This document shows positions 1 to 64,000 of a DNA stretch of 64,000 nt, piece by piece. Within the stretch, counting starts at the first letter, position 1. Each line of letters begins with the position of its first letter. The DNA comes from Pseudomonas sp. Seg1 (lineage in GTDB: Bacteria > Pseudomonadota > Gammaproteobacteria > Pseudomonadales > Pseudomonadaceae), in NCBI RefSeq assembly GCF_018326005.1, contig NZ_AP021903.1, positions 6,259,501 to 6,323,500 of the forward strand. Reading direction: 5' to 3'. A program made the position numbers and the translations under genes. A model generated the notes under the pieces. It worked only from the letters and a program-made list of their open reading frames with translations, did not search any database and was not told where the DNA came from.

Positions 1-47
1 CCAGATGTTGCACAGCGTGTTTTTGTAGTGGCTTCACCGACGCCATT

Positions 48-132
48 GCGGGCAAGCCCGCTCCCACAGGGTCTTCGGGTGTACACAACATTGATGTTTC
101 ACACCGACCACTGTGGGAGCGGGCTTGCCCGC
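48..132. repeat. REPIN (REP pair), GGGC-stem type
   Basis: Two inverted copies of a REP core face each other: gcgggcaagcccgctcccac at 48-67 and its mirror ending at 132. Each contains a short GCGGGC/GCCCGC hairpin, with the CCCACAG arms pointing inward. It lies just downstream of the ubiI-like stop codon. REPINs are non-autonomous elements moved by RAYT transposases in fluorescent pseudomonads; no RAYT gene is in the window. Confidence 0.9.
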
Positions 133-160
133 GAAGAGGCCATCAGCCTCAATGAAAATG

Positions 161-1384
161 TCAGGCTTTAGCGAGCGCGGGAATATCACCGGTCAAGCCG
201 AGGGCTTCACGCACAAATAACGCTTTCGCCTCGGGCATCTGCTCGACCAGTTTCAAACCCGTGTTACGCAACCAGCGCAACGGCAGCGGATCTGCCTGGA
301 ACAATCGCTCAAACCCTTCCATCGCCGCCATCAGCGCCAGATTGTGCGGCATGCGTCGACGCTCGTAGCGGCTCAGGACCTTCACGTCCGCCAGTCGCTC
401 ACCGCGCTCGTTCGCTTGCAGCAGCACTTCGGCCAACACCGCCGCGTCGAGGAAGCCCAGGTTCACACCCTGCCCCGCCAAAGGGTGAATGGTGTGCGCA
501 GCGTCGCCAATCAGCGCCAGCCCTTCAGCCACGTAACGCTTGGCATGCCGCTGACGCAGCGGCACGCACAGACGTGGGTCGGCACTGACGACCTCGCCCA
601 GACAACCTTCAAACGCACGCTCCAGCTCACGGCAGAAGTCCGCCTCATCCAGCTTCATCAAGCGCTCGGCCTCGCTCGGCGTGGTCGACCAGACGATCGA
701 GCACCAATCCTGCTGGCCGTCGCGCTCCAGCGGCAGAAACGCCAGCGGGCCGTGATCGGTGAAGCGTTGCCACGCGGTCATCTGATGCGGTTTGCTGCTA
801 CGCACGCTGGTGACAATGGCGTGATGCAGGTAATCCCATTCGCGGGTGGCCACGCCGGTCAGGCGGCGTACGGCCGAATTGGCGCCATCCGCTGCGATCA
901 CCAGTGGCGCACGCAATTGCCGACCATCGGCCAGCGTCAGCAGCCAGTCATCGCCCGAGCGACGCATCTGTTCCAGTCGCGCATTGGCCAGCATGCCCAG
1001 ATCGCAATCGTGCAAACGGTCGAGCAAGGCATCCTGGACCACGCGGTTCTCGACGATATGGCCGAGCACCTCGGCGTGCACGCTGCTCGCCGAGAAATGA
1101 ATCTGCCCGGTGCCACTGCCGTCCCACACGTGCATGTCGGTGTACGGACTGCTGCGCCGCTTGGCGATGCCGTCCCACACGCCGAGGCGTTCGAGGATTC
1201 GCTGGCTGGCCGCCGACAGCGCACTGACACGCGGTTCAAACGCCGCGTCGGCATCGAACGGTTTCACGCTCAACGGGCTGCCGTCGAGCAGCAATACTTC
1301 CAGCCCGCTGTCCTGCAACGCCAGCGCGAGGGCGCTGCCGACCATTCCGGCTCCGACAATCAGCAGATCTGCGCGCATTTCCAT
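161..1384 (-). CDS. ubiI: FAD-dependent ubiquinone biosynthesis hydroxylase, UbiI/VisC type
   Basis: A 407-residue class A flavoprotein monooxygenase of the UbiH/UbiF/UbiI family, which hydroxylate the aromatic ring during aerobic ubiquinone synthesis. The N-terminal dinucleotide-binding motif VGAGMVG is at about residues 10-16, the ADG motif (VIAADGANSAVR) at 162-173, and the second FAD motif GDAAHTIHPLAGQGVN at 293-308. It is the last gene of the minus-strand operon UPF0149-pepP-ubiH-thioesterase-ubiI and starts 3 bases after the preceding stop. It is a paralogue of the UbiH encoded two genes upstream. Family membership is clear. Which ring position it hydroxylates (C5 versus C6) is inferred from order and similarity to UbiI, so the symbol is less certain. 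An alternative start lies two codons in (1378). Confidence 0.85.
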   Translation of the reverse strand: MEMRADLLIVGAGMVGSALALALQDSGLEVLLLDGSPLSVKPFDADAAFEPRVSALSAASQRILERLGVWDGIAKRRSSPYTDMHVWDGSGTGQIHFSASSVHAEVLGHIVENRVVQDALLDRLHDCDLGMLANARLEQMRRSGDDWLLTLADGRQLRAPLVIAADGANSAVRRLTGVATREWDYLHHAIVTSVRSSKPHQMTAWQRFTDHGPLAFLPLERDGQQDWCSIVWSTTPSEAERLMKLDEADFCRELERAFEGCLGEVVSADPRLCVPLRQRHAKRYVAEGLALIGDAAHTIHPLAGQGVNLGFLDAAVLAEVLLQANERGERLADVKVLSRYERRRMPHNLALMAAMEGFERLFQADPLPLRWLRNTGLKLVEQMPEAKALFVREALGLTGDIPALAKA

Positions 1385-1387
1385 GCT

Positions 1388-1873
1388 TTAAGCCTGTCTC
1401 GCTTGCGGCTTGAGCCGCACGTAAAGGGTTTTACCGACCCGCGCCACAAGGTTGCCGGCGCCGTCATGAATGTCGACCTGCAACTGCGGCAGGTATTTCT
1501 CGCCACTGGCGGTCTGCCGGCGGATCTCGTCGAGCAAGGTCTCGTCGATGCTGAAGCGGGCGAATACCGGGCCTTTGCCCGGCGCAATGAAATCGATGTC
1601 GGCCGCCTTGTCCCAGACGATGTACCGCGAACCGAGGTTTTCCATCAGCATCAGCATGAAAAACGGATCAACCATCGAATACAGACTGCCGCCGAACTGG
1701 GTACCGACGTAGTTGCGGTTATACCAGCCCAGGCCCATCGACACCTGAATGTCGCGGAAGTCGTCGCTGATATGTCGAACCCGTACACCGGCGCCGAGGT
1801 AAGGCGGATAGAACGTCATCACCCAGCGCATCAAGCGCGCTTTGCCAAATCTGGCGGTCAACCCCTTAAGCAT
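1388..1873 (-). CDS. DUF4442 hotdog-fold thioesterase-like protein
   Basis: About 161 residues if translation starts at 1873. I chose this start because the ATG overlaps the ubiH stop by 8 bases, while the longer open frame extends back into ubiH with an Arg/Ser-rich stretch unlike the family. The segment HISDDFRDIQVSMGL followed by NYVGTQFGGSLYSMVDP is characteristic of DUF4442 proteins, which adopt the hotdog fold of acyl-CoA thioesterases (YiiD/PaaI-like). It sits between two ubiquinone hydroxylase genes and is translationally coupled to ubiH, so a role near quinone or acyl-CoA metabolism is possible but only inferred. No substrate can be assigned. Confidence 0.75.
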   Translation of the reverse strand: MLKGLTARFGKARLMRWVMTFYPPYLGAGVRVRHISDDFRDIQVSMGLGWYNRNYVGTQFGGSLYSMVDPFFMLMLMENLGSRYIVWDKAADIDFIAPGKGPVFARFSIDETLLDEIRRQTASGEKYLPQLQVDIHDGAGNLVARVGKTLYVRLKPQARQA

Positions 1874-3053
1874 CCGGTCGGGTTCCCAACCCCATCGCCT
1901 GACGAGCAAACCAGCGCTTGGCTGGCGGCAACAGATCGAGGCCGAGCAGACCGATATTACGGCCCAGCGAAACCAGCGGTTGCGTGCTGCCGAACAAGCG
2001 CGTGACCTGATCGGAGAAGCCGACTGTAAGGTCCTGATCAAGACGCTGCCGCTCGCGATACGCCTGCAGGGTGGCGAAGTCGCCGAGCGGTTTGTCGCTG
2101 CTCAACAAAGCGGCGGCCAAGGCATCGGCATCGCGCAGAGACAGGTTGAAACCCTGACCGGCAATCGGATGCAGGCTGTGCGCCGCGTTGCCGAGCACGG
2201 CCAGATGCGAACGCACCTGTTCCTCAGCTTCAACCAGCGACAACGGATACAAATGCCGCGCGCCGACCTGTTTCAGCGTACCGAGGCGATAGCCGAAAAC
2301 GCCCTGCAGTTCGCTGAGGAAATCGCGCTCACTCAAGTCCGCCAGACGCTGCGCGTCCATGCCCAGACGCGTCCAGACCAGCGCGCAGCGGTTTTCCGGC
2401 AGCGGCAGCAAGGCCATCGGGCCTTCGTCGGTGAAGCGTTCGAAGGCCATGCCGTTGTGCGCTTCGCTCGGCGTGATGTTGGCGATCAGCGCGCTCTGGT
2501 TATACGGACGCTTGCGCACGTTGATGCCCAATTGTTCGCGCAGCCCCGAGCGGCCGCCATCGGCGAGCACCGCGAGGTCGCATTCAAGGGTGGTTTCATC
2601 ATTGAGCGTCAGACGATAGCCATCCGGCAGCGGCTCCATGCGCGTGACTTCCGCCGGGCAGCGCCAGCTGATCACGTCTTTGTCGATGTGCTGCCACAGG
2701 CACTGGCCGAGCCAGGCGTTTTCCACCACATAACCGAGTGCAGGTACGCCCTCTTCCATCGCCGACAAACGTGCGGTGGAGAAGCGACCACGGTCGGAGA
2801 CGTGAATCTGTTTGATCGGCTCGGCGCGGCGGGAGATTTCTTGCCACACGCCCAGCCGTTGATAAATCTGCCGCGAGCCGAAGGACAACGCCGACGAACG
2901 CGCGTCGTAGCTCGGCTGCCAACTGTCGCCGGGGGCGAACGGCTCGATCAGGACAATTTTCCAGCCACGGGCCTTGGCCCCGGCCTGCAAGGCCAACGCC
3001 AGACTGGCGCCGACCAGGCCGCCACCGATGATTGCCAGATTGACTCGACTCAT
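1866..3053 (-). CDS. ubiH: 2-octaprenyl-6-methoxyphenol hydroxylase UbiH
   Basis: A 395-residue FAD monooxygenase of aerobic ubiquinone synthesis. The Rossmann motif IIGGGLVGAS is at residues 8-17, an ADGGRSGLR motif at about 164-172, and the second FAD motif GNAAHSLHPIAGQGFN at 288-303. The start ATG overlaps the pepP stop (ATGA, 3050-3053), as in the classic pepP-ubiH operon of gammaproteobacteria. That coupling, together with the sequence, supports UbiH rather than the paralogue two genes downstream. The product is expected to be a peripheral inner-membrane protein in the Ubi complex. Confidence 0.92.
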   Translation of the reverse strand: MSRVNLAIIGGGLVGASLALALQAGAKARGWKIVLIEPFAPGDSWQPSYDARSSALSFGSRQIYQRLGVWQEISRRAEPIKQIHVSDRGRFSTARLSAMEEGVPALGYVVENAWLGQCLWQHIDKDVISWRCPAEVTRMEPLPDGYRLTLNDETTLECDLAVLADGGRSGLREQLGINVRKRPYNQSALIANITPSEAHNGMAFERFTDEGPMALLPLPENRCALVWTRLGMDAQRLADLSERDFLSELQGVFGYRLGTLKQVGARHLYPLSLVEAEEQVRSHLAVLGNAAHSLHPIAGQGFNLSLRDADALAAALLSSDKPLGDFATLQAYRERQRLDQDLTVGFSDQVTRLFGSTQPLVSLGRNIGLLGLDLLPPAKRWFARQAMGLGTRPDA

Positions 3054-4384
3054 GCTGCGTGTGTCCGTGCTTGCGCCATCAGCGCTTCGATTTCGGCGAC
3101 GGTTTTCGGCACGCCGCTGGTGAGGATTTCACAACCGGTTTTGGTCACCACCACGTCGTCCTCGATGCGTACGCCAATGCCGCGCCATTTCTTCGCGACG
3201 TTCTGATTGTCCGGGGCAATGTAGATACCCGGCTCGACGGTCAGCGCCATGCCGACCTCCAGCACGCGCCATTCGCCGCCGACCTTGTACTCGCCGACGT
3301 CGTGCACATCCATGCCCAGCCAGTGGCCGGCGCGGTGCATGTAGAAAGCTTTATAGGCTTCAGTCGCGATCAACTCGTCGACCTCGCCTTGCAGCAATCC
3401 AAGTTTCACCAGCCCGGTGGTAATCACTCGAACCGTGGCTTCATGCGCCTGATTCCAATGCTTGTTCGGGGCGATTTCGGCGAATGCGGCTTCCTGCGAG
3501 GCCAGCACCAACTCGTAGATCGCTTTCTGCTCGGGCGAAAACTTGCCGTTGACCGGCCAGGTGCGGGTGATGTCGCTGGCGTAGCAGTCGATCTCGCAAC
3601 CGGCGTCGATCAGCACCAGATCACCGTCCTTGAGCAGTGCGTCATTCTGCTGGTAATGCAGGATGCAGCTGTTGCGCCCGGCCGCGACGATCGAGCCGTA
3701 GGCCGGCATCTTCGCCCCGCCCTTGCGGAATTCGTAGTCGAGTTCGGCTTCGAGGCTGTACTCATAAAGCCCGGCACGGCTGGCCTGCATCGCCCGGATG
3801 TGGGCCTGGGCCGAGATCCGTGCGGCTTCGCGCATCACCTTCACTTCTGCCGCCGATTTATACAGGCGCATGTCGTGCAGCAGATGATCCAGGGCAACGA
3901 ATTCGTTCGGCGGCTGGGCGCCGAGGTGCGCTTTAGAGCGGATCACGTTGATCCAGTCCATCAGGTGCCGATCGAACTCGGGGTTGCTGCCCATCGCCGA
4001 ATACACCCGGTCACGGCCTTCGATCAGGCCCGGCAGGATGTCGTCGATATCGGTAATCGGGAACGCGTCGTCAGCGCCAAAGTCGCGGATCGCGCCTTCC
4101 TGCCCTGCGCGCAAGCCGTCCCACAATTCGCGTTCGGCGTTGCGCTCACGGCAGAACAGCACGTATTCGCCGTGCTCGCGGCCGGGCATCAAGACGATGA
4201 CGGCCTGCGGCTCGGGGAAACCGCTGAGGTACTGGAAGTCGCTGTCCTGTCGGTAGACATGCTCGACGTCGCGGTTGCGGATCGCTACCGCGGCGGCAGG
4301 CAGAATAGCGATGCTGTTGGGTTCCATCTGCGCCATCAGGGCCTTGCGGCGACGGCTGTATTCCGCTTTCGGGATATGGGTCAT
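3050..4384 (-). CDS. pepP: Xaa-Pro aminopeptidase P
   Basis: A 444-residue metallopeptidase that removes N-terminal residues preceding proline. The pita-bread catalytic domain keeps all five expected metal ligands: D260 and D271 (in LVLIDAGCEIDCYASDITRT), H354 (MHRAGHWLGMDVHD), E384 (LTVEPGIYI) and E408 (GVRIEDD). The N-terminal AMP_N domain covers roughly residues 1-140. Length matches the E. coli enzyme. The gene follows the UPF0149 gene by 27 bases and overlaps ubiH by 4 bases, the conserved ygfB-pepP-ubiH arrangement. Confidence 0.95.
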   Translation of the reverse strand: MTHIPKAEYSRRRKALMAQMEPNSIAILPAAAVAIRNRDVEHVYRQDSDFQYLSGFPEPQAVIVLMPGREHGEYVLFCRERNAERELWDGLRAGQEGAIRDFGADDAFPITDIDDILPGLIEGRDRVYSAMGSNPEFDRHLMDWINVIRSKAHLGAQPPNEFVALDHLLHDMRLYKSAAEVKVMREAARISAQAHIRAMQASRAGLYEYSLEAELDYEFRKGGAKMPAYGSIVAAGRNSCILHYQQNDALLKDGDLVLIDAGCEIDCYASDITRTWPVNGKFSPEQKAIYELVLASQEAAFAEIAPNKHWNQAHEATVRVITTGLVKLGLLQGEVDELIATEAYKAFYMHRAGHWLGMDVHDVGEYKVGGEWRVLEVGMALTVEPGIYIAPDNQNVAKKWRGIGVRIEDDVVVTKTGCEILTSGVPKTVAEIEALMAQARTHAA

Positions 4385-4411
4385 GGGCAGATGGCTTTCC
4401 CTGGCACGCGA

Positions 4412-4972
4412 TTAATGCAGCGACGGCTTGGCGGCTGGCGGCACGTCGGCTTTCTTGGTTTCCGAGAACAGCAGCAGCGGGGCGACGCGCAGGTACTCCA
4501 TGACTTCCATGTAGTCGGTTTCGCCGTCTTCGGATTCTTCCAGGGCATCTTGCACCTGGGAAATGGCGGCCAGATCCTGCAGCACTTCGGTAGCTTCGGT
4601 GCTGAGCATGCTGCTGTCGCGGCAGTTCAGGCCGAAACCGCTGAGGAAGCCTTGGCACCACTCGCCCAGTGCAGCGGCGCGCTCAGCCAGTGGGGCGTCA
4701 TCGGTCGGCAGCAGCAGAACGACGGTGACGTCGTCGCCGGTCAGCTCGCCCTTGACCATCTCTTGCAGGCCGATCAGGGCGTTGCGGACGTTGTCCTGGA
4801 TGTCGCCTTCGAGCAGTTCGGCGGCGTCGATCAGCCAGCCTTCGTTATCGAAGCCGGCACCGGCGCAGCTGCGTCCGAGCAGCACGCCATGCAGTTCGGC
4901 AGGCGAGACGTTGTGGCCGCTGGAAGTCAGCAGGGTGGCAAAGGCTTGGTACGGGGAATTCGCAATGGTCAT
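4412..4972 (-). CDS. UPF0149 (YgfB/YecA) family protein
   Basis: A 186-residue acidic protein of the YgfB family, starting [15 protein letters not shown] and ending in the [24 protein letters not shown] segment typical of the group. It heads the minus-strand pepP-ubiH operon and diverges from the ZapB-like/zapA genes. The family is known in Pseudomonas as YgfB, described in P. aeruginosa as a modulator of ampDh3 expression and beta-lactam resistance. Whether this orthologue does the same is inference. No catalytic motif is visible. Confidence 0.88.
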
Positions 4973-5090
4973 GGGCAGCTAGGCGCCAGACGGCGCTATG
5001 TCTAGAATGAAGGCCTTGTATCCTACATCGACAGACTCGCCAAGACTATTAAAGGCTGTCCGCCAGCTAACCCATCAGACAGTGAATCCA

Positions 5091-5300
5091 ATGGAAGACA
5101 ACGACCTGCAAACGCTGATGGCCAGACTCGAACTGCTGATTGGCCGAGTCGAGCAACTAAAGAGCCAAAACGGACTCTTACTAGCTCAGGAAAAGACCTG
5201 GCGCGAGGAACGCGCGCACCTCATTGAAAAAAACGAAATCGCCCGGCGTAAGGTCGAATCGATGATTTCGCGCCTCAAGGCCCTGGAGCAAGACTCATGA
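5091..5300 (+). CDS. Small coiled-coil protein of the TIGR02449 family
   Basis: A 69-residue coiled-coil protein when started at MEDNDLQTLMARLELL. The longer open frame adds 31 residues of poor character that run over the promoter region. A GTG three codons upstream (5082) is an alternative start. Leucine/glutamine-rich heptads run through most of the chain, giving a ZapB-like appearance. It overlaps zapA by 4 bases (ATGA, 5297-5300), a conserved pairing suggesting that it acts with ZapA at the division septum. That role is inferred from neighbourhood, not shown. Confidence 0.85.
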   Translation: MEDNDLQTLMARLELLIGRVEQLKSQNGLLLAQEKTWREERAHLIEKNEIARRKVESMISRLKALEQDS

Positions 5301-5614
5301 GTTCAAGCAATAGCGTTACCGTGCAGATCCTCGACAAAGAGTATTCGATCATCTGCCCGCAGGAAGAACGCAGCAATCTGGTCAGTGCCGCACGCTACCT
5401 GGACGGCAAGATGCGCGAGATCCGCAGCAGCGGCAAAGTCATCGGCGCCGACCGCATTGCCGTGATGGCCGCGCTGAACATCACCCACGACCTCTTGCAC
5501 AAAGAAGAGCGCCCGGACATCCAGGCCAGCGGCTCGACCCGTGAACAGGTGCGCGACTTGCTCGATCGTGTCGATCTGGTGCTGGCCGACGATCCGGACA
5601 TCAGCAAGGGCTGA
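5297..5614 (+). CDS. zapA: Cell division protein ZapA
   Basis: A 105-residue ZapA that bundles FtsZ filaments at the Z-ring. The N-terminal domain contains VTVQILDKEYSIICPQEE and the helical LVSAARYLDGKMREIR segment, followed by a C-terminal dimerising coiled coil. Translation is coupled to the preceding coiled-coil gene by ATGA overlap. The order zapA-ssrS-5-FTHF cyclo-ligase downstream is the standard gammaproteobacterial arrangement and reinforces the call. Confidence 0.95.
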   Translation: MSSSNSVTVQILDKEYSIICPQEERSNLVSAARYLDGKMREIRSSGKVIGADRIAVMAALNITHDLLHKEERPDIQASGSTREQVRDLLDRVDLVLADDPDISKG

Positions 5615-5633
5615 TTCGCCAGGCCGCTTGAGG

Positions 5634-5639
5634 TATACT
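5634..5639 (+). promoter_or_regulatory. -10 box of the 6S RNA promoter
   Basis: TATACT lies 7 bases before the predicted 5' end of 6S RNA (5647) and just after the zapA stop. No strong -35 hexamer is visible at 17 bp spacing. Confidence 0.6.
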
Positions 5640-5646
5640 CGCGGCA

Positions 5647-5822
5647 CTCCCTGGGGTGCTTGCCAGTTGACGATGTCCCTGAGCCGATTCGCACTACCCT
5701 GGAAGTTGCACGTTGGGCTGGTGTGCATGTCCGCCAGACGGAAAGCCTTAAAGTCTACTGCATCTTCCACCTTGAACTTTCGGGTTCAAGGGCTAAGTTG
5801 ACAGCGGTTCATCCGGGGAGCC
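5647..5822 (+). ncRNA. ssrS: 6S RNA
   Basis: The roughly 176-nt region between zapA and the folate cyclo-ligase gene has the 6S layout. The 5' end CTCCCTGG (5647-5654) pairs with CCGGGGAG (5813-5820) to form the closing stem. In between lies a long interrupted hairpin that mimics an open promoter bubble. 6S RNA binds the sigma70 holoenzyme and represses transcription in stationary phase. Position and terminal pairing are seen directly; exact ends are estimates. The gene is probably co-transcribed with the downstream cyclo-ligase gene in part, as in E. coli ssrS-ygfA. Confidence 0.9.
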
Positions 5823-5829
5823 TGATTCG

Positions 5830-5866
5830 AATCCGATGTCGGTGAAAACCGACATCGGATTTTTTA
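5830..5866 (+). terminator. Rho-independent terminator after 6S RNA
   Basis: AATCCGATGTCGGT, a GAAA loop and ACCGACATCGGATT form a 14-bp perfect stem followed by a T run. It lies between ssrS and the cyclo-ligase gene and may attenuate read-through into that gene. Confidence 0.9.
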
Positions 5867-5902
5867 TGCGTACGTTTTCGTCCAACCTGCCGAAGCCGAA
5901 CC

Positions 5903-6508
5903 ATGACCGAACCCGCGCTGCTACCCCGCCCGCAACTCCGTCGCCTGCTGCGCAAGGCGCGCCGCTCACTGACTCCCGGTGAACAACGGCAGGCCGCCAA
6001 GGGCCTGTTCCGGCAACTGGCCCAAGACCCGCATTTTCGCCGGGCAAAACATATCTCCCTGTACCTGCCCACTGACGGTGAAATCGACCCGCGACTGCTG
6101 CTGCGCGAAGCACAACGCCGGGGCAAGGCCACGTATTTGCCGGTACTCAGCGCCTGGCCGCGAACCAAAATGGTCTTCCAGCGCATCCGCCCCGGCGAGA
6201 AACTCAAGCCCAATCGCTTCCGCATTCTCGAACCGCGCGCGCAGTTGGCGCGCCAGCGGAAGATCTGGACGCTGGACCTGGTGTTGTTACCGCTGGTGGG
6301 GTTTGACGATGTCGGTGGGCGACTGGGAATGGGCGGCGGCTTCTATGATCGCAGCCTGGCGTACCTGGCGCGGCGCCAGAACTGGCGCAAGCCGACACTG
6401 CTCGGGCTGGCTCATGAGTGTCAGAAAGTCGAACGACTGGCGCAGGCGAGTTGGGATGTTCCGTTACAAGGCACGGTCACCGACAAGGCATGGTATTTCG
6501 CGGGATAG
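5903..6508 (+). CDS. 5-formyltetrahydrofolate cyclo-ligase
   Basis: A 201-residue enzyme (YgfA/MTHFS family) that uses ATP to convert 5-formyl-THF to 5,10-methenyl-THF. The ATP-binding basic segment (RRLLRKARRSLTPGEQ) lies near the N-terminus. The signature LLPLVGFDDVGGRLGMGGG followed by FYDR at about 130-153 is the conserved substrate-site loop. It lies directly downstream of 6S RNA, as in most gammaproteobacteria, where the pair links growth-phase control to folate metabolism. Length is typical. Confidence 0.93.
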   Translation: MTEPALLPRPQLRRLLRKARRSLTPGEQRQAAKGLFRQLAQDPHFRRAKHISLYLPTDGEIDPRLLLREAQRRGKATYLPVLSAWPRTKMVFQRIRPGEKLKPNRFRILEPRAQLARQRKIWTLDLVLLPLVGFDDVGGRLGMGGGFYDRSLAYLARRQNWRKPTLLGLAHECQKVERLAQASWDVPLQGTVTDKAWYFAG

Positions 6509-6544
6509 GACGCCGCGCAAATCAGCGGCGTCGGGAAGGCAGTT

Positions 6545-6700
6545 TCAGCGCTTGAAGGCGGTCGACTGTTGAACCTGTTGCGCCACTTCAATCGGAGCAT
6601 CGGCCTTGTTGGCCCACAGGCTCTGCGCATAACCGGTGGTCACGACACCGAGGCCGAACAAAATCACCAAAGTCCACAGCAAATCCGGTTTGCGTTTCAT
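6545..6700 (-). CDS. Small single-pass membrane protein, 51 residues
   Basis: A short minus-strand frame encodes 51 residues beginning MKRKPDLLWTLVILFGLG. It has a positively charged N-terminus, one hydrophobic helix at about residues 7-24 and a polar tail ending STAFKR. A strong ribosome binding site (GAGGGGGG) precedes the ATG by about 6 bases. The topology suggests an inner-membrane protein with the tail in the periplasm. The frame is too short for many gene callers. I believe homologues occur next to the cyclo-ligase gene in other pseudomonads, but no function is known to me. Confidence 0.7.
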   Translation of the reverse strand: MKRKPDLLWTLVILFGLGVVTTGYAQSLWANKADAPIEVAQQVQQSTAFKR

Positions 6701-6897
6701 CGATTGCCCCCCTCAAGGCACATCATCACGATGACAGCAGCGGTTTCCATTCGTAGGCCGTGCAGCAGCGTCAAGCTTTAAAGGCCGGCATTTTGCGACA
6801 ACGTGAACCTGCGCGCAAACGCTGACGTCAACCGACCGTCGGTTTGTCATAAAATTGCCCGACAACTTGCCCAATGAACGCTTCAGGAGCAAAAACC

Positions 6898-7347
6898 ATG
6901 GCCTATTGGCTGATGAAATCCGAGCCGGACGAACTCTCGATCAAAGGTCTTGAAAAACTCGGCAAAGCGCGCTGGGACGGGGTTCGCAACTATCAGGCAC
7001 GCAACTTCCTGCGGGCGATGGCGGTAGGTGATGAGTTCTTTTTCTACCATTCCAGCTGCCCTGAGCCAGGGATTGCCGGGATCGGGAAAATAATCGAGGC
7101 GGCGTACCCGGATCCCACCGCACTGGAACCGGAAAGCCATTACTTCGACCCCAAAGCCACGCCGGAGAAAAACGCCTGGAGTGCGATCGATGTGGCGCAT
7201 GTCGAGACGTTTGCGCGGGTCTTGAAGCTCGATTACCTGAAACAGCAGACCGCGCTGGCGCAAATGCCACTGGTGCAGAAAGGCTCGCGGCTTTCAGTGA
7301 TGCCCGTCACCGCCGAACAATGGGCCGCTGTGCTCGGCCTGCGCTGA
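6898..7347 (+). CDS. EVE domain protein (PUA-like fold)
   Basis: A 149-residue EVE-domain protein starting MAYWLMKSEPDE, with CAGGAG about 7 bases upstream; an ATG 8 codons earlier lacks a good site. The KARWDGVRNYQARNFLRAM segment followed by GDEFFFYHSSC and the PDPTALEP region are diagnostic of the family (thymocyte nuclear protein 1/YthN-like). EVE domains resemble PUA and YTH domains and are thought to bind modified bases in DNA or RNA. The ligand here is unknown. It is a conserved Pseudomonas gene, probably monocistronic. Confidence 0.9.
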   Translation: MAYWLMKSEPDELSIKGLEKLGKARWDGVRNYQARNFLRAMAVGDEFFFYHSSCPEPGIAGIGKIIEAAYPDPTALEPESHYFDPKATPEKNAWSAIDVAHVETFARVLKLDYLKQQTALAQMPLVQKGSRLSVMPVTAEQWAAVLGLR

Positions 7348-7471
7348 GAACCGCCCGGTCACGCACTGTTGGCAGACAAAAGGGTCTAGGCTTGCCGCTC
7401 ATTTGATTGACATCAAGCGCCCCCAGCGCTTGAACCGTCAGACTGGACGCCACAGCCGCAGGATGCCCCCC

Positions 7472-8437
7472 ATGTCGACGCACCGCCGTTCCTCACTGTT
7501 ATTTGCCGGATCGCTCATAGCCTTATTATTGGCCGCCGGCGGCTTCGGTTACTGGAAGTCGATCAGCAGTCGCCTGCCCGAGGGGCTGTCGGCCGGCAAC
7601 GGACGACTTGAGGCCACCGAAGTGCAGATCGCCAGCAAGACACCCGGTCGCCTCGCCGAGGTGCTGGTCGATGAAGGCGACAAGGTCACTCAAGGCCAAT
7701 TGCTGGCGCGCATGGACACCCGCACCCTTGAAGCCCAGCGCAACCAGGCCGAAGCCGAGGTCTTGCGCGCCCGGGAAAACCTCAATGCCGCCCAGGCCAA
7801 TGTGCAGTTGCGTCAGAGTGAGCTACTGCTGGCCCAGCAGGAACTCGGGCGCTCTCAGTCGCTGTTCAAGCACGGTTTCGTCAGCGCTCAGGTCATCGAT
7901 CAATTGCAGTCGCGCATCGGCACCGGCAACGCTGCCGTGACGGCGGCCCGCGCCCAGGTGTCGGCGGTTGCTGCAGCGATCGGTGCAGCGCAGGCGCAGG
8001 TCGCTCAACTGACCAGCGAAATCGACGACAGCAGCCTGCGCGCGCCGATTGATGGCGTGATCCAGTTACGCATGGCCGAACCCGGGGAAGTGCTAGGCGC
8101 CGGTGGCCGCGTCCTGCTGTTGATTGATCCCAACGATCAGTACATGAACCTCTATCTGTCCGCCTCGGTGGCCGGGCGTCTGGCGGTGGGCGATGAAGCG
8201 CGGGTGCTGCTCGATGCCCTGCCCGACAAGCCCTTGCCGGCAAAAATCAGTTTCGTCGCCGGCAAATCGCAGTTCACCCCCAAGGAAGTCGAAACCCGCG
8301 ACGAGCGGCAAAAACTGGTGTTCCGCGTCAAGCTGCGCCTGACCCAACCCAGCGCCGTGCCGCAAGCCAAGCCCGGCATGCCCGGCGCCGGGTATGTGCG
8401 CACTGCGCCGATCGCCTGGCCGGCCAATCTGCAATGA
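7472..8437 (+). CDS. HlyD/YbhG-family membrane fusion protein of an ABC exporter
   Basis: About 321 residues from ATG 7472, which has AGG 9 bases upstream; longer starts at 7403 or 7463 are possible. A signal anchor (SLLFAGSLIALLLAAGGFGYW) is followed by a lipoyl/barrel-sandwich half (TPGRLAEVLVDEGDKVTQGQLLARMDT), a long alpha-hairpin (about 90-190) and the second half-lipoyl (LRAPIDGVIQLRMAEPGEVLGAGG). It is the periplasmic adaptor linking an inner-membrane exporter to an outer-membrane channel. It overlaps the next gene by 4 bases (ATGA), forming an operon with the double-ATPase and permease genes. No outer-membrane factor gene is adjacent. Confidence 0.9.
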   Translation: MSTHRRSSLLFAGSLIALLLAAGGFGYWKSISSRLPEGLSAGNGRLEATEVQIASKTPGRLAEVLVDEGDKVTQGQLLARMDTRTLEAQRNQAEAEVLRARENLNAAQANVQLRQSELLLAQQELGRSQSLFKHGFVSAQVIDQLQSRIGTGNAAVTAARAQVSAVAAAIGAAQAQVAQLTSEIDDSSLRAPIDGVIQLRMAEPGEVLGAGGRVLLLIDPNDQYMNLYLSASVAGRLAVGDEARVLLDALPDKPLPAKISFVAGKSQFTPKEVETRDERQKLVFRVKLRLTQPSAVPQAKPGMPGAGYVRTAPIAWPANLQ

Positions 8438-11157
8438 ACAGCCTCGCGGTTCAGGCGAACGCTATCGCGCACCGCTACGGCAAACAGCAAGCGCTGAGCG
8501 ATATCACCTTCAGCCTGCCTGCCGGCACCCGCTGCGGGCTGATCGGCCCCGATGGCGCGGGCAAATCCAGCCTGCTGGGGCTGATCGCCGGGGTGAAGGC
8601 CTTGCAACAAGGGCAACTGGACGTCCTCGGCGGGCCGATCCAGCAGCGCCGCCACCGCGACACGCTGTATGCGCGCATCGCCTTCATGCCCCAGGGATTG
8701 GGCGGCAACCTGTATCCCGAGCTGTCGATCCGCGAAAACATACAGTTCTTTGCCACGCTGTTCGGTCTGTCGAAGGCCGACAGCGAACAACGCATGCACA
8801 ACCTGCTGCTCGCCACCGACCTGCTGAAGTTCGCCGAGCGCCCCGCCGGCAAGTTGTCCGGTGGCATGAAACAGAAACTCGGGCTGTGCTGCGCGCTGAT
8901 CCACGAGCCGGACCTGTTGATCCTCGATGAGCCGACCACCGGTGTCGACCCGCTCTCACGCCGGCGTTTCTGGGAGTTGGTCGACGACGTACGGCGCCAG
9001 CGCCCGCAGCTGACCCTGCTGGTCGCCACCGCTTATATGGAGGAAGCCGAACAGTTCGAGCATTGCCTGATGCTCGACAACGGCCAATTGATTGCCACCG
9101 GCCTGAGCCGTGAACTGGCGGCCGTCACCCCGAGTGGCAAACTCGACGAGGCCTTCACCCATTTCCAGGGTGACAGCCAGCATGACGCCAAGCCGCTGGT
9201 GATTCCGCCACGCTGCGGCGGCACCACCGATATCGCGATTGAGGCCAACGATCTGACGCTGCGCTTCGGCGACTTCACCGCCGTGGATCACGTCAGCTTC
9301 GCCATCGGTCGCGGCGAGATTTTCGGTTTTCTCGGCTCCAACGGCTGCGGCAAGACCACCACCATGAAAGTCCTGACCGGGCTGATGCCGGCCAGCGAAG
9401 GCCGCGCGACACTGCTGGGCAATCCGGTGGATGCCAAGGATCTGGCCACGCGCAAACGGGTCGGCTTCATGTCCCAGAGCTTTTCGCTGTATGGCGAACT
9501 CGGTGTGCGACAGAACCTTGAGCTGCATGCCCGGCTGTTCGACTTGCCCAAAGCCGAAAGCGCGCCACGCATCGAAGCGTTGATCGAGCGCTTCAATCTG
9601 CGCGGCGTTGCTGATCAGCCGTCAGGCGCTCTGCCCCTTGGGCTGCGTCAACGCCTGTCGCTGGCGGTCGCGGTGTTGCATCGCCCGGAAGTGCTGATCC
9701 TCGATGAGCCGACGTCCGGCGTCGACCCGGCCGCTCGCGATGACTTCTGGCGACTGTTGATCGAACTGTCCCGCGAACAAGGCGTGACGATTTTTCTCTC
9801 CACCCACTTCATGAACGAAGCCCAGCGCTGCGACCGCATCTCGCTGATGCACGCCGGCAAGGTCCTGGCGTGCGATACCCCGGCGGCGCTGCAATGTCAG
9901 TTTGCTGGAGAGACGCTGGAAGCCGCTTTCGTGACGTGTCTGGAACAGGCTCAGGGCACCGCCGAATCGCCGCCCGCGAATGAATCGACGACGGCGCCAA
10001 CGGCCAATGCGCCGCCGCTCAAACAGCGCGGCTTCAGCCTCGGTCGCCTGCTGGCGGTGGCCAGTCGCGAAGGCAAGGAGCTGCTGCGTGACAAGGTGCG
10101 CATGGCGTTCGCGCTGGCGGGGGCGATTTTCATGATGGTGATTTTCGGCTACGGGATTTCCCTGGACGTGGAAAACCTCGCGTTCGCCGTGTACGACCAG
10201 GACCAGACACCGCAGAGCCGCACCTATCTGGAAGCCTTTCGCGGCTCGCGCTACTTCGATGAGCGGCCGGCCATCCACGACGCTCAAGAACTGCACCGAC
10301 GCCTGCAACGTTCGGAGATCAAACTGGCGTTGGAAATCCCGCCCGGATTCGGCCGCGACCTGTACGCCGGACGGCAGCCTGCGGTGGCGGCGTGGCTGGA
10401 TGGCGGCATGCCGTTTCGCGCCGAAACCAGCCGCAACTATGTCGAAGCCGTGCACTTGGCCAACCTGCAACAGTTGGCCGAGCAGAGCAGCCCCGGCATC
10501 AACCATCAGGCGGGCGCCAGCCTGGAAACCCGCTTTCGCTACAACCAGGATGTGGTCAGCGTCAACGCCATCGGTCCCGGGGTCATGGCGCTGATTCTGG
10601 CGTTCATTCCGGCGATGTTGACGGCGCTGGGCATCGTCCGCGAAAAAGAGCTGGGCTCGATCACCAATTTCTACGCCACGCCCCTGACCCGCCTGGAGTT
10701 TCTGCTCGGCAAACAGGCGCCGTACCTGCTGGTCAGCCTGGTCAATCTTGCGCTGCTGGTGGCGATGAACCGCTGGCTGTTCGGCGTGCCGTTCAAGGGC
10801 AGCCTGCTGACGCTGGCCTTCGGCGGCCTGCTCTACGTGCTGGCGACCACCAGCATGGGCCTGCTGATTTCAGCGTTCACCCGCACGCAAATCGCCGCGA
10901 TCCTCGGCACCATGATCATCACCAGCCTGCCGACCATCCAGTTTTCCGGGCTGATCGTGCCGCGCTCTTCTCTGGAAGGTGCGGCTGCGGTGATGGGCAT
11001 GCTGTTTCCGGCGGGGCACTTTCTCGACATCGCGGTGGGCACGTTCACCAAAGCGCTGGACCTGCGGCAGCTATGGCCGCAGTGCCTGGCGCTGTTCGGG
11101 TTCTTTGTCGGGTTCACCGGGCTGAGCCTGGTCATGCTGAAAAAGCAGGAGGCCTGA
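8434..11157 (+). CDS. RbbA/YhiH-like ABC transporter: two ATPase domains fused to an ABC-2 membrane domain
   Basis: A 907-residue fusion. The first nucleotide-binding domain has Walker A GPDGAGKSS (38-46), signature LSGGMKQKL and Walker B LLILDEPTTG. The second has Walker A GSNGCGKTTT (about 301-310), a degenerate signature LPLGLRQRL (near 400) and Walker B VLILDEPTSG. A linker (about 500-530) leads to an ABC-2 permease with a large extracytoplasmic loop and five to six membrane segments at the C-terminus. E. coli RbbA (YhiH), reported to associate with ribosomes, has this architecture, but with an HlyD gene before it and an ABC-2 permease gene after it this is most likely an exporter. Substrate unknown. 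Confidence 0.9.
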   Translation: MNSLAVQANAIAHRYGKQQALSDITFSLPAGTRCGLIGPDGAGKSSLLGLIAGVKALQQGQLDVLGGPIQQRRHRDTLYARIAFMPQGLGGNLYPELSIRENIQFFATLFGLSKADSEQRMHNLLLATDLLKFAERPAGKLSGGMKQKLGLCCALIHEPDLLILDEPTTGVDPLSRRRFWELVDDVRRQRPQLTLLVATAYMEEAEQFEHCLMLDNGQLIATGLSRELAAVTPSGKLDEAFTHFQGDSQHDAKPLVIPPRCGGTTDIAIEANDLTLRFGDFTAVDHVSFAIGRGEIFGFLGSNGCGKTTTMKVLTGLMPASEGRATLLGNPVDAKDLATRKRVGFMSQSFSLYGELGVRQNLELHARLFDLPKAESAPRIEALIERFNLRGVADQPSGALPLGLRQRLSLAVAVLHRPEVLILDEPTSGVDPAARDDFWRLLIELSREQGVTIFLSTHFMNEAQRCDRISLMHAGKVLACDTPAALQCQFAGETLEAAFVTCLEQAQGTAESPPANESTTAPTANAPPLKQRGFSLGRLLAVASREGKELLRDKVRMAFALAGAIFMMVIFGYGISLDVENLAFAVYDQDQTPQSRTYLEAFRGSRYFDERPAIHDAQELHRRLQRSEIKLALEIPPGFGRDLYAGRQPAVAAWLDGGMPFRAETSRNYVEAVHLANLQQLAEQSSPGINHQAGASLETRFRYNQDVVSVNAIGPGVMALILAFIPAMLTALGIVREKELGSITNFYATPLTRLEFLLGKQAPYLLVSLVNLALLVAMNRWLFGVPFKGSLLTLAFGGLLYVLATTSMGLLISAFTRTQIAAILGTMIITSLPTIQFSGLIVPRSSLEGAAAVMGMLFPAGHFLDIAVGTFTKALDLRQLWPQCLALFGFFVGFTGLSLVMLKKQEA

Positions 11158-12276
11158 ATGCACAAGTTCGCGCACATCCTGCGCCTGGGACTCAAGGAAC
11201 TGACCAGCCTGCGCCACGACAGCGTTTTGCTGCTGTTCCTGTTCTACGCCTTCACCGTGGCTATCTACATGCCCGCCGCCGGCTCAGTGATCGGCGTGCA
11301 CAACGCCAGCGTGGCGATCGTCGACGAAGACCACAGCGCGCTCTCGCGCCAGTTGGCCCAGGCCCTGCAACCGCCGGAGTTCCAGACGCCGGTGCTGTTG
11401 CCTTACCCGCAACTGGACCAGGTCATGGACAGCGGCCAGTACACCTTCGTCATCAACATTCCGGCAGGTTTTCAAACCGACCTGCTGGCGGCGCGGCACC
11501 CGGCCATTCAGGTCAATGTGGACGCCACCGCCATGAGCCAGGCGTTCATGGGCGCCGGTTACATCGGCCGGATCTTCCAGCGTGAACTGCAGGACTATGG
11601 CGGCCAGGGCGATGCCGCGAGCAAGACGCCGATTCAACTGACCACCCGCGCGCTGTTCAATACCAACCTGGAGGGCGGCTGGTTTCTGGCGGTAATTCAG
11701 ATCGTCAACAACATCACCATTCTGGCGATCATCCTCACCGGCACGGCGCTGCTGCGCGAACGCGAACACGGCACGCTCGACCATTTGCTGGTGCTGCCGC
11801 TGACGGCGCTGGAAATCATGCTGGCGAAAATCTGGAGCAATCTGCTGGTGGTGGTGCTGTGCACCTGGCTGTCGCTGGAGGTGGTGGTCAAAGGCGCGCT
11901 CGGCGTACCGTTGGCCGGCTCGATGAGCCTGTTTTTGCTGGTGACCGCGGTTTATCTGTTTGCCAGTACCGCGTTGGGAATCTTCCTCGCGACGCTGGCG
12001 CGCTCGACACCGCAGTTCGGCCTGCTGGCGATTCCGGTGATCATCCCGATGTTGCTGCTGTCGGGCGGCAGCACGCCATTGGACAGCATGCCGCAGTGGC
12101 TGCAGTGGGTCATGCAGGGCTCACCGTCCACGCACTTTGTCAGCCTTAGCGCCGCGATTCTGTTCCGCGACGCCGGGCTGAGCGTGGTCTGGCCGGACTT
12201 GCTGGCGCTGACGGCCATCGGCCTACTGTTCTTCCTCATCGCACTGGCACGCTTTCGCAAAAGCCTGGCGTCCTGA
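11158..12276 (+). CDS. ABC-2 type permease (YhhJ-like)
   Basis: A 372-residue permease with an N-terminal membrane segment (VLLLFLFYAFTVAIYMPAAG), a periplasmic domain of about 130 residues, and five C-terminal membrane helices including NNITILAIILTGTALLREREHGT, the conserved ABC-2 motif. The ATG follows the upstream TGA directly (TGAATG), so the three exporter genes are translationally coupled. It probably pairs with the membrane domain of the double-ATPase protein as a heterodimeric channel. The arrangement matches yhiI-yhiH(rbbA)-yhhJ of E. coli. Confidence 0.9.
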   Translation: MHKFAHILRLGLKELTSLRHDSVLLLFLFYAFTVAIYMPAAGSVIGVHNASVAIVDEDHSALSRQLAQALQPPEFQTPVLLPYPQLDQVMDSGQYTFVINIPAGFQTDLLAARHPAIQVNVDATAMSQAFMGAGYIGRIFQRELQDYGGQGDAASKTPIQLTTRALFNTNLEGGWFLAVIQIVNNITILAIILTGTALLREREHGTLDHLLVLPLTALEIMLAKIWSNLLVVVLCTWLSLEVVVKGALGVPLAGSMSLFLLVTAVYLFASTALGIFLATLARSTPQFGLLAIPVIIPMLLLSGGSTPLDSMPQWLQWVMQGSPSTHFVSLSAAILFRDAGLSVVWPDLLALTAIGLLFFLIALARFRKSLAS

Positions 12277-12292
12277 ACAGCGGCCGGTGTGC

Positions 12293-12700
12293 TTACTGAA
12301 TGATCAGGTTGTTGAACAACAGATCTTCAACCACCGGCTTGCCGGTCTCGTCATTCATCACTTGCTGGGTTTGCTTCAGGGCTTCCTGACGCAGCTTTTC
12401 CTTGCCTTCGATGCTGCCCATCGCCTCAGTAGTCTGCTGGGTGAACAGCGCCACCAGTTGATTGCGGATCAGCGGCTCGTTGGCCTTGACCAGTTTGGTC
12501 GCCTCTTCGCCCGTCACACGCAATGCCACATCGGCCTTGTAGACCTTGAGCTTCGGCGTGCCGTCCAGCCCGTAGTTGCCCACGAACGGCGGGCTCAGGG
12601 TGATGTAATTGACCTTCGGCGCCTCGCCTTCTTTGGCTTCTTCGGCCAGCGCTGCCACAGGCAGAGACAGGGCCAGCAACAACATGATCCACGCTTTCAC
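12293..12700 (-). CDS. Periplasmic FliL-like protein
   Basis: 135 residues from a GTG start at 12700, chosen because AAGGAG sits 6 bases upstream and a signal peptide (VKAWIMLLLALSLPVAALAEE) follows at once. The longer frame adds a non-conserved leader. The mature part (VNYITLSPPFVGNYG, then LRVTGEEATKLVKANEPLIRNQL and EALKQTQQVMNDETGKP) resembles the periplasmic domain of FliL, which supports the flagellar stator. The usual FliL membrane anchor is replaced by what looks like a cleavable signal, and no flagellar genes are nearby. A motility role is therefore only a family-based guess. Confidence 0.75.
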   Translation of the reverse strand: MKAWIMLLLALSLPVAALAEEAKEGEAPKVNYITLSPPFVGNYGLDGTPKLKVYKADVALRVTGEEATKLVKANEPLIRNQLVALFTQQTTEAMGSIEGKEKLRQEALKQTQQVMNDETGKPVVEDLLFNNLIIQ

Positions 12701-12850
12701 AATTCGCTCCTTATCCGGTTTGCGGCCTAGCATAACGACCCGCCGCGCAAGCACAAACTTATGGCTGACTATCAGGGCCGGGCATGCTCGTTGACCCGTT
12801 GACTGACACACCTACACTTATCGGCCATCACTCCCAAAGGAATAGCCCTG

Positions 12851-13828
12851 ATGAAAGCCGTGCTGTGCAAAGCCTTCGGCCCTGCCGAATCGCTGGTGCT
12901 GGAAGACGTCGCCAGCCCTGTCGCGAAGAAGAACGAAATCCTGCTGGACGTGCACGCAGCCGGGGTCAACTTCCCGGACACGCTGATCATCGAGGGAAAA
13001 TATCAATTCAAGCCGCCCTTCCCGTTCTCGCCGGGTGGTGAAGCGGCCGGCGTGGTCAGCGTTGTGGGTGAAAAGATCAGTCATCTGAAAGTCGGTGACC
13101 GGGTCATGGCCCTGACCGGCTGGGGCAGTTTCGCCGAGCAGGTCGCGGTGCCGGGCTATAACGTGCTGCCGATTCCGCCATCAATGGACTTCAACACCGC
13201 CGCCGCCTTCAGCATGACCTACGGCACCTCGATGCACGCACTCAAGCAACGCGCCAATCTGCAACCGGGCGAAACCCTGCTGGTGCTCGGTGCGTCCGGC
13301 GGTGTCGGTCTGGCTGCCGTGGAGATTGGCAAAGCCATGGGCGCCCGCGTGATCGCCGCCGCCAGCAGCGCGGAAAAACTCGCCGTGGCCAAGGCGGCCG
13401 GCGCCGACGAGCTGATCAACTACAGCGAAACCAGCCTCAAGGACGAGATCAAACGCCTCACCGATGGCCAAGGCGCCGACGTGATTTACGACCCGGTCGG
13501 TGGCGACCTGTTCGATCAAGCCATCCGCGCCATCGCCTGGAACGGCCGCTTGCTGGTAGTCGGTTTCGCCAGCGGGCGCATTCCCGAACTGCCGGTCAAC
13601 CTTGCCCTGCTCAAAGGCGCAGCGGTGCTCGGCGTGTTCTGGGGCTCGTTCGCCCAGCGTCAGCCACAGGACAACGCTGCAAACTTCCAGCAGTTGTTCG
13701 GCTGGTTTGCCGAGGGCAAGTTGAAGCCGCTGGTGTCGCAGGTGTATCCACTGAGCAATGCGGCGCAGGCGATCAATGATCTTGGCCAGCGCAAGGCGGT
13801 GGGCAAGGTGGTGGTGCAGGTGCGCTGA
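12851..13828 (+). CDS. NADPH:quinone oxidoreductase family protein (MDR, zinc-independent)
   Basis: A 325-residue medium-chain dehydrogenase/reductase of the quinone oxidoreductase (QOR) group. The GroES-like N-terminal domain (MKAVLCKAFGPAESLVLEDV) is followed by the Rossmann motif LVLGASGGVGLAAVEIGKAMGARVI at about 143-167. The cysteine ligands of zinc alcohol dehydrogenases are absent, as expected for QOR enzymes. AAAGGAAT precedes the start. Substrate is not predictable. It is monocistronic, followed by a terminator. Confidence 0.88.
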   Translation: MKAVLCKAFGPAESLVLEDVASPVAKKNEILLDVHAAGVNFPDTLIIEGKYQFKPPFPFSPGGEAAGVVSVVGEKISHLKVGDRVMALTGWGSFAEQVAVPGYNVLPIPPSMDFNTAAAFSMTYGTSMHALKQRANLQPGETLLVLGASGGVGLAAVEIGKAMGARVIAAASSAEKLAVAKAAGADELINYSETSLKDEIKRLTDGQGADVIYDPVGGDLFDQAIRAIAWNGRLLVVGFASGRIPELPVNLALLKGAAVLGVFWGSFAQRQPQDNAANFQQLFGWFAEGKLKPLVSQVYPLSNAAQAINDLGQRKAVGKVVVQVR

Positions 13829-13845
13829 GAGTTACTCGTCGTCAG

Positions 13846-13882
13846 GGCCGGATAGATCCGCAGAATTTATCCGGCCTTTTTA
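13846..13882 (+). terminator. Rho-independent terminator after the quinone oxidoreductase gene
   Basis: GGCCGGATA (13846-13854) pairs with TATCCGGCC (13868-13876), followed by TTTTTATA. It separates the housekeeping oxidoreductase gene from the bacteriocin cassette. Confidence 0.85.
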
Positions 13883-13904
13883 TATTTCCTGGAACCACTT
13901 GTGT

Positions 13905-13933
13905 TACCACCAACAAACTATCAACAGGTGGTA
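13905..13933. promoter_or_regulatory. Inverted repeat upstream of the bacteriocin gene
   Basis: TACCACC (13905-13911) and GGTGGTA (13927-13933) are separated by 15 bases, 68 bases before the bacteriocin start. It could be a dyad operator or a hairpin. I could not match it to a LexA box (CTGT-N8-ACAG) or, with confidence, to the PrtN P-box of P. aeruginosa pyocins. Confidence 0.45.
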
Positions 13934-14001
13934 GCTATCTACCGCAGTCGTTTCAGCAGATCACAGTAACTTGATCCCATACAGACACAAGGAGTAACTG
14001 T

Positions 14002-16260
14002 ATGAGTGATCAAAACTGGCGACCAGGCTATACAGACTTAGACACCACCCACATCATTGGAAATAGAACTCAAACTTATTCACCAAACTCTGAAGGTGGA
14101 GGATACGACCGTACTGGTCGAACGAGAAATAGAAGCCGAACTGGCTCAGACCTGTTCAGCCAACTATCAAGGCAAGACATCGCCGATATAAATGAAGCCG
14201 TTTTCATTTCGCAAACGGTTCAACACATTGAGGCAAGCAAAGCAGCAATAGCCAATGAACACCACGTAAAATCCAGTCAACTTTCCACCACTCTTCAATC
14301 CGAGATCAACACAGTCACTGCGAGTCTTGGCGGTGTCAACGGTATTACGCCTGTCGAGGCAATTACGCGCCAACAGACAGCCCTTACTCATCTGATACAT
14401 ACAAAAACTGCAGAGCAAAATAATAACCAGGCAAGAGCAAATGCATTTTATGGTGCTGATCCGCTGACCCGAACTCAACAGGATCTGATCAATGTCTACC
14501 TCCACATACCCGCGTCGGAAGTCCTTCATAGATGGACCGACGCTTACACGTCCGCTTTCGCAGCACAAAGGAATGCTGAAGAGCTAAGGCAACTGACGCA
14601 CAAGCTTCATGTCCTGTCTTATCAGTTAACACAGGCCTACCAGGCAGAGGCACAGCAGGTTGCCAGGTTGCAAGCGCAAGCGGCAGCACTAGCTGCGAGA
14701 GCAAAGGCTGAAGCTGAGCATGTGACGAAAGTCGCGGCGCAAATTGCGCAAGCAAAGGCCGAAACCGAGCATGCGGCCAAGCTCGCAGCACAGATCGCGC
14801 AAGCTGAACTGGATGCTAGAGAAGACGCACTGTGGGAAGCGAGACAAAAGGAAGCCAGGCAACTTAAAGCAGCACAACAAGCCAGGCGAAGAAGAAAGCA
14901 AATCGTAGCTTCCATCGTTGCCTCCGAGTTTGATTCGAAGCTGCGTCAATTCTCTCAGAACCAACCAGAGGGTATCGATGAGAAACTACGTTGGATAAAA
15001 GACCACTATCAAGCGCTCTATGCCGGATACCTCGCAGTGTCCAAAGCGGAAAGAGAGGTCGGTGGCGGCTACAAAACTGCGGGAAGCGAAAAGCGTTGGA
15101 GCGTATTGAATAATGCTCAAGACGAAATCAAGGCGTTAACTCGCCAGAAATACAAAATTGATAAAGTACAAATACCCTTGATTGACGGCACAACTACTGC
15201 CGTTCGACCACTTGTCGTCACCGCAGACGGCTTGATTTCCGGGCATGAAGGCTCACCTTTCTCACCCGCTAAAGCACTCGGTTCCCTGAATGACCTTCGC
15301 ACAACCCTCACCAGTGGGCCAATCGGCGTCTTTCTAGCTTCAATTTTCTACACTCCGACACTTGGAAACGGCGAGCTACAGCGCAATCCCGTGGTAGTCA
15401 CCATACCGCTGTCTCAGTTTTACCCAGAGCGTAAATACTCCCCATCTGGAACACCTGTTCTCCTCTACTGGCTGCGGCACCGCGTAGTGGCATCCGCCCG
15501 AGGAGAACACACACGACTCTATCTTGAGTCGCCCAAAAACAGCTTTGGCGTGAGGGTCAGGCAAGCCAGTTTTGACCCCCAAACAAAACTTTACACGTTC
15601 ACTACCGAAGGCTTGATCCCGATTACGCTGACCTGGACTCCTGATTCACCGCCAGGTGATGAGTTATTGAACAGCACCGACCTGCCGGCTACCGACTCCG
15701 GTATCCGAATTTATCCCGGAGCGAGAGTCACACAAATCGAGGGGCGAGTAGACGAACACCCCTCCTGCGACTTTGACGATCCTGATGATTACATCCTGGA
15801 GTTTCCGATAGAGTCGGGGATCGAATCCATCTACATGATGGCCACTCGCGGCGGCCCGCGTTATGAGCCGGGTACGGTGGCAGGCACAGGGCAGGTGGTT
15901 GGCGAAAATTGGTTGGGTAGCGCGACACAACCAAGTGGCTCGCCGGTTCCTGCACAGATTGCGGATCAGTTGCGTGGTCAGGATTTCAGAAACTTTGATA
16001 GATTCAGGGAAAAATTCTGGCGTACGGTCGCTGCTGATTCGGACCTTTCAAAGCAATTCAGCAAAGCTGACCTCAAGCTATTAGCGAATGGTGCAGCGCC
16101 CAGCACTGACGAGATAGACTCTGTTGGCCGAAGGGACAAGTACGAAATCCACCACATAGAACACATCAAAGACGGCGGTGAAGTTTATAACATTGAAAAT
16201 TTAACTATAATGACCCCTCACGCACATATAGAACTACACAAGAACGGTATAAAACCATGA
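14002..16260 (+). CDS. S-type pyocin/colicin-like bacteriocin with HNH DNase domain
   Basis: A 752-residue secretion-signal-free toxin that kills related bacteria by cutting DNA. A polar, probably disordered N-terminus (1-60) precedes a helical region (60-220). A long Ala/Gln/Lys coiled coil (about 180-305) contains two adjacent 17-residue repeats (234-250 and 251-267). The S-type pyocin translocation domain covers about 410-620. The C-terminal DNase (about 632-752) aligns with colicin E9: VGENWL, PVPAQIADQLR, then R711, E715, H717, H718, H742 and H746 of the HNH/beta-beta-alpha-metal motif. AAGGAG precedes the ATG. The immunity gene overlaps by 4 bases. AT-richer codons than neighbours suggest horizontal acquisition. 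The receptor is unknown. Confidence 0.95.
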   Translation: MSDQNWRPGYTDLDTTHIIGNRTQTYSPNSEGGGYDRTGRTRNRSRTGSDLFSQLSRQDIADINEAVFISQTVQHIEASKAAIANEHHVKSSQLSTTLQSEINTVTASLGGVNGITPVEAITRQQTALTHLIHTKTAEQNNNQARANAFYGADPLTRTQQDLINVYLHIPASEVLHRWTDAYTSAFAAQRNAEELRQLTHKLHVLSYQLTQAYQAEAQQVARLQAQAAALAARAKAEAEHVTKVAAQIAQAKAETEHAAKLAAQIAQAELDAREDALWEARQKEARQLKAAQQARRRRKQIVASIVASEFDSKLRQFSQNQPEGIDEKLRWIKDHYQALYAGYLAVSKAEREVGGGYKTAGSEKRWSVLNNAQDEIKALTRQKYKIDKVQIPLIDGTTTAVRPLVVTADGLISGHEGSPFSPAKALGSLNDLRTTLTSGPIGVFLASIFYTPTLGNGELQRNPVVVTIPLSQFYPERKYSPSGTPVLLYWLRHRVVASARGEHTRLYLESPKNSFGVRVRQASFDPQTKLYTFTTEGLIPITLTWTPDSPPGDELLNSTDLPATDSGIRIYPGARVTQIEGRVDEHPSCDFDDPDDYILEFPIESGIESIYMMATRGGPRYEPGTVAGTGQVVGENWLGSATQPSGSPVPAQIADQLRGQDFRNFDRFREKFWRTVAADSDLSKQFSKADLKLLANGAAPSTDEIDSVGRRDKYEIHHIEHIKDGGEVYNIENLTIMTPHAHIELHKNGIKP

Positions 16261-16532
16261 AATTAAAAGATAAATTCGAAGATTATACCGAAGAAGAGTT
16301 TTTACTTTTTGTGACGGAATTTTTTGAAGATACAAACGGCCTTACCGGCGACGCACTAAGTGCATATACAAGCAATCTCGCACTTCATTTTGAAAAAATA
16401 ACTGAGCACCCAAAAAAACGCGCGGTTATATTTCGCCCGGCACCTGACCGCGAAGACAGTCCTGCTGGAGTCGTAAAAGAAGTCAAAGAATGGCGTGAAG
16501 CAAACGGTAAACCCGGCTTTAAGCCTGATTAA
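16257..16532 (+). CDS. Bacteriocin immunity protein (colicin E/pyocin S DNase immunity family)
   Basis: A 91-residue four-helix immunity protein that should bind and block the DNase domain of the upstream bacteriocin. The start MKLKDKFEDYTEEEFLLFV and the C-terminal DREDSPAGVVKEVKEW followed by REANGKPGFK are the family hallmarks. The ATG overlaps the toxin stop (ATGA), ensuring coupled synthesis. The helix III hot spot D-L-I-Y-Y-P of Im9 reads A-V-I-F-R-P (56-61), so the central aspartate and both tyrosines are changed. Codon use is strongly AT-rich, like that of the toxin's 3' end. Confidence 0.95.
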   Translation: MKLKDKFEDYTEEEFLLFVTEFFEDTNGLTGDALSAYTSNLALHFEKITEHPKKRAVIFRPAPDREDSPAGVVKEVKEWREANGKPGFKPD

Positions 16533-16577
16533 TCCAATGAAGCAGCACTACAATCTGTGGTGCTGCTTAAGTTCAGA

Positions 16578-17189
16578 TCAAAGCAACTCCCGAATCTCCA
16601 CAGGCAGCAGACTCATAAACTTGCGCGCTGGACTCTCTCGACAACTTCTTACGATCATCGGAACCCGCTTGTTCATCTTCGCAATCATCGCCAGACGCTC
16701 CTCATCCGACAATTGATGCCTGGTGATTGAATTTGAAAGATAGGCCCGCGTATACGCAAATACGCTTGAGTCAACCCAATCGAACTCGCTCATATTTCCA
16801 AGGTTTTCGTTAACGGCCCGGCATTTAACTGTTTTCAGCCATTGGTTGATATGAAGCGGGTGGTCTTCGAGGTGGAAAATCATTGGCGCGACGATTTCCT
16901 GCTCTTCAGGTTTGTCCCCTTCAACCACCCAGGGTTTGAACCGCCACTGCGCTATCGCGGCTCGAACTGCTTCGGCCAAGTCCGGGTGATTGCTTTCCCG
17001 AATCCTGATGTCGCTGACCGAGCCATCCGCCCTGGCGATAAAACTGACCTTCACCTCCCCCGTGATGCCCGCCCGTTGCAGCATTCGAGGATAGACCGGT
17101 TTGGGATTGTTTTCCGGGATCAAAAACTTCTCTGAGGCCAGCGCGGAACCTCCGAACACCAACAAAAGCCAAGCAAAAAACCAGCGCAT
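16578..17189 (-). CDS. Exported protein with TonB C-terminal domain
   Basis: 203 residues. A signal peptide (MRWFFAWLLLVFGGSALA) is followed almost directly by a TonB-C/energy-transducer fold at about 26-110: PVYPRMLQRAGITGEVKVSF, DGSVSDIRIRESNHPDLAEAV and AIAQWRFKPW. The proline-rich spacer and permanent membrane anchor of true TonB are absent. A further 90 residues at the C-terminus (NQWLKTVKCRAVNENLGNMS onwards) match no family I recognise. If the signal is cleaved, the protein is periplasmic and cannot transduce energy in the usual way. It may be a TonB-like binding domain for another partner. It converges on the bacteriocin immunity gene. Confidence 0.75.
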   Translation of the reverse strand: MRWFFAWLLLVFGGSALASEKFLIPENNPKPVYPRMLQRAGITGEVKVSFIARADGSVSDIRIRESNHPDLAEAVRAAIAQWRFKPWVVEGDKPEEQEIVAPMIFHLEDHPLHINQWLKTVKCRAVNENLGNMSEFDWVDSSVFAYTRAYLSNSITRHQLSDEERLAMIAKMNKRVPMIVRSCRESPARKFMSLLPVEIRELL

Positions 17190-17368
17190 GATCCCACCCC
17201 TTCCTTAGTGATTCGCCTTTCCCGGCAACAGCACAAAGGTTACGGAGCAATGGCTTTGAACTGAATGGCGCAGCTTCTCCTTTGGACGCAGGACATTTCC
17301 TAAACCCCGTCCCTAAAAAAGGTAAATAACCGCGCAAAAGGGTCACCGGTAACTTTTCTGACGGACTG

Positions 17369-17998
17369 TTAGCCGCGACCGGGATCAGCAATATCGCCCG
17401 GCAGCAAATGTTCCTGAATCTTCTGGCTACGCGATTCAACAAGTTGCCCCTTGTCGTCGAAGCGCAAAACGATGAGCCAGTCGTAGACATCCACCGGCCA
17501 TTTCGGTTGACCGATCAATGCCGGGCCGTCGCCACCAAAAGCCGAGATCAACTTGTTGATATGCCCGTGGTGCCAGGCAATCAGCACGGTTTTCGCCTGA
17601 TTACTCTTGCGCAGCAAACTGACCAGTTTGTCGACATCGTTATTGGCATAAGGCTGTTCGATGGGCAGTTGCAGGTGCAGGGACAGCGGGATCAGCGTCT
17701 GACGCGGGCGCATACTTTCCGCGCTGTCGGCGGTAGCGATCAGGCGCTGAGGTATCAGCGTCTGGCCGTCCAGCATCAGCGCACTGAAATAGTCGGCATA
17801 GGCCACAGCCCGTTGCTCTCCTCGGGCATTGAGCTGCCTGCCGACCTCAGGTTTTTCCGCATGACGCACGATCAGCACCGTGACATTGCGCAAACCCGGT
17901 GCCGCAGAATCCTGGGCGTAACTCAGTGCCAGAACGGACACAGTGATTACGGCCGCCGCCAGCAATCCGGGCAGCAACATACGAACCTTCAGAGCCAT
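17369..17998 (-). CDS. Periplasmic histidine phosphatase family protein
   Basis: 209 residues from the second Met (17998; the frame opens one codon earlier). A signal anchor (PGLLAAAVITVSVLALSYAQ) is followed by the branch-1 histidine phosphatase signature LIVRHAEKPEVGRQLNARGEQRA. A second catalytic histidine region (AWHHGHINKL) lies near residue 140. The active histidine is in RHAEK, a variant of the canonical RHG also found in SixA-like and other secreted members. The substrate cannot be deduced. It is transcribed divergently from glpT. Confidence 0.8.
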   Translation of the reverse strand: MALKVRMLLPGLLAAAVITVSVLALSYAQDSAAPGLRNVTVLIVRHAEKPEVGRQLNARGEQRAVAYADYFSALMLDGQTLIPQRLIATADSAESMRPRQTLIPLSLHLQLPIEQPYANNDVDKLVSLLRKSNQAKTVLIAWHHGHINKLISAFGGDGPALIGQPKWPVDVYDWLIVLRFDDKGQLVESRSQKIQEHLLPGDIADPGRG

Positions 17999-18158
17999 CA
18001 TTTATCTCGGTTGAATCAGTCGGAGTGACTGATCAGGAGTCTATGACAGCCATCGTCGACCGCTACAAAAACGCCCTGTTCTTACAGCTGAGCGACAGGT
18101 TCGTAAAGGAACACGCGAATTCGACTATTTCCGCTGTTTGGTCGATGCGAACCGGTGC

Positions 18159-18178
18159 TATTTTCGGTAACGAAACTG
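18159..18178. promoter_or_regulatory. GlpR-like operator upstream of glpT
   Basis: The palindromic core TTCGGTAACGAA sits 46 bases upstream of the glpT start. It matches the E. coli GlpR consensus (WATGTTCGWTAWCGAACATW) at 15 of 20 positions, including both TTCG/CGAA half-sites. GlpR represses glycerol-3-phosphate genes. No glpR gene is in the window. Function is inferred from the match and from the gene it precedes. Confidence 0.6.
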
Positions 18179-18223
18179 TAACATTCGCATCCGCAGTCAA
18201 AACAAGAAATTTGGAGCTCTTGA

Positions 18224-19573
18224 ATGTTTGCTTTCTTTCGTCCTGCCGCACATCAGGCTCCATTGCCTGAAGAAAAAATAGACAGCACTTACCGACGCCT
18301 GCGCTGGCAGATCTTCGCCGGTATCTTCTTTGGCTACGCGGGTTATTACCTGCTGCGCAAAAACTTCTCCCTGGCCATGCCGTACCTGATCGAAGAAGGC
18401 TACAGCCGCGGTGATCTGGGTCTGGCGATGTCGGCGATCGCGATCGCTTACGGCTTGTCGAAATTCCTCATGGGCCTGGTGTCCGACCGCTCCAACCCGC
18501 GTTACTTCCTGCCGTTCGGCCTGCTGGTCTCGGCCGGGGTGATGTTCATTTTCGGTTTCGCACCATGGGCAACGTCCAGCGTGACCATGATGTTCATTCT
18601 GTTGTTCATTAACGGCTGGGCCCAAGGCATGGGTTGGCCGCCAAGTGGCCGGACCATGGTGCACTGGTGGTCGCAGAAGGAACGTGGCGGCGTAGTGTCG
18701 GTGTGGAACGTGGCGCATAACGTCGGCGGTGGCCTGATCGGCCCGCTGTTCCTGATCGGCATGGGCCTGTTCAACGACTGGCACGCAGCGTTCTACGTAC
18801 CAGCCGCTGTGGCGCTGGGCGTGGCGGTGTTTGCCTTCATCACCATGCGCGACACCCCGCAATCGGTGGGCCTGCCGCCGATCGAGAAGTACAAGAACGA
18901 CTACCCGGAAGGTTACGACGCCAGCCACGAAGACGAATTCAGCGCCAAGGAAATCTTCGTCAAGTACGTGCTGCGCAACAAAATGCTCTGGTACATCGCC
19001 ATGGCCAACGTCTTCGTCTACCTGCTGCGCTATGGCGTGCTGGACTGGGCGCCGACCTACCTCAAGGAAGCCAAGGGTTTCACCGTGGATAAAACCTCGT
19101 GGGCCTATTTCTTCTACGAGTGGGCGGGCATTCCGGGCACGCTGCTGTGCGGCTGGATGTCGGACAAGATCTTCCGTGGCAACCGTGGCCTGACCGGCAT
19201 GGTGTTCATGGCACTGGTGACCGTGGCGACCCTGGTTTACTGGTTGAACCCGGCCGGCAACCCGACCGTCGACATGATCGCGCTGTTCTCCATCGGCTTC
19301 CTGATCTACGGCCCGGTAATGCTGATCGGCCTGCAGGCGCTGGAACTGGCACCGAAGAAAGCCGCCGGCACTGCTGCCGGTTTCACCGGTCTGTTCGGTT
19401 ATCTGGGCGGTTCGGTCGCGGCCAGTGCGGCGATGGGCTACACCGTGGACCACTTCGGCTGGGACGGTGGTTTCGTCTTGCTGGTCGGCGCTTGCCTGCT
19501 GTCGATGGCCTTCCTGGCCCCGACCCTGTGGCACAAGCAAGTCGCCAGTCAGAGCCGCGAAGCCATCGCCTGA
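18224..19573 (+). CDS. glpT: Glycerol-3-phosphate transporter GlpT
   Basis: A 449-residue major facilitator of the organophosphate:phosphate antiporter family, with 12 predicted membrane helices. It takes up glycerol-3-phosphate, and in Pseudomonas also admits fosfomycin. The segments [40 protein letters not shown] and [20 protein letters not shown] match GlpT closely; the latter two hold the conserved binding-site arginine/lysine and helix-5 region. GGAG precedes the ATG. Its last 25 bases overlap the convergent ChaC-like gene. Confidence 0.95.
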
Positions 19574-20217
19574 TCGGCTGTTGATTTGCAGCGCTTGAGT
19601 CGCGCCTCCAGATTTCGGTCTGGCATGGCGTGGCTGCGCAGGGCGTGTGCGGTCTGCTCGACATAATCGCGAGTGGTGCCGTAACGCCCGCAGGCGCTTT
19701 CGAACACCTGGCTCAGCACATGATCCGGCAGGTTGCCGGCATAGCTGGGCAGGTGTCGCTCCAGAACAAACCCCAACGCCTGTACCTGAGTGCCATCTTC
19801 GAGCCGGCAATTGAGCCAGTGTGGCCGATAGGACGGCACCGGCATCTCGCGTTTCCACAGCGCATACAGCGCAGCGTCGAGGTTGTCTTCCGGCAGCCGA
19901 TAGGCGAAGCCGCTGCACGAACCGCCGCGATCCAGACCAAACACCAGGCCGGGCATTTCCGGCGTGCCGCGATGCTCGTGCGACCACAGGTACAAGCCGC
20001 GATGGTAGCCATGCACGCGACCGCGCACCCGTTCGACTGCCGAACATTCCGGCCGCCAGATCAGCGAACCATAGGCGAACAGCCACACCGGCCCGCCCTT
20101 GTGGCGTGCCATGGTCGATTGCATGGAAGCGAGAAGTTGTTCGTGCGTCAGCTGCGGCCCAAGATCGAGCCGTGGAGGGTAAGCAAGATTCAAGAATCCG
20201 TTTTCAATGGCGCTCAT
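19549..20217 (-). CDS. Gamma-glutamylcyclotransferase (ChaC family)
   Basis: A 222-residue ChaC-like enzyme, a family that cleaves glutathione to 5-oxoproline and Cys-Gly. The hallmark YGSL-type loop is [14 protein letters not shown] at about residues 43-56, followed by [31 protein letters not shown] and LDRGGSC, the conserved substrate channel. The C-terminus includes ETAGNLPDH-like and [15 protein letters not shown] segments. The 3' end overlaps glpT by 25 bases tail to tail. The AT-rich gap upstream probably holds its promoter. Confidence 0.88.
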
Positions 20218-20358
20218 GGCGAATAGCGTTCAGCTCCCCGCGGGTGAAGAATTACTTAATAGAACGCACCGCTGTAACAATAAGGCACATATGTTTTAAG
20301 GCAATTTAAGTGCCATGGCACAGTTCTTAATTAATTGCCCTATTGATATATAACCTAG

Positions 20359-20386
20359 CGGTATTTACCCAATTAGATAAATACCG
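20359..20386. promoter_or_regulatory. Inverted repeat in an AT-rich intergenic stretch
   Basis: CGGTATTTA and TAAATACCG form a perfect 9-bp dyad around a 10-base spacer. It lies between the reductase gene (ending 20414) and the ChaC-like gene (starting 20217). It could be a weak terminator for the former or an operator for the latter. The surrounding 20240-20410 is far AT-richer than the neighbours. Confidence 0.4.
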
Positions 20387-20413
20387 ATCAGCTATATAGA
20401 GGGTTATAAAGAC

Positions 20414-21382
20414 TCAGGAGCGCGGAGCGTAAGCGAACACATCGGCACGCATTTGATGAGCGTCCATGCCAGCTTCAACAAGTGCATCCAGCGTGCCGTA
20501 GACCATGGCCGGTGAGCCGCTGGCGTAGACGTGCAACGGTTTCAGATCCGGGAAGTCTTCGCACACCGCTTCGTGCAACATCCCGCAGCGCCCTTCCCAA
20601 CCGCATTGGTCGCTGACGACTTTGTGCAGAAACAGATTGGGCAGTTTCAACCATTCGTCCCAGTGTTCGATGTCATAGAAATCTTCCGGACGACGCACGC
20701 CCCAGTACAGATGCACCGGGTGTTTGAAGCCGTTGGCGCGGCAATGCTCGATCAGGCTGTGGATCTGGCCCATGCCAGTACCTGCGGCGATCAGCACCAG
20801 CGGTCCGTCAGGCAATTCGGCAAGATGGGTGTCACCGAACGGCAGTTCGACGCGCACCATCGCGTTGCGTTGCAGCTGTTCGATCAGACTCAACGCACTG
20901 GCTTCGCGCGCCAGCACGTGGATTTCCAGATCGCGCCCGCCGTGGGGTGCCGAGGCCATGGAGAACGCCGACTTCTCGCCGTTCTCGCGTTCGATCATCA
21001 GATACTGCCCGGCGTGATAACGCGGTGGCTTGCCGGCCGGTGCACGCAGACGCACACGCCAGGTGTCGCCGCCGACGTCCCGGCATTCAATGACCTGACA
21101 CGACAGGCTGCGCACCGGCAGTTCTCCCAGCGCGAGCACGCCATCCCACAGCAGGATGCAGTCTTCCAGCGGCTCGGCTATGCAAGTGTAGAACTCGCCG
21201 TGGTCATGCACCTTGCCGGCCTGCTCGACACGGCCTTCGACCAGCAGCGCCGCACACACGTGACAATTGCCGTTGCGGCAGCTTTGCGGGCATTCGTAGC
21301 CCAGGCGCCGCGCACCATCGAGAATCCGCTCGCCGGGCCGTATCTCAAGCACCGCTCCGGAGGGCTGCAGGGTTACACGCAT
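20414..21382 (-). CDS. 2Fe-2S ferredoxin-NAD(P)H flavin reductase fusion
   Basis: 322 residues from ATG 21382, which shares its A with the ubiD stop (TGATG); the longer open frame runs into ubiD. An N-terminal plant-type ferredoxin has its cysteines in CPQSCRNGNCHVC (31-43) and a fourth near residue 73 (FYTCIAEP). It is followed by an FAD domain (YHAGQYLMIERENGEKSAFSMAS) and an NAD domain (LVLIAAGTGMGQIHSLIEHC). The architecture is that of CDP-6-deoxy-glucoseen reductases and oxygenase reductases. Translational coupling to ubiD recalls the ubiD-fre pair of E. coli, so supplying reduced flavin for prenyl-FMN formation is a reasonable inference. Confidence 0.87.
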   Translation of the reverse strand: MRVTLQPSGAVLEIRPGERILDGARRLGYECPQSCRNGNCHVCAALLVEGRVEQAGKVHDHGEFYTCIAEPLEDCILLWDGVLALGELPVRSLSCQVIECRDVGGDTWRVRLRAPAGKPPRYHAGQYLMIERENGEKSAFSMASAPHGGRDLEIHVLAREASALSLIEQLQRNAMVRVELPFGDTHLAELPDGPLVLIAAGTGMGQIHSLIEHCRANGFKHPVHLYWGVRRPEDFYDIEHWDEWLKLPNLFLHKVVSDQCGWEGRCGMLHEAVCEDFPDLKPLHVYASGSPAMVYGTLDALVEAGMDAHQMRADVFAYAPRS

Positions 21383-22848
21383 CAATCTATTCCTAACTGA
21401 TTCCAGATGGCATCGATCCGTTGGGTGACGGCGTCGTCCTTGACGATCACACGGCCCCACTCGCGAGTGGTTTCGCCCGGCCACTTGTGGGTGGCATCCA
21501 GGCCCATTTTCGAACCCAGGCCGGAGACCGGCGAGGCGAAGTCGAGATAGTCGATCGGCGTGTTATCGATCATCACCGTGTCACGCTTGGGGTCCATGCG
21601 CGTGGTGATGGCCCAGATCACGTCGTTCCAGTCCCGGGCGTTGATATCGTCGTCACAGACGATAACGAACTTGGTGTACATGAACTGTCGCAAAAACGAC
21701 CAGACACCGAGCATCACGCGCTTGGCATGCCCCGGATACGACTTCTTCATGGTCACGATGGCCATGCGGTACGAGCAGCCTTCCGGCGGCAGGTAGAAGT
21801 CGGTGATCTCCGGGAACTGCTTCTGCAGGATCGGCACGAACACTTCATTGAGTGCTACACCGAGGATCGCCGGCTCATCCGGCGGACGGCCAGTGTAAGT
21901 GCTGTGGTAGATCGGTTTGATGCGGTGGGTGATGCGCTCGACGGTGAACACCGGGAAGCTGTCGACTTCGTTGTAGTAACCGGTGTGGTCGCCGTACGGG
22001 CCTTCGTCGGCCATTTCGCCCGGGTGGATCACGCCTTCAAGGATGATCTCGGCGGTGGCCGGCACTTGCAGGTCGTTGCCACGGCACTTCACCAGTTCGG
22101 TGCGGTTACCGCGCAGCAGGCCGGCGAAAGCGTATTCGGACAGGCTGTCCGGCACCGGGGTCACGGCGCCAAGGATGGTTGCCGGATCGGCGCCAAGGGC
22201 CACAGACACCGGGAACGGCTGGCCCGGATGTTTCTCGCACCATTCGCGATAGTCCAGCGCGCCGCCACGGTGGCTGAGCCAGCGCATGATGACTTTGTTG
22301 CGGCCGATCACTTGCTGACGGTAGATACCGAGATTCTGCCGGTCCTTGTTCGGGCCTTTGGTGACGGTCAGGCCCCAGGTGATCAGCGGACCGACGTCGC
22401 CGGGCCAGCAGGTCTGTACCGGCAACATCGCCAGGTCGACGTCGTCGCCTTCGATGACCACTTCCTGGCACACCGCGTCTTTGACGACTTTCGGCGCCAT
22501 CGAGATGATCTTGCGGAAGATCGGCAGTTTCGACCAGGCGTCTTTCAAGCCCTTCGGCGGCTCCGGCTCCTTGAGGAACGCCAGCAACTTGCCTATTTCG
22601 CGCAGCTCGCTGAGCGATTCGGCGCCCATGCCCATCGCCACCCGCTCGGGCGTGCCGAACAGGTTGCCGAGCACCGGAATGTCGTAGCCGGTCGGTTTTT
22701 CGAACAGCAGCGCCGGGCCTTTGGCCCGCAGCGTGCGATCGCACACCTCGGTCATTTCCAGCACCGGCGAGACGGGAATCTGGATGCGTTTCAACTCTCC
22801 GCGCTGCTCAAGCTGCTGCACGAAATCCCGAAGATCCTTGAATTTCAT
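21382..22848 (-). CDS. ubiD: 4-hydroxy-3-polyprenylbenzoate decarboxylase UbiD
   Basis: 488 residues from [19 protein letters not shown]; an ATG six codons upstream is less likely. UbiD removes the carboxyl group from polyprenyl-hydroxybenzoate using prenylated FMN made by UbiX, which is not in this window. Conserved family blocks are present: [56 protein letters not shown], and [20 protein letters not shown] carrying catalytic acidic residues. Length matches E. coli UbiD (497). It overlaps the downstream flavin reductase gene. Confidence 0.95.
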
Positions 22849-22928
22849 TGACGATGGCACCCTCAAAATAGGCGTACATCCTACCTGCTCTGACGGGCAA
22901 ACAGCAGCCCGTCAGCGCCCGGCATCGT

Positions 22929-24890
22929 TCAATTGTGGCTCGTGCCCAGCAGGATCGGCGCAAACAACGGGCTCAGTCTGGCACTACCGACGTCCGAAAG
23001 ATGATCCGCATCCTTGTACTGCGAGTGGCCGTCGACATCGATGGCGCAGAGCCCGTCCTTGCACATCAGCGGTGTCGGGTCGATGACATGCACGCCGGAA
23101 TCGGCGGCGCTCATCGAAGCGAACAGGTCAGTGAAAAACTGCTGACGTGCCAGATGTTCACTGAGCGGACGACCAAGCCCTTCTGCCGAACGGCCGATCC
23201 GGGCCAGGCTGGTCAGGCGGTCGATGTAACTCTTGTGCTGCAGTGGCACTTCCTTGAACAGCCAGACTTGCACGCCGGACTCGCGCAACTCGGCCACACG
23301 CGCTTTGATAGCGGCAGCCATTCGTTGCTCTGCCTGGCGCGGGTTGTCTTTGCGATCAAGCAGGAACTGTCGATCCCCGTCGCCGTCTTCGCGGCCATAA
23401 ACGTACAGACTCCAGTTTGCTGCCAGTACCACGTCCTTGATCCCCAGACTGATGACGCGTTCCATGTTGCGCTGGTTGAAGTCTTTGCACTGCGGGCGCA
23501 ACGCATCATCGATGATCGGCGGGCACCCCGTCAGGCTGTACAGCCACACCGGCTGCACGTTGCGGCCAGTATTGCCCTCGATGGCCGGCAACAATGCGGC
23601 GGCGTGACTGTCGCCCCAGAACATTTTTGTCGCCGTAATACTTTGGTCACCGCCCACCAGGCAGGACTTGGTCAGCGCCTTGTCGGTGCTCAAGTGCATG
23701 CACTTCGACTGCCCGGCGTTCCACTCACGCGATTGTGCATACTCGAGCGCCTTGCCGCTGAGACGTTGCGGAACACCGTCTGCCGAGCGAATCACCGAAC
23801 CGGTAATCGCCAGCACCGTGATCGACACCAAACCACCGACCAACACCGAGTTACGGCTGGCAAACACTCGCTTCTCACGAAACGGCAGTTCGATATACCG
23901 CAGGCTCAGCCACGCCAGGGCCAACGCCAAGGCCATCCAGCCGAGCGCTTCCAGCGGCTGGATGCCGTCGATGGAAATCGCGTTGGCATACACATAAACC
24001 GGCCAGTGCCACAGATAAAGCGAGTAAGAAAGCAAGCCAATCCAGACCAGAACCCGGACACTCAACAGACGACTGGCCCAGGTTGCGCCCTGTGCGCCAG
24101 ACCAGATCAGCGCCGTTGTGCCCAGTACCGGCAGCAAGGCTGCCCAGCCCGGGAACACCGTGGTCTTGTCAAAAGTGAAAACGGCCACCAGCACCGCCGC
24201 CAGCCCGGCCAGGCCAATGGTCTGCCGCAGCCATGGCCGCGCGACGTGTTTCGGTACCGGCAACACCGCCAGCATGGCCCCGCAGAGCAACTCCCAGGCG
24301 CGGGTCGGCAGCGCGAAAAAGGCGAATTCAGGTCTGCGTTCGATGTAGAGGATGTTCAAACCGAACGACACCAGCAGCACCGCGAACAACATCCAGCGCC
24401 AATGCCGGACGTAGCGCATCAGCAACACCATCATCAGCGGGAAGAAAATGTAGTACTGCTCCTCCACCGCCAGCGACCAGGTATGCAGCAACGGCTTGAG
24501 TTCCGAGGCGGGCTGGAAGTAGCCGTCCTCGCGCATGAACAGAATGTTGGAAATGAACAGGGATTGGTAACGAATCGTGCGCCCCAGCTCTGCCAGGTCT
24601 TTGGCCGTCAGCAAAAGCCAGCCTAGTGCCAGCGTCACCACTACAACCACGGTCAATGCCGGCAGGATGCGCCGGGCGCGACGCCCCCAGAAATCGAGGA
24701 AGCTGAAGCGCTGCGCACTGATTTCACGGAACAGGATCGAAGTGATCAGGAATCCGGAGATGACGAAAAACACATCAACGCCGACAAAGCCGCCACTGAA
24801 CGTATTGAATCCGAAATGAAACAGTACGACGGGTAAAACCGCCAGTGCCCGTAATCCGTCGATATCACGGCGATTGCCAAACGTGTGCAT
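22929..24890 (-). CDS. Membrane O-acyltransferase with C-terminal SGNH domain (OafA/YrhL type)
   Basis: 653 residues from MHTFGNRRDIDGLRALAVLP, chosen because this is where the family motif RDIDGLRALAVL begins. The N-terminal acyltransferase-3 domain has about ten membrane helices (1-360) with the conserved GFVGVDVFFVISGFLIT. A periplasmic SGNH hydrolase-like domain follows, with block I WGDSHAAALLPAI and block V DADHLSDVGSARL holding the catalytic Ser and Asp-His. Such proteins O-acetylate lipopolysaccharide, peptidoglycan or exported glycans. The target here is unknown. It lies between rho and ubiD on the same strand and may be a separate unit. Confidence 0.9.
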   Translation of the reverse strand: MHTFGNRRDIDGLRALAVLPVVLFHFGFNTFSGGFVGVDVFFVISGFLITSILFREISAQRFSFLDFWGRRARRILPALTVVVVVTLALGWLLLTAKDLAELGRTIRYQSLFISNILFMREDGYFQPASELKPLLHTWSLAVEEQYYIFFPLMMVLLMRYVRHWRWMLFAVLLVSFGLNILYIERRPEFAFFALPTRAWELLCGAMLAVLPVPKHVARPWLRQTIGLAGLAAVLVAVFTFDKTTVFPGWAALLPVLGTTALIWSGAQGATWASRLLSVRVLVWIGLLSYSLYLWHWPVYVYANAISIDGIQPLEALGWMALALALAWLSLRYIELPFREKRVFASRNSVLVGGLVSITVLAITGSVIRSADGVPQRLSGKALEYAQSREWNAGQSKCMHLSTDKALTKSCLVGGDQSITATKMFWGDSHAAALLPAIEGNTGRNVQPVWLYSLTGCPPIIDDALRPQCKDFNQRNMERVISLGIKDVVLAANWSLYVYGREDGDGDRQFLLDRKDNPRQAEQRMAAAIKARVAELRESGVQVWLFKEVPLQHKSYIDRLTSLARIGRSAEGLGRPLSEHLARQQFFTDLFASMSAADSGVHVIDPTPLMCKDGLCAIDVDGHSQYKDADHLSDVGSARLSPLFAPILLGTSHN

Positions 24891-24982
24891 GAAAAACCTT
24901 ACCTGATCTGGATACAAAATCCCTTGAAGGCGCGAAGTTATCAGCCGCGCAAACTTCAATCCAGATACAAATAATCCGGCAC

Positions 24983-25012
24983 AAAAAAAAGCGCCCTTTC
25001 GGGCGCCTTTTT
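24983..25012 (-). terminator. Rho-independent terminator of rho
   Basis: On the minus strand AGGCGCCC, a GAAA loop and GGGCGC are followed by eight T residues, 17 bases after the rho stop codon. Confidence 0.92.
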
Positions 25013-25028
25013 CAAACAGCTTTTCGTA

Positions 25029-26288
25029 TCACTTGCGCTTCATCGACAAGAAGAACTCGTCGTTGGTCTTGGTCGTTTTCAGCTTGTCGACCAGGAACTC
25101 GATGGCGGCAACTTCGTCCATCGGGTGCAGCAGCTTGCGCAGGATCCACATGCGCTGCAGTTCGTCGTCGGCGGTCAGCAACTCTTCGCGGCGGGTGCCG
25201 GAACGGTTGATGTTGATGGCCGGGAAGACGCGCTTTTCCGCAATCTTGCGGTCCAGCGGCAGTTCCATGTTGCCGGTACCCTTGAACTCTTCGTAGATCA
25301 CTTCGTCCATCTTCGAGCCGGTTTCAACCAGCGCGGTGGCGATAATGGTCAGCGAGCCGCCTTCTTCGATGTTTCGCGCAGCACCGAAGAAACGTTTTGG
25401 CTTCTCCAGGGCGTGGGCATCGACACCACCGGTCAGCACTTTGCCGGAGCTCGGGATCACGGTGTTGTAGGCGCGGGCCAGACGGGTGATGGAGTCGAGC
25501 AGGATCACCACGTCCTTCTTGTGTTCAACAAGGCGCTTGGCCTTCTCGATCACCATTTCGGCAACCTGTACGTGACGGGTCGGCGGTTCGTCGAAGGTCG
25601 AGGCAACCACTTCGCCGCGCACGGTGCGCTGCATTTCGGTCACTTCTTCCGGACGTTCGTCGATCAGCAGCACGATCAGATGAACTTCAGGGTTGTTACG
25701 GGCGATGTTCGCTGCGATGTTTTGCAGCATGATCGTTTTACCGGCTTTCGGCGGAGCGACGATCAGACCACGCTGGCCTTTGCCGATCGGGGCGCACAGG
25801 TCGATCACACGACCGGTCAAGTCTTCGGTGGAACCGTTACCGGCTTCCATCTTCATGCGCACGGTCGGGAACAGCGGGGTCAGGTTCTCGAAGAGAATCT
25901 TGTTTTTCGCGTTCTCCGGACGATCGAAGTTGATCGTGTCGACCTTGAGCAGGGCGAAATACCGCTCGCCTTCCTTCGGAGGGCGAATCTTGCCAACGAT
26001 GGTGTCACCGGTGCGCAAGTTGAAACGGCGGATCTGGCTCGGCGAGACGTAGATATCGTCCGGGCCGGCCAGGTAGGAGGCGTCAGCGGAGCGCAGGAAG
26101 CCGAAGCCGTCCTGGAGAATCTCCAGCACGCCATCACCGGAGATTTCCTCGCCGCTTTTGGCGTGCTTTTTCAGCAGGGAGAAAATCACGTCCTGCTTGC
26201 GCGAACGGGCCATATTTTCTATGCCCATCTGTTCGGCCAATTCGAGCAGTTCGGTAATCGGCTTTTGCTTGAGTTCAGTCAGATTCAT
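25029..26288 (-). CDS. rho: Transcription termination factor Rho
   Basis: A 419-residue hexameric RNA helicase that ends transcription at C-rich unstructured sites. The N-terminal helical cap begins [19 protein letters not shown], and the cold-shock-like RNA-binding domain contains DGFGFLRS (60-67). The RecA-like core holds Walker A APPKAGKT at 178-185 and the Q/R-loop region. Length and sequence are essentially those of E. coli Rho (419). The roughly 200-base leader between the trxA terminator and the start is longer than average, consistent with the autoregulation known for rho. Confidence 0.98.
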
Positions 26289-26485
26289 ATAGGAATGACG
26301 TAATCATTTATGGAGGGGGGAAATTAAGCTTTTGGCTTAATGAGGCCGCGCCGCGGAGAAGGCGACAGGATCGCGAACTTATTCGAAAAGGAGTGCGTCG
26401 GCGACGGCTAGCAGGGGGCAGTGGAGAAACCAGTGCGGGGCCGAATGTACCACCTGAGTTTCGGAGCGTCTAGCCCTGAATACGC

Positions 26486-26516
26486 AAAAAGCCCCGCTAA
26501 TTGCGGGGCTTTTTTT
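26486..26516 (-). terminator. Rho-independent terminator of trxA
   Basis: AAAAAGCCCCGC, TAATT and GCGGGGCTTTTTTT form a GC-rich hairpin with A and T flanks. It closes trxA and separates it from rho. Confidence 0.93.
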
Positions 26517-26536
26517 CAGGCACTTTACAGCGACGC

Positions 26537-26866
26537 TTAGATGTTGGCGTCGAGGAAAGCAGCCAGTTGCGACTTCGACAGGGCGCCGACTTTGGTCGCT
26601 TCAACGTTGCCGTTCTTGAACAGCATCAGAGTAGGGATACCACGCACGCCGTGCTTGGCCGGGGTTTCCTGGTTCTCGTCGATGTTCAGTTTGGCAACGG
26701 TCAGCTTGCCTTTGTAAGTCTCGGCAATCTCGTCCAGAACCGGAGCGATCATTTTGCAAGGGCCACACCATTCAGCCCAGTAGTCGACCAGTACAGCGCC
26801 TTCGGCCTTGAGTACGTCGGCTTCGAAGCTAGCGTCGCTAACGTGTTTGATAAGATCGCTGCTCAT
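26537..26866 (-). CDS. trxA: Thioredoxin 1
   Basis: A 109-residue cytoplasmic disulfide reductase with the redox motif WCGPC at residues 33-37, the buried Asp in VLVDYWAEW and the cis-proline in [14 protein letters not shown]. Length matches E. coli TrxA (109). Conserved trxA-rho order on the same strand, with a terminator between them, indicates separate transcripts. Confidence 0.98.
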
Positions 26867-26986
26867 GGAATTCTCCAGGTTGTAAGCAAAAAAACGTGGC
26901 CCATCATATCCGCCCTTCCCCGGTTCAGGAAGCCGCAGATGATTGAGTCTTGCTATGGTGCCCCATGAGTTTGGGTATAGCTCAAG

Positions 26987-27694
26987 TCACGCCGTGGCGG
27001 GGGCGATGAAAGCGATTCCGGTGCGCAGTGCCGCGTTGCGCACGTGCTCCTGCATGGCTTTTTGTGCAGCGCCCGAGGCACGGCGAGCCAGTGCACGAAG
27101 GATCTTGCGGTGTTCCTGCCAGGTTTCCATGGCCCGTTCGGCGCGGATGAACGGTAGTTTCTGGCTCTCCAGGAAGATCTCGGCGCTGGCGGTGAGGATG
27201 CTCAGCATCGCTTGATTGCCGCTGGCCAGCAGGATTCGCCGGTGGAACTCAAAGTCCAGTTTTGCCGCTGCTTCGAAATCGCCAGCCTTCAACTGCTCGC
27301 GCATCGCCGCCACGTTGTCTTCCAGCACATCCAGATCGAACGTGCTCAGCGTCACCGCCGCCAGCCCGGCGGCAAAGCCTTCCAGTGCATAGCGAAGTTG
27401 AAAGATATCCAGCGGCGAGGCCTGCGCCGCGAACGACCAGCCTGGAGCATTCTCACCGCGCAACAACTCGACCGGTGACTGTACGAAAACCCCCTTGCCC
27501 GGCTGAATGCTGACCACCCCGAGGGCACTCAGCGACGACAACGCCTCACGCAACGAAGCGCGGCTGACGCCCAACTGCAACGCCAGATCCCGTTGTGACG
27601 GCAAGGCATCGCCCGCGCCAAAGCCCTGTTCGGTGATCAGTTTGCGGATCGCTTGCAGCGCCACTTCGGGTACCGCACGGGAGATCGAATTCAT
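26987..27694 (-). CDS. GntR/FadR-type regulator with FCD domain
   Basis: 235 residues from MNSISRAVPEVALQAIRKL; the longer open frame covers the divergent promoter region. The winged-helix DNA-binding domain (about 5-75) contains LPSQRDLALQLGVSRASLREALSSLSALGVV, and an all-helical FCD ligand-binding domain follows (about 85-225). The members with known ligands bind small carboxylates or metals. It is transcribed divergently from the amino-acid ABC transporter genes 256 bases away, so it probably controls them. That link is inferred from position. Confidence 0.88.
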   Translation of the reverse strand: MNSISRAVPEVALQAIRKLITEQGFGAGDALPSQRDLALQLGVSRASLREALSSLSALGVVSIQPGKGVFVQSPVELLRGENAPGWSFAAQASPLDIFQLRYALEGFAAGLAAVTLSTFDLDVLEDNVAAMREQLKAGDFEAAAKLDFEFHRRILLASGNQAMLSILTASAEIFLESQKLPFIRAERAMETWQEHRKILRALARRASGAAQKAMQEHVRNAALRTGIAFIAPATA

Positions 27695-27823
27695 GGTTTT
27701 TCGGACGCGCCAGGCCAATGTGCGGCTAGTTGTAAAGCTATTCGCCGAGTCCGGCAAGTCGTGCCCCAGCGGGGTTCGGTGCGGCGGGCCGATGCGCCAT
27801 GGCAGTGCGAAAAACAACCTGAC

Positions 27824-27847
27824 TGTTCAGACCAGTAAGACCGAACA
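27824..27847. promoter_or_regulatory. Candidate operator between FCD regulator and ABC transporter
   Basis: TGTTC and GAACA flank a 14-base spacer that carries the direct repeat AGACC/AGACC. It lies about midway in the divergent gap. It may be the binding site of the adjacent FCD regulator. The spacer is not palindromic, so confidence is low. Confidence 0.35.
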
Positions 27848-27950
27848 AACCCGCTGAAACTGCGGCCTGCCGGGACGAAATACGCGTATTGGCACGGCAC
27901 ATGCTCTGTCCGATCGCAGATTTAACTTCCCGCCGATCCGGAGATTGTCC

Positions 27951-28736
27951 ATGACCAAGCGTTACAGCGCCCTCCTCGCCGCCCTGTTCTCCTCTCTGCT
28001 GCTAAGCCAAGCCCCTGCTCACGCCGACGGTCTCGACGATGTGGTCAAACGCGGCACATTGAAAGTTGCGGTGCCGCAGGACTTCCCGCCTTTCGGCTCG
28101 GTCGGCCCGGACATGAAGCCTCGTGGCCTGGACATCGATACGGCGAAACTGCTGGCCGATCAACTCAAGGTCAAACTCGAACTGACGCCGGTCAACAGCA
28201 CTAACCGCATCCCGTTCCTGACCACCGGCAAGGTCGATCTGGTGATTTCCAGCCTCGGCAAAAACCCCGAGCGCGAGAAAGTCATCGATTTTTCCCGCGC
28301 CTACGCGCCGTTCTACCTCGCCGTGTTCGGCCCGCCAGACGCTGCGATCGCCAACCTTGACGACCTCAAAGGCAAAACCATCAGCGTCACCCGTGGCGCC
28401 ATCGAAGACATCGAGCTGACCAAGGTTGCCCCCGAAGGCGTGACCATCAAGCGCTTCGAAGACAACAACTCGACCATCGCCGCTTACCTCGCAGGCCAAG
28501 TCGACCTGATCGCCAGCGGCAACGTGGTGATGGTCGCGATCAGCGAAAAGAACCCAAAACGTGTGCCGGCGCTGAAAGTGAAGCTCAAGGATTCGCCGGT
28601 CTACGTTGGCGTGAACAAGAACGAAGCGGCGCTGCTGGCCAAGGTCAACGACATCCTGACCACCGCCAAGGCTGACGGCGCTCTGGAAAAGAACTCGCAG
28701 ACCTGGCTGAAAGAGCCGCTGCCGGCCGATCTCTGA
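27951..28736 (+). CDS. Polar amino acid ABC transporter, periplasmic binding protein
   Basis: 261 residues from ATG 27951, with CGGAGA about 8 bases upstream. A signal peptide (MTKRYSALLAALFSSLLLSQ, cleavage near AHA-D at 25) is followed by a family-3 solute-binding protein fold: GTLKVAVPQDFPPFGSVGPD, KPRGLDIDTAKLLADQLKVK, LDDLKGKTISVTRGAIEDIE. These match cystine/glutamate/arginine-type binding proteins but do not fix the ligand. First gene of a four-gene transport operon. Confidence 0.92.
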   Translation: MTKRYSALLAALFSSLLLSQAPAHADGLDDVVKRGTLKVAVPQDFPPFGSVGPDMKPRGLDIDTAKLLADQLKVKLELTPVNSTNRIPFLTTGKVDLVISSLGKNPEREKVIDFSRAYAPFYLAVFGPPDAAIANLDDLKGKTISVTRGAIEDIELTKVAPEGVTIKRFEDNNSTIAAYLAGQVDLIASGNVVMVAISEKNPKRVPALKVKLKDSPVYVGVNKNEAALLAKVNDILTTAKADGALEKNSQTWLKEPLPADL

Positions 28737-28757
28737 TCGACTGCGCGGGAGACTTTC

Positions 28758-29426
28758 ATGGCTTATCAGTTCGATTTCATGCCGGTGCTGGAAAACACCG
28801 ACCTGTTGCTGCGCGGCGCGCTGTTCACCCTTGAGTTGACGGCCATTGGCGCGCTGCTCGGGGTTGGCGTGGGCATTGTCGGGGCGCTGGTGCGGGCGTG
28901 GAATATTCGCCCGTTCTCGGCGATCTTCGGCGTCTACGTCGAGTTGATCCGCAACACGCCGTTTCTGGTGCAACTGTTCTTCATCTTCTTCGGCCTGCCG
29001 TCGCTGGGCGTGCAGATTTCCGAGTGGCAGGCGGCGGTGCTGGCGATGGTGATCAACCTCGGCGCTTACTCGACCGAGATCATCCGCGCCGGCATTCAGG
29101 CGATCCCGCGCGGACAACTGGAAGCCGCCGCCGCGCTGGCAATGACGCGCTTCGAGGCGTTCCGCCATGTGGTGCTGCTGCCGGCGCTGGGCAAGGTCTG
29201 GCCGGCCCTGAGCAGCCAGATCATCATCGTCATGCTCGGCTCGGCGGTGTGTTCGCAGATCGCCACCGAGGAGCTGAGCTTCGCCGCCAACTTCATTCAG
29301 TCGCGCAACTTCCGCGCTTTTGAAACCTACGCGCTGACCACGCTGATCTACCTGTGCATGGCGCTGCTGATCCGCCAACTGCTGAACTGGGTCGGCCGCC
29401 GCTACATCGCGAGGAGCAGCCAATGA
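28758..29426 (+). CDS. Polar amino acid ABC transporter permease (HisMQ family)
   Basis: 222 residues with about five membrane helices. The first half contains RGALFTLELTAIGALLGV and YVELIRNTPFLVQLFFIFFG, and the EAA loop is EAAAALAMTRFEAFRHVVLL. It follows the binding-protein gene by 21 bases. Its stop overlaps the next permease start (ATGA, 29423-29426). It forms a heterodimer with that permease. Confidence 0.92.
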   Translation: MAYQFDFMPVLENTDLLLRGALFTLELTAIGALLGVGVGIVGALVRAWNIRPFSAIFGVYVELIRNTPFLVQLFFIFFGLPSLGVQISEWQAAVLAMVINLGAYSTEIIRAGIQAIPRGQLEAAAALAMTRFEAFRHVVLLPALGKVWPALSSQIIIVMLGSAVCSQIATEELSFAANFIQSRNFRAFETYALTTLIYLCMALLIRQLLNWVGRRYIARSSQ

Positions 29427-30073
29427 GCGACTTCACCTTCTGGGACATCCTGCGCAACCTGCTCACCGGTCTGCAATGGACGCTGGCGTTGTCGCTGGTG
29501 GCGTTTATCGGCGGTGGCCTCGTCGGGCTGCTGATCCTGATCATGCGCATCTCGAAAAACCCTGTGTCGAGCAACATCGCCCGGACCTGGATCGAACTGT
29601 TTCAGGGCACGCCGCTGTTGATGCAGCTGTTTCTGGTGTTCTTCGGCGTCGCACTGGCGGGGCTCGAAATCTCGCCGTGGATGGCGGCGGCGATTGCTCT
29701 GACCTTGTTCACCAGCGCCTATCTGGCGGAGATCTGGCGTGGCTGCGTCGGATCGATCGCGAATGGCCAATGGGAAGCCTCGGCGAGTCTGGCGCTGAAT
29801 CCCCTGGAACAGCTGCGCTACGTGATCCTGCCGCAAGCCTTGCGCATTGCCGTGGCGCCGACCGTGGGCTTTTCGGTGCAAGTGGTCAAAGGCACCGCCG
29901 TGACCTCGATCATCGGTTTCACCGAACTGACCAAGACCGGCGGCATGCTCGCCAACGCCACGTTCGAACCGTTCATGGTCTACGGCCTCGTCGCCCTCGG
30001 CTACTTCCTGCTCTGCTACCCCTTGTCCCTCAGTGCGCGCTACCTGGAAAGGAGACTGCATGCCTCTGCTTAG
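29423..30073 (+). CDS. Polar amino acid ABC transporter permease (HisMQ family), second subunit
   Basis: 216 residues from MSDFTFWDILRNLLTGLQWT at 29423; the longer open frame lies inside the previous gene. It shows the same HisM/HisQ pattern: ARTWIELFQGTPLLMQLFLVFFG and the EAA loop EASASLALNPLEQLRYVILPQ. It overlaps both its neighbours (4 bases upstream, 14 bases downstream), showing tight coupling of the operon. Confidence 0.92.
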   Translation: MSDFTFWDILRNLLTGLQWTLALSLVAFIGGGLVGLLILIMRISKNPVSSNIARTWIELFQGTPLLMQLFLVFFGVALAGLEISPWMAAAIALTLFTSAYLAEIWRGCVGSIANGQWEASASLALNPLEQLRYVILPQALRIAVAPTVGFSVQVVKGTAVTSIIGFTELTKTGGMLANATFEPFMVYGLVALGYFLLCYPLSLSARYLERRLHASA

Positions 30074-30797
30074 AATTTCCGCCCTGCATAAATACTACGG
30101 CGATCACCACGTGCTCAAAGGTATCGACCTCAGCGTCGAGGAAGGCCAGGTGGTGGCAATCATCGGCCGCAGCGGCTCGGGCAAATCGACCCTGCTGCGC
30201 ACGCTCAATGGCCTGGAATCGATCAACGACGGCGTGATCGAAGTCGACGGCGAGTACCTCGACGCCGCCCGCGCCGACCTGCGCAGCCTGCGGCAGAAGG
30301 TCGGCATGGTGTTTCAGCAGTTCAACCTGTTCCCGCACCTGACCGTGGGTGAAAACGTGATGCTCGCGCCGCAAGTGGTGCAGAAGGTGCCCAAGGCCAA
30401 GGCTGCGGATCTGGCGCGCAAGATGCTCGAACGGGTCGGCCTGGGGGAGAAATTTGATGCCTTCCCGGATCGGTTGTCCGGCGGGCAACAGCAACGGGTG
30501 GCGATTGCCCGGGCGCTGGCAATGTCGCCCAAGGTGCTGTTGTGTGACGAGATCACCTCGGCGCTCGACCCGGAACTGGTCAATGAAGTGCTCGCCGTGG
30601 TGCGCCAACTGGCCAAGGAGGGCATGACGCTGATCATGGTCACCCACGAAATGCGCTTTGCTCGTGAGGTGGGTGACAAACTGGTGTTCATGCACCACGG
30701 CAAGGTGCATGAGGTGGGGGATCCGAAGGTGTTGTTTGCCAATCCGCAGACGGTGGAATTGGCCAACTTCATTGGTACGGTTGAAGCGACAGCCTGA
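30060..30797 (+). CDS. Polar amino acid ABC transporter ATP-binding protein
   Basis: 245 residues from ATG 30060, with GGAAAGGAGA just upstream. Walker A is GRSGSGKST, the signature LSGGQQQRVAIARALAM, Walker B VLLCDEITSALDP, and the H-loop MVTHEMRFA. It belongs to the HisP/GlnQ class that energises amino-acid import. Last gene of the operon, followed by a REPIN. Confidence 0.95.
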   Translation: MPLLRISALHKYYGDHHVLKGIDLSVEEGQVVAIIGRSGSGKSTLLRTLNGLESINDGVIEVDGEYLDAARADLRSLRQKVGMVFQQFNLFPHLTVGENVMLAPQVVQKVPKAKAADLARKMLERVGLGEKFDAFPDRLSGGQQQRVAIARALAMSPKVLLCDEITSALDPELVNEVLAVVRQLAKEGMTLIMVTHEMRFAREVGDKLVFMHHGKVHEVGDPKVLFANPQTVELANFIGTVEATA

Positions 30798-30827
30798 AGG
30801 TTATTCAGGGACTTTAGCGACCCCTTC

Positions 30828-30912
30828 GCGGGCCAGCCCGCTCCCACAGGGTTCTGCGGCGGAACATGATTGTGTGTTCGACACAAAAACCTGTGGGAGC
30901 GGGCTCGCCCGC
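30828..30912. repeat. REPIN, GGGC-stem type
   Basis: gcgggccagcccgctcccac at its left end and an inverted gtgggagcgggctcgcccgc at its right end (to 30912) enclose about 45 bases. Hairpins are outside, CCCAC arms inside. It lies between the ABC transporter operon and ppx. Confidence 0.9.
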
Positions 30913-31032
30913 GATTGACCGCGCTGCGGTCTCAAGCTTTTCTGCGCTGAATCAACGGTTTCAACCGTGCGCGTTGGCGCCAGCGTTTGATCGTGGCACG
31001 ATGTCGGGGTTATCGACCGAGACCCCCAGACC

Positions 31033-32535
31033 ATGCCGCAATCCCAAGCCAAGAATCTGTCCCTGATCGCCGCAATCGACCTGGGCTCCAACAGCTTTCA
31101 CATGGTCGTGGCCAAGGCCCAGAACGGCGAAATCCGCATTCTCGAGCGCCTGGGCGAGAAGGTTCAGCTGGCCGCCGGCATCGACGATCAGCGCCAGCTC
31201 AACGAAGAATCGATGCAACGTGGCCTCGATTGCCTCAAGCGTTTTGCCCAACTGATCAACGGTATGCCGCTGGGCGCCGTACGCATCGTCGGCACCAACG
31301 CCCTGCGCGAAGCGCGCAACCGCCTCGAATTCATTCACCGCGCCGAAGAAATCCTCGGCCACCCGGTGGAAGTCATCTCCGGCCGTGAAGAGGCGCGCCT
31401 GATCTATCTGGGCGTGTCGCACACCCTCGCCGACACCCCGGGCAAACGCCTGGTCGCCGACATCGGCGGTGGCAGTACCGAATTCATCATTGGCCAGCGC
31501 TTCGAACCGCTGCTGCGCGAAAGCCTGCAGATGGGCTGCGTCAGCTTCACTCAACGCTATTTCAAGGACGGCAAGATTACTCCGGCCCGCTACGCCCAGG
31601 CCTACACGGCGGCGCGACTGGAGATCATGAGCATCGAACACGCCCTGCATCGCCTGACCTGGGATGAAGCCATCGGCTCCTCGGGCACCATCCGCGCCAT
31701 CGGCCTGGCGCTGAAGGCCGGCGGGCACGGCACTGGTGAAGTGAATGCCGAAGGTCTGGCGTGGCTCAAGCGCCGGCTGTTCAAACTCGGCGATGTCGAC
31801 AAGATCGATTTCGAAGGCATCAAGCCTGATCGCCGGGCAATTTTCCCGGCAGGTCTGGCGATTCTCGAAGCGATCTTCGACGCCCTTGAACTGCAACGCA
31901 TGGATCACTGCGACGGTGCGCTGCGTGAGGGCGTGCTCTACGACCTGCTAGGTCGCCATCACCACGAAGACGTGCGCGAACGCACCCTGACCTCGCTGAT
32001 GGAGCGCTATCACGTCGACCTGGAACAGGCCGCGCGGGTTGAACGCAAAGCCCTGCACGCCTTCGATCAGGTGGCTGCGGACTGGGAACTGGATGACGGT
32101 ATCTGGCGCGAACTGCTGGGCTGGGCTGCGAAAGTGCACGAAGTCGGCCTCGACATCGCCCACTATCACTACCACAAGCACGGCGCCTACCTGATCGAGC
32201 ACTCGGATCTGGCCGGGTTCTCCCGCGAAGATCAGCAAATGCTCGCCCTGCTGGTGCGCGGCCATCGCCGCAACATTCCCAAGGACAAGTTTGCCGATTT
32301 CGGTGACGACGGCGACAAGCTGATCCGCCTCTGCGTGTTGCTGCGCTTTGCCATTCTGTTCCACCACATTCGTGGGACGCAGGCGATGCCGCAGGTGGTT
32401 TTGCATGCGAAGGGCAACACTCTGGATGTGGAATTCCCGGAAAACTGGCTGGATGAGAATCAGCTGACTCAGGCGGATTTCGGGCTTGAGGCGGATTGGT
32501 TGACGCGGGTTGGCATCGTCCTCACCGTCCACTGA
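31033..32535 (+). CDS. ppx: Exopolyphosphatase
   Basis: A 500-residue Ppx/GppA enzyme that releases phosphate from polyphosphate chain ends (and may hydrolyse pppGpp). The actin-like ATPase fold has phosphate loop 1 ([17 protein letters not shown]) near residue 14 and phosphate loop 2 ([14 protein letters not shown]) near 143, with an HD-like C-terminal domain ([20 protein letters not shown]). It converges on ppk, encoding the opposing enzyme. The two 3' ends are separated by a repeat and a bidirectional terminator. Confidence 0.96.
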
Positions 32536-32542
32536 TAACCCT

Positions 32543-32651
32543 TGTGGCGAGGGGATTTATCCCCGATGGACTGCGGAGCAGTCCCAGCTTTTTTTGGGGA
32601 AAAAGACCGGGGCCGCTTCGCGCCCCATCGGGGATAAATCCCCTCGCCACA
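32543..32651. repeat. Long inverted repeat, TGTGGCGAGGGGATTTATCC family
   Basis: The ends are tgtggcgaggggatttatcc and its exact complement, enclosing about 60 bases of smaller hairpins. A second copy with the same ends but a different centre lies at 47388-47490. Both sit immediately after a stop codon. No coding capacity. It looks like a REPIN/MITE family distinct from the GTGGGAGCGGGC REPs. Confidence 0.85.
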
Positions 32652-32671
32652 GGTGAGTGAACGGCAGGCAC

Positions 32672-32704
32672 AAAAAAGGCGATCCCGTGGGATCGCCTTT
32701 TTTA
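32672..32704. terminator. Bidirectional terminator between ppx and ppk
   Basis: AAAAAAGGCGATCC, CGTG and GGATCGCCTTTTTT form a stem with A and T flanks, working for both converging genes. Confidence 0.9.
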
Positions 32705-32715
32705 TGGGCTGAAGG

Positions 32716-34941
32716 TCAGCTGCTCACCGGCAAAATCGGGCTGCCCAACCGCTCCAGCAACGTCGCCTGCGCACTGCGCGGGTTCTGGTTGCCGGTCGGC
32801 GTGTTGCGGATATAACGACCATCCGACTGCAAGCTCCAGCTGTGAGTGTTGTCGGTCAGGTACAGCTCCAGCTCTTTCTTCACGCGGGTCAGCAGCTTTT
32901 TGCCTTCCACCGGGAAGCAAGTCTCGACGCGCTTGTCGAGGTTGCGTTCCATCCAGTCGGCACTGGAGAGGAACATCTGCTCCTCGCCGCCATTAAGGAA
33001 GTAGAACACCCGGGTGTGCTCAAGGAAGCGGCCGATGATCGAGCGCACATGAATGTTGTGCGAAACCCCGGCGATGCCCGGCCGCAGGCAGCACATGCCA
33101 CGCACCACCAGATCGATGCGCACGCCGGACTGGCTGGCCTTGTACAGCGCGCGAATGATCTTCGGATCGGTCAGCGAGTTGAACTTGGCAATGATGTGCG
33201 CCGGTTTGCCTTCGACGGCGAACTGGGTTTCGCGGGCAATCATGTCGAGCATGCCCTTCTTCAGGGTAAACGGCGCATGCAACAGCTTCTTCATGCGCAG
33301 CGTTTTACCCATGCCGATCAACTGGCTGAACAGTTTGCCGACGTCTTCGCACAAGGCATCGTCGGAGGTCAGCAAGCTGTAGTCGGTGTAGAGCTTGGCG
33401 TTGCCGGCGTGATAGTTACCGGTGCCGAGGTGCGCGTAACGCACAATCTCGCCGGCCTCGCGACGCAGGATCAGCATCATCTTGGCGTGGGTCTTGAAGC
33501 CGACCACGCCGTAGATCACCACCGCGCCCGCTGCTTGCAGACGGCTGGCCAGTTGCAGGTTGGATTCTTCGTCAAAACGCGCACGCAGTTCGATGACCGC
33601 CGTGACTTCCTTGCCGTTACGCGCGGCGTCTACCAGCGCATCGACGATTTCCGAGTTGGCGCCGGAGCGGTACAGCGTCTGACGCACGGCCAGAACGTGC
33701 GGGTCTTTCGCCGCCTGGCGCAGCAGGTCGACCACCGGGGTGAACGACTCGAACGGGTGCAGCAGCAAAATGTCCTGCTTGCTGACCACGCTGAAAATGT
33801 TCTCGCTGTTTTGCAGCAGTTTCGGGATCTGCGGGGTGAACGGCGTGTATTGCAGCTCCGGATGACTATCCAGACCGGTGATGCTGAACAGGCGCGTCAG
33901 GTTGACCGGACCGTTGACCTGATACAGCTCGGTCTCGCTCAGGTTGAACTGCTTGAGCAGGTAGTCCGACAGGTGTTTCGGGCAGGTGTCGGCGACTTCC
34001 AGACGCACCGCGTCACCGTAACGACGCGAGAACAACTCGCCACGCAGGGCGCGGGCAAGGTCTTCGACGTCTTCGGAATCCAGCGCCAGGTCGGCGTTTC
34101 GGGTGAGGCGGAACTGGTAGCAGCCCTTGACCTTCATGCCCTGGAACAGGTCATCGGCGTGAGCGTGGATCATCGACGAGAGGAACACATAGTTGTCGCC
34201 GGCGCCGCCGACTTCTTCCGGTACCTTGATGATCCGTGGCAACAGGCGCGGTGCCGGGATGATCGCCAGACCGGAATCGCGACCGAAGGCGTCGATGCCT
34301 TCGAGCTCGACGATGAAGTTCAGGCTCTTGTTCACCAGCAACGGGAACGGGTGCGTCGGGTCGAGGCCGATAGGGGTGATGATCGGTGCGATCTCGTCGC
34401 GGAAATAGCGGCGCACCCAGGTTTTGATCTTGGTCGTCCAGTGGCGGCGACGGATGAAGCGCACCTGATGCTTTTCCAGCTCCGGCAGCAGGATATCGTT
34501 GAGGATCGCGTACTGACGGTCAACATGACCGTGGACCAGCTCACTGATCCGCGCCAGCGCTTGATGCGGTTGCAGGCCATCGGCGCCGGCCTGTTCACGG
34601 GCGAAGGTGATCTGCTTTTTAAGGCCGGCAACGCGGATTTCGAAGAATTCGTCGAGGTTACTGGAGAAGATCAGCAGGAACTTCAGCCGCTCCAGCAACG
34701 GATAGGACTCGTCCAGCGCCTGCTCCAGCACGCGGATGTTGAATTGCAGTTGCGAAAGCTCGCGATGGATATACAGGCTGCTGTCATCCAGGCCGGGAAT
34801 CGCTATCACCGGTGCCGCCGCAGCAGGTTCGGTGACCGGCGCGGGTGGCGCAGGCTCCAGTTCCGGCGGGGTTTCGGTGATTTGCTCCACCACCGGCTGA
34901 GCTTCTTTTACTGCAACTTCTGTGAGTCCTTCGGTATTCAT
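32716..34941 (-). CDS. ppk: Polyphosphate kinase 1
   Basis: A 741-residue enzyme that makes polyphosphate from ATP. The first 48 residues are a Pro/Ala/Glu-rich extension not found in E. coli PPK. The conserved core begins at [22 protein letters not shown]. The autophosphorylation region contains [21 protein letters not shown], and the C-terminal phospholipase-D-like half includes [21 protein letters not shown] precedes the ATG. It converges on ppx. It is followed on the minus strand by no other gene. Confidence 0.96.
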
Positions 34942-34959
34942 CGAATGTTCCTGGGAGGG

Positions 34960-36099
<1,140 letters not shown>

Positions 36100-36108
36100 T
36101 CACGTCGA

Positions 36109-36138
36109 GACACATTTCGACACTTTCATGAATGTGTC
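36109..36138. promoter_or_regulatory. Inverted repeat upstream of the DedA gene
   Basis: GACACATT and AATGTGTC, 8 bases each and perfectly complementary, are separated by 14 bases, 42 bases before the dedA-family start. It may be an operator or a leader hairpin. The regulator is unknown. Confidence 0.4.
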
Positions 36139-36180
36139 CGAAGGGTTAGGCTGCGCGTTCATTTCGCCAGCACCCAGACA

Positions 36181-36831
36181 ATGCTCCAACAATTTCTGCA
36201 TGACTTTGGCTACTTTGCCTTGTTCCTCGGCACGTTCTTCGAAGGCGAAACCATCCTGGTGCTCGCGGGCTTCCTTGCGTTCCGTGGCTACATGGACATC
36301 AACCTGGTGGTGGTCGTGGCGTTCTTCGGCAGCTATGCCGGCGATCAGCTGTGGTACTTCCTGGGCCGCAAGCACGGGCGCAAATTGCTCGCACGCAAAC
36401 CGCGCTGGCAGCTGATGGGCGACCGCGCGCTGGAGCACATCCGCAAGCATCCGGACATCTGGGTTCTGAGCTTCCGCTTCGTTTATGGCTTGCGCACGGT
36501 GATGCCGGTGGCGATCGGCCTGTCGGGTTATCCGCCGGGACGTTATCTGCTGCTCAACGGGATTGGCGCGGCGATCTGGGCCACCGCACTGGCAGCCGCC
36601 GCTTATCACTTCGGCGCGGTGCTGGAAGGCATGCTCGGCAGTATCAAGAAATACGAGCTGTGGGTACTCGGGGCGTTGCTGGTACTGGGCGTTGGCCTGT
36701 GGCTGCGTCGTCGCTTCAAGAATGCCCGTCTGGCGAAACAGGTCTACGCCGACGAGCAAGCCGCGAAAGCCGCACAGCTGCACCAGGCTGAACAGGCCAA
36801 AGCCGCCGAACCTAAGACGCCAGCCGAGTAA
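36181..36831 (+). CDS. DedA family membrane protein
   Basis: 216 residues with the DedA/SNARE-associated domain. FGYFALFLGTFFEGETILVLAGFLAF contains the membrane-embedded glutamate pattern (FxExxxxxxPGE-like). GDQLWYFLGRKHGRKLL and RFVYGLRTVMPVAIGLSGYP follow, carrying the conserved arginines. A charged Ala/Lys-rich tail ends the protein. DedA proteins are implicated in undecaprenyl-phosphate or phospholipid flipping and in membrane potential. Its 3' end overlaps the convergent hydroxylase gene by 20 bases. Confidence 0.92.
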   Translation: MLQQFLHDFGYFALFLGTFFEGETILVLAGFLAFRGYMDINLVVVVAFFGSYAGDQLWYFLGRKHGRKLLARKPRWQLMGDRALEHIRKHPDIWVLSFRFVYGLRTVMPVAIGLSGYPPGRYLLLNGIGAAIWATALAAAAYHFGAVLEGMLGSIKKYELWVLGALLVLGVGLWLRRRFKNARLAKQVYADEQAAKAAQLHQAEQAKAAEPKTPAE

Positions 36832-38047
36832 TTCGCTGGCGACAGCCATACAGCCCGATGCCGCTGAGCAGGCTGTAACCGAGCAGGCCGGCCCACACCA
36901 ACGGGCTGGCCGGCCATAGCCCGACCAGCGGCGCCAGCCACACCAATGGCAGGTTCAACGCCAGCCGCAGCAGTTCTACCTTCAGCGCCCACGGGCGATT
37001 CTCCAGGGTTACGCCCAACCCAAACACACCGAACGCCACCGCGCCCCAGCCGAGCATCAACGCGGCGATCGGCAGGCTGTGTTCCAGATTCATCAAGTAA
37101 CTGCCCAACGCGATATAGACGCAGAACTGCAGCGCCACGTACCACTGCTGGCGGCGCTCAAGCGGCACTTCGAATTTACGGAACCGGGTCAGATCCGGTT
37201 TGCTCATCGGGTACTTCGCCGCGACGTCCGCCGGCCGCCAACCCGTGCGCATGAACCAGATCCGCAGCTTGTCCCACCGACTCTCGGCCCGCCGCGCGTC
37301 ATCCCACAACTGCGTATAAAACTGCAGATTGGCCCACAGCGGATTCCAGCTCGCCAGCGGCGTGGTCACGCCGAAAATCACCGGTTCGTTGTCGTCCTCT
37401 TCTTGATACGTGCCGAACAGCCGATCCCAAAGAATGAACACCCCGCCGTAGTTGCGATCCATGTAGAGAGCGTTCTGTGCATGGTGAGCCCGATGATTGG
37501 ATGGCGTGACGAAGCACCACTCGAACCAGCCGAGTTTGGGAATGTGCTTGGTGTGCACCCAGAATTGATAAAGCAGGTTCAGCGCCGCGACGCTGACGAA
37601 CACCAGCAGCGGCACGCCGAGCACGGCCATCGGCAGGTAAAAAATCCAGCCGAGCAGAAACCCGGTACTGGTCTGGCGCAACGCAGTGGAGAGGTTGTAC
37701 TCCTCGCTCTGGTGATGCACCGAGTGCGCCGCCCAGAGGATGTTGCGCTCATGCCCCATGCGGTGCAGCCAGTAGTAGCAGAAGTCATAGAGGACGAAGG
37801 CAAACACCCAGACCCAGGAGCTATCCACCGGCAATCTGAACAGCGCCAGATGATCAAGGGCAAAGGCATAGGTCACCAGGCCCACGCCCTTGGTCAGCAA
37901 GCCCGTGGTAGTCGACAGCACTCCGGTGCTGATGCTGTTCACCGCGTCGGCCAGGCGATAGTTGCTCACCCCGCGCCAACGGTCGGCGATCAGTTCCACC
38001 GCGATCAACACCAGGAAAAACGGCACCGCATACAGAATGAAGTCCAT
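36812..38047 (-). CDS. Sterol desaturase/fatty acid hydroxylase family protein
   Basis: 411 residues from MDFILYAVPFFLVLIAVELI, with CAGGA upstream. A membrane-bound di-iron enzyme with the three histidine boxes: HRMGH (about 95-99), HSVHH (about 108-112) and HRAHH (about 180-184). Several membrane helices lie on either side, and an additional helical C-terminal membrane region (about 310-411) extends beyond the core domain. The family includes sterol desaturases, carotenoid hydroxylases and alkylglycerol monooxygenase. The substrate in Pseudomonas is unknown. Confidence 0.88.
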   Translation of the reverse strand: MDFILYAVPFFLVLIAVELIADRWRGVSNYRLADAVNSISTGVLSTTTGLLTKGVGLVTYAFALDHLALFRLPVDSSWVWVFAFVLYDFCYYWLHRMGHERNILWAAHSVHHQSEEYNLSTALRQTSTGFLLGWIFYLPMAVLGVPLLVFVSVAALNLLYQFWVHTKHIPKLGWFEWCFVTPSNHRAHHAQNALYMDRNYGGVFILWDRLFGTYQEEDDNEPVIFGVTTPLASWNPLWANLQFYTQLWDDARRAESRWDKLRIWFMRTGWRPADVAAKYPMSKPDLTRFRKFEVPLERRQQWYVALQFCVYIALGSYLMNLEHSLPIAALMLGWGAVAFGVFGLGVTLENRPWALKVELLRLALNLPLVWLAPLVGLWPASPLVWAGLLGYSLLSGIGLYGCRQRITRLAS

Positions 38048-38162
38048 GACGCGTCCTGACTGGAATACCAAGGACAGATCCTAGGTGTAGCCGCCCCTTA
38101 ACCCTATGGCAACACGCGACAAATTAGTGGACATTTAGCGCCATGAATCTGGAGAGAAACCC

Positions 38163-38831
38163 ATGAGCAAAAAAGTTGCAGTGATCCTGTCCGGCAGTGG
38201 CGTATACGACGGCGCCGAAATCCACGAGAGCGTCATCACCCTGCTGCGCCTCGATCAACGCGGCGCGCAGGTGCAGTGCTTCGCGCCGAACATCGCGCAA
38301 TTGCATGTGATCAATCACCTGACCGGTGAAGAAATGCCCGAGTCGCGCAATGTGCTGGTGGAATCGGCACGCATCGCTCGCGGCAACATCAAGGACATCC
38401 GCGAGGCCGATGTCGACGACTTCGATGCGCTGATCGTGCCGGGCGGTTTTGGCGCAGCGAAAAACCTTTCAAACTTCGCCGTCGAGGGCGCTGGTTGCAC
38501 CGTGCAGCCTGAGGTTCTGGCGTTGGCCGAAGCGTTCGCCGAAGCGGGCAAACCGGTCGGTCTGATGTGCATCTCGCCGGCACTCGCGGCAAAGATCTAC
38601 GGCCCGGGCGTGACCTGCACCATCGGCAATGACGCCGACACCGCCACGGCGATGAACAAGATGGGCGCAACTCACGAAGACTGCGCGGTGACCGACATCG
38701 TCGAAGACAAGGCGCGCAAACTGGTGACTACCCCGGCGTACATGCTGGCGCAGAACATCAGCGAAGCGGCGTCGGGGATCAACAAACTCGTCGACCGCGT
38801 ACTTGAACTGACCCACGAGAACGATGCCTGA
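38163..38831 (+). CDS. elbB: Isoprenoid biosynthesis glyoxalase ElbB
   Basis: A 222-residue DJ-1/PfpI-superfamily protein beginning MSKKVAVILSGSGVYDGAEIHESV, as in E. coli ElbB (glyoxalase activity reported, earlier linked to isoprenoid synthesis). The nucleophile cysteine is in KPVGLMCISPALAA near residue 138. The oxyanion region is LIVPGGFGAAKNLSNFA. GGAGAG precedes the start. Monocistronic by appearance. Confidence 0.92.
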   Translation: MSKKVAVILSGSGVYDGAEIHESVITLLRLDQRGAQVQCFAPNIAQLHVINHLTGEEMPESRNVLVESARIARGNIKDIREADVDDFDALIVPGGFGAAKNLSNFAVEGAGCTVQPEVLALAEAFAEAGKPVGLMCISPALAAKIYGPGVTCTIGNDADTATAMNKMGATHEDCAVTDIVEDKARKLVTTPAYMLAQNISEAASGINKLVDRVLELTHENDA

Positions 38832-38845
38832 TTCTCCCGCACGAT

Positions 38846-38972
38846 CGTTCCCACGCTCTGCGTGGGAATGCCGCCATAGGCGCTCCGCGCCTGCTCACTT
38901 CGGCGGTACATTTGCGGTGAGGCCGGAACGCGGAGCGTCCCAAGATGCGTTCCCACGCGGAGCATGGGAACG
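38846..38972. repeat. Inverted repeat element, CGTTCCCACGCTCTGCGTGGGAA family
   Basis: Each end carries a CGTTCCCACGC..GCGTGGGAACG-type hairpin (38846-38870 and 38948-38972). The middle contains further complementary parts (GGCGCTCCGCGCC; CGGAACGCGGAGCGTCC). It lies between convergent elbB and the yaiI-like gene. Only one copy is in this window. It resembles an intergenic repeat family common in fluorescent pseudomonads. Confidence 0.75.
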
Positions 38973-38986
38973 AGCGTTCGTAAGGC

Positions 38987-39442
38987 TCAGGGTTTGCGGG
39001 TCAGACGCGTGATGATCCAGTCCAGCGCATTGGCGAACGCCTGCTTCTCGCGATCGCCGAACGGTGCGGGGCCGCCACTCATCTGACCCTGCTCACGCAG
39101 ATCGGTGAACAGGTTGCGCACGGCCAGGCGCTCGCCCATGTTCTGCGCATCGAACTCCTTGCCGCGCGGATCCAGCGCCGCCACGCCCTTCTTCACCAGC
39201 CGATCGGCCAGCGGGATATCGCTGCAGATCACCAGCTCACCAGGCACCGCGTGCTCGACCAGATAATCGTCCGCCGCATCCGGGCCGCTCGGCACCACGA
39301 TCAGCTTGACGATGGCCAGCCCCGGTTTGGTCTGCGGCTGCCCGGCCACCAGCACCACCTCGAACTGGCGCTTGAGGGCGAACTTCACCACCAGATCCTT
39401 CGCCTGCCGAGGGCAGGCGTCGGCATCGATCCATACACGCAT
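38987..39442 (-). CDS. YaiI/YqxD (UPF0178) family protein
   Basis: 151 residues from MRVWIDADACPRQAKDLVVK; an ATG lies one codon earlier, and GAGG lies just upstream. The frame further upstream is REP sequence and should not be translated. DADACP and the later CSDIPLADRLVKKG (residues about 75-88) and DPRGKEF are diagnostic. The fold is PIN-like, so a nuclease role has been suggested, but no activity is established. Confidence 0.88.
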   Translation of the reverse strand: MRVWIDADACPRQAKDLVVKFALKRQFEVVLVAGQPQTKPGLAIVKLIVVPSGPDAADDYLVEHAVPGELVICSDIPLADRLVKKGVAALDPRGKEFDAQNMGERLAVRNLFTDLREQGQMSGGPAPFGDREKQAFANALDWIITRLTRKP

Positions 39443-39469
39443 CATCTTTTCCTCTTCCCAAAAAGCATC

Positions 39470-39527
39470 GCGGGCAAGCCCGCTCCCACAGGTTACGCGC
39501 AAATCCTGTGGGAGCGGGCTTGCCCGC
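39470..39527. repeat. Short REPIN, GGGC-stem type
   Basis: gcgggcaagcccgctcccac and its inverted partner are only about 17 bases apart, giving a compact 58-base element between the cytochrome c/FTR1 gene and the yaiI-like gene. Confidence 0.9.
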
Positions 39528-39550
39528 GAATGTGAGCGCAGCGAATGCGG

Positions 39551-41446
39551 TTAAGCGGTGACCCGCTTCTTCTCGGCCACCCAACTGCGCCCGTACAACA
39601 CAACAATCGCCAGGATCGCCACAGCCTGCGCCGTCAGCGAATAGGCATCGGCGTGAATCCCCAGCCAATCGAACTCGAAGAACGCCACCGGCCGCGTGCC
39701 GAAGATTCCGGCTTCCTGCAACGCCTTCACGCCATGCCCGGCAAACACCACCGACAGCGCGCACAGCAGCGCGGCGTTGATGCTGAAGAACAGTGTCAGC
39801 GGTAGTTTCGCCGAACCGCGCAGGATCACCCACGCCAGACCGACCAGCAGCACCAGCGCCGTCGCCCCACCGGCGAGCACCGCGTCATGCCCGGCAGGAC
39901 CGGCCTGCAGCCACAGGGTTTCGTAGAACAGGATCACTTCGAAGAGTTCGCGATAGACCGAGAAGAACGCCAGAATCGCAAAACCAAAACGCCCGCCGCC
40001 GCCCACCAGGCTGCTCTTGATGTAATCCTGCCAGGCCGCTGCGTGGCGACGGTCGTGCATCCACACGCCGAGCCACAACACCATCACACTGGCGAACAGC
40101 GCCGTCGCACCTTCCAGAAGCTCACGTTGCGAACCGCTGACGTCGATCACGTACGCCGCCAGCGCCCAAGTGCCGAGGCCGGCCAGCAACGCCAGGCCCC
40201 AACCGACGTTGACGCTGCGCACCGCCGATTGCTGACCGGTGTTGCGCAGGAACGCGAGGATCGCCGCCAGCACCAGAATCGCTTCCAGACCTTCACGCAG
40301 CAGAATCAGCAGGCCGGAAATGTAGCTCAGCGACCAGCTCAGGCCATCGCTGCCGAGCAACCCGGCGGACTCTTTGAGTTTGGCTTTCGCCGCGTCCAGA
40401 CGTTGTTCGGCCTGCGCCACCGGCAGGCCGTCCTGCAACGACTGCCGGTAAGCCATCAACGACTTCTCGGTGTCCTTGCGCACGTTGGCGTCGACGTTAT
40501 CCAGCGAACTTTCAACCAGTTCGAAACCTTCCAGATACGCCGCTACCGACAGGTCGTAGGCCTGATCGTGTTCTCCGGCGCGGTAAGCCGCGAGGCTCTT
40601 GTCCAGGGTTGCTGCGGTGTAGTCGAGCAACTGCGCCGGGCCGCGTTTGACCTGCGGCGGCTGTGCACGTTGGGCACGGAACGTCGCAGCGGCTTGCGGA
40701 CCTTCGGCGGCCTGCACTTCGGCCGGCGTCTGGCGAGCCAGATCGGCGATGTTGTAGGTTTTCTCGGAGGTGGCCGCCGCGGCGTCGGCGCTGAAGCCGG
40801 CGATGTAGGTGGCCAGATCCCAACGCTGACGATCATCCAGTTGATCGGCAAACGCCGGCATGTCGGTGCCTTCGACGCCTTGGCCGAGGGTGTTGTAGAT
40901 CGCGTACAGACTCAGGTGATCCAGACGCGCCGCGTCACGCAGATTGGCCGGCGCTGGCGTCATGCCCAGACCTGCCGGACCGTCGCCGGCGCCGCTGTCG
41001 CCGTGGCACACCGAGCAGTTTTGCGCATACAGCGGCGCGCCACGGGTCGGATCTGGGGTGATGATCGGCGCCTGGCTGACTTCATACGCCACGGCCAGTT
41101 GTGCGCCCAGTTGCCGGGCCTGACGGGCAACGTCGGCGCCGTCCTGCTTCGCCGTGATCGCCGCGTGCAGCGCTTCGATACCCTGCTCCAGCGCCGCTTT
41201 CTCGGGTTTGGCCGGCATGTCGGCGATCAAGCCTTGCAGCGCCTGAGTGAACTCGAGCTGCTCGCGATATTCGGAGTCGTCGACGACTTTGCCCGCCGCG
41301 ACCGTCTGCGGGTAGTCGGCGCTGATGTAATCAAGCAGGTGCAGCGCTTGCGGTGCGCCTTCCACGGTATCGGCCAGCAGGTTGAAGCTGCTCAGGGCGC
41401 ACAACGGAAACACCAGCCAGGCCAGAAATCGGGACGAGGCAGTCAT
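39551..41446 (-). CDS. Cytochrome c / FTR1 iron permease fusion
   Basis: 631 residues. After a signal peptide (to about residue 26) comes a c-type cytochrome domain with the haem motif CSVCH (near residue 146) and a distal methionine in EGTDMPAFADQL. A helical linker (about 240-360) leads to an FTR1/EfeU-type permease with seven helices and two REGLE-like motifs: LLREGLEAILVLAAILAF and YRELFEVILFYETLW. FTR1 permeases import iron as ferric ion after oxidation, so the fused cytochrome could carry the electrons removed. The mechanism is inference. No multicopper oxidase gene is adjacent. Confidence 0.9.
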   Translation of the reverse strand: MTASSRFLAWLVFPLCALSSFNLLADTVEGAPQALHLLDYISADYPQTVAAGKVVDDSEYREQLEFTQALQGLIADMPAKPEKAALEQGIEALHAAITAKQDGADVARQARQLGAQLAVAYEVSQAPIITPDPTRGAPLYAQNCSVCHGDSGAGDGPAGLGMTPAPANLRDAARLDHLSLYAIYNTLGQGVEGTDMPAFADQLDDRQRWDLATYIAGFSADAAAATSEKTYNIADLARQTPAEVQAAEGPQAAATFRAQRAQPPQVKRGPAQLLDYTAATLDKSLAAYRAGEHDQAYDLSVAAYLEGFELVESSLDNVDANVRKDTEKSLMAYRQSLQDGLPVAQAEQRLDAAKAKLKESAGLLGSDGLSWSLSYISGLLILLREGLEAILVLAAILAFLRNTGQQSAVRSVNVGWGLALLAGLGTWALAAYVIDVSGSQRELLEGATALFASVMVLWLGVWMHDRRHAAAWQDYIKSSLVGGGGRFGFAILAFFSVYRELFEVILFYETLWLQAGPAGHDAVLAGGATALVLLVGLAWVILRGSAKLPLTLFFSINAALLCALSVVFAGHGVKALQEAGIFGTRPVAFFEFDWLGIHADAYSLTAQAVAILAIVVLYGRSWVAEKKRVTA

Positions 41447-41531
41447 GAAGAGGTCTCAAGTGGAAATGCGAAGTTACATATTGTTCACTTCGAACACGTT
41501 TCCCTCAAGCTTTGTCGGCGTTTCGGCGTTT

Positions 41532-42431
41532 TTAACGCGTGGGTGTGCTCAGGTTCCGGTAATGCTCGGTCATGAAATCAACGAACACTTTGACCTTCAG
41601 TGCGACATGTCGGGCATGCGGATACAGCGCGTAATAATGCCGCTGGCCGAGGGTGCAGTTGGGCAGGATCTGCACCAGCCGCCCGCTCAACAAGTCGTCC
41701 TGCACCGTGGCCCGGGTGAATGAGGCGATGCCGACACCGGCCAGCGCGGCAGCATGCAGTGAGCTGATCGAGTTCGCCTTGAAGTGACCTTGTGCCCTGA
41801 GCGGCGTGGTTGCTCCGCGCGCATCGGACAACAACCAGTCGCTGCCACCGGCAAACGCCAACAATTGATGCCCGGTCAACTCCCGGGCCTGACGCACCAG
41901 ACCATGGCGCGCCACATAAGCCGGCGATGCCACCAGCAACATGTCCGAGACCGTGAGCAATCGCGCCACCAATGACGAGTCCGCCAGTGGCCCGCAAATG
42001 CGCAGCGCAACATCGAAACCTTCGGCAATCAGATCGACGAAGCGGTCGTCGCAGGACAGATCGACGTCAATGTCGGGGTAACGCTGCTGAAACGCCGGGA
42101 GCCAGTTCGCCAGCTCCAGCGTGCCGATCACCATCGGTGCGCTGATACGCAGGACGCCGCTGGGACTTTCATGGGCCTGACCGACTGCGATGGCGGCTTG
42201 ATCCAGTCGATCAAGAATGTCCACGCACGCGGCGTAATACTGCTGCCCGGCGGTGGTCAAGCTGAAGCGCCGGGTGTTGCGGTTGATCAACCGCGTGCCG
42301 AGCTCGGTTTCCAACTGCTGCAATTGCCGGGAAACGGTCGAGTGCGTGGTGTCGAGTCGCTCGGCGGCGGCGCTGAAGCCGCGACACTCGACGATGCAAC
42401 GAAACGCACGCATGGCCAGCAGTTGATTCAT
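41532..42431 (-). CDS. LysR family transcriptional regulator
   Basis: 299 residues. The N-terminal helix-turn-helix (MNQLLAMRAFRCIVECRGFSAAAERLDTTHSTVSRQLQQLE, written here in part) is followed by a periplasmic-binding-like effector domain (about 90-295). It lies 85 bases upstream of the cytochrome c/FTR1 gene on the same strand and diverges from the lipoprotein cluster with a 178-base gap. By LysR custom the divergent cluster is a plausible target. That is inference. The effector is unknown. Confidence 0.9.
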   Translation of the reverse strand: MNQLLAMRAFRCIVECRGFSAAAERLDTTHSTVSRQLQQLETELGTRLINRNTRRFSLTTAGQQYYAACVDILDRLDQAAIAVGQAHESPSGVLRISAPMVIGTLELANWLPAFQQRYPDIDVDLSCDDRFVDLIAEGFDVALRICGPLADSSLVARLLTVSDMLLVASPAYVARHGLVRQARELTGHQLLAFAGGSDWLLSDARGATTPLRAQGHFKANSISSLHAAALAGVGIASFTRATVQDDLLSGRLVQILPNCTLGQRHYYALYPHARHVALKVKVFVDFMTEHYRNLSTPTR

Positions 42432-42609
42432 TGAAGTCCCGGACTCAGTGAAAGACAGGTGGCCAAGGCTAGCTCAATCCACTCGGCCATCCCACCTGTA
42501 ACCGTTGCAGGGCACGAAGTGTCGGCGCAAAACAGAGCAGCATATGGCCACTACTCACCTCTATACTGCGTCGACTTGTCGTTTTTCTGCTCAAGGATGA
42601 CCCCTTCCA

Positions 42610-44001
42610 ATGCGCCAATGCCTGTTGCTGCCCCTCATGATCGCGACCCTTGTGCAACTGGCGGGATGCGGCGCTTACCGCAATTACGACCTGGAACTGC
42701 AACAGACCACCGACCAGCTCAAGTCCGGCAACGTCGACGCCTCACTCGCACTGATCGAAGCGCACAACCCCGATGCCGAAAAGGATTTGCTCTATTACCT
42801 GGAGAAAGGTGCAGTCCTCAGTGCCGGCGGTGAGCTGCCGCAGAGTCAGGTGGCGTGGCGCAGTGCCGAACAGATGATCATTCAGCGTCAGGACACTATC
42901 GAAACCACCGGCGATAAATTGCTCGCCGCGATGGGCGATCACTGGGGCGGCATCATCAACGACAAGATTCGCCGTTACGATGGCTACGACTACGAAAAGG
43001 TCATGCTGACCACGCAAATGGCCCTCAACCAGTTGTCCGCGAATGACTTCGACGGCGCCCGGGCCGACATCAAGAAAACCCATGAGCGGGAAACGCTGAT
43101 CGCCCGTCAGCGAGAACTGGAATACGAACGCGTCGAAGCAGCGGCCAAGGCTCAGGGCGCGCGCGTGCACTACAAGGATCTGCAAGGTTACCCGGTAGTC
43201 ATGCTCGATTCGCCCGCCGTCATTGCGTTGAAAAACGGTTATCAGAGTGCGTTCAGCCACTATCTCGCCGGGTTCACCTACGAAGCGCTGGGTGAAAAGG
43301 ATCTCGCGGCACCGGGTTATCGTCAGGCCATTGAGCTGCGCCCGGACATGGCGTTTTTCCAGCAAGCATTACGCGACCTCGACAGCCCCGGACTCAAAGC
43401 CGACGAAAGCGACGTGCTGATCATCGTGCAAAGTGGCCTGGCGCCCGCGCGCAGTTCGGTGCGTGTGCCCTACCCGGTGAAGCTGGCGGACGGGCAAGTC
43501 ATCGTTGCCAATATCTCCTTCCCGGTGATGGTGCCCGACACCTCCACCCAGCCAATCAGCCAGGTCAGCATCGACGGGCGCCAGAAAAAGCTGATCGCGG
43601 TCAACAACATCACTGACATGTCCTTGCGGACGTTGCGTGACGATATGCCGGGGATTATTCAGCGCACCACCTACCGGGCATTCCTCGCAGCAGACGTTCA
43701 GGGCACCGACAATCGCCGCGATCCGAGCAAGGCCTCATACGTGACTCACTGGGATGGTTTCGAGCAGGCCGATACACGCACTTGGCGCACCCTGCCCAAT
43801 CTCACACAGGTCGCGCGTTTGCGCCTGAAAAAGGGCGATCACCTGATCAGCCTGCCGAATGCCACTGCGCCGCTGAAAATCCGTATCGATCAGAACCGTC
43901 AGATGATTGGCCTGCGCGTGCTGGGAGACCGTATCTTCGCGAATGGCAGCGCTTTTCAGCCCGGTGCTTCTGCGGTCAACCGCGTATCCGGCCTGAAATA
44001 A
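42610..44001 (+). CDS. COG3014-family outer-membrane lipoprotein (first paralogue)
   Basis: 463 residues with a lipoprotein signal (MRQCLLLPLMIATLVQLAGC, lipid-modified Cys20). The body is helical and TPR-like, with KDLLYYLEKGAVL, RYDGYDYEKVMLTTQMALN, DFDGARADIKKTHERE, and FSHYLAGFTYEALGEKDLAA, then a beta-rich C-terminal half. It is clearly homologous along its whole length to the lipoprotein gene starting at 44210. No enzyme motif. In Vibrio and Shewanella COG3014 genes are, I believe, linked to ycfL and lpoB, as here. Confidence 0.85.
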   Translation: MRQCLLLPLMIATLVQLAGCGAYRNYDLELQQTTDQLKSGNVDASLALIEAHNPDAEKDLLYYLEKGAVLSAGGELPQSQVAWRSAEQMIIQRQDTIETTGDKLLAAMGDHWGGIINDKIRRYDGYDYEKVMLTTQMALNQLSANDFDGARADIKKTHERETLIARQRELEYERVEAAAKAQGARVHYKDLQGYPVVMLDSPAVIALKNGYQSAFSHYLAGFTYEALGEKDLAAPGYRQAIELRPDMAFFQQALRDLDSPGLKADESDVLIIVQSGLAPARSSVRVPYPVKLADGQVIVANISFPVMVPDTSTQPISQVSIDGRQKKLIAVNNITDMSLRTLRDDMPGIIQRTTYRAFLAADVQGTDNRRDPSKASYVTHWDGFEQADTRTWRTLPNLTQVARLRLKKGDHLISLPNATAPLKIRIDQNRQMIGLRVLGDRIFANGSAFQPGASAVNRVSGLK

Positions 44002-44039
44002 CTAATGGCACGAAACTAACAAATGCAATTAAAAAGCTA

Positions 44040-44068
44040 TTACATAGCCAGCACCGCCCGCCTATAAT
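44040..44068 (+). promoter_or_regulatory. Sigma70-type promoter before the second COG3014 gene
   Basis: TTACAT (44040-44045) and a perfect TATAAT (44063-44068) are 17 bases apart, about 140 bases before the start codon. It suggests that the second lipoprotein gene and those after it have their own promoter. Confidence 0.7.
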
Positions 44069-44209
44069 GCCGCGCCCTCGCTATTGCGAAACGGCATTAA
44101 AGCTCCTCTGGTTATGAGGAATTGGCAGGAGGCCAACGCCACTGTCGATGGGTCACACCAGCCCGACCAGCATCCGCGGCTGTAGTTACTCCAGGGAAGA
44201 AGTACCCCC

Positions 44210-45604
44210 ATGGCATTCCGCGCTCCCACTCTGATCGCGCTCAGCGCCGTCACTCTGCTGTCCGGCTGTTCGGCGTTTCGCAACTACGACTCCGAACTGG
44301 CACAGACCAACCAGCAACTGGCCTCCGGCAACGTCGACGCCGCGCTGACCTTGCTGGAAAAGAACAACACCGGCCCTGACAAAGACCTGCTCTATTACTT
44401 CGAGAAAGGTGAACTGCTGCGCGCCAAGGGCGACCTGTCCGGCAGCCAGAACGCCTGGACCAGCGCCGATGTAGTGGTCGGTCAGTGGGAAGATTCGGTC
44501 AAGCTCGACACCGGCAAATACCTCGCTCAGTTCGGCAGCTTCGTCGTCAACGACAAGGTTCGCCGCTACGAAGGTTACGACTACGAAAAAGTCATGCTGA
44601 CCACGCAGATGGCCCTGAACCTGCTGGCGGTGAATGACTTCGACGGCGCACGCACCGCGATCAAGAAGACTCACGAACGCGAAGCGGTGATCGCCGACCT
44701 GCGTGACAAGGAATACCTCAAGAGCGAGGAAGAGGCCGAGAAAGAAGGCATCAAGACTCAATACAAGGACCTGCAGGGCTATCCGGTCGCCAGCCTCGAC
44801 GCGCCGGAAGTGGTCAGCCTGAAAAACAGCTACCAGAGTGCGTTCAGCCATTACCTGGCCGGCTTCGTCTATGAAGCCCTCGGTGAAAAAGATCTGGCTG
44901 CGCCGGGCTACCGCAAGGCAGCCGAACTGCGCCCGAACACGCCGCTGCTGGAACAGGCGCTGGTCAACCTCGACAAGCCGAGCAAAAGCGACGACAGCGA
45001 CATCCTGATCGTCGTGCAAAGCGGCCTGGCGCCGTCCCGTGATTCGATTCGGGTGCCGCTGCCGTTGCCGATCTCCAACAACGTGGTGATCACCCCGCTG
45101 TCGTTCCCGATCATCAAGGCTGACACCTCCACCGCGCCATTCGCGCAGATCGGTGTCGACGGCCAGCAGGTCAATCTGACCGCCCTCAACAGCACCACCG
45201 CCATGTCCCGCCGCGCCTTGCGCGATGACATGCCGGGGATCATCGTGCGCACCACCGTGCGCGCGATCACCAAAGGCGTAGCGCAGAAGAAGATCAACGA
45301 AACCAACCCGCTGGCAGGTCTCGCGGTCGGTATTTCTTCAGCCGTGCTCGAAGGTGCCGATACCCGTACGTGGCGCACCCTGCCGGACAACACCCAAGTG
45401 GTGCGTCTGCGCCTGAAAAAGGGTGAGCATCAGGTTACCCTGCCGAGCGCCGTGGGCGGTTCGGTGGTCAAGGTCACCGTTGACCAGCGCTATCAAGTGA
45501 TCAGCCTGCGTGCCGTCGGCAATCAGGTGTTCGCTGGCGGTCTCGCCGCCCATGTCATCCCGAGCGCCGGCGCGACCAACGTGGCCAGCCTCAAACAACC
45601 TTAA
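44210..45604 (+). CDS. COG3014-family outer-membrane lipoprotein (second paralogue)
   Basis: 464 residues with a lipobox ending LLSGC (Cys20). It shares long blocks with the upstream paralogue: YEKVMLTTQMALN, FSHYLAGFVYEALGEKDLAA, LIVVQSGLAPSRDSIRVP, DDMPGIIVRTTVRA. The two probably arose by tandem duplication. It carries an insertion near residue 360 (AQKKINETNPLAGLAVG) absent from the first copy. It begins the ycfL-lpoB-like group downstream with short gaps (15 and 36 bases), indicating one transcript. Confidence 0.87.
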   Translation: MAFRAPTLIALSAVTLLSGCSAFRNYDSELAQTNQQLASGNVDAALTLLEKNNTGPDKDLLYYFEKGELLRAKGDLSGSQNAWTSADVVVGQWEDSVKLDTGKYLAQFGSFVVNDKVRRYEGYDYEKVMLTTQMALNLLAVNDFDGARTAIKKTHEREAVIADLRDKEYLKSEEEAEKEGIKTQYKDLQGYPVASLDAPEVVSLKNSYQSAFSHYLAGFVYEALGEKDLAAPGYRKAAELRPNTPLLEQALVNLDKPSKSDDSDILIVVQSGLAPSRDSIRVPLPLPISNNVVITPLSFPIIKADTSTAPFAQIGVDGQQVNLTALNSTTAMSRRALRDDMPGIIVRTTVRAITKGVAQKKINETNPLAGLAVGISSAVLEGADTRTWRTLPDNTQVVRLRLKKGEHQVTLPSAVGGSVVKVTVDQRYQVISLRAVGNQVFAGGLAAHVIPSAGATNVASLKQP

Positions 45605-45619
45605 GAACGGAGTCTTTGC

Positions 45620-45994
45620 ATGCGCTTCAAACTCATCGCCGTCGCCGCCCTCGCCTTGCTGGCGAGCGGCTGCGCCACCCCGCCGCCACCTGAGCCGGGC
45701 AGCGCCGCGAGCAAAGTCGTGGCCATGGGGCCGCAGAAACACATCGTCGTCGGCGCCATGCGCGTCGCCCGCGAAAACGGTTTCATGACCGTCAACGTGC
45801 AGTTGAGCAACACCCTCAACAGCAACAAGACGTTCTACTACCGCTTCGCCTGGCTCGGCCCGGAAGGTTTCCCGATTGCCGAGGAAGAAGTCTGGAAGAG
45901 CCAGATGATGTATGGCGCCCAGACCAGCTTCATCCAGGGCATCGCCCCGACCCCGAAAGCCGTGGACTTCCGTCTGGAACTCAAGACGCCGTAA
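45620..45994 (+). CDS. YcfL-like lipoprotein (COG5633)
   Basis: 124 residues with a lipoprotein signal (MRFKLIAVAALALLASGC, Cys18). The mature domain is a small beta-sandwich type: VVGAMRVARENGFMTVNVQL, SNKTFYYRFAWLGPEGFPI, IQGIAPTPKAVDFRLEL. E. coli ycfL lies immediately upstream of lpoB, and the same order is found here. Function is unknown. It probably acts at the outer membrane together with its neighbours. Confidence 0.82.
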   Translation: MRFKLIAVAALALLASGCATPPPPEPGSAASKVVAMGPQKHIVVGAMRVARENGFMTVNVQLSNTLNSNKTFYYRFAWLGPEGFPIAEEEVWKSQMMYGAQTSFIQGIAPTPKAVDFRLELKTP

Positions 45995-46030
45995 GCCCGC
46001 CACCCTATTTCTGATTTAGAGAACACTGCC

Positions 46031-46618
46031 ATGTTTGTACGCTTTTCCTGCATCGCCGTTATCGCCCTGCTGGCCTCCGGCTGCGCCAACACCTCGCCGA
46101 CCCTGGGCAGCAAGAACATCAGCTACGGCGACACCAAAGCGGTTGAAACCGTGACCAACGAATTCGGTTCGACCGACCTGCAAATGATCGCCGAGTCGAT
46201 GACCCGCTCGCTGGCTCAGTCCGGCATTCTGCAGAACCGTCCTGTGGTTCAGGTCTACGACGTGAAAAACAAGACCAGCGAGTACATCGATACCCGCGAA
46301 ATCACCACCAGCATCAAGACCCAGCTGATGAAAACCGGCGTTGCGCGTTTTGCCAGCGACAACAATGCGATGCAGAGCCAGGTTGACCAGCTGAAGCTGC
46401 AAAACCAGAGCGGTCTGTACAAGAAGAGCACCGTGGCCAAGACCGGCAACATGGTGGCTGCCAAGTACCGCATCGAAGGCTCGATCAGCTCGATCGTCAA
46501 GCGCAGCAGCGATTACAAAGACGTCTTCTACAAATTCAGCCTGCAATTGATTGACGTGGAAAGCGGTCTGGCCGAGTGGATGGACGAAAAAGAGATCCGC
46601 AAAACCACGGAGCGTTAA
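46031..46618 (+). CDS. LpoB-like lipoprotein
   Basis: 195 residues with a lipobox (MFVRFSCIAVIALLASGC, Cys18). The domain resembles LpoB/CsgG (TolB-N-like fold): SMTRSLAQSGILQNRPVVQV, KNKTSEYIDTREITTSIKTQ, YRIEGSISSIVKR, KFSLQLIDVESGLAEWMDEK and EIRKTTER. E. coli LpoB activates the peptidoglycan synthase PBP1b from the outer membrane. Pseudomonas PBP1b is known to use LpoP instead, so the annotation 'PBP activator' should be read as family membership only. It sits in the same gene order as E. coli ycfL-lpoB. Confidence 0.82.
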   Translation: MFVRFSCIAVIALLASGCANTSPTLGSKNISYGDTKAVETVTNEFGSTDLQMIAESMTRSLAQSGILQNRPVVQVYDVKNKTSEYIDTREITTSIKTQLMKTGVARFASDNNAMQSQVDQLKLQNQSGLYKKSTVAKTGNMVAAKYRIEGSISSIVKRSSDYKDVFYKFSLQLIDVESGLAEWMDEKEIRKTTER

Positions 46619-46621
46619 TCG

Positions 46622-47365
46622 ATGCGCGCATGGATTGGCATGATGGCCCTGGCTTGCGCGTTTGGCGCGCAAGCGGCCCCGAAAGTCGCGGTGACGGATC
46701 TGGCGTACCAGGAGCGTGTGGAGCAATACATCCACATCGTTTCGGCCCAGAGCAATCATCGCGAGAGTTACTACAGCGCCAGCGGTTCTTCGAGCTACAA
46801 CGAGATCGAAGCGACCACCAGCTACATCGAACAGGGCGAGCTGCGCAAATTCACCGGCGACATCAAGGGTGAAATTCTGCGTACCGGCATGTTTCAGCTG
46901 GTGCAGGGCACGCCGTACACCGCGTCGTCCAAGGGCGATGTCTATGACGTGATCAAACGCATCAAGGCCGGCAACTTCAAAGGCGCCGACTACGTACTGT
47001 TTGGCACGGTGTCGGACATCGACTTCACCCAGGACATGAACGAGCTGGCGCACACCGACAGCTATTCGGCGGTACTGGGCCTGACGCTGGTGGCGGATTT
47101 CAGCCTGATCAACACCAAGACCTTCGAAATCACTTCGGCCTTCACGGCAATGGGTGAAGCGCAGGACACCAAACTGGTGAACGGCCGCGACATCAAGATC
47201 TCGCTGAACCGCCCACGGGTGGTGCGTGAAGTGTCGAAGGCGCTGGGCGAAGACGTCGCCGGGCAACTGAGCCAACAGCTCGGTGGTGGCGGCTACGAGC
47301 AGCCGCGTGAAGCGCCGCAGCGCAACAATCTGCCGCGTGATACTGCGCCGGTGATCTTGCGCTGA
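46622..47365 (+). CDS. Exported LpoB/CsgG-like protein
   Basis: 247 residues with a cleavable signal (MRAWIGMMALACAFGAQAA) and no lipobox cysteine, so it is expected to be soluble in the periplasm. KVAVTDLAYQERVEQYI, GADYVLFGTVSDIDFTQDMN and FSLINTKTFEITSAFTAMGEA are CsgG/LpoB-type features. The tail (GGGGYEQPREAPQRNNLPRD) is low-complexity. It starts 3 bases after the LpoB-like stop, so the two are coupled. It may be a diverged partner of the lipoprotein. It is followed by a repeat and a bidirectional terminator. Confidence 0.8.
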   Translation: MRAWIGMMALACAFGAQAAPKVAVTDLAYQERVEQYIHIVSAQSNHRESYYSASGSSSYNEIEATTSYIEQGELRKFTGDIKGEILRTGMFQLVQGTPYTASSKGDVYDVIKRIKAGNFKGADYVLFGTVSDIDFTQDMNELAHTDSYSAVLGLTLVADFSLINTKTFEITSAFTAMGEAQDTKLVNGRDIKISLNRPRVVREVSKALGEDVAGQLSQQLGGGGYEQPREAPQRNNLPRDTAPVILR

Positions 47366-47387
47366 TTGATTTGGAGAAATGCTTTCC

Positions 47388-47490
47388 TGTGGCGAGGGGA
47401 TTTATCCCCGTTGGGCTGCGAAGCGGCCCTTTCTTTTAAGATCAAGAGGGCCCGCTGCGCGAGCCAACGGGGATAAATCCCCTCGCCACA
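47388..47490. repeat. Long inverted repeat, TGTGGCGAGGGGATTTATCC family (second copy)
   Basis: Ends identical to those of the element after ppx, but the internal hairpins (GGCTGCGAAGCGGCCC; GGGCCCGCTGCGCG) differ. It lies 22 bases after the last gene of the lipoprotein cluster. Confidence 0.85.
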
Positions 47491-47513
47491 AAAGCTCACT
47501 CCAGAAAGGGCAA

Positions 47514-47546
47514 TAAAAAAGGCGACCTCACGAGGTCGCCTTTTTT
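47514..47546. terminator. Bidirectional terminator
   Basis: AAAAAAGGCGACCT, CACG and AGGTCGCCTTTTTT close both the lipoprotein cluster and the convergent LysE-type gene. Confidence 0.9.
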
Positions 47547-47559
47547 CTGGCCGGGGCTT

Positions 47560-48192
47560 TTAGACCGCCGCTTTACGCAATGTCGCCATAAACGCCGCCG
47601 CGCCAATGAACAAACCGGCAAAGGTGCGGTTCATGCGTTTCTGCTGCGTTGGCGTGCGCAGCAGGCGCAGCACTTTCGACGCCAGTCCGGTGTAGCCGGC
47701 CATGACGACCAGGTCAACGGCGATCATGGTCACGCCGATCACCACGTACTGGATCAACAGCGGTGCATGCGGATTGATGAACTGCGGCAGCACCGCCAGC
47801 ATGAACACCAGTGCCTTGGGGTTGCTGATGTTCACCAAAAAGCCACGGAACACCAGCGCCAGCGGCTTGCCGATTGGCCGTACTGCCGCGTCATCGCTCA
47901 TGTCCATGGGCAGTGCGCGCCATTGCTTGATCGCCAGATACACCAGATAGGCCACGCCGAACCATTTGATCGCATGAAACGCGGTGGCCGAAGCAGTGAG
48001 AATCGCGCCGACACCGGCACCAACAATTGCAATCTGCACCGCGAGGCCGATTTGCAGGCCCAGGGCGTTCCAGTAGCCACGCCAAAAGCCGTATTGCAGA
48101 CCGCTGGACATCGACGCAATAGCGCCGGCGCCCGGAGAAAGACTGATCACCCAGCAGGCGGCGAAAAACGCCAGCCATGTTTGAAGCTCCAT
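47560..48192 (-). CDS. LysE family amino acid exporter
   Basis: 210 residues from MELQTWLAFFAACWVISLSPG; the longer open frame adds 12 charged residues. Six membrane helices of the LysE/RhtB type, with the signature SPGAGAIASMSSGLQYG near the N-terminus and NPKALVFMLAVLPQF in the middle. Members export basic, neutral or homoserine-type amino acids; the substrate is not predictable. Confidence 0.9.
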   Translation of the reverse strand: MELQTWLAFFAACWVISLSPGAGAIASMSSGLQYGFWRGYWNALGLQIGLAVQIAIVGAGVGAILTASATAFHAIKWFGVAYLVYLAIKQWRALPMDMSDDAAVRPIGKPLALVFRGFLVNISNPKALVFMLAVLPQFINPHAPLLIQYVVIGVTMIAVDLVVMAGYTGLASKVLRLLRTPTQQKRMNRTFAGLFIGAAAFMATLRKAAV

Positions 48193-48303
48193 CGCACACC
48201 TCGACTCTGAATCGTCACAGACGTCCAAGCTAATGCGGTTTGGAATGGTTGACCATTAATTTTTTGCAGGATGGTGCAGCAATCACGGCTGGTGGACCTT
48301 TTC

Positions 48304-48362
48304 GCGAGCAGGCTCGCTCCCACAGGGAAACGCATTTCAAATGTGGGAGCGAGCCTGCTCGC
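48304..48362. repeat. Short REPIN, GAGC-stem type
   Basis: gcgagcaggctcgctcccac and its mirror surround about 20 bases. The stem reads GCGAGC/GCTCGC instead of GCGGGC/GCCCGC, with both arms changed together. It lies between the LysE and MscS-like genes. Confidence 0.9.
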
Positions 48363-48390
48363 GAAAGCGTCAGAACAGACGCCCCGAAAT

Positions 48391-48972
48391 CTACTTCTCG
48401 AAGCCGCTCGACGGAAACACATCCGTCCCGCGCCAACGCCGCACCGAGCGCTGGAAGAACAAACTGTTCGGCACCTGCACCATCGCGCTACCGGTGCCCA
48501 GTTCCTCAGCCTCGATCAGCGTGGTGTAGAGCAGATTGATCGCCACCACTCGCCCCTTCACACCGGGCTTGTCCGTGGTGTCGACCAACTCGACGATATC
48601 CCCCAGGCGAAACGGCCCGACGGTGAAGATCAGAATCGCGCAGAGCAGGTTCGACAGCACACTCCACATCGCGAAGAACGCCACCGCCGCCACGGCAACA
48701 AAACCGGACAACGCCGTCCACAACACCGTGGCCGAAACACCGAGGCGCTCGAGCACAAAAATCACCGCACTGCCCATGATCAGCCAGCGCAGCACGCCTC
48801 GCAGTGGCATCAGCAACTGCGGCGGGAACGGATAACGCTCACCCAGACGGGTCAGGCATTTGGCGACAAAGCGCTGGGCAATGTAACCGGCCAACAGAAT
48901 CAGCAGAATCTGTACGCCGAGCCAGATCGGCTCGACCCACATCGCCGGCAGCGGCAGCTTGAACGCTTCCAT
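48391..48972 (-). CDS. Small MscS-type mechanosensitive channel
   Basis: 193 residues from MEAFKLPLPAMWVEPIWLGV; the ATG shares a base with the upstream stop (TGATG). Three to four membrane segments include the pore-lining glycine/alanine helix (TALSGFVAVAAVAFFAMWSVLSN), followed by the MscS beta-domain (GPFRLGDIVELVDT, GVKGRVVAINLLYTTLIEAE). The C-terminal vestibule is almost absent, ending in VFPSSGFEK. It should gate under membrane tension. Translational coupling to the ABC-F gene is conserved in Pseudomonas as far as I recall. Confidence 0.88.
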   Translation of the reverse strand: MEAFKLPLPAMWVEPIWLGVQILLILLAGYIAQRFVAKCLTRLGERYPFPPQLLMPLRGVLRWLIMGSAVIFVLERLGVSATVLWTALSGFVAVAAVAFFAMWSVLSNLLCAILIFTVGPFRLGDIVELVDTTDKPGVKGRVVAINLLYTTLIEAEELGTGSAMVQVPNSLFFQRSVRRWRGTDVFPSSGFEK

Positions 48973-50882
48973 CAGGACAGCGCCTCCAGCTCCGCCTGCA
49001 TGCTTTCCAGCGTTTCCAGGGCTTGCATCCACGCCTCTTCCAGTTCGCCTTCGCGAACCTTCAGCTTGGCCTGCTCGGCCAGCAGATCACGCAATTCGTT
49101 CTTGCGCGCCGGCTCGTAGATGTCGCTGTCGCCGAGGCTGGCGTCGACCTTGGCGAGTTTCTCGTGGAGCTTGCCCAGTTCGGCTTCCAGCTTGTCGGCT
49201 TCGCGCTTGTGCGGCGCCAATTGCTGACGCAACGCAGCAGCAGCCTGACGCTGCGCCTTCTTGTCGGTCTTGTCCGGATTGACCGGGGTGTTGCTGACCG
49301 GCGCGTTGCGCTGACGGTATTCGACCAGCCAGCGCGCATAGTCTTCGAGGTCGCCATCGAACTCTTCAACCTTGCCGTCAGCGACCAGGTAGAAGTTATC
49401 GGTGGTGCTCTTGAGCAAGTGACGATCGTGAGACACCACCAGTACCGCACCGCTGAATTCCTGCAGCGCCATGGTCAGCGCCAGGCGCATTTCCAGATCG
49501 AGGTGGTTGGTCGGTTCGTCGAGCAGCAGCAGGTTCGGCCGTTCCCAGGCGATCAATGCCAAGGCCAGTCGCGCCTTTTCACCACCGGAGAAATTCAGCA
49601 CCGGCTCATCAATGCGCGCGCCACGGAAGTCGAAACCGCCGAGGAAGTCGCGCAGGGTCTGCTCACGTTCGGTTGGCGCCAAGCGCTGCAAGTGCAGCAG
49701 CGGACTGGCTTTGGCGTCCAGCGAGTCCAACTGATGTTGGGCGAAGTAGCCGACCACGGTGTTCTCGCCACGGGTCAGGCGCCCGGCGATCGGTGACAGC
49801 TCGCCGGCGAGGTTCTTGATCAGCGTCGATTTACCCGCGCCATTCGGACCAAGCAGGCCGATCCGCGCACCTGGGGTCAGTTGCAGCTTGACCTTCTCCA
49901 GGATGGTTTTATCGCCGTAGCCGAGACGTGCATCGGACAAGTCGATCAGCGGGCTGGAGATCTTGGTCGACTCGCGGAACACAAAGTCGAACGGCGAATC
50001 GACGTGGGCCGCCGACAGCTCTTCCATACGCTCCAGCGCCTTGATCCGGCTCTGCGCCTGACGGGCCTTGGTGGCCTGGGCCTTGAAGCGGGCGATGTAG
50101 CTTTCCATGTGCGCACGTTGCGCCTGCTGCTTCTCGTAAGCCTGTTGTTGCTGGGCCAGACGCTCGGCACGGGCGCGTTCGAACGCGGTGTAGCCGCCGC
50201 GATACAAAGTGATTTTGCGCTGATCGACATGGGCGACGTGATCGACGACTTCGTCGAGGAAATCACGGTCGTGGGAAATCAGCAGCAAGGTGCCCGGGTA
50301 GCTTTTCAGCCACTCTTCGAGCCAGATGATCGCGTCGAGGTCCAGGTGGTTGGTCGGTTCGTCGAGCAACAACAGGTCCGATGGGCACATCAAGGCCTGC
50401 GCCAGATTCAGGCGCATCCGCCAGCCACCGGAGAAATCGCCGACCTGACGATCCATCTGCTCGTTGGTGAAACCCAGACCGGCGAGCAACTTGCGCGCTC
50501 GCGCATCGGCGGTGTAACCGTCGGCGCTGTCGAGCTCGGCGTGCAGACGGGCCTGAGCGGCACCGTCATGCGCTGCTTCGGCGGCCGCGAGGTCACGTTG
50601 CACCTCGCGTAGACGCAGGTCGCCGTCGAGCACATAGTCGACGGCAAGACGCTCGAGCGTCTCGATCTCCTGGCGCATGTGAGCGATGCGCCAGTCGGCC
50701 GGCAAATAGCAGTCACCCGAATCAGGGTGCAGCTCACCCCGAATCAAGGCGAACAGGCTGGATTTGCCGGCGCCGTTGGCACCGATGAGGCCGGCTTTGT
50801 GGCCGGCGTGCAGGGTCAGCTCGGCGTCTTCTAGCAGACGTTGCGGGCCACGCTGTAAAGTCAGGTTCTGAAGTCGGATCAT
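48972..50882 (-). CDS. ABC-F family ATPase (YheS-like)
   Basis: A 636-residue soluble protein with two ABC domains and no membrane segments. Walker A motifs are GANGAGKSSL (35-44) and GPNGAGKSTL (near 345). Signatures are FSGGWRMRL and FSGGEKARL. Walker B motifs are LLLDEPTNHLDLDAI and LLLDEPTNHLDLEMR. An arginine-rich P-site linker (AQSRIKALERMEELSAAHVD) lies between the domains. A C-terminal coiled coil (about 540-636) matches YheS. ABC-F proteins act on the ribosomal E-site. Drug resistance is not implied. Confidence 0.93.
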   Translation of the reverse strand: MIRLQNLTLQRGPQRLLEDAELTLHAGHKAGLIGANGAGKSSLFALIRGELHPDSGDCYLPADWRIAHMRQEIETLERLAVDYVLDGDLRLREVQRDLAAAEAAHDGAAQARLHAELDSADGYTADARARKLLAGLGFTNEQMDRQVGDFSGGWRMRLNLAQALMCPSDLLLLDEPTNHLDLDAIIWLEEWLKSYPGTLLLISHDRDFLDEVVDHVAHVDQRKITLYRGGYTAFERARAERLAQQQQAYEKQQAQRAHMESYIARFKAQATKARQAQSRIKALERMEELSAAHVDSPFDFVFRESTKISSPLIDLSDARLGYGDKTILEKVKLQLTPGARIGLLGPNGAGKSTLIKNLAGELSPIAGRLTRGENTVVGYFAQHQLDSLDAKASPLLHLQRLAPTEREQTLRDFLGGFDFRGARIDEPVLNFSGGEKARLALALIAWERPNLLLLDEPTNHLDLEMRLALTMALQEFSGAVLVVSHDRHLLKSTTDNFYLVADGKVEEFDGDLEDYARWLVEYRQRNAPVSNTPVNPDKTDKKAQRQAAAALRQQLAPHKREADKLEAELGKLHEKLAKVDASLGDSDIYEPARKNELRDLLAEQAKLKVREGELEEAWMQALETLESMQAELEALS

Positions 50883-50932
50883 AATGGCGGCGGAGTCTAC
50901 CAGCTTCGCTCACAACTGGCGCGAGTAGCACG

Positions 50933-51394
50933 ATGTCCTCTGACCTGTGGAGCTTTTCCCTTGCCACTTACGCCCGCCCGGGCGTGGAAGACGCCTGCCT
51001 GCAACTGCAAACGGCGGGGGCCAATGTGTGTCTGCTGTTGTGCGGTTTATGGCTGGAGCAACGCGGGGTGACGTGCGATGAACAACGCGTACGGCTGCTT
51101 CAGGCGTTGACCGAGCCTTGGGATGTCGAGGTGGTGCAGCCGCTGCGAGCAATGCGCATGCAATGGAAAGCGCGGGCGATTGATGATGCGGTGCTGAAAG
51201 GCATGCGCGAGCAGATCAAATCACTAGAGCTTGAGGCTGAGCGAGCGTTGCTGTCACGGCTTGAGGGTCTGGCGCAGGAGTGGACGCGAAACGGCGCAGG
51301 TTCCAACACCTGGCTGGAAGACTTGGCCGGTGCGACGGCCAGTCCGAACCGCGACGCGCTGCAAGTGCTGCGCGTCGCGGCAACCGGCACTTAG
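50933..51394 (+). CDS. TIGR02444 family protein
   Basis: 153 residues, mostly helical, starting MSSDLWSFSLATYARPGVED; QLQTAGANVCLLLCGLWLEQRGV is the conserved segment. Found next to algP in Pseudomonas. It overlaps the convergent algP gene by 4 bases (51391-51394). Function unknown. Confidence 0.85.
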   Translation: MSSDLWSFSLATYARPGVEDACLQLQTAGANVCLLLCGLWLEQRGVTCDEQRVRLLQALTEPWDVEVVQPLRAMRMQWKARAIDDAVLKGMREQIKSLELEAERALLSRLEGLAQEWTRNGAGSNTWLEDLAGATASPNRDALQVLRVAATGT

Positions 51395-52590
51395 GAAGCG
51401 CTGGTCGGGTTGCTGGTGACGCTCGACACGGCGGCTGGCGTTGGCGCAGTCGAAGGGGTCGAGGTAGAGGCGGCAGGTGCCGGTGCAGCCGGAGTTGCCG
51501 GCGTGGCAGGCTTGGCCGTTGGCGCGGTTGCCGGTTTGGCGGCGGCTGGTTTGGCAGCGGCTGGCTTTTTCACGGCTGGTTTTGCGGCTGGCTTGGCAGC
51601 TGGTTTAGCAGCAGCAGGCTTGGCGGCAGCAGTCGCTGGCTTGGCAGCGGCGGCCGGTTTCGCGGCAGGCTTGGTTGCCGGTTTGGCGGCGGCTTTCACG
51701 GCTGGTTTGGCAGCCGGCTTGGCAGGCGCTTTTGCAGCTGGTTTGGCTGCAACCGGTTTGGCAGCAGTCTTGGCGGCTGGTTTGGCAGCGGCGGGTTTAG
51801 CAGCAGGTTTTGCCGCTGGTTTTGCCGAAGCTTTGGCAGCGGGTTTAGCGGCAGGTTTGGCGGCTGCGGTTTTCGCTGGAGCTGCTTTGGCAGCGGCTGG
51901 TTTTGCAGCAGGTTTTGCTGCGGCAGGTTTGGCAGCTGGCTTGGCGGCCGCTGGTTTTGCAGCGGTGGTTTTAACCGCCGGTTTTGCAGCACTCGCGGCA
52001 GCCGGTTTTTTCGCTGCAGGTTTTGCAGCGGTTTTGGCAGCAGGTTTGGCAGCCGCTTTCACCGGTGCTTTGGCCGCAGGTTTGGCTGCAGTTTTAGCAG
52101 CCGGTTTGGCCGCTGCGGTTTTCGCCGGGGCTTTGGCCGCAGCAGGTTTTGCAGCTGCTTTCTTCGCTGGTGCCGCTGCCGGTTTGGCTGCGCGAGTGGA
52201 CAATACTTTACCCACGGCTTCTTGAACGCGACCAACACCCTGGGCCAGTTTCAGGCTTTCCTGGGCGTCGCGCTTGAGTTGCAGAATGTAGCTGCGAGTG
52301 TCGGACTGACGATCCTTCAACGCATCGAGCAGGTCTTCCAGTTCTTTCACTGCGCCTTTGGCCTTGGTCTGCGCCTTGGCTTTACCGGCGGCCGCTGCGT
52401 CCTGCAATTTGGTGCGGGATTTGTGCAGTTTTTCTTGCGCCTTGCCGCGTTGCTTTTCCAGTTTGGCGAGCAGTTTTTCAGCATCAGCCAAGGCTTGGGA
52501 GCAAGCGTTTTCCAGATGCTCGAGCAAGCTGCCCGAGAGTTGTTGGAGTAAGTGCAACGGAGTATTTACAGGCTTCTTGGTGGCCGACAT
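51391..52590 (-). CDS. algP: Histone H1-like DNA-binding protein AlgP
   Basis: A 399-residue highly basic protein. The N-terminal third (1-130) is a helical Lys/Gln domain (LHLLQQLSGSLLEHLENACS and so on). Residues about 135-370 are a nearly unbroken tandem array of short Ala-Lys-Pro units of the KPAAKPAA/KTAAAKPA type, as in eukaryotic H1 tails. The end is Ala/Pro/Thr-rich. AlgP (AlgR3) of P. aeruginosa binds DNA and influences alginate gene expression. The array spans about 51480-52190 on DNA and is likely length-variable between strains. It lies one gene from algQ, as in P. aeruginosa. Confidence 0.92.
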   Translation of the reverse strand: MSATKKPVNTPLHLLQQLSGSLLEHLENACSQALADAEKLLAKLEKQRGKAQEKLHKSRTKLQDAAAAGKAKAQTKAKGAVKELEDLLDALKDRQSDTRSYILQLKRDAQESLKLAQGVGRVQEAVGKVLSTRAAKPAAAPAKKAAAKPAAAKAPAKTAAAKPAAKTAAKPAAKAPVKAAAKPAAKTAAKPAAKKPAAASAAKPAVKTTAAKPAAAKPAAKPAAAKPAAKPAAAKAAPAKTAAAKPAAKPAAKASAKPAAKPAAKPAAAKPAAKTAAKPVAAKPAAKAPAKPAAKPAVKAAAKPATKPAAKPAAAAKPATAAAKPAAAKPAAKPAAKPAVKKPAAAKPAAAKPATAPTAKPATPATPAAPAPAASTSTPSTAPTPAAVSSVTSNPTSAS

Positions 52591-52782
52591 GGTTTACCTC
52601 CTGGCTGACGTGAGTGCGGCTCATACTAGACCTCTGCAGTTACCGCCGCTAGGTCATCTTGACAGTATCGAAACGGTTGCGTTGCAACGAAGTGAAAATG
52701 TTCTGCACGAAGTCAAAAGCAGTTCACCGTTGCAGACGTTCGCGCTGGCATAATCCTCCGCATCTCAGGACGGAGAGTGCCC

Positions 52783-53448
52783 ATGTCGCGCTACCTTTTT
52801 TTATCCCTCTGCATGATCTTTTCGGCCGCCCACGCTGACGAAAAAACCACCGCGAACGATGCACATGATCTGGCTTACAGCCTTGGTGCAAGTCTGGGTG
52901 AACGGCTGCGCCAAGAGGTTCCGCAGTTACAGATCCAGGCACTGATTGATGGTTTGCAACAGGCCTATCAAGGCAAGCCACTGGCGCTGAGCGAGGCACG
53001 TATCGAGCAGATTCTGGCCGATCATGAAGCGCAAAATGCCGAGCACTCCGCACAGCCTTCGAGCGACGCCGCGATGGAAAACGAACAGCGTTTTCTGACC
53101 GCTGAAAAAGCCAAACCGGGCGTCAAGGAACTGGCCGACGGCATCCTTCTGACCGAACTGGTACCGGGCACTGGCGCCAAAGCCGGGCCGGATGGAAAAG
53201 TGCAGGTGTTGTACATCGGTCGGTTGCCCGACGGCACGGTGTTCGATCAGAACACTCAGCCGCAATGGTTCAATCTCGACAGCGTGATTGCCGGCTGGCG
53301 TACAGCCCTGCAAAACATGCCGGTGGGTGCGAAATGGCGGCTGGTGATTCCATCGGATCAGGCCTATGGCGCCGACGGTGCCGGGGACTTGATTGCACCG
53401 TTTACACCACTGGTATTTGAAGTGGAGTTGCGTGGCGCGACGAGTTGA
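52783..53448 (+). CDS. FKBP-type peptidyl-prolyl isomerase
   Basis: 221 residues from ATG 52783 (GGAG 7 bases upstream; a GTG two codons earlier is possible). A signal peptide (MSRYLFLSLCMIFSAAHADE) is followed by a helical dimerisation domain (to about 110) and an FKBP domain (GKVQVLYIGRLPDGTVFDQN, PVGAKWRLVIPSDQAYGADG). The layout resembles Mip/FkpA, periplasmic folding helpers. Residue changes at the usual aromatic pocket positions cannot be assessed by eye. It diverges from algP. Confidence 0.88.
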   Translation: MSRYLFLSLCMIFSAAHADEKTTANDAHDLAYSLGASLGERLRQEVPQLQIQALIDGLQQAYQGKPLALSEARIEQILADHEAQNAEHSAQPSSDAAMENEQRFLTAEKAKPGVKELADGILLTELVPGTGAKAGPDGKVQVLYIGRLPDGTVFDQNTQPQWFNLDSVIAGWRTALQNMPVGAKWRLVIPSDQAYGADGAGDLIAPFTPLVFEVELRGATS

Positions 53449-53459
53449 GCAGGCAATAA

Positions 53460-53491
53460 AAAACGGTGCGCTTTGGGCGCACCGTTTTTTT
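53460..53491. terminator. Bidirectional terminator between FKBP gene and algQ
   Basis: AAAACGGTGCGC, TTTGG and GCGCACCGTTTTTTT form the stem and T run. It serves both convergent genes. Confidence 0.92.
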
Positions 53492-53506
53492 GATCAGAAA
53501 AAAGGA

Positions 53507-53965
53507 TCAGGCCTGCACCGGATCTTCTTCCTTGTGTGCTGTGTGCAGCACTTCAATCAGGCAATCTTCCAGTTCGAAGCGTTCGTGAAGCAGGCCACCG
53601 AGCTCCTTGAATTTCTCGGCAACGCATTTGCCTTCATCGCAAAGGTCATTGAAGGCGAGCAGCTTCTCGGTGATGACGTCGATACGCGGATAGATCGTCT
53701 CGGCGAGCTCCAGGCCACGCTTGTCGTTGAACGCCTTGGCTTCGCCAGTCAGCTGTTCGTAGATTTCGAAGTGCCCGGCCGAAACGTAATCGACCAGCAC
53801 GCCGCAGAACTCCTGCAAGGGTTTGCGGTTCTCGGACAACGCCTGAGGTTGTGCACCGAGGTTGTCGTAGGCGCCGATCAGCTCTTCACGCTCTTGCAAC
53901 CAGCGGTCGATCAGCAGATGAACCCCACCCCAACGTTCCTGAGCATTCTGACAACTTTCGAGCAT
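53507..53965 (-). CDS. algQ: Anti-sigma70 factor AlgQ (Rsd family)
   Basis: 152 residues from [20 protein letters not shown], the start known for the P. aeruginosa protein; the longer frame has nine unlikely residues. All-helical Rsd/AlgQ fold with [37 protein letters not shown] and [20 protein letters not shown]. AlgQ binds sigma70 region 4 and favours alternative sigma factors such as the alginate/siderophore ones. AGAGAG precedes the start. Confidence 0.95.
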
Positions 53966-54143
53966 GGCGATCTCTCTTCCCTTGTGGGTCATGCTGCTCT
54001 ACACCCGCGCCCTCTCTTTTTGGCTTGGGGGCGATCGGGCAGAGCGTCATCGAGCAACATAAATCCAATGACACGTGCGGGCCAGATTATGCCCGCACGC
54101 TTATGGCTTCAAGGTACGCAGGAGATAAAGTTCATACAAGTGT

Positions 54144-54695
54144 TTAATCCCGCAGCGGCGCCCGGTGCGACGCTTCGCCGCTGAGCGGTCGCTGCAAGGC
54201 GTTCCAGAGCAGGCGCAACAATTGATACACGGCAAGAATCGACACCGCGACAAAGAACAACAGGCTCCACTCCGGGATGCTCAGATCGAACAGCGTCCAG
54301 GAGATTTCGGCGCAATCGGCACCACCGTCAAACATCTTTTGCAACGCACAGATCCAGGGCAGCCCGCTAAACAGCGTCTGCGGATCCGGGGTACATCTGA
54401 TCAATTGCAGCACCGGATCACTCTGGATCAACACTTGCCGCCAGGCTGCGGTGGTGCCACCCAGACTCGCGCCCAGCGCGAGTAGCCAGTAAAGCCACAA
54501 GCCGCCACGACCGGGGCCGTGCACCGCCGCCAGACCGCAGGATGCGCACAGCAACGTCAGGAACAGCCGCTGCACCAGGCACAAACTGCACGGCGTCAGG
54601 CCGACCACGTATTCAAGATAATAGGAAGCTCCCAGAGCAAAGGCACCCGCAGTGAAAACCATGAAGAACAAGGAGCGTGAGCAGGCCAACGACAT
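54144..54695 (-). CDS. dsbB: Disulfide bond formation protein B
   Basis: A 183-residue inner-membrane protein with four helices that reoxidises DsbA and passes electrons to quinone. The first periplasmic pair is C36-C39 in TPCSLCLVQR. The second loop has C101 (LIRCTPD), C116 and C128. Which of C116 or C128 partners C101 cannot be told by eye. The order algQ-dsbB(dsbH)-hemY is the Pseudomonas arrangement. P. aeruginosa has two DsbB homologues, so this may be the second, DsbH. Confidence 0.92.
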   Translation of the reverse strand: MSLACSRSLFFMVFTAGAFALGASYYLEYVVGLTPCSLCLVQRLFLTLLCASCGLAAVHGPGRGGLWLYWLLALGASLGGTTAAWRQVLIQSDPVLQLIRCTPDPQTLFSGLPWICALQKMFDGGADCAEISWTLFDLSIPEWSLLFFVAVSILAVYQLLRLLWNALQRPLSGEASHRAPLRD

Positions 54696-54888
54696 GGCTT
54701 TTCCGTAACTTTAGAGACAGGCGGTTACGGTAGAGGAAAGCGTGTCAGCCTTTCAAGGCAAGGCCCTGCCGACAGTTCACCAGAGGTGTAGGGAAAACCC
54801 GACAGGTTCAGGAGGAAAAGGTGTAGCACGCTGTAGGACTTCGCCCCAGACACCCAAGGAAGGTGAATTTTCGTGCATCAAGGATGAA

Positions 54889-54908
54889 CGAGGGAGCAAT
54901 CTCCCTCG
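54889..54908. terminator. Hairpin downstream of hemY
   Basis: CGAGGGAG, CAAT and CTCCCTCG form an 8-bp perfect stem right after the hemY stop. A T run is poor on either strand, so termination is uncertain. It closes a 218-base gap between dsbB and hemY that otherwise shows only GGA-rich sequence and no open frame worth calling. Confidence 0.5.
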
Positions 54909-54913
54909 TGACT

Positions 54914-56152
54914 TCAGACGCGAGCCGGGACTGGCAACGGTGCTGCCAGCAAGCGCTCATCCAGCAAGCCGAGACCTTCCTGGAACAACTGATTGCTGCG
55001 CTCGGTATCACCCAATTGAGCGAGCAAACGTGCCAGCTCTGCACAGGCTTCCGGATTACGCTGCACGCGCAGACTGCTTTCCAGATAATCCCGTGCCTTG
55101 CCCCACAGACTGGTTTGCAGACACAGACGCCCCAGGGTCAGCAGCAGGCTCGGATCATTCGGATGATCCTTGAGCCAGCCTTCAGCGGTCTGCAATTGAC
55201 GCGCCGGATCACTGCCTCGCACCAGGCCATACAGACGCGCCAGATGGCTGTCGTACCTGCGCTTGAGTGCCGTGCGCAGCACTTCTTCCGCCTGCACTTG
55301 CGCGCCCAACTGACGCAGCTGTTCGGCATAGGCCAGCACCAGCGGCGGTTCCTGACGTTGCGCCGAAGTGAGTTGTTGCCAAGCCCGATCAAGCGACTGC
55401 ACGCCCACCGAGCCATCCTCCTCGCGCTGCGCCGCCAGCGACAGGTTTTCACCCCAGGCGCGGCGCTCAAGCTCAGCCAGTTCAGTGGCCGGCAAGACCT
55501 TGTCCTTGCGCAGTTCCGGCAATAGACGAATCACCGCCGACCAATCACCGCGCTGCTGATACAGACGGTGCAATTGGCGCAGCGTCTGCACATTGTGCGG
55601 ATGGCGTTCATGCATGGCCTGCAATGTCACCAGCGCGCCGTCGGTATCGCCCCGGTCGGTCTGCAACTGTGCGTGGCTCAAGGCAATCGCCAACTCCGCC
55701 TGTGGCTGACGCTCCAGCGCACGCTCCAGCAGGTGATCGGATTCTTCGTAATTGCCTTGCTCGTTCGCCGCGCGGGCGGCGCCGAGGTAATACAGCAGCG
55801 GTTGGCGTTCGGCTTCGGCGGCCCGGTACAAATGACGCTGGGCGCTGGCCCAGCGACCTTCGGCCAGATCCAGTTGACCGTGTTCGATAGCCACTTGCAC
55901 GCGCCGGCTGCGGTTGCGCCGCGACCATGGATTGACCACCCCGGTGGACGCCGTGACCAGCTCGACCAGGGCCTTGATGCCCCAGATCAGCAACCACAAC
56001 ACCGCGATCAGCGCCAACGTCGCCCACAGGCTCGACTCATAACGGAAGGACTTGTAGGCGACCAGCACGTAACCGGAATGCTCGGCAATCGCCAGGCCCA
56101 GCGCCGCCGTCGCCGCGATCACCAGAAACACGATCACATAGAGGCGTTTCAT
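54914..56152 (-). CDS. hemY: HemY, TPR membrane protein
   Basis: 412 residues. Two N-terminal membrane helices (YVIVFLVIAATAALGLAIAE and SLWATLALIAVLWLLIWGIK) are followed by TPR repeats (about 95-390). The protein is not the protoporphyrinogen oxidase of Gram-positives also called HemY. Its exact job in haem synthesis or envelope function is unsettled. The start overlaps the hemX stop by 4 bases. Confidence 0.92.
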   Translation of the reverse strand: MKRLYVIVFLVIAATAALGLAIAEHSGYVLVAYKSFRYESSLWATLALIAVLWLLIWGIKALVELVTASTGVVNPWSRRNRSRRVQVAIEHGQLDLAEGRWASAQRHLYRAAEAERQPLLYYLGAARAANEQGNYEESDHLLERALERQPQAELAIALSHAQLQTDRGDTDGALVTLQAMHERHPHNVQTLRQLHRLYQQRGDWSAVIRLLPELRKDKVLPATELAELERRAWGENLSLAAQREEDGSVGVQSLDRAWQQLTSAQRQEPPLVLAYAEQLRQLGAQVQAEEVLRTALKRRYDSHLARLYGLVRGSDPARQLQTAEGWLKDHPNDPSLLLTLGRLCLQTSLWGKARDYLESSLRVQRNPEACAELARLLAQLGDTERSNQLFQEGLGLLDERLLAAPLPVPARV

Positions 56153-57291
56153 GGCGTGGCCTCCTGCGCAGTGTTGGCAGCAGGTTTGGCGAAGGGTTTC
56201 ACCGACTCTTCGGCGTTGACGTTACGCCGCTCGAGGTAGGCCTGCACCGCACTCAAAGTGCCGGTCAGATCCGGAGTCTTGACCGTGACCGGTTCCTTGC
56301 TCAGCTCACCCACCTGTTCGAGCATCACTTTGCTTTGCGGATTGTCCGGATTGAAGTTGCCTTTGAGCACGTCACGCGCCTCGGTCAGCGCCTGGGTGTA
56401 GACCGCCGCCTGACCGTTGAGCGCCGCCCACTGTGCCTGCTCCAGCGCCAGGCTCAGGGCCAGACGCACCTGGCTCAGGCTCTGCCCGGCCAACAGCGGC
56501 TTCACATTCTTGTCGGCGTTGAAATCGATGCGAATGTAGCGAGAAACCTTGTCCCACCACTGCGCCCAGCGACTCGCGCCATCACCATCGGCGGTCAGGC
56601 CGAGCAGCGACTCGCCGCGATCCTTGTATTCCGGCGCCAGTTCGGTCAGGTCGATGACCTGATCACGCAGCGCGCCCAGACGCAGGAACAATCCGGTGCG
56701 ATCCGGCTGCTCGGTGCTGCGCAGCGCGACCAGGGTTTTCGCCACTTGCTCACGGGCAGCGAAGGAACCGGGATCGTTCTGTTCTCGGAGGATTTCGTCG
56801 GCGCCCTGCACCAAGGCCTGGGCGCTGCTGATGTCCTGCAACGCCGAAAGACGCAGGCTGGCCAGACGCAGCAAGTGTTCGGCTTCGGCCAGACGCCAGT
56901 CCTTGCGGCTGGCGCCGAGGACAGTTTCCAGACGCTGATTGAGGCGCTGTTGATCGCCTTGAAGCTGCGTCACCAGACGCTGGCGTTCGGCGAGTTCGTC
57001 AGCCCCCGGCAACTGCGCGAGGCGCTCGGTCAGACGCTGCTCGTTGAGCTTCAGGCTTTGCGCCTGATCGTTCAACGCCTGCACCTGACCCGACTGCTGT
57101 TGGGTGTTGGTTTGCAGGTGACGCACCTGCCAGACTCCCCAGCCACCGATCGCAACACCGGCAGCACCGAGCAACAGGGCGACGATGGCCAGGCCATTGC
57201 CTCGGCGCGGCTCTTTGGCCGGCAGTGGAGTTTCAACCTGTGCATCAATCACCGGTTGGACGTCATCTTTTGGCAAGGCTGTTTCGCTCAC
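56149..57291 (-). CDS. hemX: HemX, membrane-anchored protein of the haem operon
   Basis: 380 residues from a GTG start (57291) with AAAGGATGG upstream. One membrane helix (GNGLAIVALLLGAAGVAIGGWG, about 31-52) precedes a coiled coil (VRHLQTNTQQQSGQVQALND) and a helical periplasmic domain. It is often annotated uroporphyrinogen-III C-methyltransferase, but no SAM-binding methylase domain is visible. It lies between hemD and hemY in one operon. Confidence 0.92.
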   Translation of the reverse strand: MSETALPKDDVQPVIDAQVETPLPAKEPRRGNGLAIVALLLGAAGVAIGGWGVWQVRHLQTNTQQQSGQVQALNDQAQSLKLNEQRLTERLAQLPGADELAERQRLVTQLQGDQQRLNQRLETVLGASRKDWRLAEAEHLLRLASLRLSALQDISSAQALVQGADEILREQNDPGSFAAREQVAKTLVALRSTEQPDRTGLFLRLGALRDQVIDLTELAPEYKDRGESLLGLTADGDGASRWAQWWDKVSRYIRIDFNADKNVKPLLAGQSLSQVRLALSLALEQAQWAALNGQAAVYTQALTEARDVLKGNFNPDNPQSKVMLEQVGELSKEPVTVKTPDLTGTLSAVQAYLERRNVNAEESVKPFAKPAANTAQEATP

Positions 57292-57307
57292 GTATCCATC
57301 CTTTGCA

Positions 57308-58075
57308 TTAGAGAACGGGCACGGGATGCTCCCGTAACGCCGTCAGCAAAGCCGCGGCACTCGCGCCGCGGCAATCCACAACTGTTTGAGCCCCGGCGGC
57401 ATGTGCCAGCTCGGCAACTCTTGGGCTTGGAACAAACAACGGCAACCGCGCAATCGTCGGCCAGGCATCGCCGGCCAACTGACGCAAGTGCTCGAAACCC
57501 TGTCCACTGCTGACCACCAGCCCGTTCAAGCGTTCCGCTTCGATCCGTCGTGGCAGTGCTTGCGGCGCGTAGGCTGGCAAGTCACGTCGATACAATTCCA
57601 GATACTCGACACTAGCACCAAGCTCGCGCAGGCGCTCGGCGAGCAACTCGCGGCCGCCCACCCCGCGCAGGATCAACACCTGCGAACCGGGCTGAGTGAC
57701 AGCCTCGCGCAGACTCGGTAATTGCAGCAAAGCCTCGCTGTCATCACCGCCGTCCGGGAAATGTGCGTCGAGGCCACGATCCTGAAGAATCTGCGCCGTC
57801 GCCGCGCCGACGCTGAACCACGGCATCGCCAGCGACTGCAACCCTTGAGCGTCGAGCAGTTCCACCGCAATGCGTGCCGCCGGCTTGCTGACCACAATCA
57901 CCGCGCTACAACTCGGCAAGCGCGCGATCGCCTGACATATTTTGTCAGAGACCGGCAGCGGCGCGATTTCCAAAAGCGGCAGGCAACTGCTGGAAACCCC
58001 CTCGGCGGCCAACGTCGCGGCAAGCGCCGCACAGTCATCCGCAGGGCGCGTCAGCAGCAGGCGCCAACCGATCAC
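57308..58075 (-). CDS. hemD: Uroporphyrinogen-III synthase
   Basis: 255 residues from GTG 58075, which overlaps the hemC stop (GTGA); the longer open frame lies inside hemC. Two HemD lobes: [20 protein letters not shown] at the start, [12 protein letters not shown] and [20 protein letters not shown], then [13 protein letters not shown]. It closes the tetrapyrrole ring with inversion of ring D. Sequence is poorly conserved in this family, but position between hemC and hemX leaves little doubt. Confidence 0.93.
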
Positions 58076-59013
58076 TCGTGACCTGCCTCGCCATAGACTG
58101 CCTTGAGAATTTCTTCGGCGCCCTGGCCGAGCAAGTCTTCGGCAACCTTCACACCCAGCGCTTCGGCATCGGCGCGTGGCGCGCGGGCTTCGGCGCTGAT
58201 CAAACGACCGCCACTCGGCTCGCCGACCAGACCGCGCAACCACAATTGCTCGCCTTCGAGCACCGCGTAGCAGGCGATCGGCACTTGGCAGCCACCATTC
58301 AAATGCTTGTTGAGCGCACGTTCAGCGGTCACCCGCGAAGAAGTATCAGCGTGATGCAGCGGCGCCAGCAAGGCGTGAATTTCAGTGTCGGCACTGCGGC
58401 ATTCGATGCCGACTGCGCCCTGGCCACCGGCCGGCAGACTGTCATCGACGCTGATGGCCGAGGTGATGCGGTCTTCGAAACCGAGACGGATCAGGCCGGC
58501 CGCCGCGAGGATGATCGCGTCGTACTCACCGGCATCCAGCTTGGCCAGACGGGTATTGACGTTGCCGCGCAGGAAACGGATTTCGAGGTCCGGCCGACGG
58601 GTCAGCAACTGTGCCTGACGACGCAGGCTGGAGGTGCCAACGATGCTGCCGGCCGGCAACGCTTCAAGGCTTGCATAGGTATTGGAAACGAAGGCATCAC
58701 GCGGGTCTTCGCGCTCGCAGATGCAGAACAGACCGAGGCCTACAGGGAAGTCCATGGGCACGTCTTTCATCGAGTGAACGGCAATGTCCGCTTCATTTTC
58801 CAGCAGCGCGGTTTCCAGTTCCTTGACGAACAGTCCCTTGCCGCCGATTTTCGACAGTGGCGAATCGAGCAACTTGTCGCCGCGACTGACCATGGGCACC
58901 AGCGTCACCAGCAAGCCCGGATGGGCCGCTTCCAGACGGGCTTTGACGTATTCGGCCTGCCAGAGGGCCAGCGCACTTTTACGGGTGGCGATGCGGATTT
59001 CGCGAGAGGACAT
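58072..59013 (-). CDS. hemC: Hydroxymethylbilane synthase (porphobilinogen deaminase)
   Basis: A 313-residue enzyme that links four porphobilinogens. The dipyrromethane-cofactor cysteine is C242 in [13 protein letters not shown], and the catalytic aspartate is D84 in [10 protein letters not shown]. Arginine-rich cofactor-binding segments ([24 protein letters not shown]) are present. First of the hemC-hemD-hemX-hemY genes and the second after algR, with a 138-base gap from algR. Confidence 0.96.
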
Positions 59014-59151
59014 GGATCAATCCGTACTGAATAGATACGGCGGATAATAACAGCTCAGCCAAATCCACTTTGACTTGAATCAGAAACGGCGCGGCCTCCC
59101 TGGCCTGCGATGCCTGGTGAATAGACTGAAGAATCGCCCGGGAAGACCGGG

Positions 59152-59898
59152 TTACAGGCCCTGCATCATCTTGCGCACACCCGCCACATGCCGACGGCTG
59201 ACGATCAGCGCATCACCATTAAGGCCTTTGAGGAACAACTGGAAATGCCCCAGCGGCGTACGTTGCAGACGTTCGATGCGGTCACGGGCGACCAGCGCAT
59301 TGCGGTGGATGCGCACAAAGCGCTCGCCGAATTCGTCTTCGAGGGCCTTGAGCGGCTCGTCCAGCAGCACTTCGCCGGCTTCATGGCGCAAGGTCACGTA
59401 CTTGTGGTCGGCGATGAAATAGACCACCTGATCCAGCGGGATCAGTTCAATGCCTTTGCGGGTACGCGCACTGATGTGACTGCGCGGGCCATTGCCGCTT
59501 TCAGCGGCGGGACGGGTCAGGGCCGAGAGTTGCGCCCGATTGGGACGTTCAGCCTTTCTCAAGGCGTCATGCAGATGTTCGGTTCGCACGGGTTTCACCA
59601 CATAGCCCACGGCGCTGGCCTGCAGGGCTTCCACGGCAAATTCATCGGGACTGGTGCAAAACACCACGGCAGGCGGCGTTTCACGCTCGCACAGACGGGC
59701 AGCGACCTGCAGGCCATCCAGGCCCGGCATGCGGATATCGAGCAGCACGATATCCGGCTTGTGGCTGTCGATCAGCGCCAACGCCTCTTCGCCATTCGTG
59801 GCGCTGGGCTCCAGGACTGTGTAACCCTCGAGCTCGCTCACCATTCGGCTAAGGCGCTCGCGAGCCAGTGGTTCGTCATCAACGATCAGGACATTCAT
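59152..59898 (-). CDS. algR: Response regulator AlgR (LytTR family)
   Basis: 248 residues from MNVLIVDDEPLARERLSRMV, equal to the P. aeruginosa length; the longer frame adds eleven residues. The receiver domain has the phosphorylated D54 (VLLDIRMPG). The C-terminal LytTR DNA-binding domain (about 140-245) includes FIADHKYVTLRHEAGEVLLD and RIHRNALVARDRIERL. In P. aeruginosa it controls alginate, type IV pili and rhamnolipid genes together with AlgZ (FimS). No algZ gene lies upstream here. Confidence 0.95.
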   Translation of the reverse strand: MNVLIVDDEPLARERLSRMVSELEGYTVLEPSATNGEEALALIDSHKPDIVLLDIRMPGLDGLQVAARLCERETPPAVVFCTSPDEFAVEALQASAVGYVVKPVRTEHLHDALRKAERPNRAQLSALTRPAAESGNGPRSHISARTRKGIELIPLDQVVYFIADHKYVTLRHEAGEVLLDEPLKALEDEFGERFVRIHRNALVARDRIERLQRTPLGHFQLFLKGLNGDALIVSRRHVAGVRKMMQGL

Positions 59899-60370
59899 AT
59901 TGCGCTGGATTCCTGCGTGAGTCTCGCACAAGGATAGCGTAGACAGGTGAAGTGACGTCCGTCACCGCGATCCACGCTAAGACTAGCCCGAGCGCCAAAA
60001 AGTGCCGTACGTCGGCCAGCAATATTTGCCAGTGTCCGGGTCGTACTGCTCGAAGCCCGCTGTTTCCTGCGCTTTGCGCGGGGTTTGCCCAAGGACAATA
60101 CACCCACCCCCCTCTTCTTATAGTCGGCAGCCAGACCTTTGCGCGATCCGACTTGCACCGACCCTTATGTCCAACTGTAGACGTTCGTCGGGCCGATATT
60201 GCTCAATCGAAAAATATCCTTACGCAAATTCCCCCGGGGAACACGCTGACTATGAAGGACACGATGAGAAAAAAACGTATCGACCGGTGTCAGCGACAGG
60301 ATTGGCAACCCTGTTATTATCCGCGCCAGCGTTTCACGCCTTCTTTCTTCAAGCCGATACGAGCGAATTC
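59899..60370. promoter_or_regulatory. 472-base algR-argH divergent intergenic region with an AlgR-like box
   Basis: The only gene-free gap above 300 bases. It holds the divergent promoters of algR and argH. ACGTTCGTC at 60181-60189 matches 8 of 9 bases of the AlgR core CCGTTCGTC, about 182 bases before argH and 283 bases before algR. The plus-strand open frame running into argH from 60002 has no family character and is rejected as coding. No algZ remnant was recognised. Confidence 0.5.
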
Positions 60371-61765
60371 ATGAGCACTGACAAGACCAATCAGTCCTGG
60401 GGCGGCCGCTTCAGTGAACCCGTCGACGCCTTCGTCGCCCGCTTCACCGCCTCCGTCACTTTCGACCAGCGCCTGTATCGCCACGACATCATGGGCTCGA
60501 TCGCCCACGCCACCATGCTGGCCAAGGTCGGCGTGCTGACCGATGCCGAGCGCGACAGCATCATCGACGGCCTGAACACCATTCAGGGTGAAATCGAGGC
60601 TGGCCAGTTCGACTGGCGCATCGACCTCGAAGACGTGCACATGAACATCGAAGCACGCCTGACCGACCGCATCGGCGTCACCGGCAAGAAACTCCACACC
60701 GGGCGTAGCCGCAACGACCAGGTCGCTACCGACATCCGCCTGTGGCTGCGTGACGAAATCGATCTGATCCTCGCCGAAATCACCCGTCTGCAAAAAGGCC
60801 TGCTGGAGCAGGCCGAGCGCGAAGCCGCGAGCATCATGCCGGGCTTCACCCACTTGCAGACCGCACAACCCGTGACCTTCGGGCACCACATGCTGGCCTG
60901 GTTCGAAATGCTCAGCCGCGACTACGAGCGTCTGGTCGACTGCCGCAAGCGCACCAACCGCATGCCGTTGGGCAGCGCCGCGCTGGCCGGCACCACTTAC
61001 CCGATCGACCGTGAATACACCGCACAGCTGCTGGGCTTCGACGCCGTCGGCGGCAACTCGCTGGACAACGTGTCCGATCGCGACTTCGCCATCGAATTCT
61101 GCTCGGCTGCGAGCATCGCGATGATGCACCTGTCGCGTTTCTCCGAAGAGCTGGTGCTATGGACCAGCGCGCAGTTCCAGTTCATCGATCTGCCGGATCG
61201 CTTCTGCACCGGCAGCTCGATCATGCCGCAAAAGAAAAACCCGGACGTGCCAGAGCTGGTGCGTGGCAAGACTGGCCGTGTGTTCGGTGCACTGATGGGC
61301 CTGCTGACCCTGATGAAAGGCCAGCCACTGGCCTACAACAAGGACAACCAGGAAGACAAGGAACCGCTGTTCGACGCCGCCGACACCCTGCGCGATTCGC
61401 TGCGTGCGTTCGCTGACATGATCCCGGCGATCAAGCCGAAACACGCAATCATGCGCGAAGCAGCACTGCGCGGTTTCTCTACTGCGACCGACCTGGCGGA
61501 CTACCTGGTACGTCGCGGCCTGCCGTTCCGTGACTGTCACGAAATCGTTGGCCACGCGGTGAAGTACGGCGTCGACACTGGCAAGGATCTGGCCGAGATG
61601 AGCCTGGAAGAATTGCGTCAGTTCAGCGACCAGATCGAACAGGACGTGTTTGCCGTGCTGACCCTGGAAGGCTCGGTGAATGCCCGTGACCATATCGGCG
61701 GCACCGCGCCGGCGCAGGTCAAGGCAGCCGTGGTTCGTGGTCAGGCACTGATCGCCAGCCGCTAA
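60371..61765 (+). CDS. argH: Argininosuccinate lyase
   Basis: 464 residues from [20 protein letters not shown], the usual family start; a longer upstream open frame is not credible. It splits argininosuccinate into arginine and fumarate. The fumarase-superfamily signature [20 protein letters not shown] lies near residue 280. [20 protein letters not shown] and [20 protein letters not shown] are other conserved blocks, the former with substrate-binding residues. Next to algR, as in P. aeruginosa, but without algZ between them. Confidence 0.97.
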
Positions 61766-61772
61766 AAGCATC

Positions 61773-61856
61773 GCTGGCAAGCCAGCTCCCACAGGGGTCT
61801 TTACTGGAACACAATTTTGCGTTCGACCCAAAGACCTGTGGGAGCTGGCTTGCCAG
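61773..61856. repeat. REPIN, TGGC-stem type
   Basis: gctggcaagccagctcccac and its inverted copy lie 8 bases after the argH stop. The stem is GCTGGC/GCCAGC, again changed on both sides of the hairpin relative to other copies. The arrangement has hairpins outside and CCCACAG arms inside. Confidence 0.9.
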
Positions 61857-61885
61857 CGATGACTGACTTCAGAACGCTGGAAAAC

Positions 61886-62545
61886 TCACTTCTTGGCAGC
61901 GATCATCGCCAAAAACGTCGGCATCGCCGCCTCTTTATCCGCAGCGATTTTCTGCACATGCGGATTCTGCTCAAGCCGCTCCAGCAGCGCTTTCGCCTTC
62001 GGCATCTCTGCCAGCAAATCCAGATCGAACAACTTCTTCCCGACCGCGCACGCCAACGGCACGCTGTAGAGGAAGTACAAGTCAGCAATACTCAGACTGT
62101 CGCCCGCCACATACGGGGCGAATTTTCCGTGACGGCCCAGTGCGGCAAAACCCAGCAGCAGCTCGGCCTTGGTCTTTTCCTTGATCGCCTCCGGCAGCGT
62201 TGTGCCGAAAAACGCTTCGCCATAACAGGCACGGCCCGGCAGTTCGATGTACAGCTCGATTTCCTTGGCAATCGCCAGCACCTGCGCACGCGCAAACGGA
62301 TCGCTCGGCAGCAGCGGTGTGCCTTTCTGGGTCTGTTCGAGGTATTCGAGGATGATCGCGGTTTCGTTGATGAACCCCGCGTCCACGCCCAGTACCGGCA
62401 CCTTGCCACGCGGGCTGATGGCCAGGGATTCCGGGGTCGGCGTCGGGTAGAACGTGACTTCTTCGAACGGCAGGCCCTTTTCCAGCAGCGCCAGTTTGAC
62501 CATGTTGTAGTAGTTGCTGACAGAGAATCCGTAGAGTTTGAGCAT
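61886..62545 (-). CDS. Glutathione S-transferase family protein
   Basis: 219 residues from MLKLYGFSVSNYYNMVKLAL, with GGAGG about 8 bases upstream; the longer open frame extends over the promoter region and the antisense of the next small gene. The N-terminal thioredoxin-like domain (KVPVLGVDAGFINETAIILEYLEQ) supplies the glutathione site with the usual cis-Pro and ETAII residues. The helical C-terminal domain follows (about 85-215). The catalytic serine/tyrosine is plausibly in the SVSNYY segment. The substrate cannot be predicted. Confidence 0.9.
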   Translation of the reverse strand: MLKLYGFSVSNYYNMVKLALLEKGLPFEEVTFYPTPTPESLAISPRGKVPVLGVDAGFINETAIILEYLEQTQKGTPLLPSDPFARAQVLAIAKEIELYIELPGRACYGEAFFGTTLPEAIKEKTKAELLLGFAALGRHGKFAPYVAGDSLSIADLYFLYSVPLACAVGKKLFDLDLLAEMPKAKALLERLEQNPHVQKIAADKEAAMPTFLAMIAAKK

Positions 62546-62669
62546 CACATTGCCTCCAAGGCCGTGCGGGGTGGGCGGTGTCTGTTTATAGATCGCCCAG
62601 GCGATTCCTGCCAGCAGCATCATGGCGCTGAATGCGGGTAAACTGGCGCCTTTCCTTGAGGAGCCTGCC

Positions 62670-62954
62670 ATGAGCGAGCCGACAGACATCGACAACGACG
62701 AAGAAGAGTTCACCGAGAGCACGCTGATCGAAGCGATCGAGAACCAGATCGAAAGCGACAACCCGCCGGCAGCCAAAGCCACGCTAAACAAGCTGACCCT
62801 GGTCGGTGTCGAGCGCGAAGAGATCCTCAATCTGATGGCTCACGTACTGGCCTACGAGATTGACGCGATGCTTGATGAAGACCGCCCATTCAACACCGAA
62901 TGGTACGAAGCGGCACTGCGCGCACTGCCAGAGCTGCCGCCCGAAAAGCAGTAA
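62670..62954 (+). CDS. Small acidic conserved Pseudomonas protein
   Basis: 94 residues from MSEPTDIDNDEEEFTESTLI, with GAGGAG just upstream; a longer start (62622) overlaps the promoter. Strongly acidic N-terminus and helical body (EEILNLMAHVLAYEIDAML). No known domain. Probably a soluble cytoplasmic protein found before cyaA in pseudomonads. Function unknown. Confidence 0.8.
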   Translation: MSEPTDIDNDEEEFTESTLIEAIENQIESDNPPAAKATLNKLTLVGVEREEILNLMAHVLAYEIDAMLDEDRPFNTEWYEAALRALPELPPEKQ

Positions 62955-62965
62955 CAACACAATCC

Positions 62966-63058
62966 CCTGTGGGAGCGAGCCTGCTCGCGAATGCGGTGCA
63001 TCAGCAAAAACACGCTCAATGACACACCGTATTCGCGAGCAGGCTCGCTCCCACAAGG
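62966..63058. repeat. REP pair with reversed polarity
   Basis: cctgtgggagcgagcctgct (hairpin to 62988) and gcgagcaggctcgctcccac (63035-63054) point their CCCAC arms outward and hairpins inward, opposite to the other five REPINs. About 45 bases lie between. It lies between the small acidic gene and the TIGR02647 gene. Confidence 0.88.
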
Positions 63059-63210
63059 TTTGTTACGTATCCGGCCAGCCATCTCACTGACCCCGACTAC
63101 ACTGGAATCCGCCTCAAGACAAAATCCCTGATCTGAGCACTGGACACGCCGCAAAAGCGGGTTCACCTTAGGGACGCTGTCGTCCAATTCCTAGAAAGTC
63201 TGGAGTCCTT

Positions 63211-63456
63211 ATGTCGCTTACCCCTGAGCTGGTTGCCGAACTGGAAGTCCTCGCACTCTTCAACCTGGACAGTTCCCAGGAAGGTTTGAAAATTCATCAG
63301 ACCGCTGCCCCGAAGCACATCGCTGCTGCCCAACGCCTCTTTGAAAAAGAACTCACCGACCAGCCCGATGGCGGTTATCTGACCAGCCTGGGCCGTGACG
63401 CCGCGCAAAATGTGCAAACCGTGCTGACCATTCTGAGAGAGCAAGAAACCGCCTGA
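63211..63456 (+). CDS. TIGR02647 family protein
   Basis: 81 residues starting MSLTPELVAELEVLALFNLD and containing HIAAAQRLFEKELTDQPDGG and YLTSLGRDAAQNVQTVLTIL. A ribosome binding site (CTGGAG) is just upstream. The family is short and helical and is sometimes called DNA-binding, though I know of no proof. Placed just before cyaA, as in P. aeruginosa. Confidence 0.85.
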   Translation: MSLTPELVAELEVLALFNLDSSQEGLKIHQTAAPKHIAAAQRLFEKELTDQPDGGYLTSLGRDAAQNVQTVLTILREQETA

Positions 63457-63639
63457 TCCCGCTGACTTTGCCCACGGGAACTCCTGCCACGGGATTTCCG
63501 CGGGCCCACCAAGTCACCCCGCGATAAAAATCTGACGTCAAAAAACAAATTCAGCTTAAAAGTCCCATTGCGCAAAGGCTAAACTCTCCCACATTCCGAG
63601 ACCCTCTACGTCCGAGCCTGCGAGCCGGTTTGAGCTGAC

Positions 63640-64000
63640 ATGACGCGCACCCATGAAATCCGCCCCGATCTGGACGAGGGAATCGACCGCAAGGTCCTCA
63701 GCCAGTTGCGCGCACGTTTTCTCAAACTCAACGAAGGTCGCCTGGGCCGTGCAATGGAGGGGCTGTCGACACGCCAGCAAGGCGTTTTGACGCTGCTGCC
63801 GCTGTTCTTCCACGTCAATCATCCGCTGCTGCCAGGCTATGTCTCGGGCAGCACGCCGGCCGGCCTGTCGAATTACGAGCCGGATGCCAGCGCCCTCGCT
63901 GAAGCCCAGCGCCTGACCCGTTCCTTTTCCTACAAGCCGCGCCACGGCAGCAATCCGCCGCGACCGATTCACGGGCTGTTCCTGATGGGCAGCCTCGGCA
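63640..64000 (+). CDS. cyaA: Class I adenylate cyclase, 5' end (cut by window edge)
   Basis: The frame opens at ATG 63640 and runs without stop to the window end, giving 120 residues. MTRTHEIRPDLDEGIDRKVL, RFLKLNEGRLGRAMEGLSTR and LTLLPLFFHVNHPLLPGYVS match the N-terminus of Pseudomonas CyaA, which makes cAMP from ATP. The catalytic region (around GSLG and beyond) begins at the very edge. The gene continues past the window, so length cannot be given. Confidence 0.9.
   Translation, partial: MTRTHEIRPDLDEGIDRKVLSQLRARFLKLNEGRLGRAMEGLSTRQQGVLTLLPLFFHVNHPLLPGYVSGSTPAGLSNYEPDASALAEAQRLTRSFSYKPRHGSNPPRPIHGLFLMGSLG

Follow-up and report, generated by a model that had tools for sequence, protein, structure and literature searches.

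The bacteriocin locus

The window (the whole stretch of 64,000 nucleotides that was analysed, positions 6259501-6323500 of a 6.6 Mb single-contig genome) contains a two-gene bacteriocin unit on the + strand, as are the domains and residues given below, in which a toxin gene (14002-16260) is followed by an immunity gene (16257-16532). The names of close relatives point to a Pseudomonas as the source. The toxin, an open reading frame of 752 amino acids with PF06958 and PF21431 both above their cut-offs, is an S-type pyocin (bacteriocin). Upstream of it, AAGGAG (13989-13994), as read from the sequence, probably serves as its ribosome binding site, the role generally ascribed to this motif. A terminator-like hairpin (13844-13878) lies between the preceding open reading frame and the toxin. 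The toxin stop and the immunity start overlap by four bases as ATGA (16257-16260), and the gene directly downstream encodes a protein of 91 amino acids that belongs to PF01320 (Colicin_Pyocin) and is ImAP41-like, ImAP41 being its nearest solved relative.

Within the toxin, a Pyocin_S domain (PF06958, residues 516-613, 15547-15840, E 9e-20) precedes an HNH DNase domain (PF21431, residues 624-747, 15871-16242, E 2.7e-47). The latter family (Col-Pyo DNase) scores 160.5 bits on the C-terminus against a cut-off of 27, and the relatives of the domain in the PDB are pyocins S2, S8 and AP41 and colicins E2, E7 and E9. The HHX14NX8HX3H pattern, described as the HNH motif of DNase bacteriocins in the part of PMC5536347 used here, is complete (H717-H718, N733, H742 and H746; 16150-16239). 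R711 and E715 are kept as well, so that the first-pass annotation was right to list R711, E715, H717, H718, H742 and H746 as retained catalytic residues. The exosite for the immunity protein (helix V and loop 4, following the relevant sections of PMC4548480) falls, by alignment to S2 and AP41, at about residues 685-711 (16054-16134, limits approximate).

The AlphaFold2 model of the immunity protein has a mean pLDDT of 95.1, and a Foldseek search with this model returned the immunity chains of 4uhp (ImAP41) as the four nearest solved chains (query TM 0.92-0.95, 50-52% identity). The corresponding model of the DNase domain, built on a shallow alignment of 7 rows, reached a mean pLDDT of 61.6, with values below 50 in loop 4 and in a section of the HNH region, and was set aside. 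The two genes most likely encode a functional S-type pyocin, carrying an HNH DNase, and the cognate immunity protein, a pair from the AP41-like side of the family, which has lost the Asp of immunity helix III.

Hot-spot residues on both sides of the interface

In the phmmer alignment of the DNase with colicin E9 (chain 1bxi_B), query residues 4-131 are placed on residues 5-132, i.e. on an equal span, which means that Ser701 (16102-16104) corresponds to E9 residue 86, a Phe (PMC12927319, in the part consulted; also the title of PDB 2vlq), and it likewise aligns with AP41 Tyr722. Gapless alignments with pyocins S2 and S8 have Tyr and Phe, respectively, in the same column, which disfavours an alignment error as the origin of Ser701 and agrees with the earlier placement by hand. 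In the immunity protein, helix III (R55-A56-V-I-F59-R60-P) aligns with S-G-V-I-F-H-P of ImAP41 and its A56-P61 part (A-V-I-F-R-P) with D-L-I-Y-Y-P of Im7, confirming that A56-V-I-F59-R60-P had correctly been set against D51-P56 of Im9. Arg55 (16419-16421) is found at the position of Im9 Ser50, Ala56 (16422-16424) at that of Im9 Asp51 and ImAP41 Gly56, and Arg60 (16434-16436) at that of Im9 Tyr55 and ImAP41 His60. On the DNase side, residues 701-705 (S-T-D-E-I) align with Y722-A-V-P725-E726 of AP41, with Asp703 (16108-16110), the proposed compensating acid, at E9 position 88 and AP41 Val724, and Glu704 (16111-16113) at AP41 Pro725.

Joshi et al. 2015 (PMC4548480) solved the structures of S2-ImS2 and AP41-ImAP41 and distinguished, from 17 pairs, two immunity subfamilies, one carrying [S/T]DLIYYP and one that is ImAP41-like, in which the Asp is replaced by Gly and in one instance by Ala. 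In the sections of that paper drawn on here, loss of the helix III Asp is stated to be 'always' paired with a Pro in loop 4 (AP41 Pro725, position 704 here), which fills the space vacated by the Asp. Immunity residue 60 (His60) bonds to the carbonyl of Tyr722 (position 701), residue 55 shares a water with the carbonyl at position 702, and the named partners of immunity residues 53-60 are the DNase positions numbered 701, 702, 704, 705 and 693 here (PMC4548480).

Having Ala56 instead of Asp, the immunity protein falls outside the canonical [S/T]DLIYYP subfamily and follows the Gly/Ala replacement of the AP41 type, and in a tree of pairs the window pair groups with Gly/Ala-Pro pairs (supports 83 and 91; the AP41 pair itself is absent from this tree). 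The loop 4 Pro, however, is replaced by Glu704, and of the two aromatics that are stacked in AP41, at immunity position 59 and DNase position 701, Phe59 is kept while the other is Ser701. By sequence, the pair is the immunity half of the alternate AP41-type class without its DNase half. The unusual features are Ala56 without Pro704, Asp703 beside Glu704, and Arg60 and Arg55 in the immunity protein. The loss of the immunity Asp does not in itself make the new specificity class proposed in the first-pass annotation, as it had been described for ImAP41 (PMC4548480); the novelty lies in the missing Pro704 and the acid at 703, which had been overlooked. No description of an Arg60/acid-703 class was found among the titles and abstract openings listed by searches of the open-access PMC literature.

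Covariation and descent among 200 pairs

Of 398 genomes sampled within the genus, 158 carry PF21431, the one that holds the window among them; of 369 sampled at class level, one does, and it is again the window's own. Scans with a window-type DNase alignment gave 4 loci in genome contigs and 11 in viral contigs (46-47% identical). The pairs collected are therefore mostly from Pseudomonas. A further search for relatives, with G108 as its starting point, gave no new locus. The main set comprises 163 pairs (262 DNase hits minus 99, of which 54 duplicates, 43 with a low score and 2 without HNH). A held-out set comprises 37 (66 hits minus 29, of which 15 duplicates, 13 with a low score and 1 without HNH), taken from loci L221-L277, which were partly picked for likeness of the immunity protein or DNase to those of the window and include five near-identical viral contigs. 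The total of 200 distinct DNase-immunity pairs supersedes a first count on 151. Since the HNH pattern served as a filter, the histidines are conserved in all 200 by construction.

Taken alone, Ser701 is ordinary. Position 701 is aromatic in 76 of the 200 pairs and Ser or Thr in 21, so that neither the implied rarity of the hot-spot change (124 pairs lack an aromatic at 701) nor the special status given to Ser701 was upheld. The full E9 pattern (F701/D56/Y59/Y60) occurs in 7/200 pairs, which, with position 701 as varied as it is, makes it a poor yardstick for Pseudomonas. A non-aromatic 701 combined with non-Asp at 56 and with none of Y, F and W at 60 is present in 12/200 pairs, five of which are of another type (Gly56, Asp60, Pro704). 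Phe59 tends to accompany an aromatic at 701 (46 of the 70 Phe59 pairs in the 151-pair set; p 0.006 with clusters at 70% identity and 0.19 at 60%), to which the window pair is an exception.

The changes at immunity position 56 are matched by changes at DNase positions 703 and 704. In the 163-pair set, 30 pairs lack Asp at 56, of which 21 have Pro704 and the remaining nine all have Asp at 703; the 'always Pro' rule is thereby broken by three Ala56 pairs (the window, L157 and L080) and by six with Asn (five) or Met (one). Conversely, the 133 Asp56 pairs never have Pro704 and have an acid at 703 twice (L153, with Arg60, and L076, with Cys60), and over the 166 pairs with the immunity Asp Pro704 occurs in none. 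Among all 200 pairs, non-Asp 56 is found in 11 of 13 pairs with acid 703 versus 23 of 187 without, acid 703 being the best partner of non-Asp 56 among 57 DNase positions scanned. All 11 Arg60 pairs carry an acidic residue at 703 or 704, compared to 26/189 of the others, and five of these Arg60 pairs lie outside the window's own group of six (see below). In the reverse scan (50 immunity positions), the best partner of acid 703 is Arg or Lys at 60, followed by Arg or Lys at 55.

An unguided inter-protein coupling scan over 10,962 column pairs ranked 701-38 at 51, 703-56 at 78, 703-60 at 121, 704-56 at 452 and 703-55 at 899, followed by 701-60 (1136), 701-59 (1256) and 704-60 (5112). Its top couplings connect the exosite with immunity helices I/II (704-46, 693-38 and 689-23), the region known to set specificity. 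Position 701 thus couples better with T38 than with 59 or 60; if the offset of five is constant, T38 corresponds to residue 33 of Im9, a helix II position. The covariation across pairs that the first-pass annotation had proposed to look for is thus present at 703-56 and 703-60 and weak at 701-60, which does not favour its suggestion that Arg60 compensates Ser701. Its idea of a co-change also held up in part, as the hot spot is altered in both proteins and compensation through charge is likely, and the pair data support a route that would run through Asp703/Glu704 and not through Ser701.

The rule of Pro704 or acid 703 was framed after viewing the 163 pairs, and position 704 was added for Arg60 after viewing three rows, the rank of 704-60 (5112) marking the pooling of 704 with 703 as a post hoc choice. 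All 33 held-out Asp pairs lack both Pro704 and acid 703, as expected. Two of the four held-out non-Asp pairs carry Pro704; the others (L237, Asn703-Asp704 with Arg60, and L254, in which the loop is one residue shorter) fit neither half of the rule. No new acid-703 pair was present among the 37, so that fresh positive cases were confined to the half of the rule that concerns Pro704.

Shared descent makes a sizeable contribution, as is apparent from Asp690, whose tie to Arg60 is as strong as that of Asp703 (p 5e-10 versus 3.6e-9; 703 comes second in the Arg60 scan). With one pair per 70%-identity cluster (66 clusters), non-Asp versus Pro704 has a median p of 3e-7 and Arg60 versus acid 703 a p of 9e-5; with one per 60%-identity cluster (36 clusters), Arg60 versus acid 703 has a median p of 0.014 and a worst draw of 0.16. 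On a tree from whose alignment the trait columns had been left out, there are four changes of Arg60, giving three supported independent contrasts, of which 2.9 agree with acid 703/704 and none opposes (p 0.25; 1.8 of 3 for acid 703 alone). Non-Asp versus Pro704-or-acid-703, a composite trait chosen post hoc, gives 8 supported contrasts, of which 6.8 agree and 0.4 oppose (median p 0.031). The link between 703 and Arg60 is a clear pattern that rests on few origins (about four for Arg60).

In the pair tree (a quick tree with a midpoint root), the window pair, L157 and L080 (support 80) join L100, L130 and L075 (support 99), and all six have Arg60 and acid 703. The next neighbours are Ala56-Pro704 pairs (83) and then Gly56-Pro704 pairs (91). 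L100 and L130 combine acid 703 and Arg60 with a Pro704 that is still present and look like intermediates. If the surrounding Pro pairs are ancestral, the simplest order would be Pro704 with Ala/Gly56, then acid 703 and Arg60, with Pro704 being lost last, on two lines. In a tree of the DNase alone (56 rows, from 20 chosen loci and 36 database proteins), the branch that includes the window has a support of 93/79, which is below the star; its 33 rows all have Asp or Glu at 703, and 18 of them keep Pro704. The motif Ala56-x-I-F-Arg60-P is shared by L157 (P. fluorescens PS655), L080 (G108) and six homologues of the immunity protein from the database (P0003-P0008). Arg60 is present in all eight homologues P0002-P0009 but P0005 has Ser55, which makes Arg60 the steadier of the two arginines.

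A proposed move of a carboxylate across the interface

The best explanation seems to be that this is a pair of the AP41 side in which the lost immunity Asp is replaced by Asp703 of the DNase, held by Arg60 and probably by Arg55 (probability about 0.6). The immunity protein would dock with helices II and III on the exosite beside the active site. Given the AP41 contacts of immunity residues 55 and 60 and the role of Pro at 704, the acid at 703 would take a central place in the contact made by helix III. There, Asp703 may take over, now from the DNase side, the charge role of Asp51 of the colicin immunity proteins, which bonds to loop 4, and its carboxylate would be met by Arg60, probably also by Arg55, in a putative salt bridge. 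Phe59 would then pack without an aromatic partner at 701, Pro704 would become unnecessary through the contact between Asp703 and the arginines, and a specificity separate from canonical and AP41-type pairs could be expected. Helix II would presumably remain the main determinant of specificity, as it is reported to be in the solved pairs. More tentatively, and with the odds somewhat against it, the pair may represent a hot-spot class of a third kind, with the key carboxylate transferred from the immunity protein to loop 4 of the DNase, where arginines of the immunity protein hold it.

The closeness of the immunity protein to ImAP41, in sequence as well as in its model, could also mean that it simply binds as ImAP41 does, the more so because His60 of ImAP41 already bonds to the Tyr722 carbonyl at the 701 position (PMC4548480, in the part cited). 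This is a rather unlikely reading, as it leaves unexplained both the acid at 703 that is common to all nine non-Asp, Pro-less pairs among the 163 and the acid at 703 or 704 in all 11 Arg60 pairs. Ordinary exosite drift, which overlaps with ImAP41-like binding (their odds are not exclusive), would have these residues vary freely while helix II carries the binding, the 703-60 link being one branch's descent. The few pairs with the E9 pattern, the variability of immunity positions 56, 59 and 60 and of DNase position 701, the dominance of couplings between the exosite and helices I/II, the equally good company that Asp690 keeps with Arg60 and the few contrasts in the tree-corrected tests are all consistent with drift. 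Drift does not predict that Pro704 never occurs with the immunity Asp, that Pro704 or acid 703 (a composite chosen post hoc) tracks Asp loss in independent contrasts, or that the five Arg60 pairs beyond the window's group also have acid 703 or 704, and it is therefore considered unlikely.

A direct compensation of Ser701 by Arg60, as read in the first-pass annotation, has in its favour that residue 60 contacts the backbone at the 701 position in AP41 (PMC4548480, same passage), yet Arg60 is also found with Phe, Tyr, Asn, Arg, Thr and Leu at 701, Ser701 occurs elsewhere with Tyr60 and immunity Gly56 or Asn56, and the coupling of 701-60 (1136 of 10,962) is low, by which this reading is already disfavoured and improbable. 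That the pair is decaying, with a toxin that is inactive or uninhibited, might be suspected from the joint absence of several residues expected from E9/Im9, but with both frames open, the catalytic residues kept and the helix III motif recurring in L157, L080 and P0003-P0008 it is hardly credible.

DNase-immunity pairs are a model for partner change in very tight and very specific protein pairs. As a gene pair, the one in the window is ordinary; it is an informative exception to the published rule that couples Asp loss to the loop 4 Pro. With 200 mostly Pseudomonas pairs, which offer a varied interface and candidate natural intermediates, the question becomes testable. If the carboxylate swap is true, living relatives would preserve the natural stages of a switch in specificity, represented by pairs with Gly/Ala56 and Pro704, by pairs in which acid 703 and Arg60 occur together with Pro704, and by pairs in which they occur without it; if the 703-60 link is drift, the window pair is just another pyocin.

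Of the known systems, AP41-ImAP41 (4UHP; PMC4548480, in the sections cited) resembles the window pair in immunity sequence (phmmer 94 bits) and fold, in the lost Asp51, in Phe59 and in a loop 1 that is longer than in colicin immunity proteins (aligned without a gap to ImAP41 and with a four-residue gap to Im7). It differs in having Ser55/Gly56/His60 where the window has Arg55/Ala56/Arg60, and Tyr722-Ala-Val-Pro725 where the window has Ser701-Thr-Asp703-Glu704. Colicin E9-Im9 (1EMV) is alike in DNase family by sequence, in an exosite alignment of equal length and in the fold of the immunity protein, and unlike in Phe86 and Asp51/Tyr54/Tyr55 versus Ser701 and Ala56/Phe59/Arg60; according to their titles, PDB entries also exist for E9-Im9 complexes that carry F86A, D51A or Y55A as a single mutation. 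Pyocin S2-ImS2 (4QKO) provides the nearest solved DNase domain (S2, 141.5 bits), whereas ImS2 has a canonical helix III (PMC4548480, in the part consulted) and S2 a Tyr at position 701. The pair of P. fluorescens PS655 (L157), which is not named in the paper listings from the searches of open-access PMC, shares the S-T-D-E loop and the RAVIFRP helix, with a DNase that is 86% identical and differences limited to scattered residues.

Family assignment of the toxin and a second pyocin in the genome

When the toxin (14002-16260) was searched against NCBIfam, the sole match was NF047924, a model of T6SS effector DNases, over residues 537-746. The score is 150.7 bits versus a cut-off of 900, and membership of this family was therefore rejected, the toxin having only domains in common with it. 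The same genome also encodes a second HNH DNase pyocin, with the loop APKARY, which lies outside the window (locus L156, G000:C1:5508389-5510317). Five tandem immunity genes belonging to the same family follow it, one of which contains a TAG in frame, and helix III was of the canonical Asp-type in all three of the five that were examined. The array looks like a set of spare antidotes.

DNase-like fragments near other pairs

At five loci (L125, L126, L138, L153 and L154), short, low-scoring DNase-like pieces with immunity genes after them lie close to higher-scoring pairs; these pieces are possibly remnants of older pairs or sources for recombination.

Hot-spot and exosite residues compared with other systems

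A further hot-spot type, found at L074, L091, L093, L116 and L144, combines immunity residues Gly56-Tyr59-Asp60 with Thr or Ala at DNase position 701 and Pro704, its Asp60 being opposite in charge to Arg60 of the window immunity protein. Across the 200 DNase-immunity pairs, the association of Arg60 is equally tight with an acid at 690 as with an acid at 703. The exosite motif NxxxphixxGxAP of Joshi et al. (PMC4548480) begins with Asn, whereas the window DNase carries Asp690 (16069-16071, + strand) in that place.
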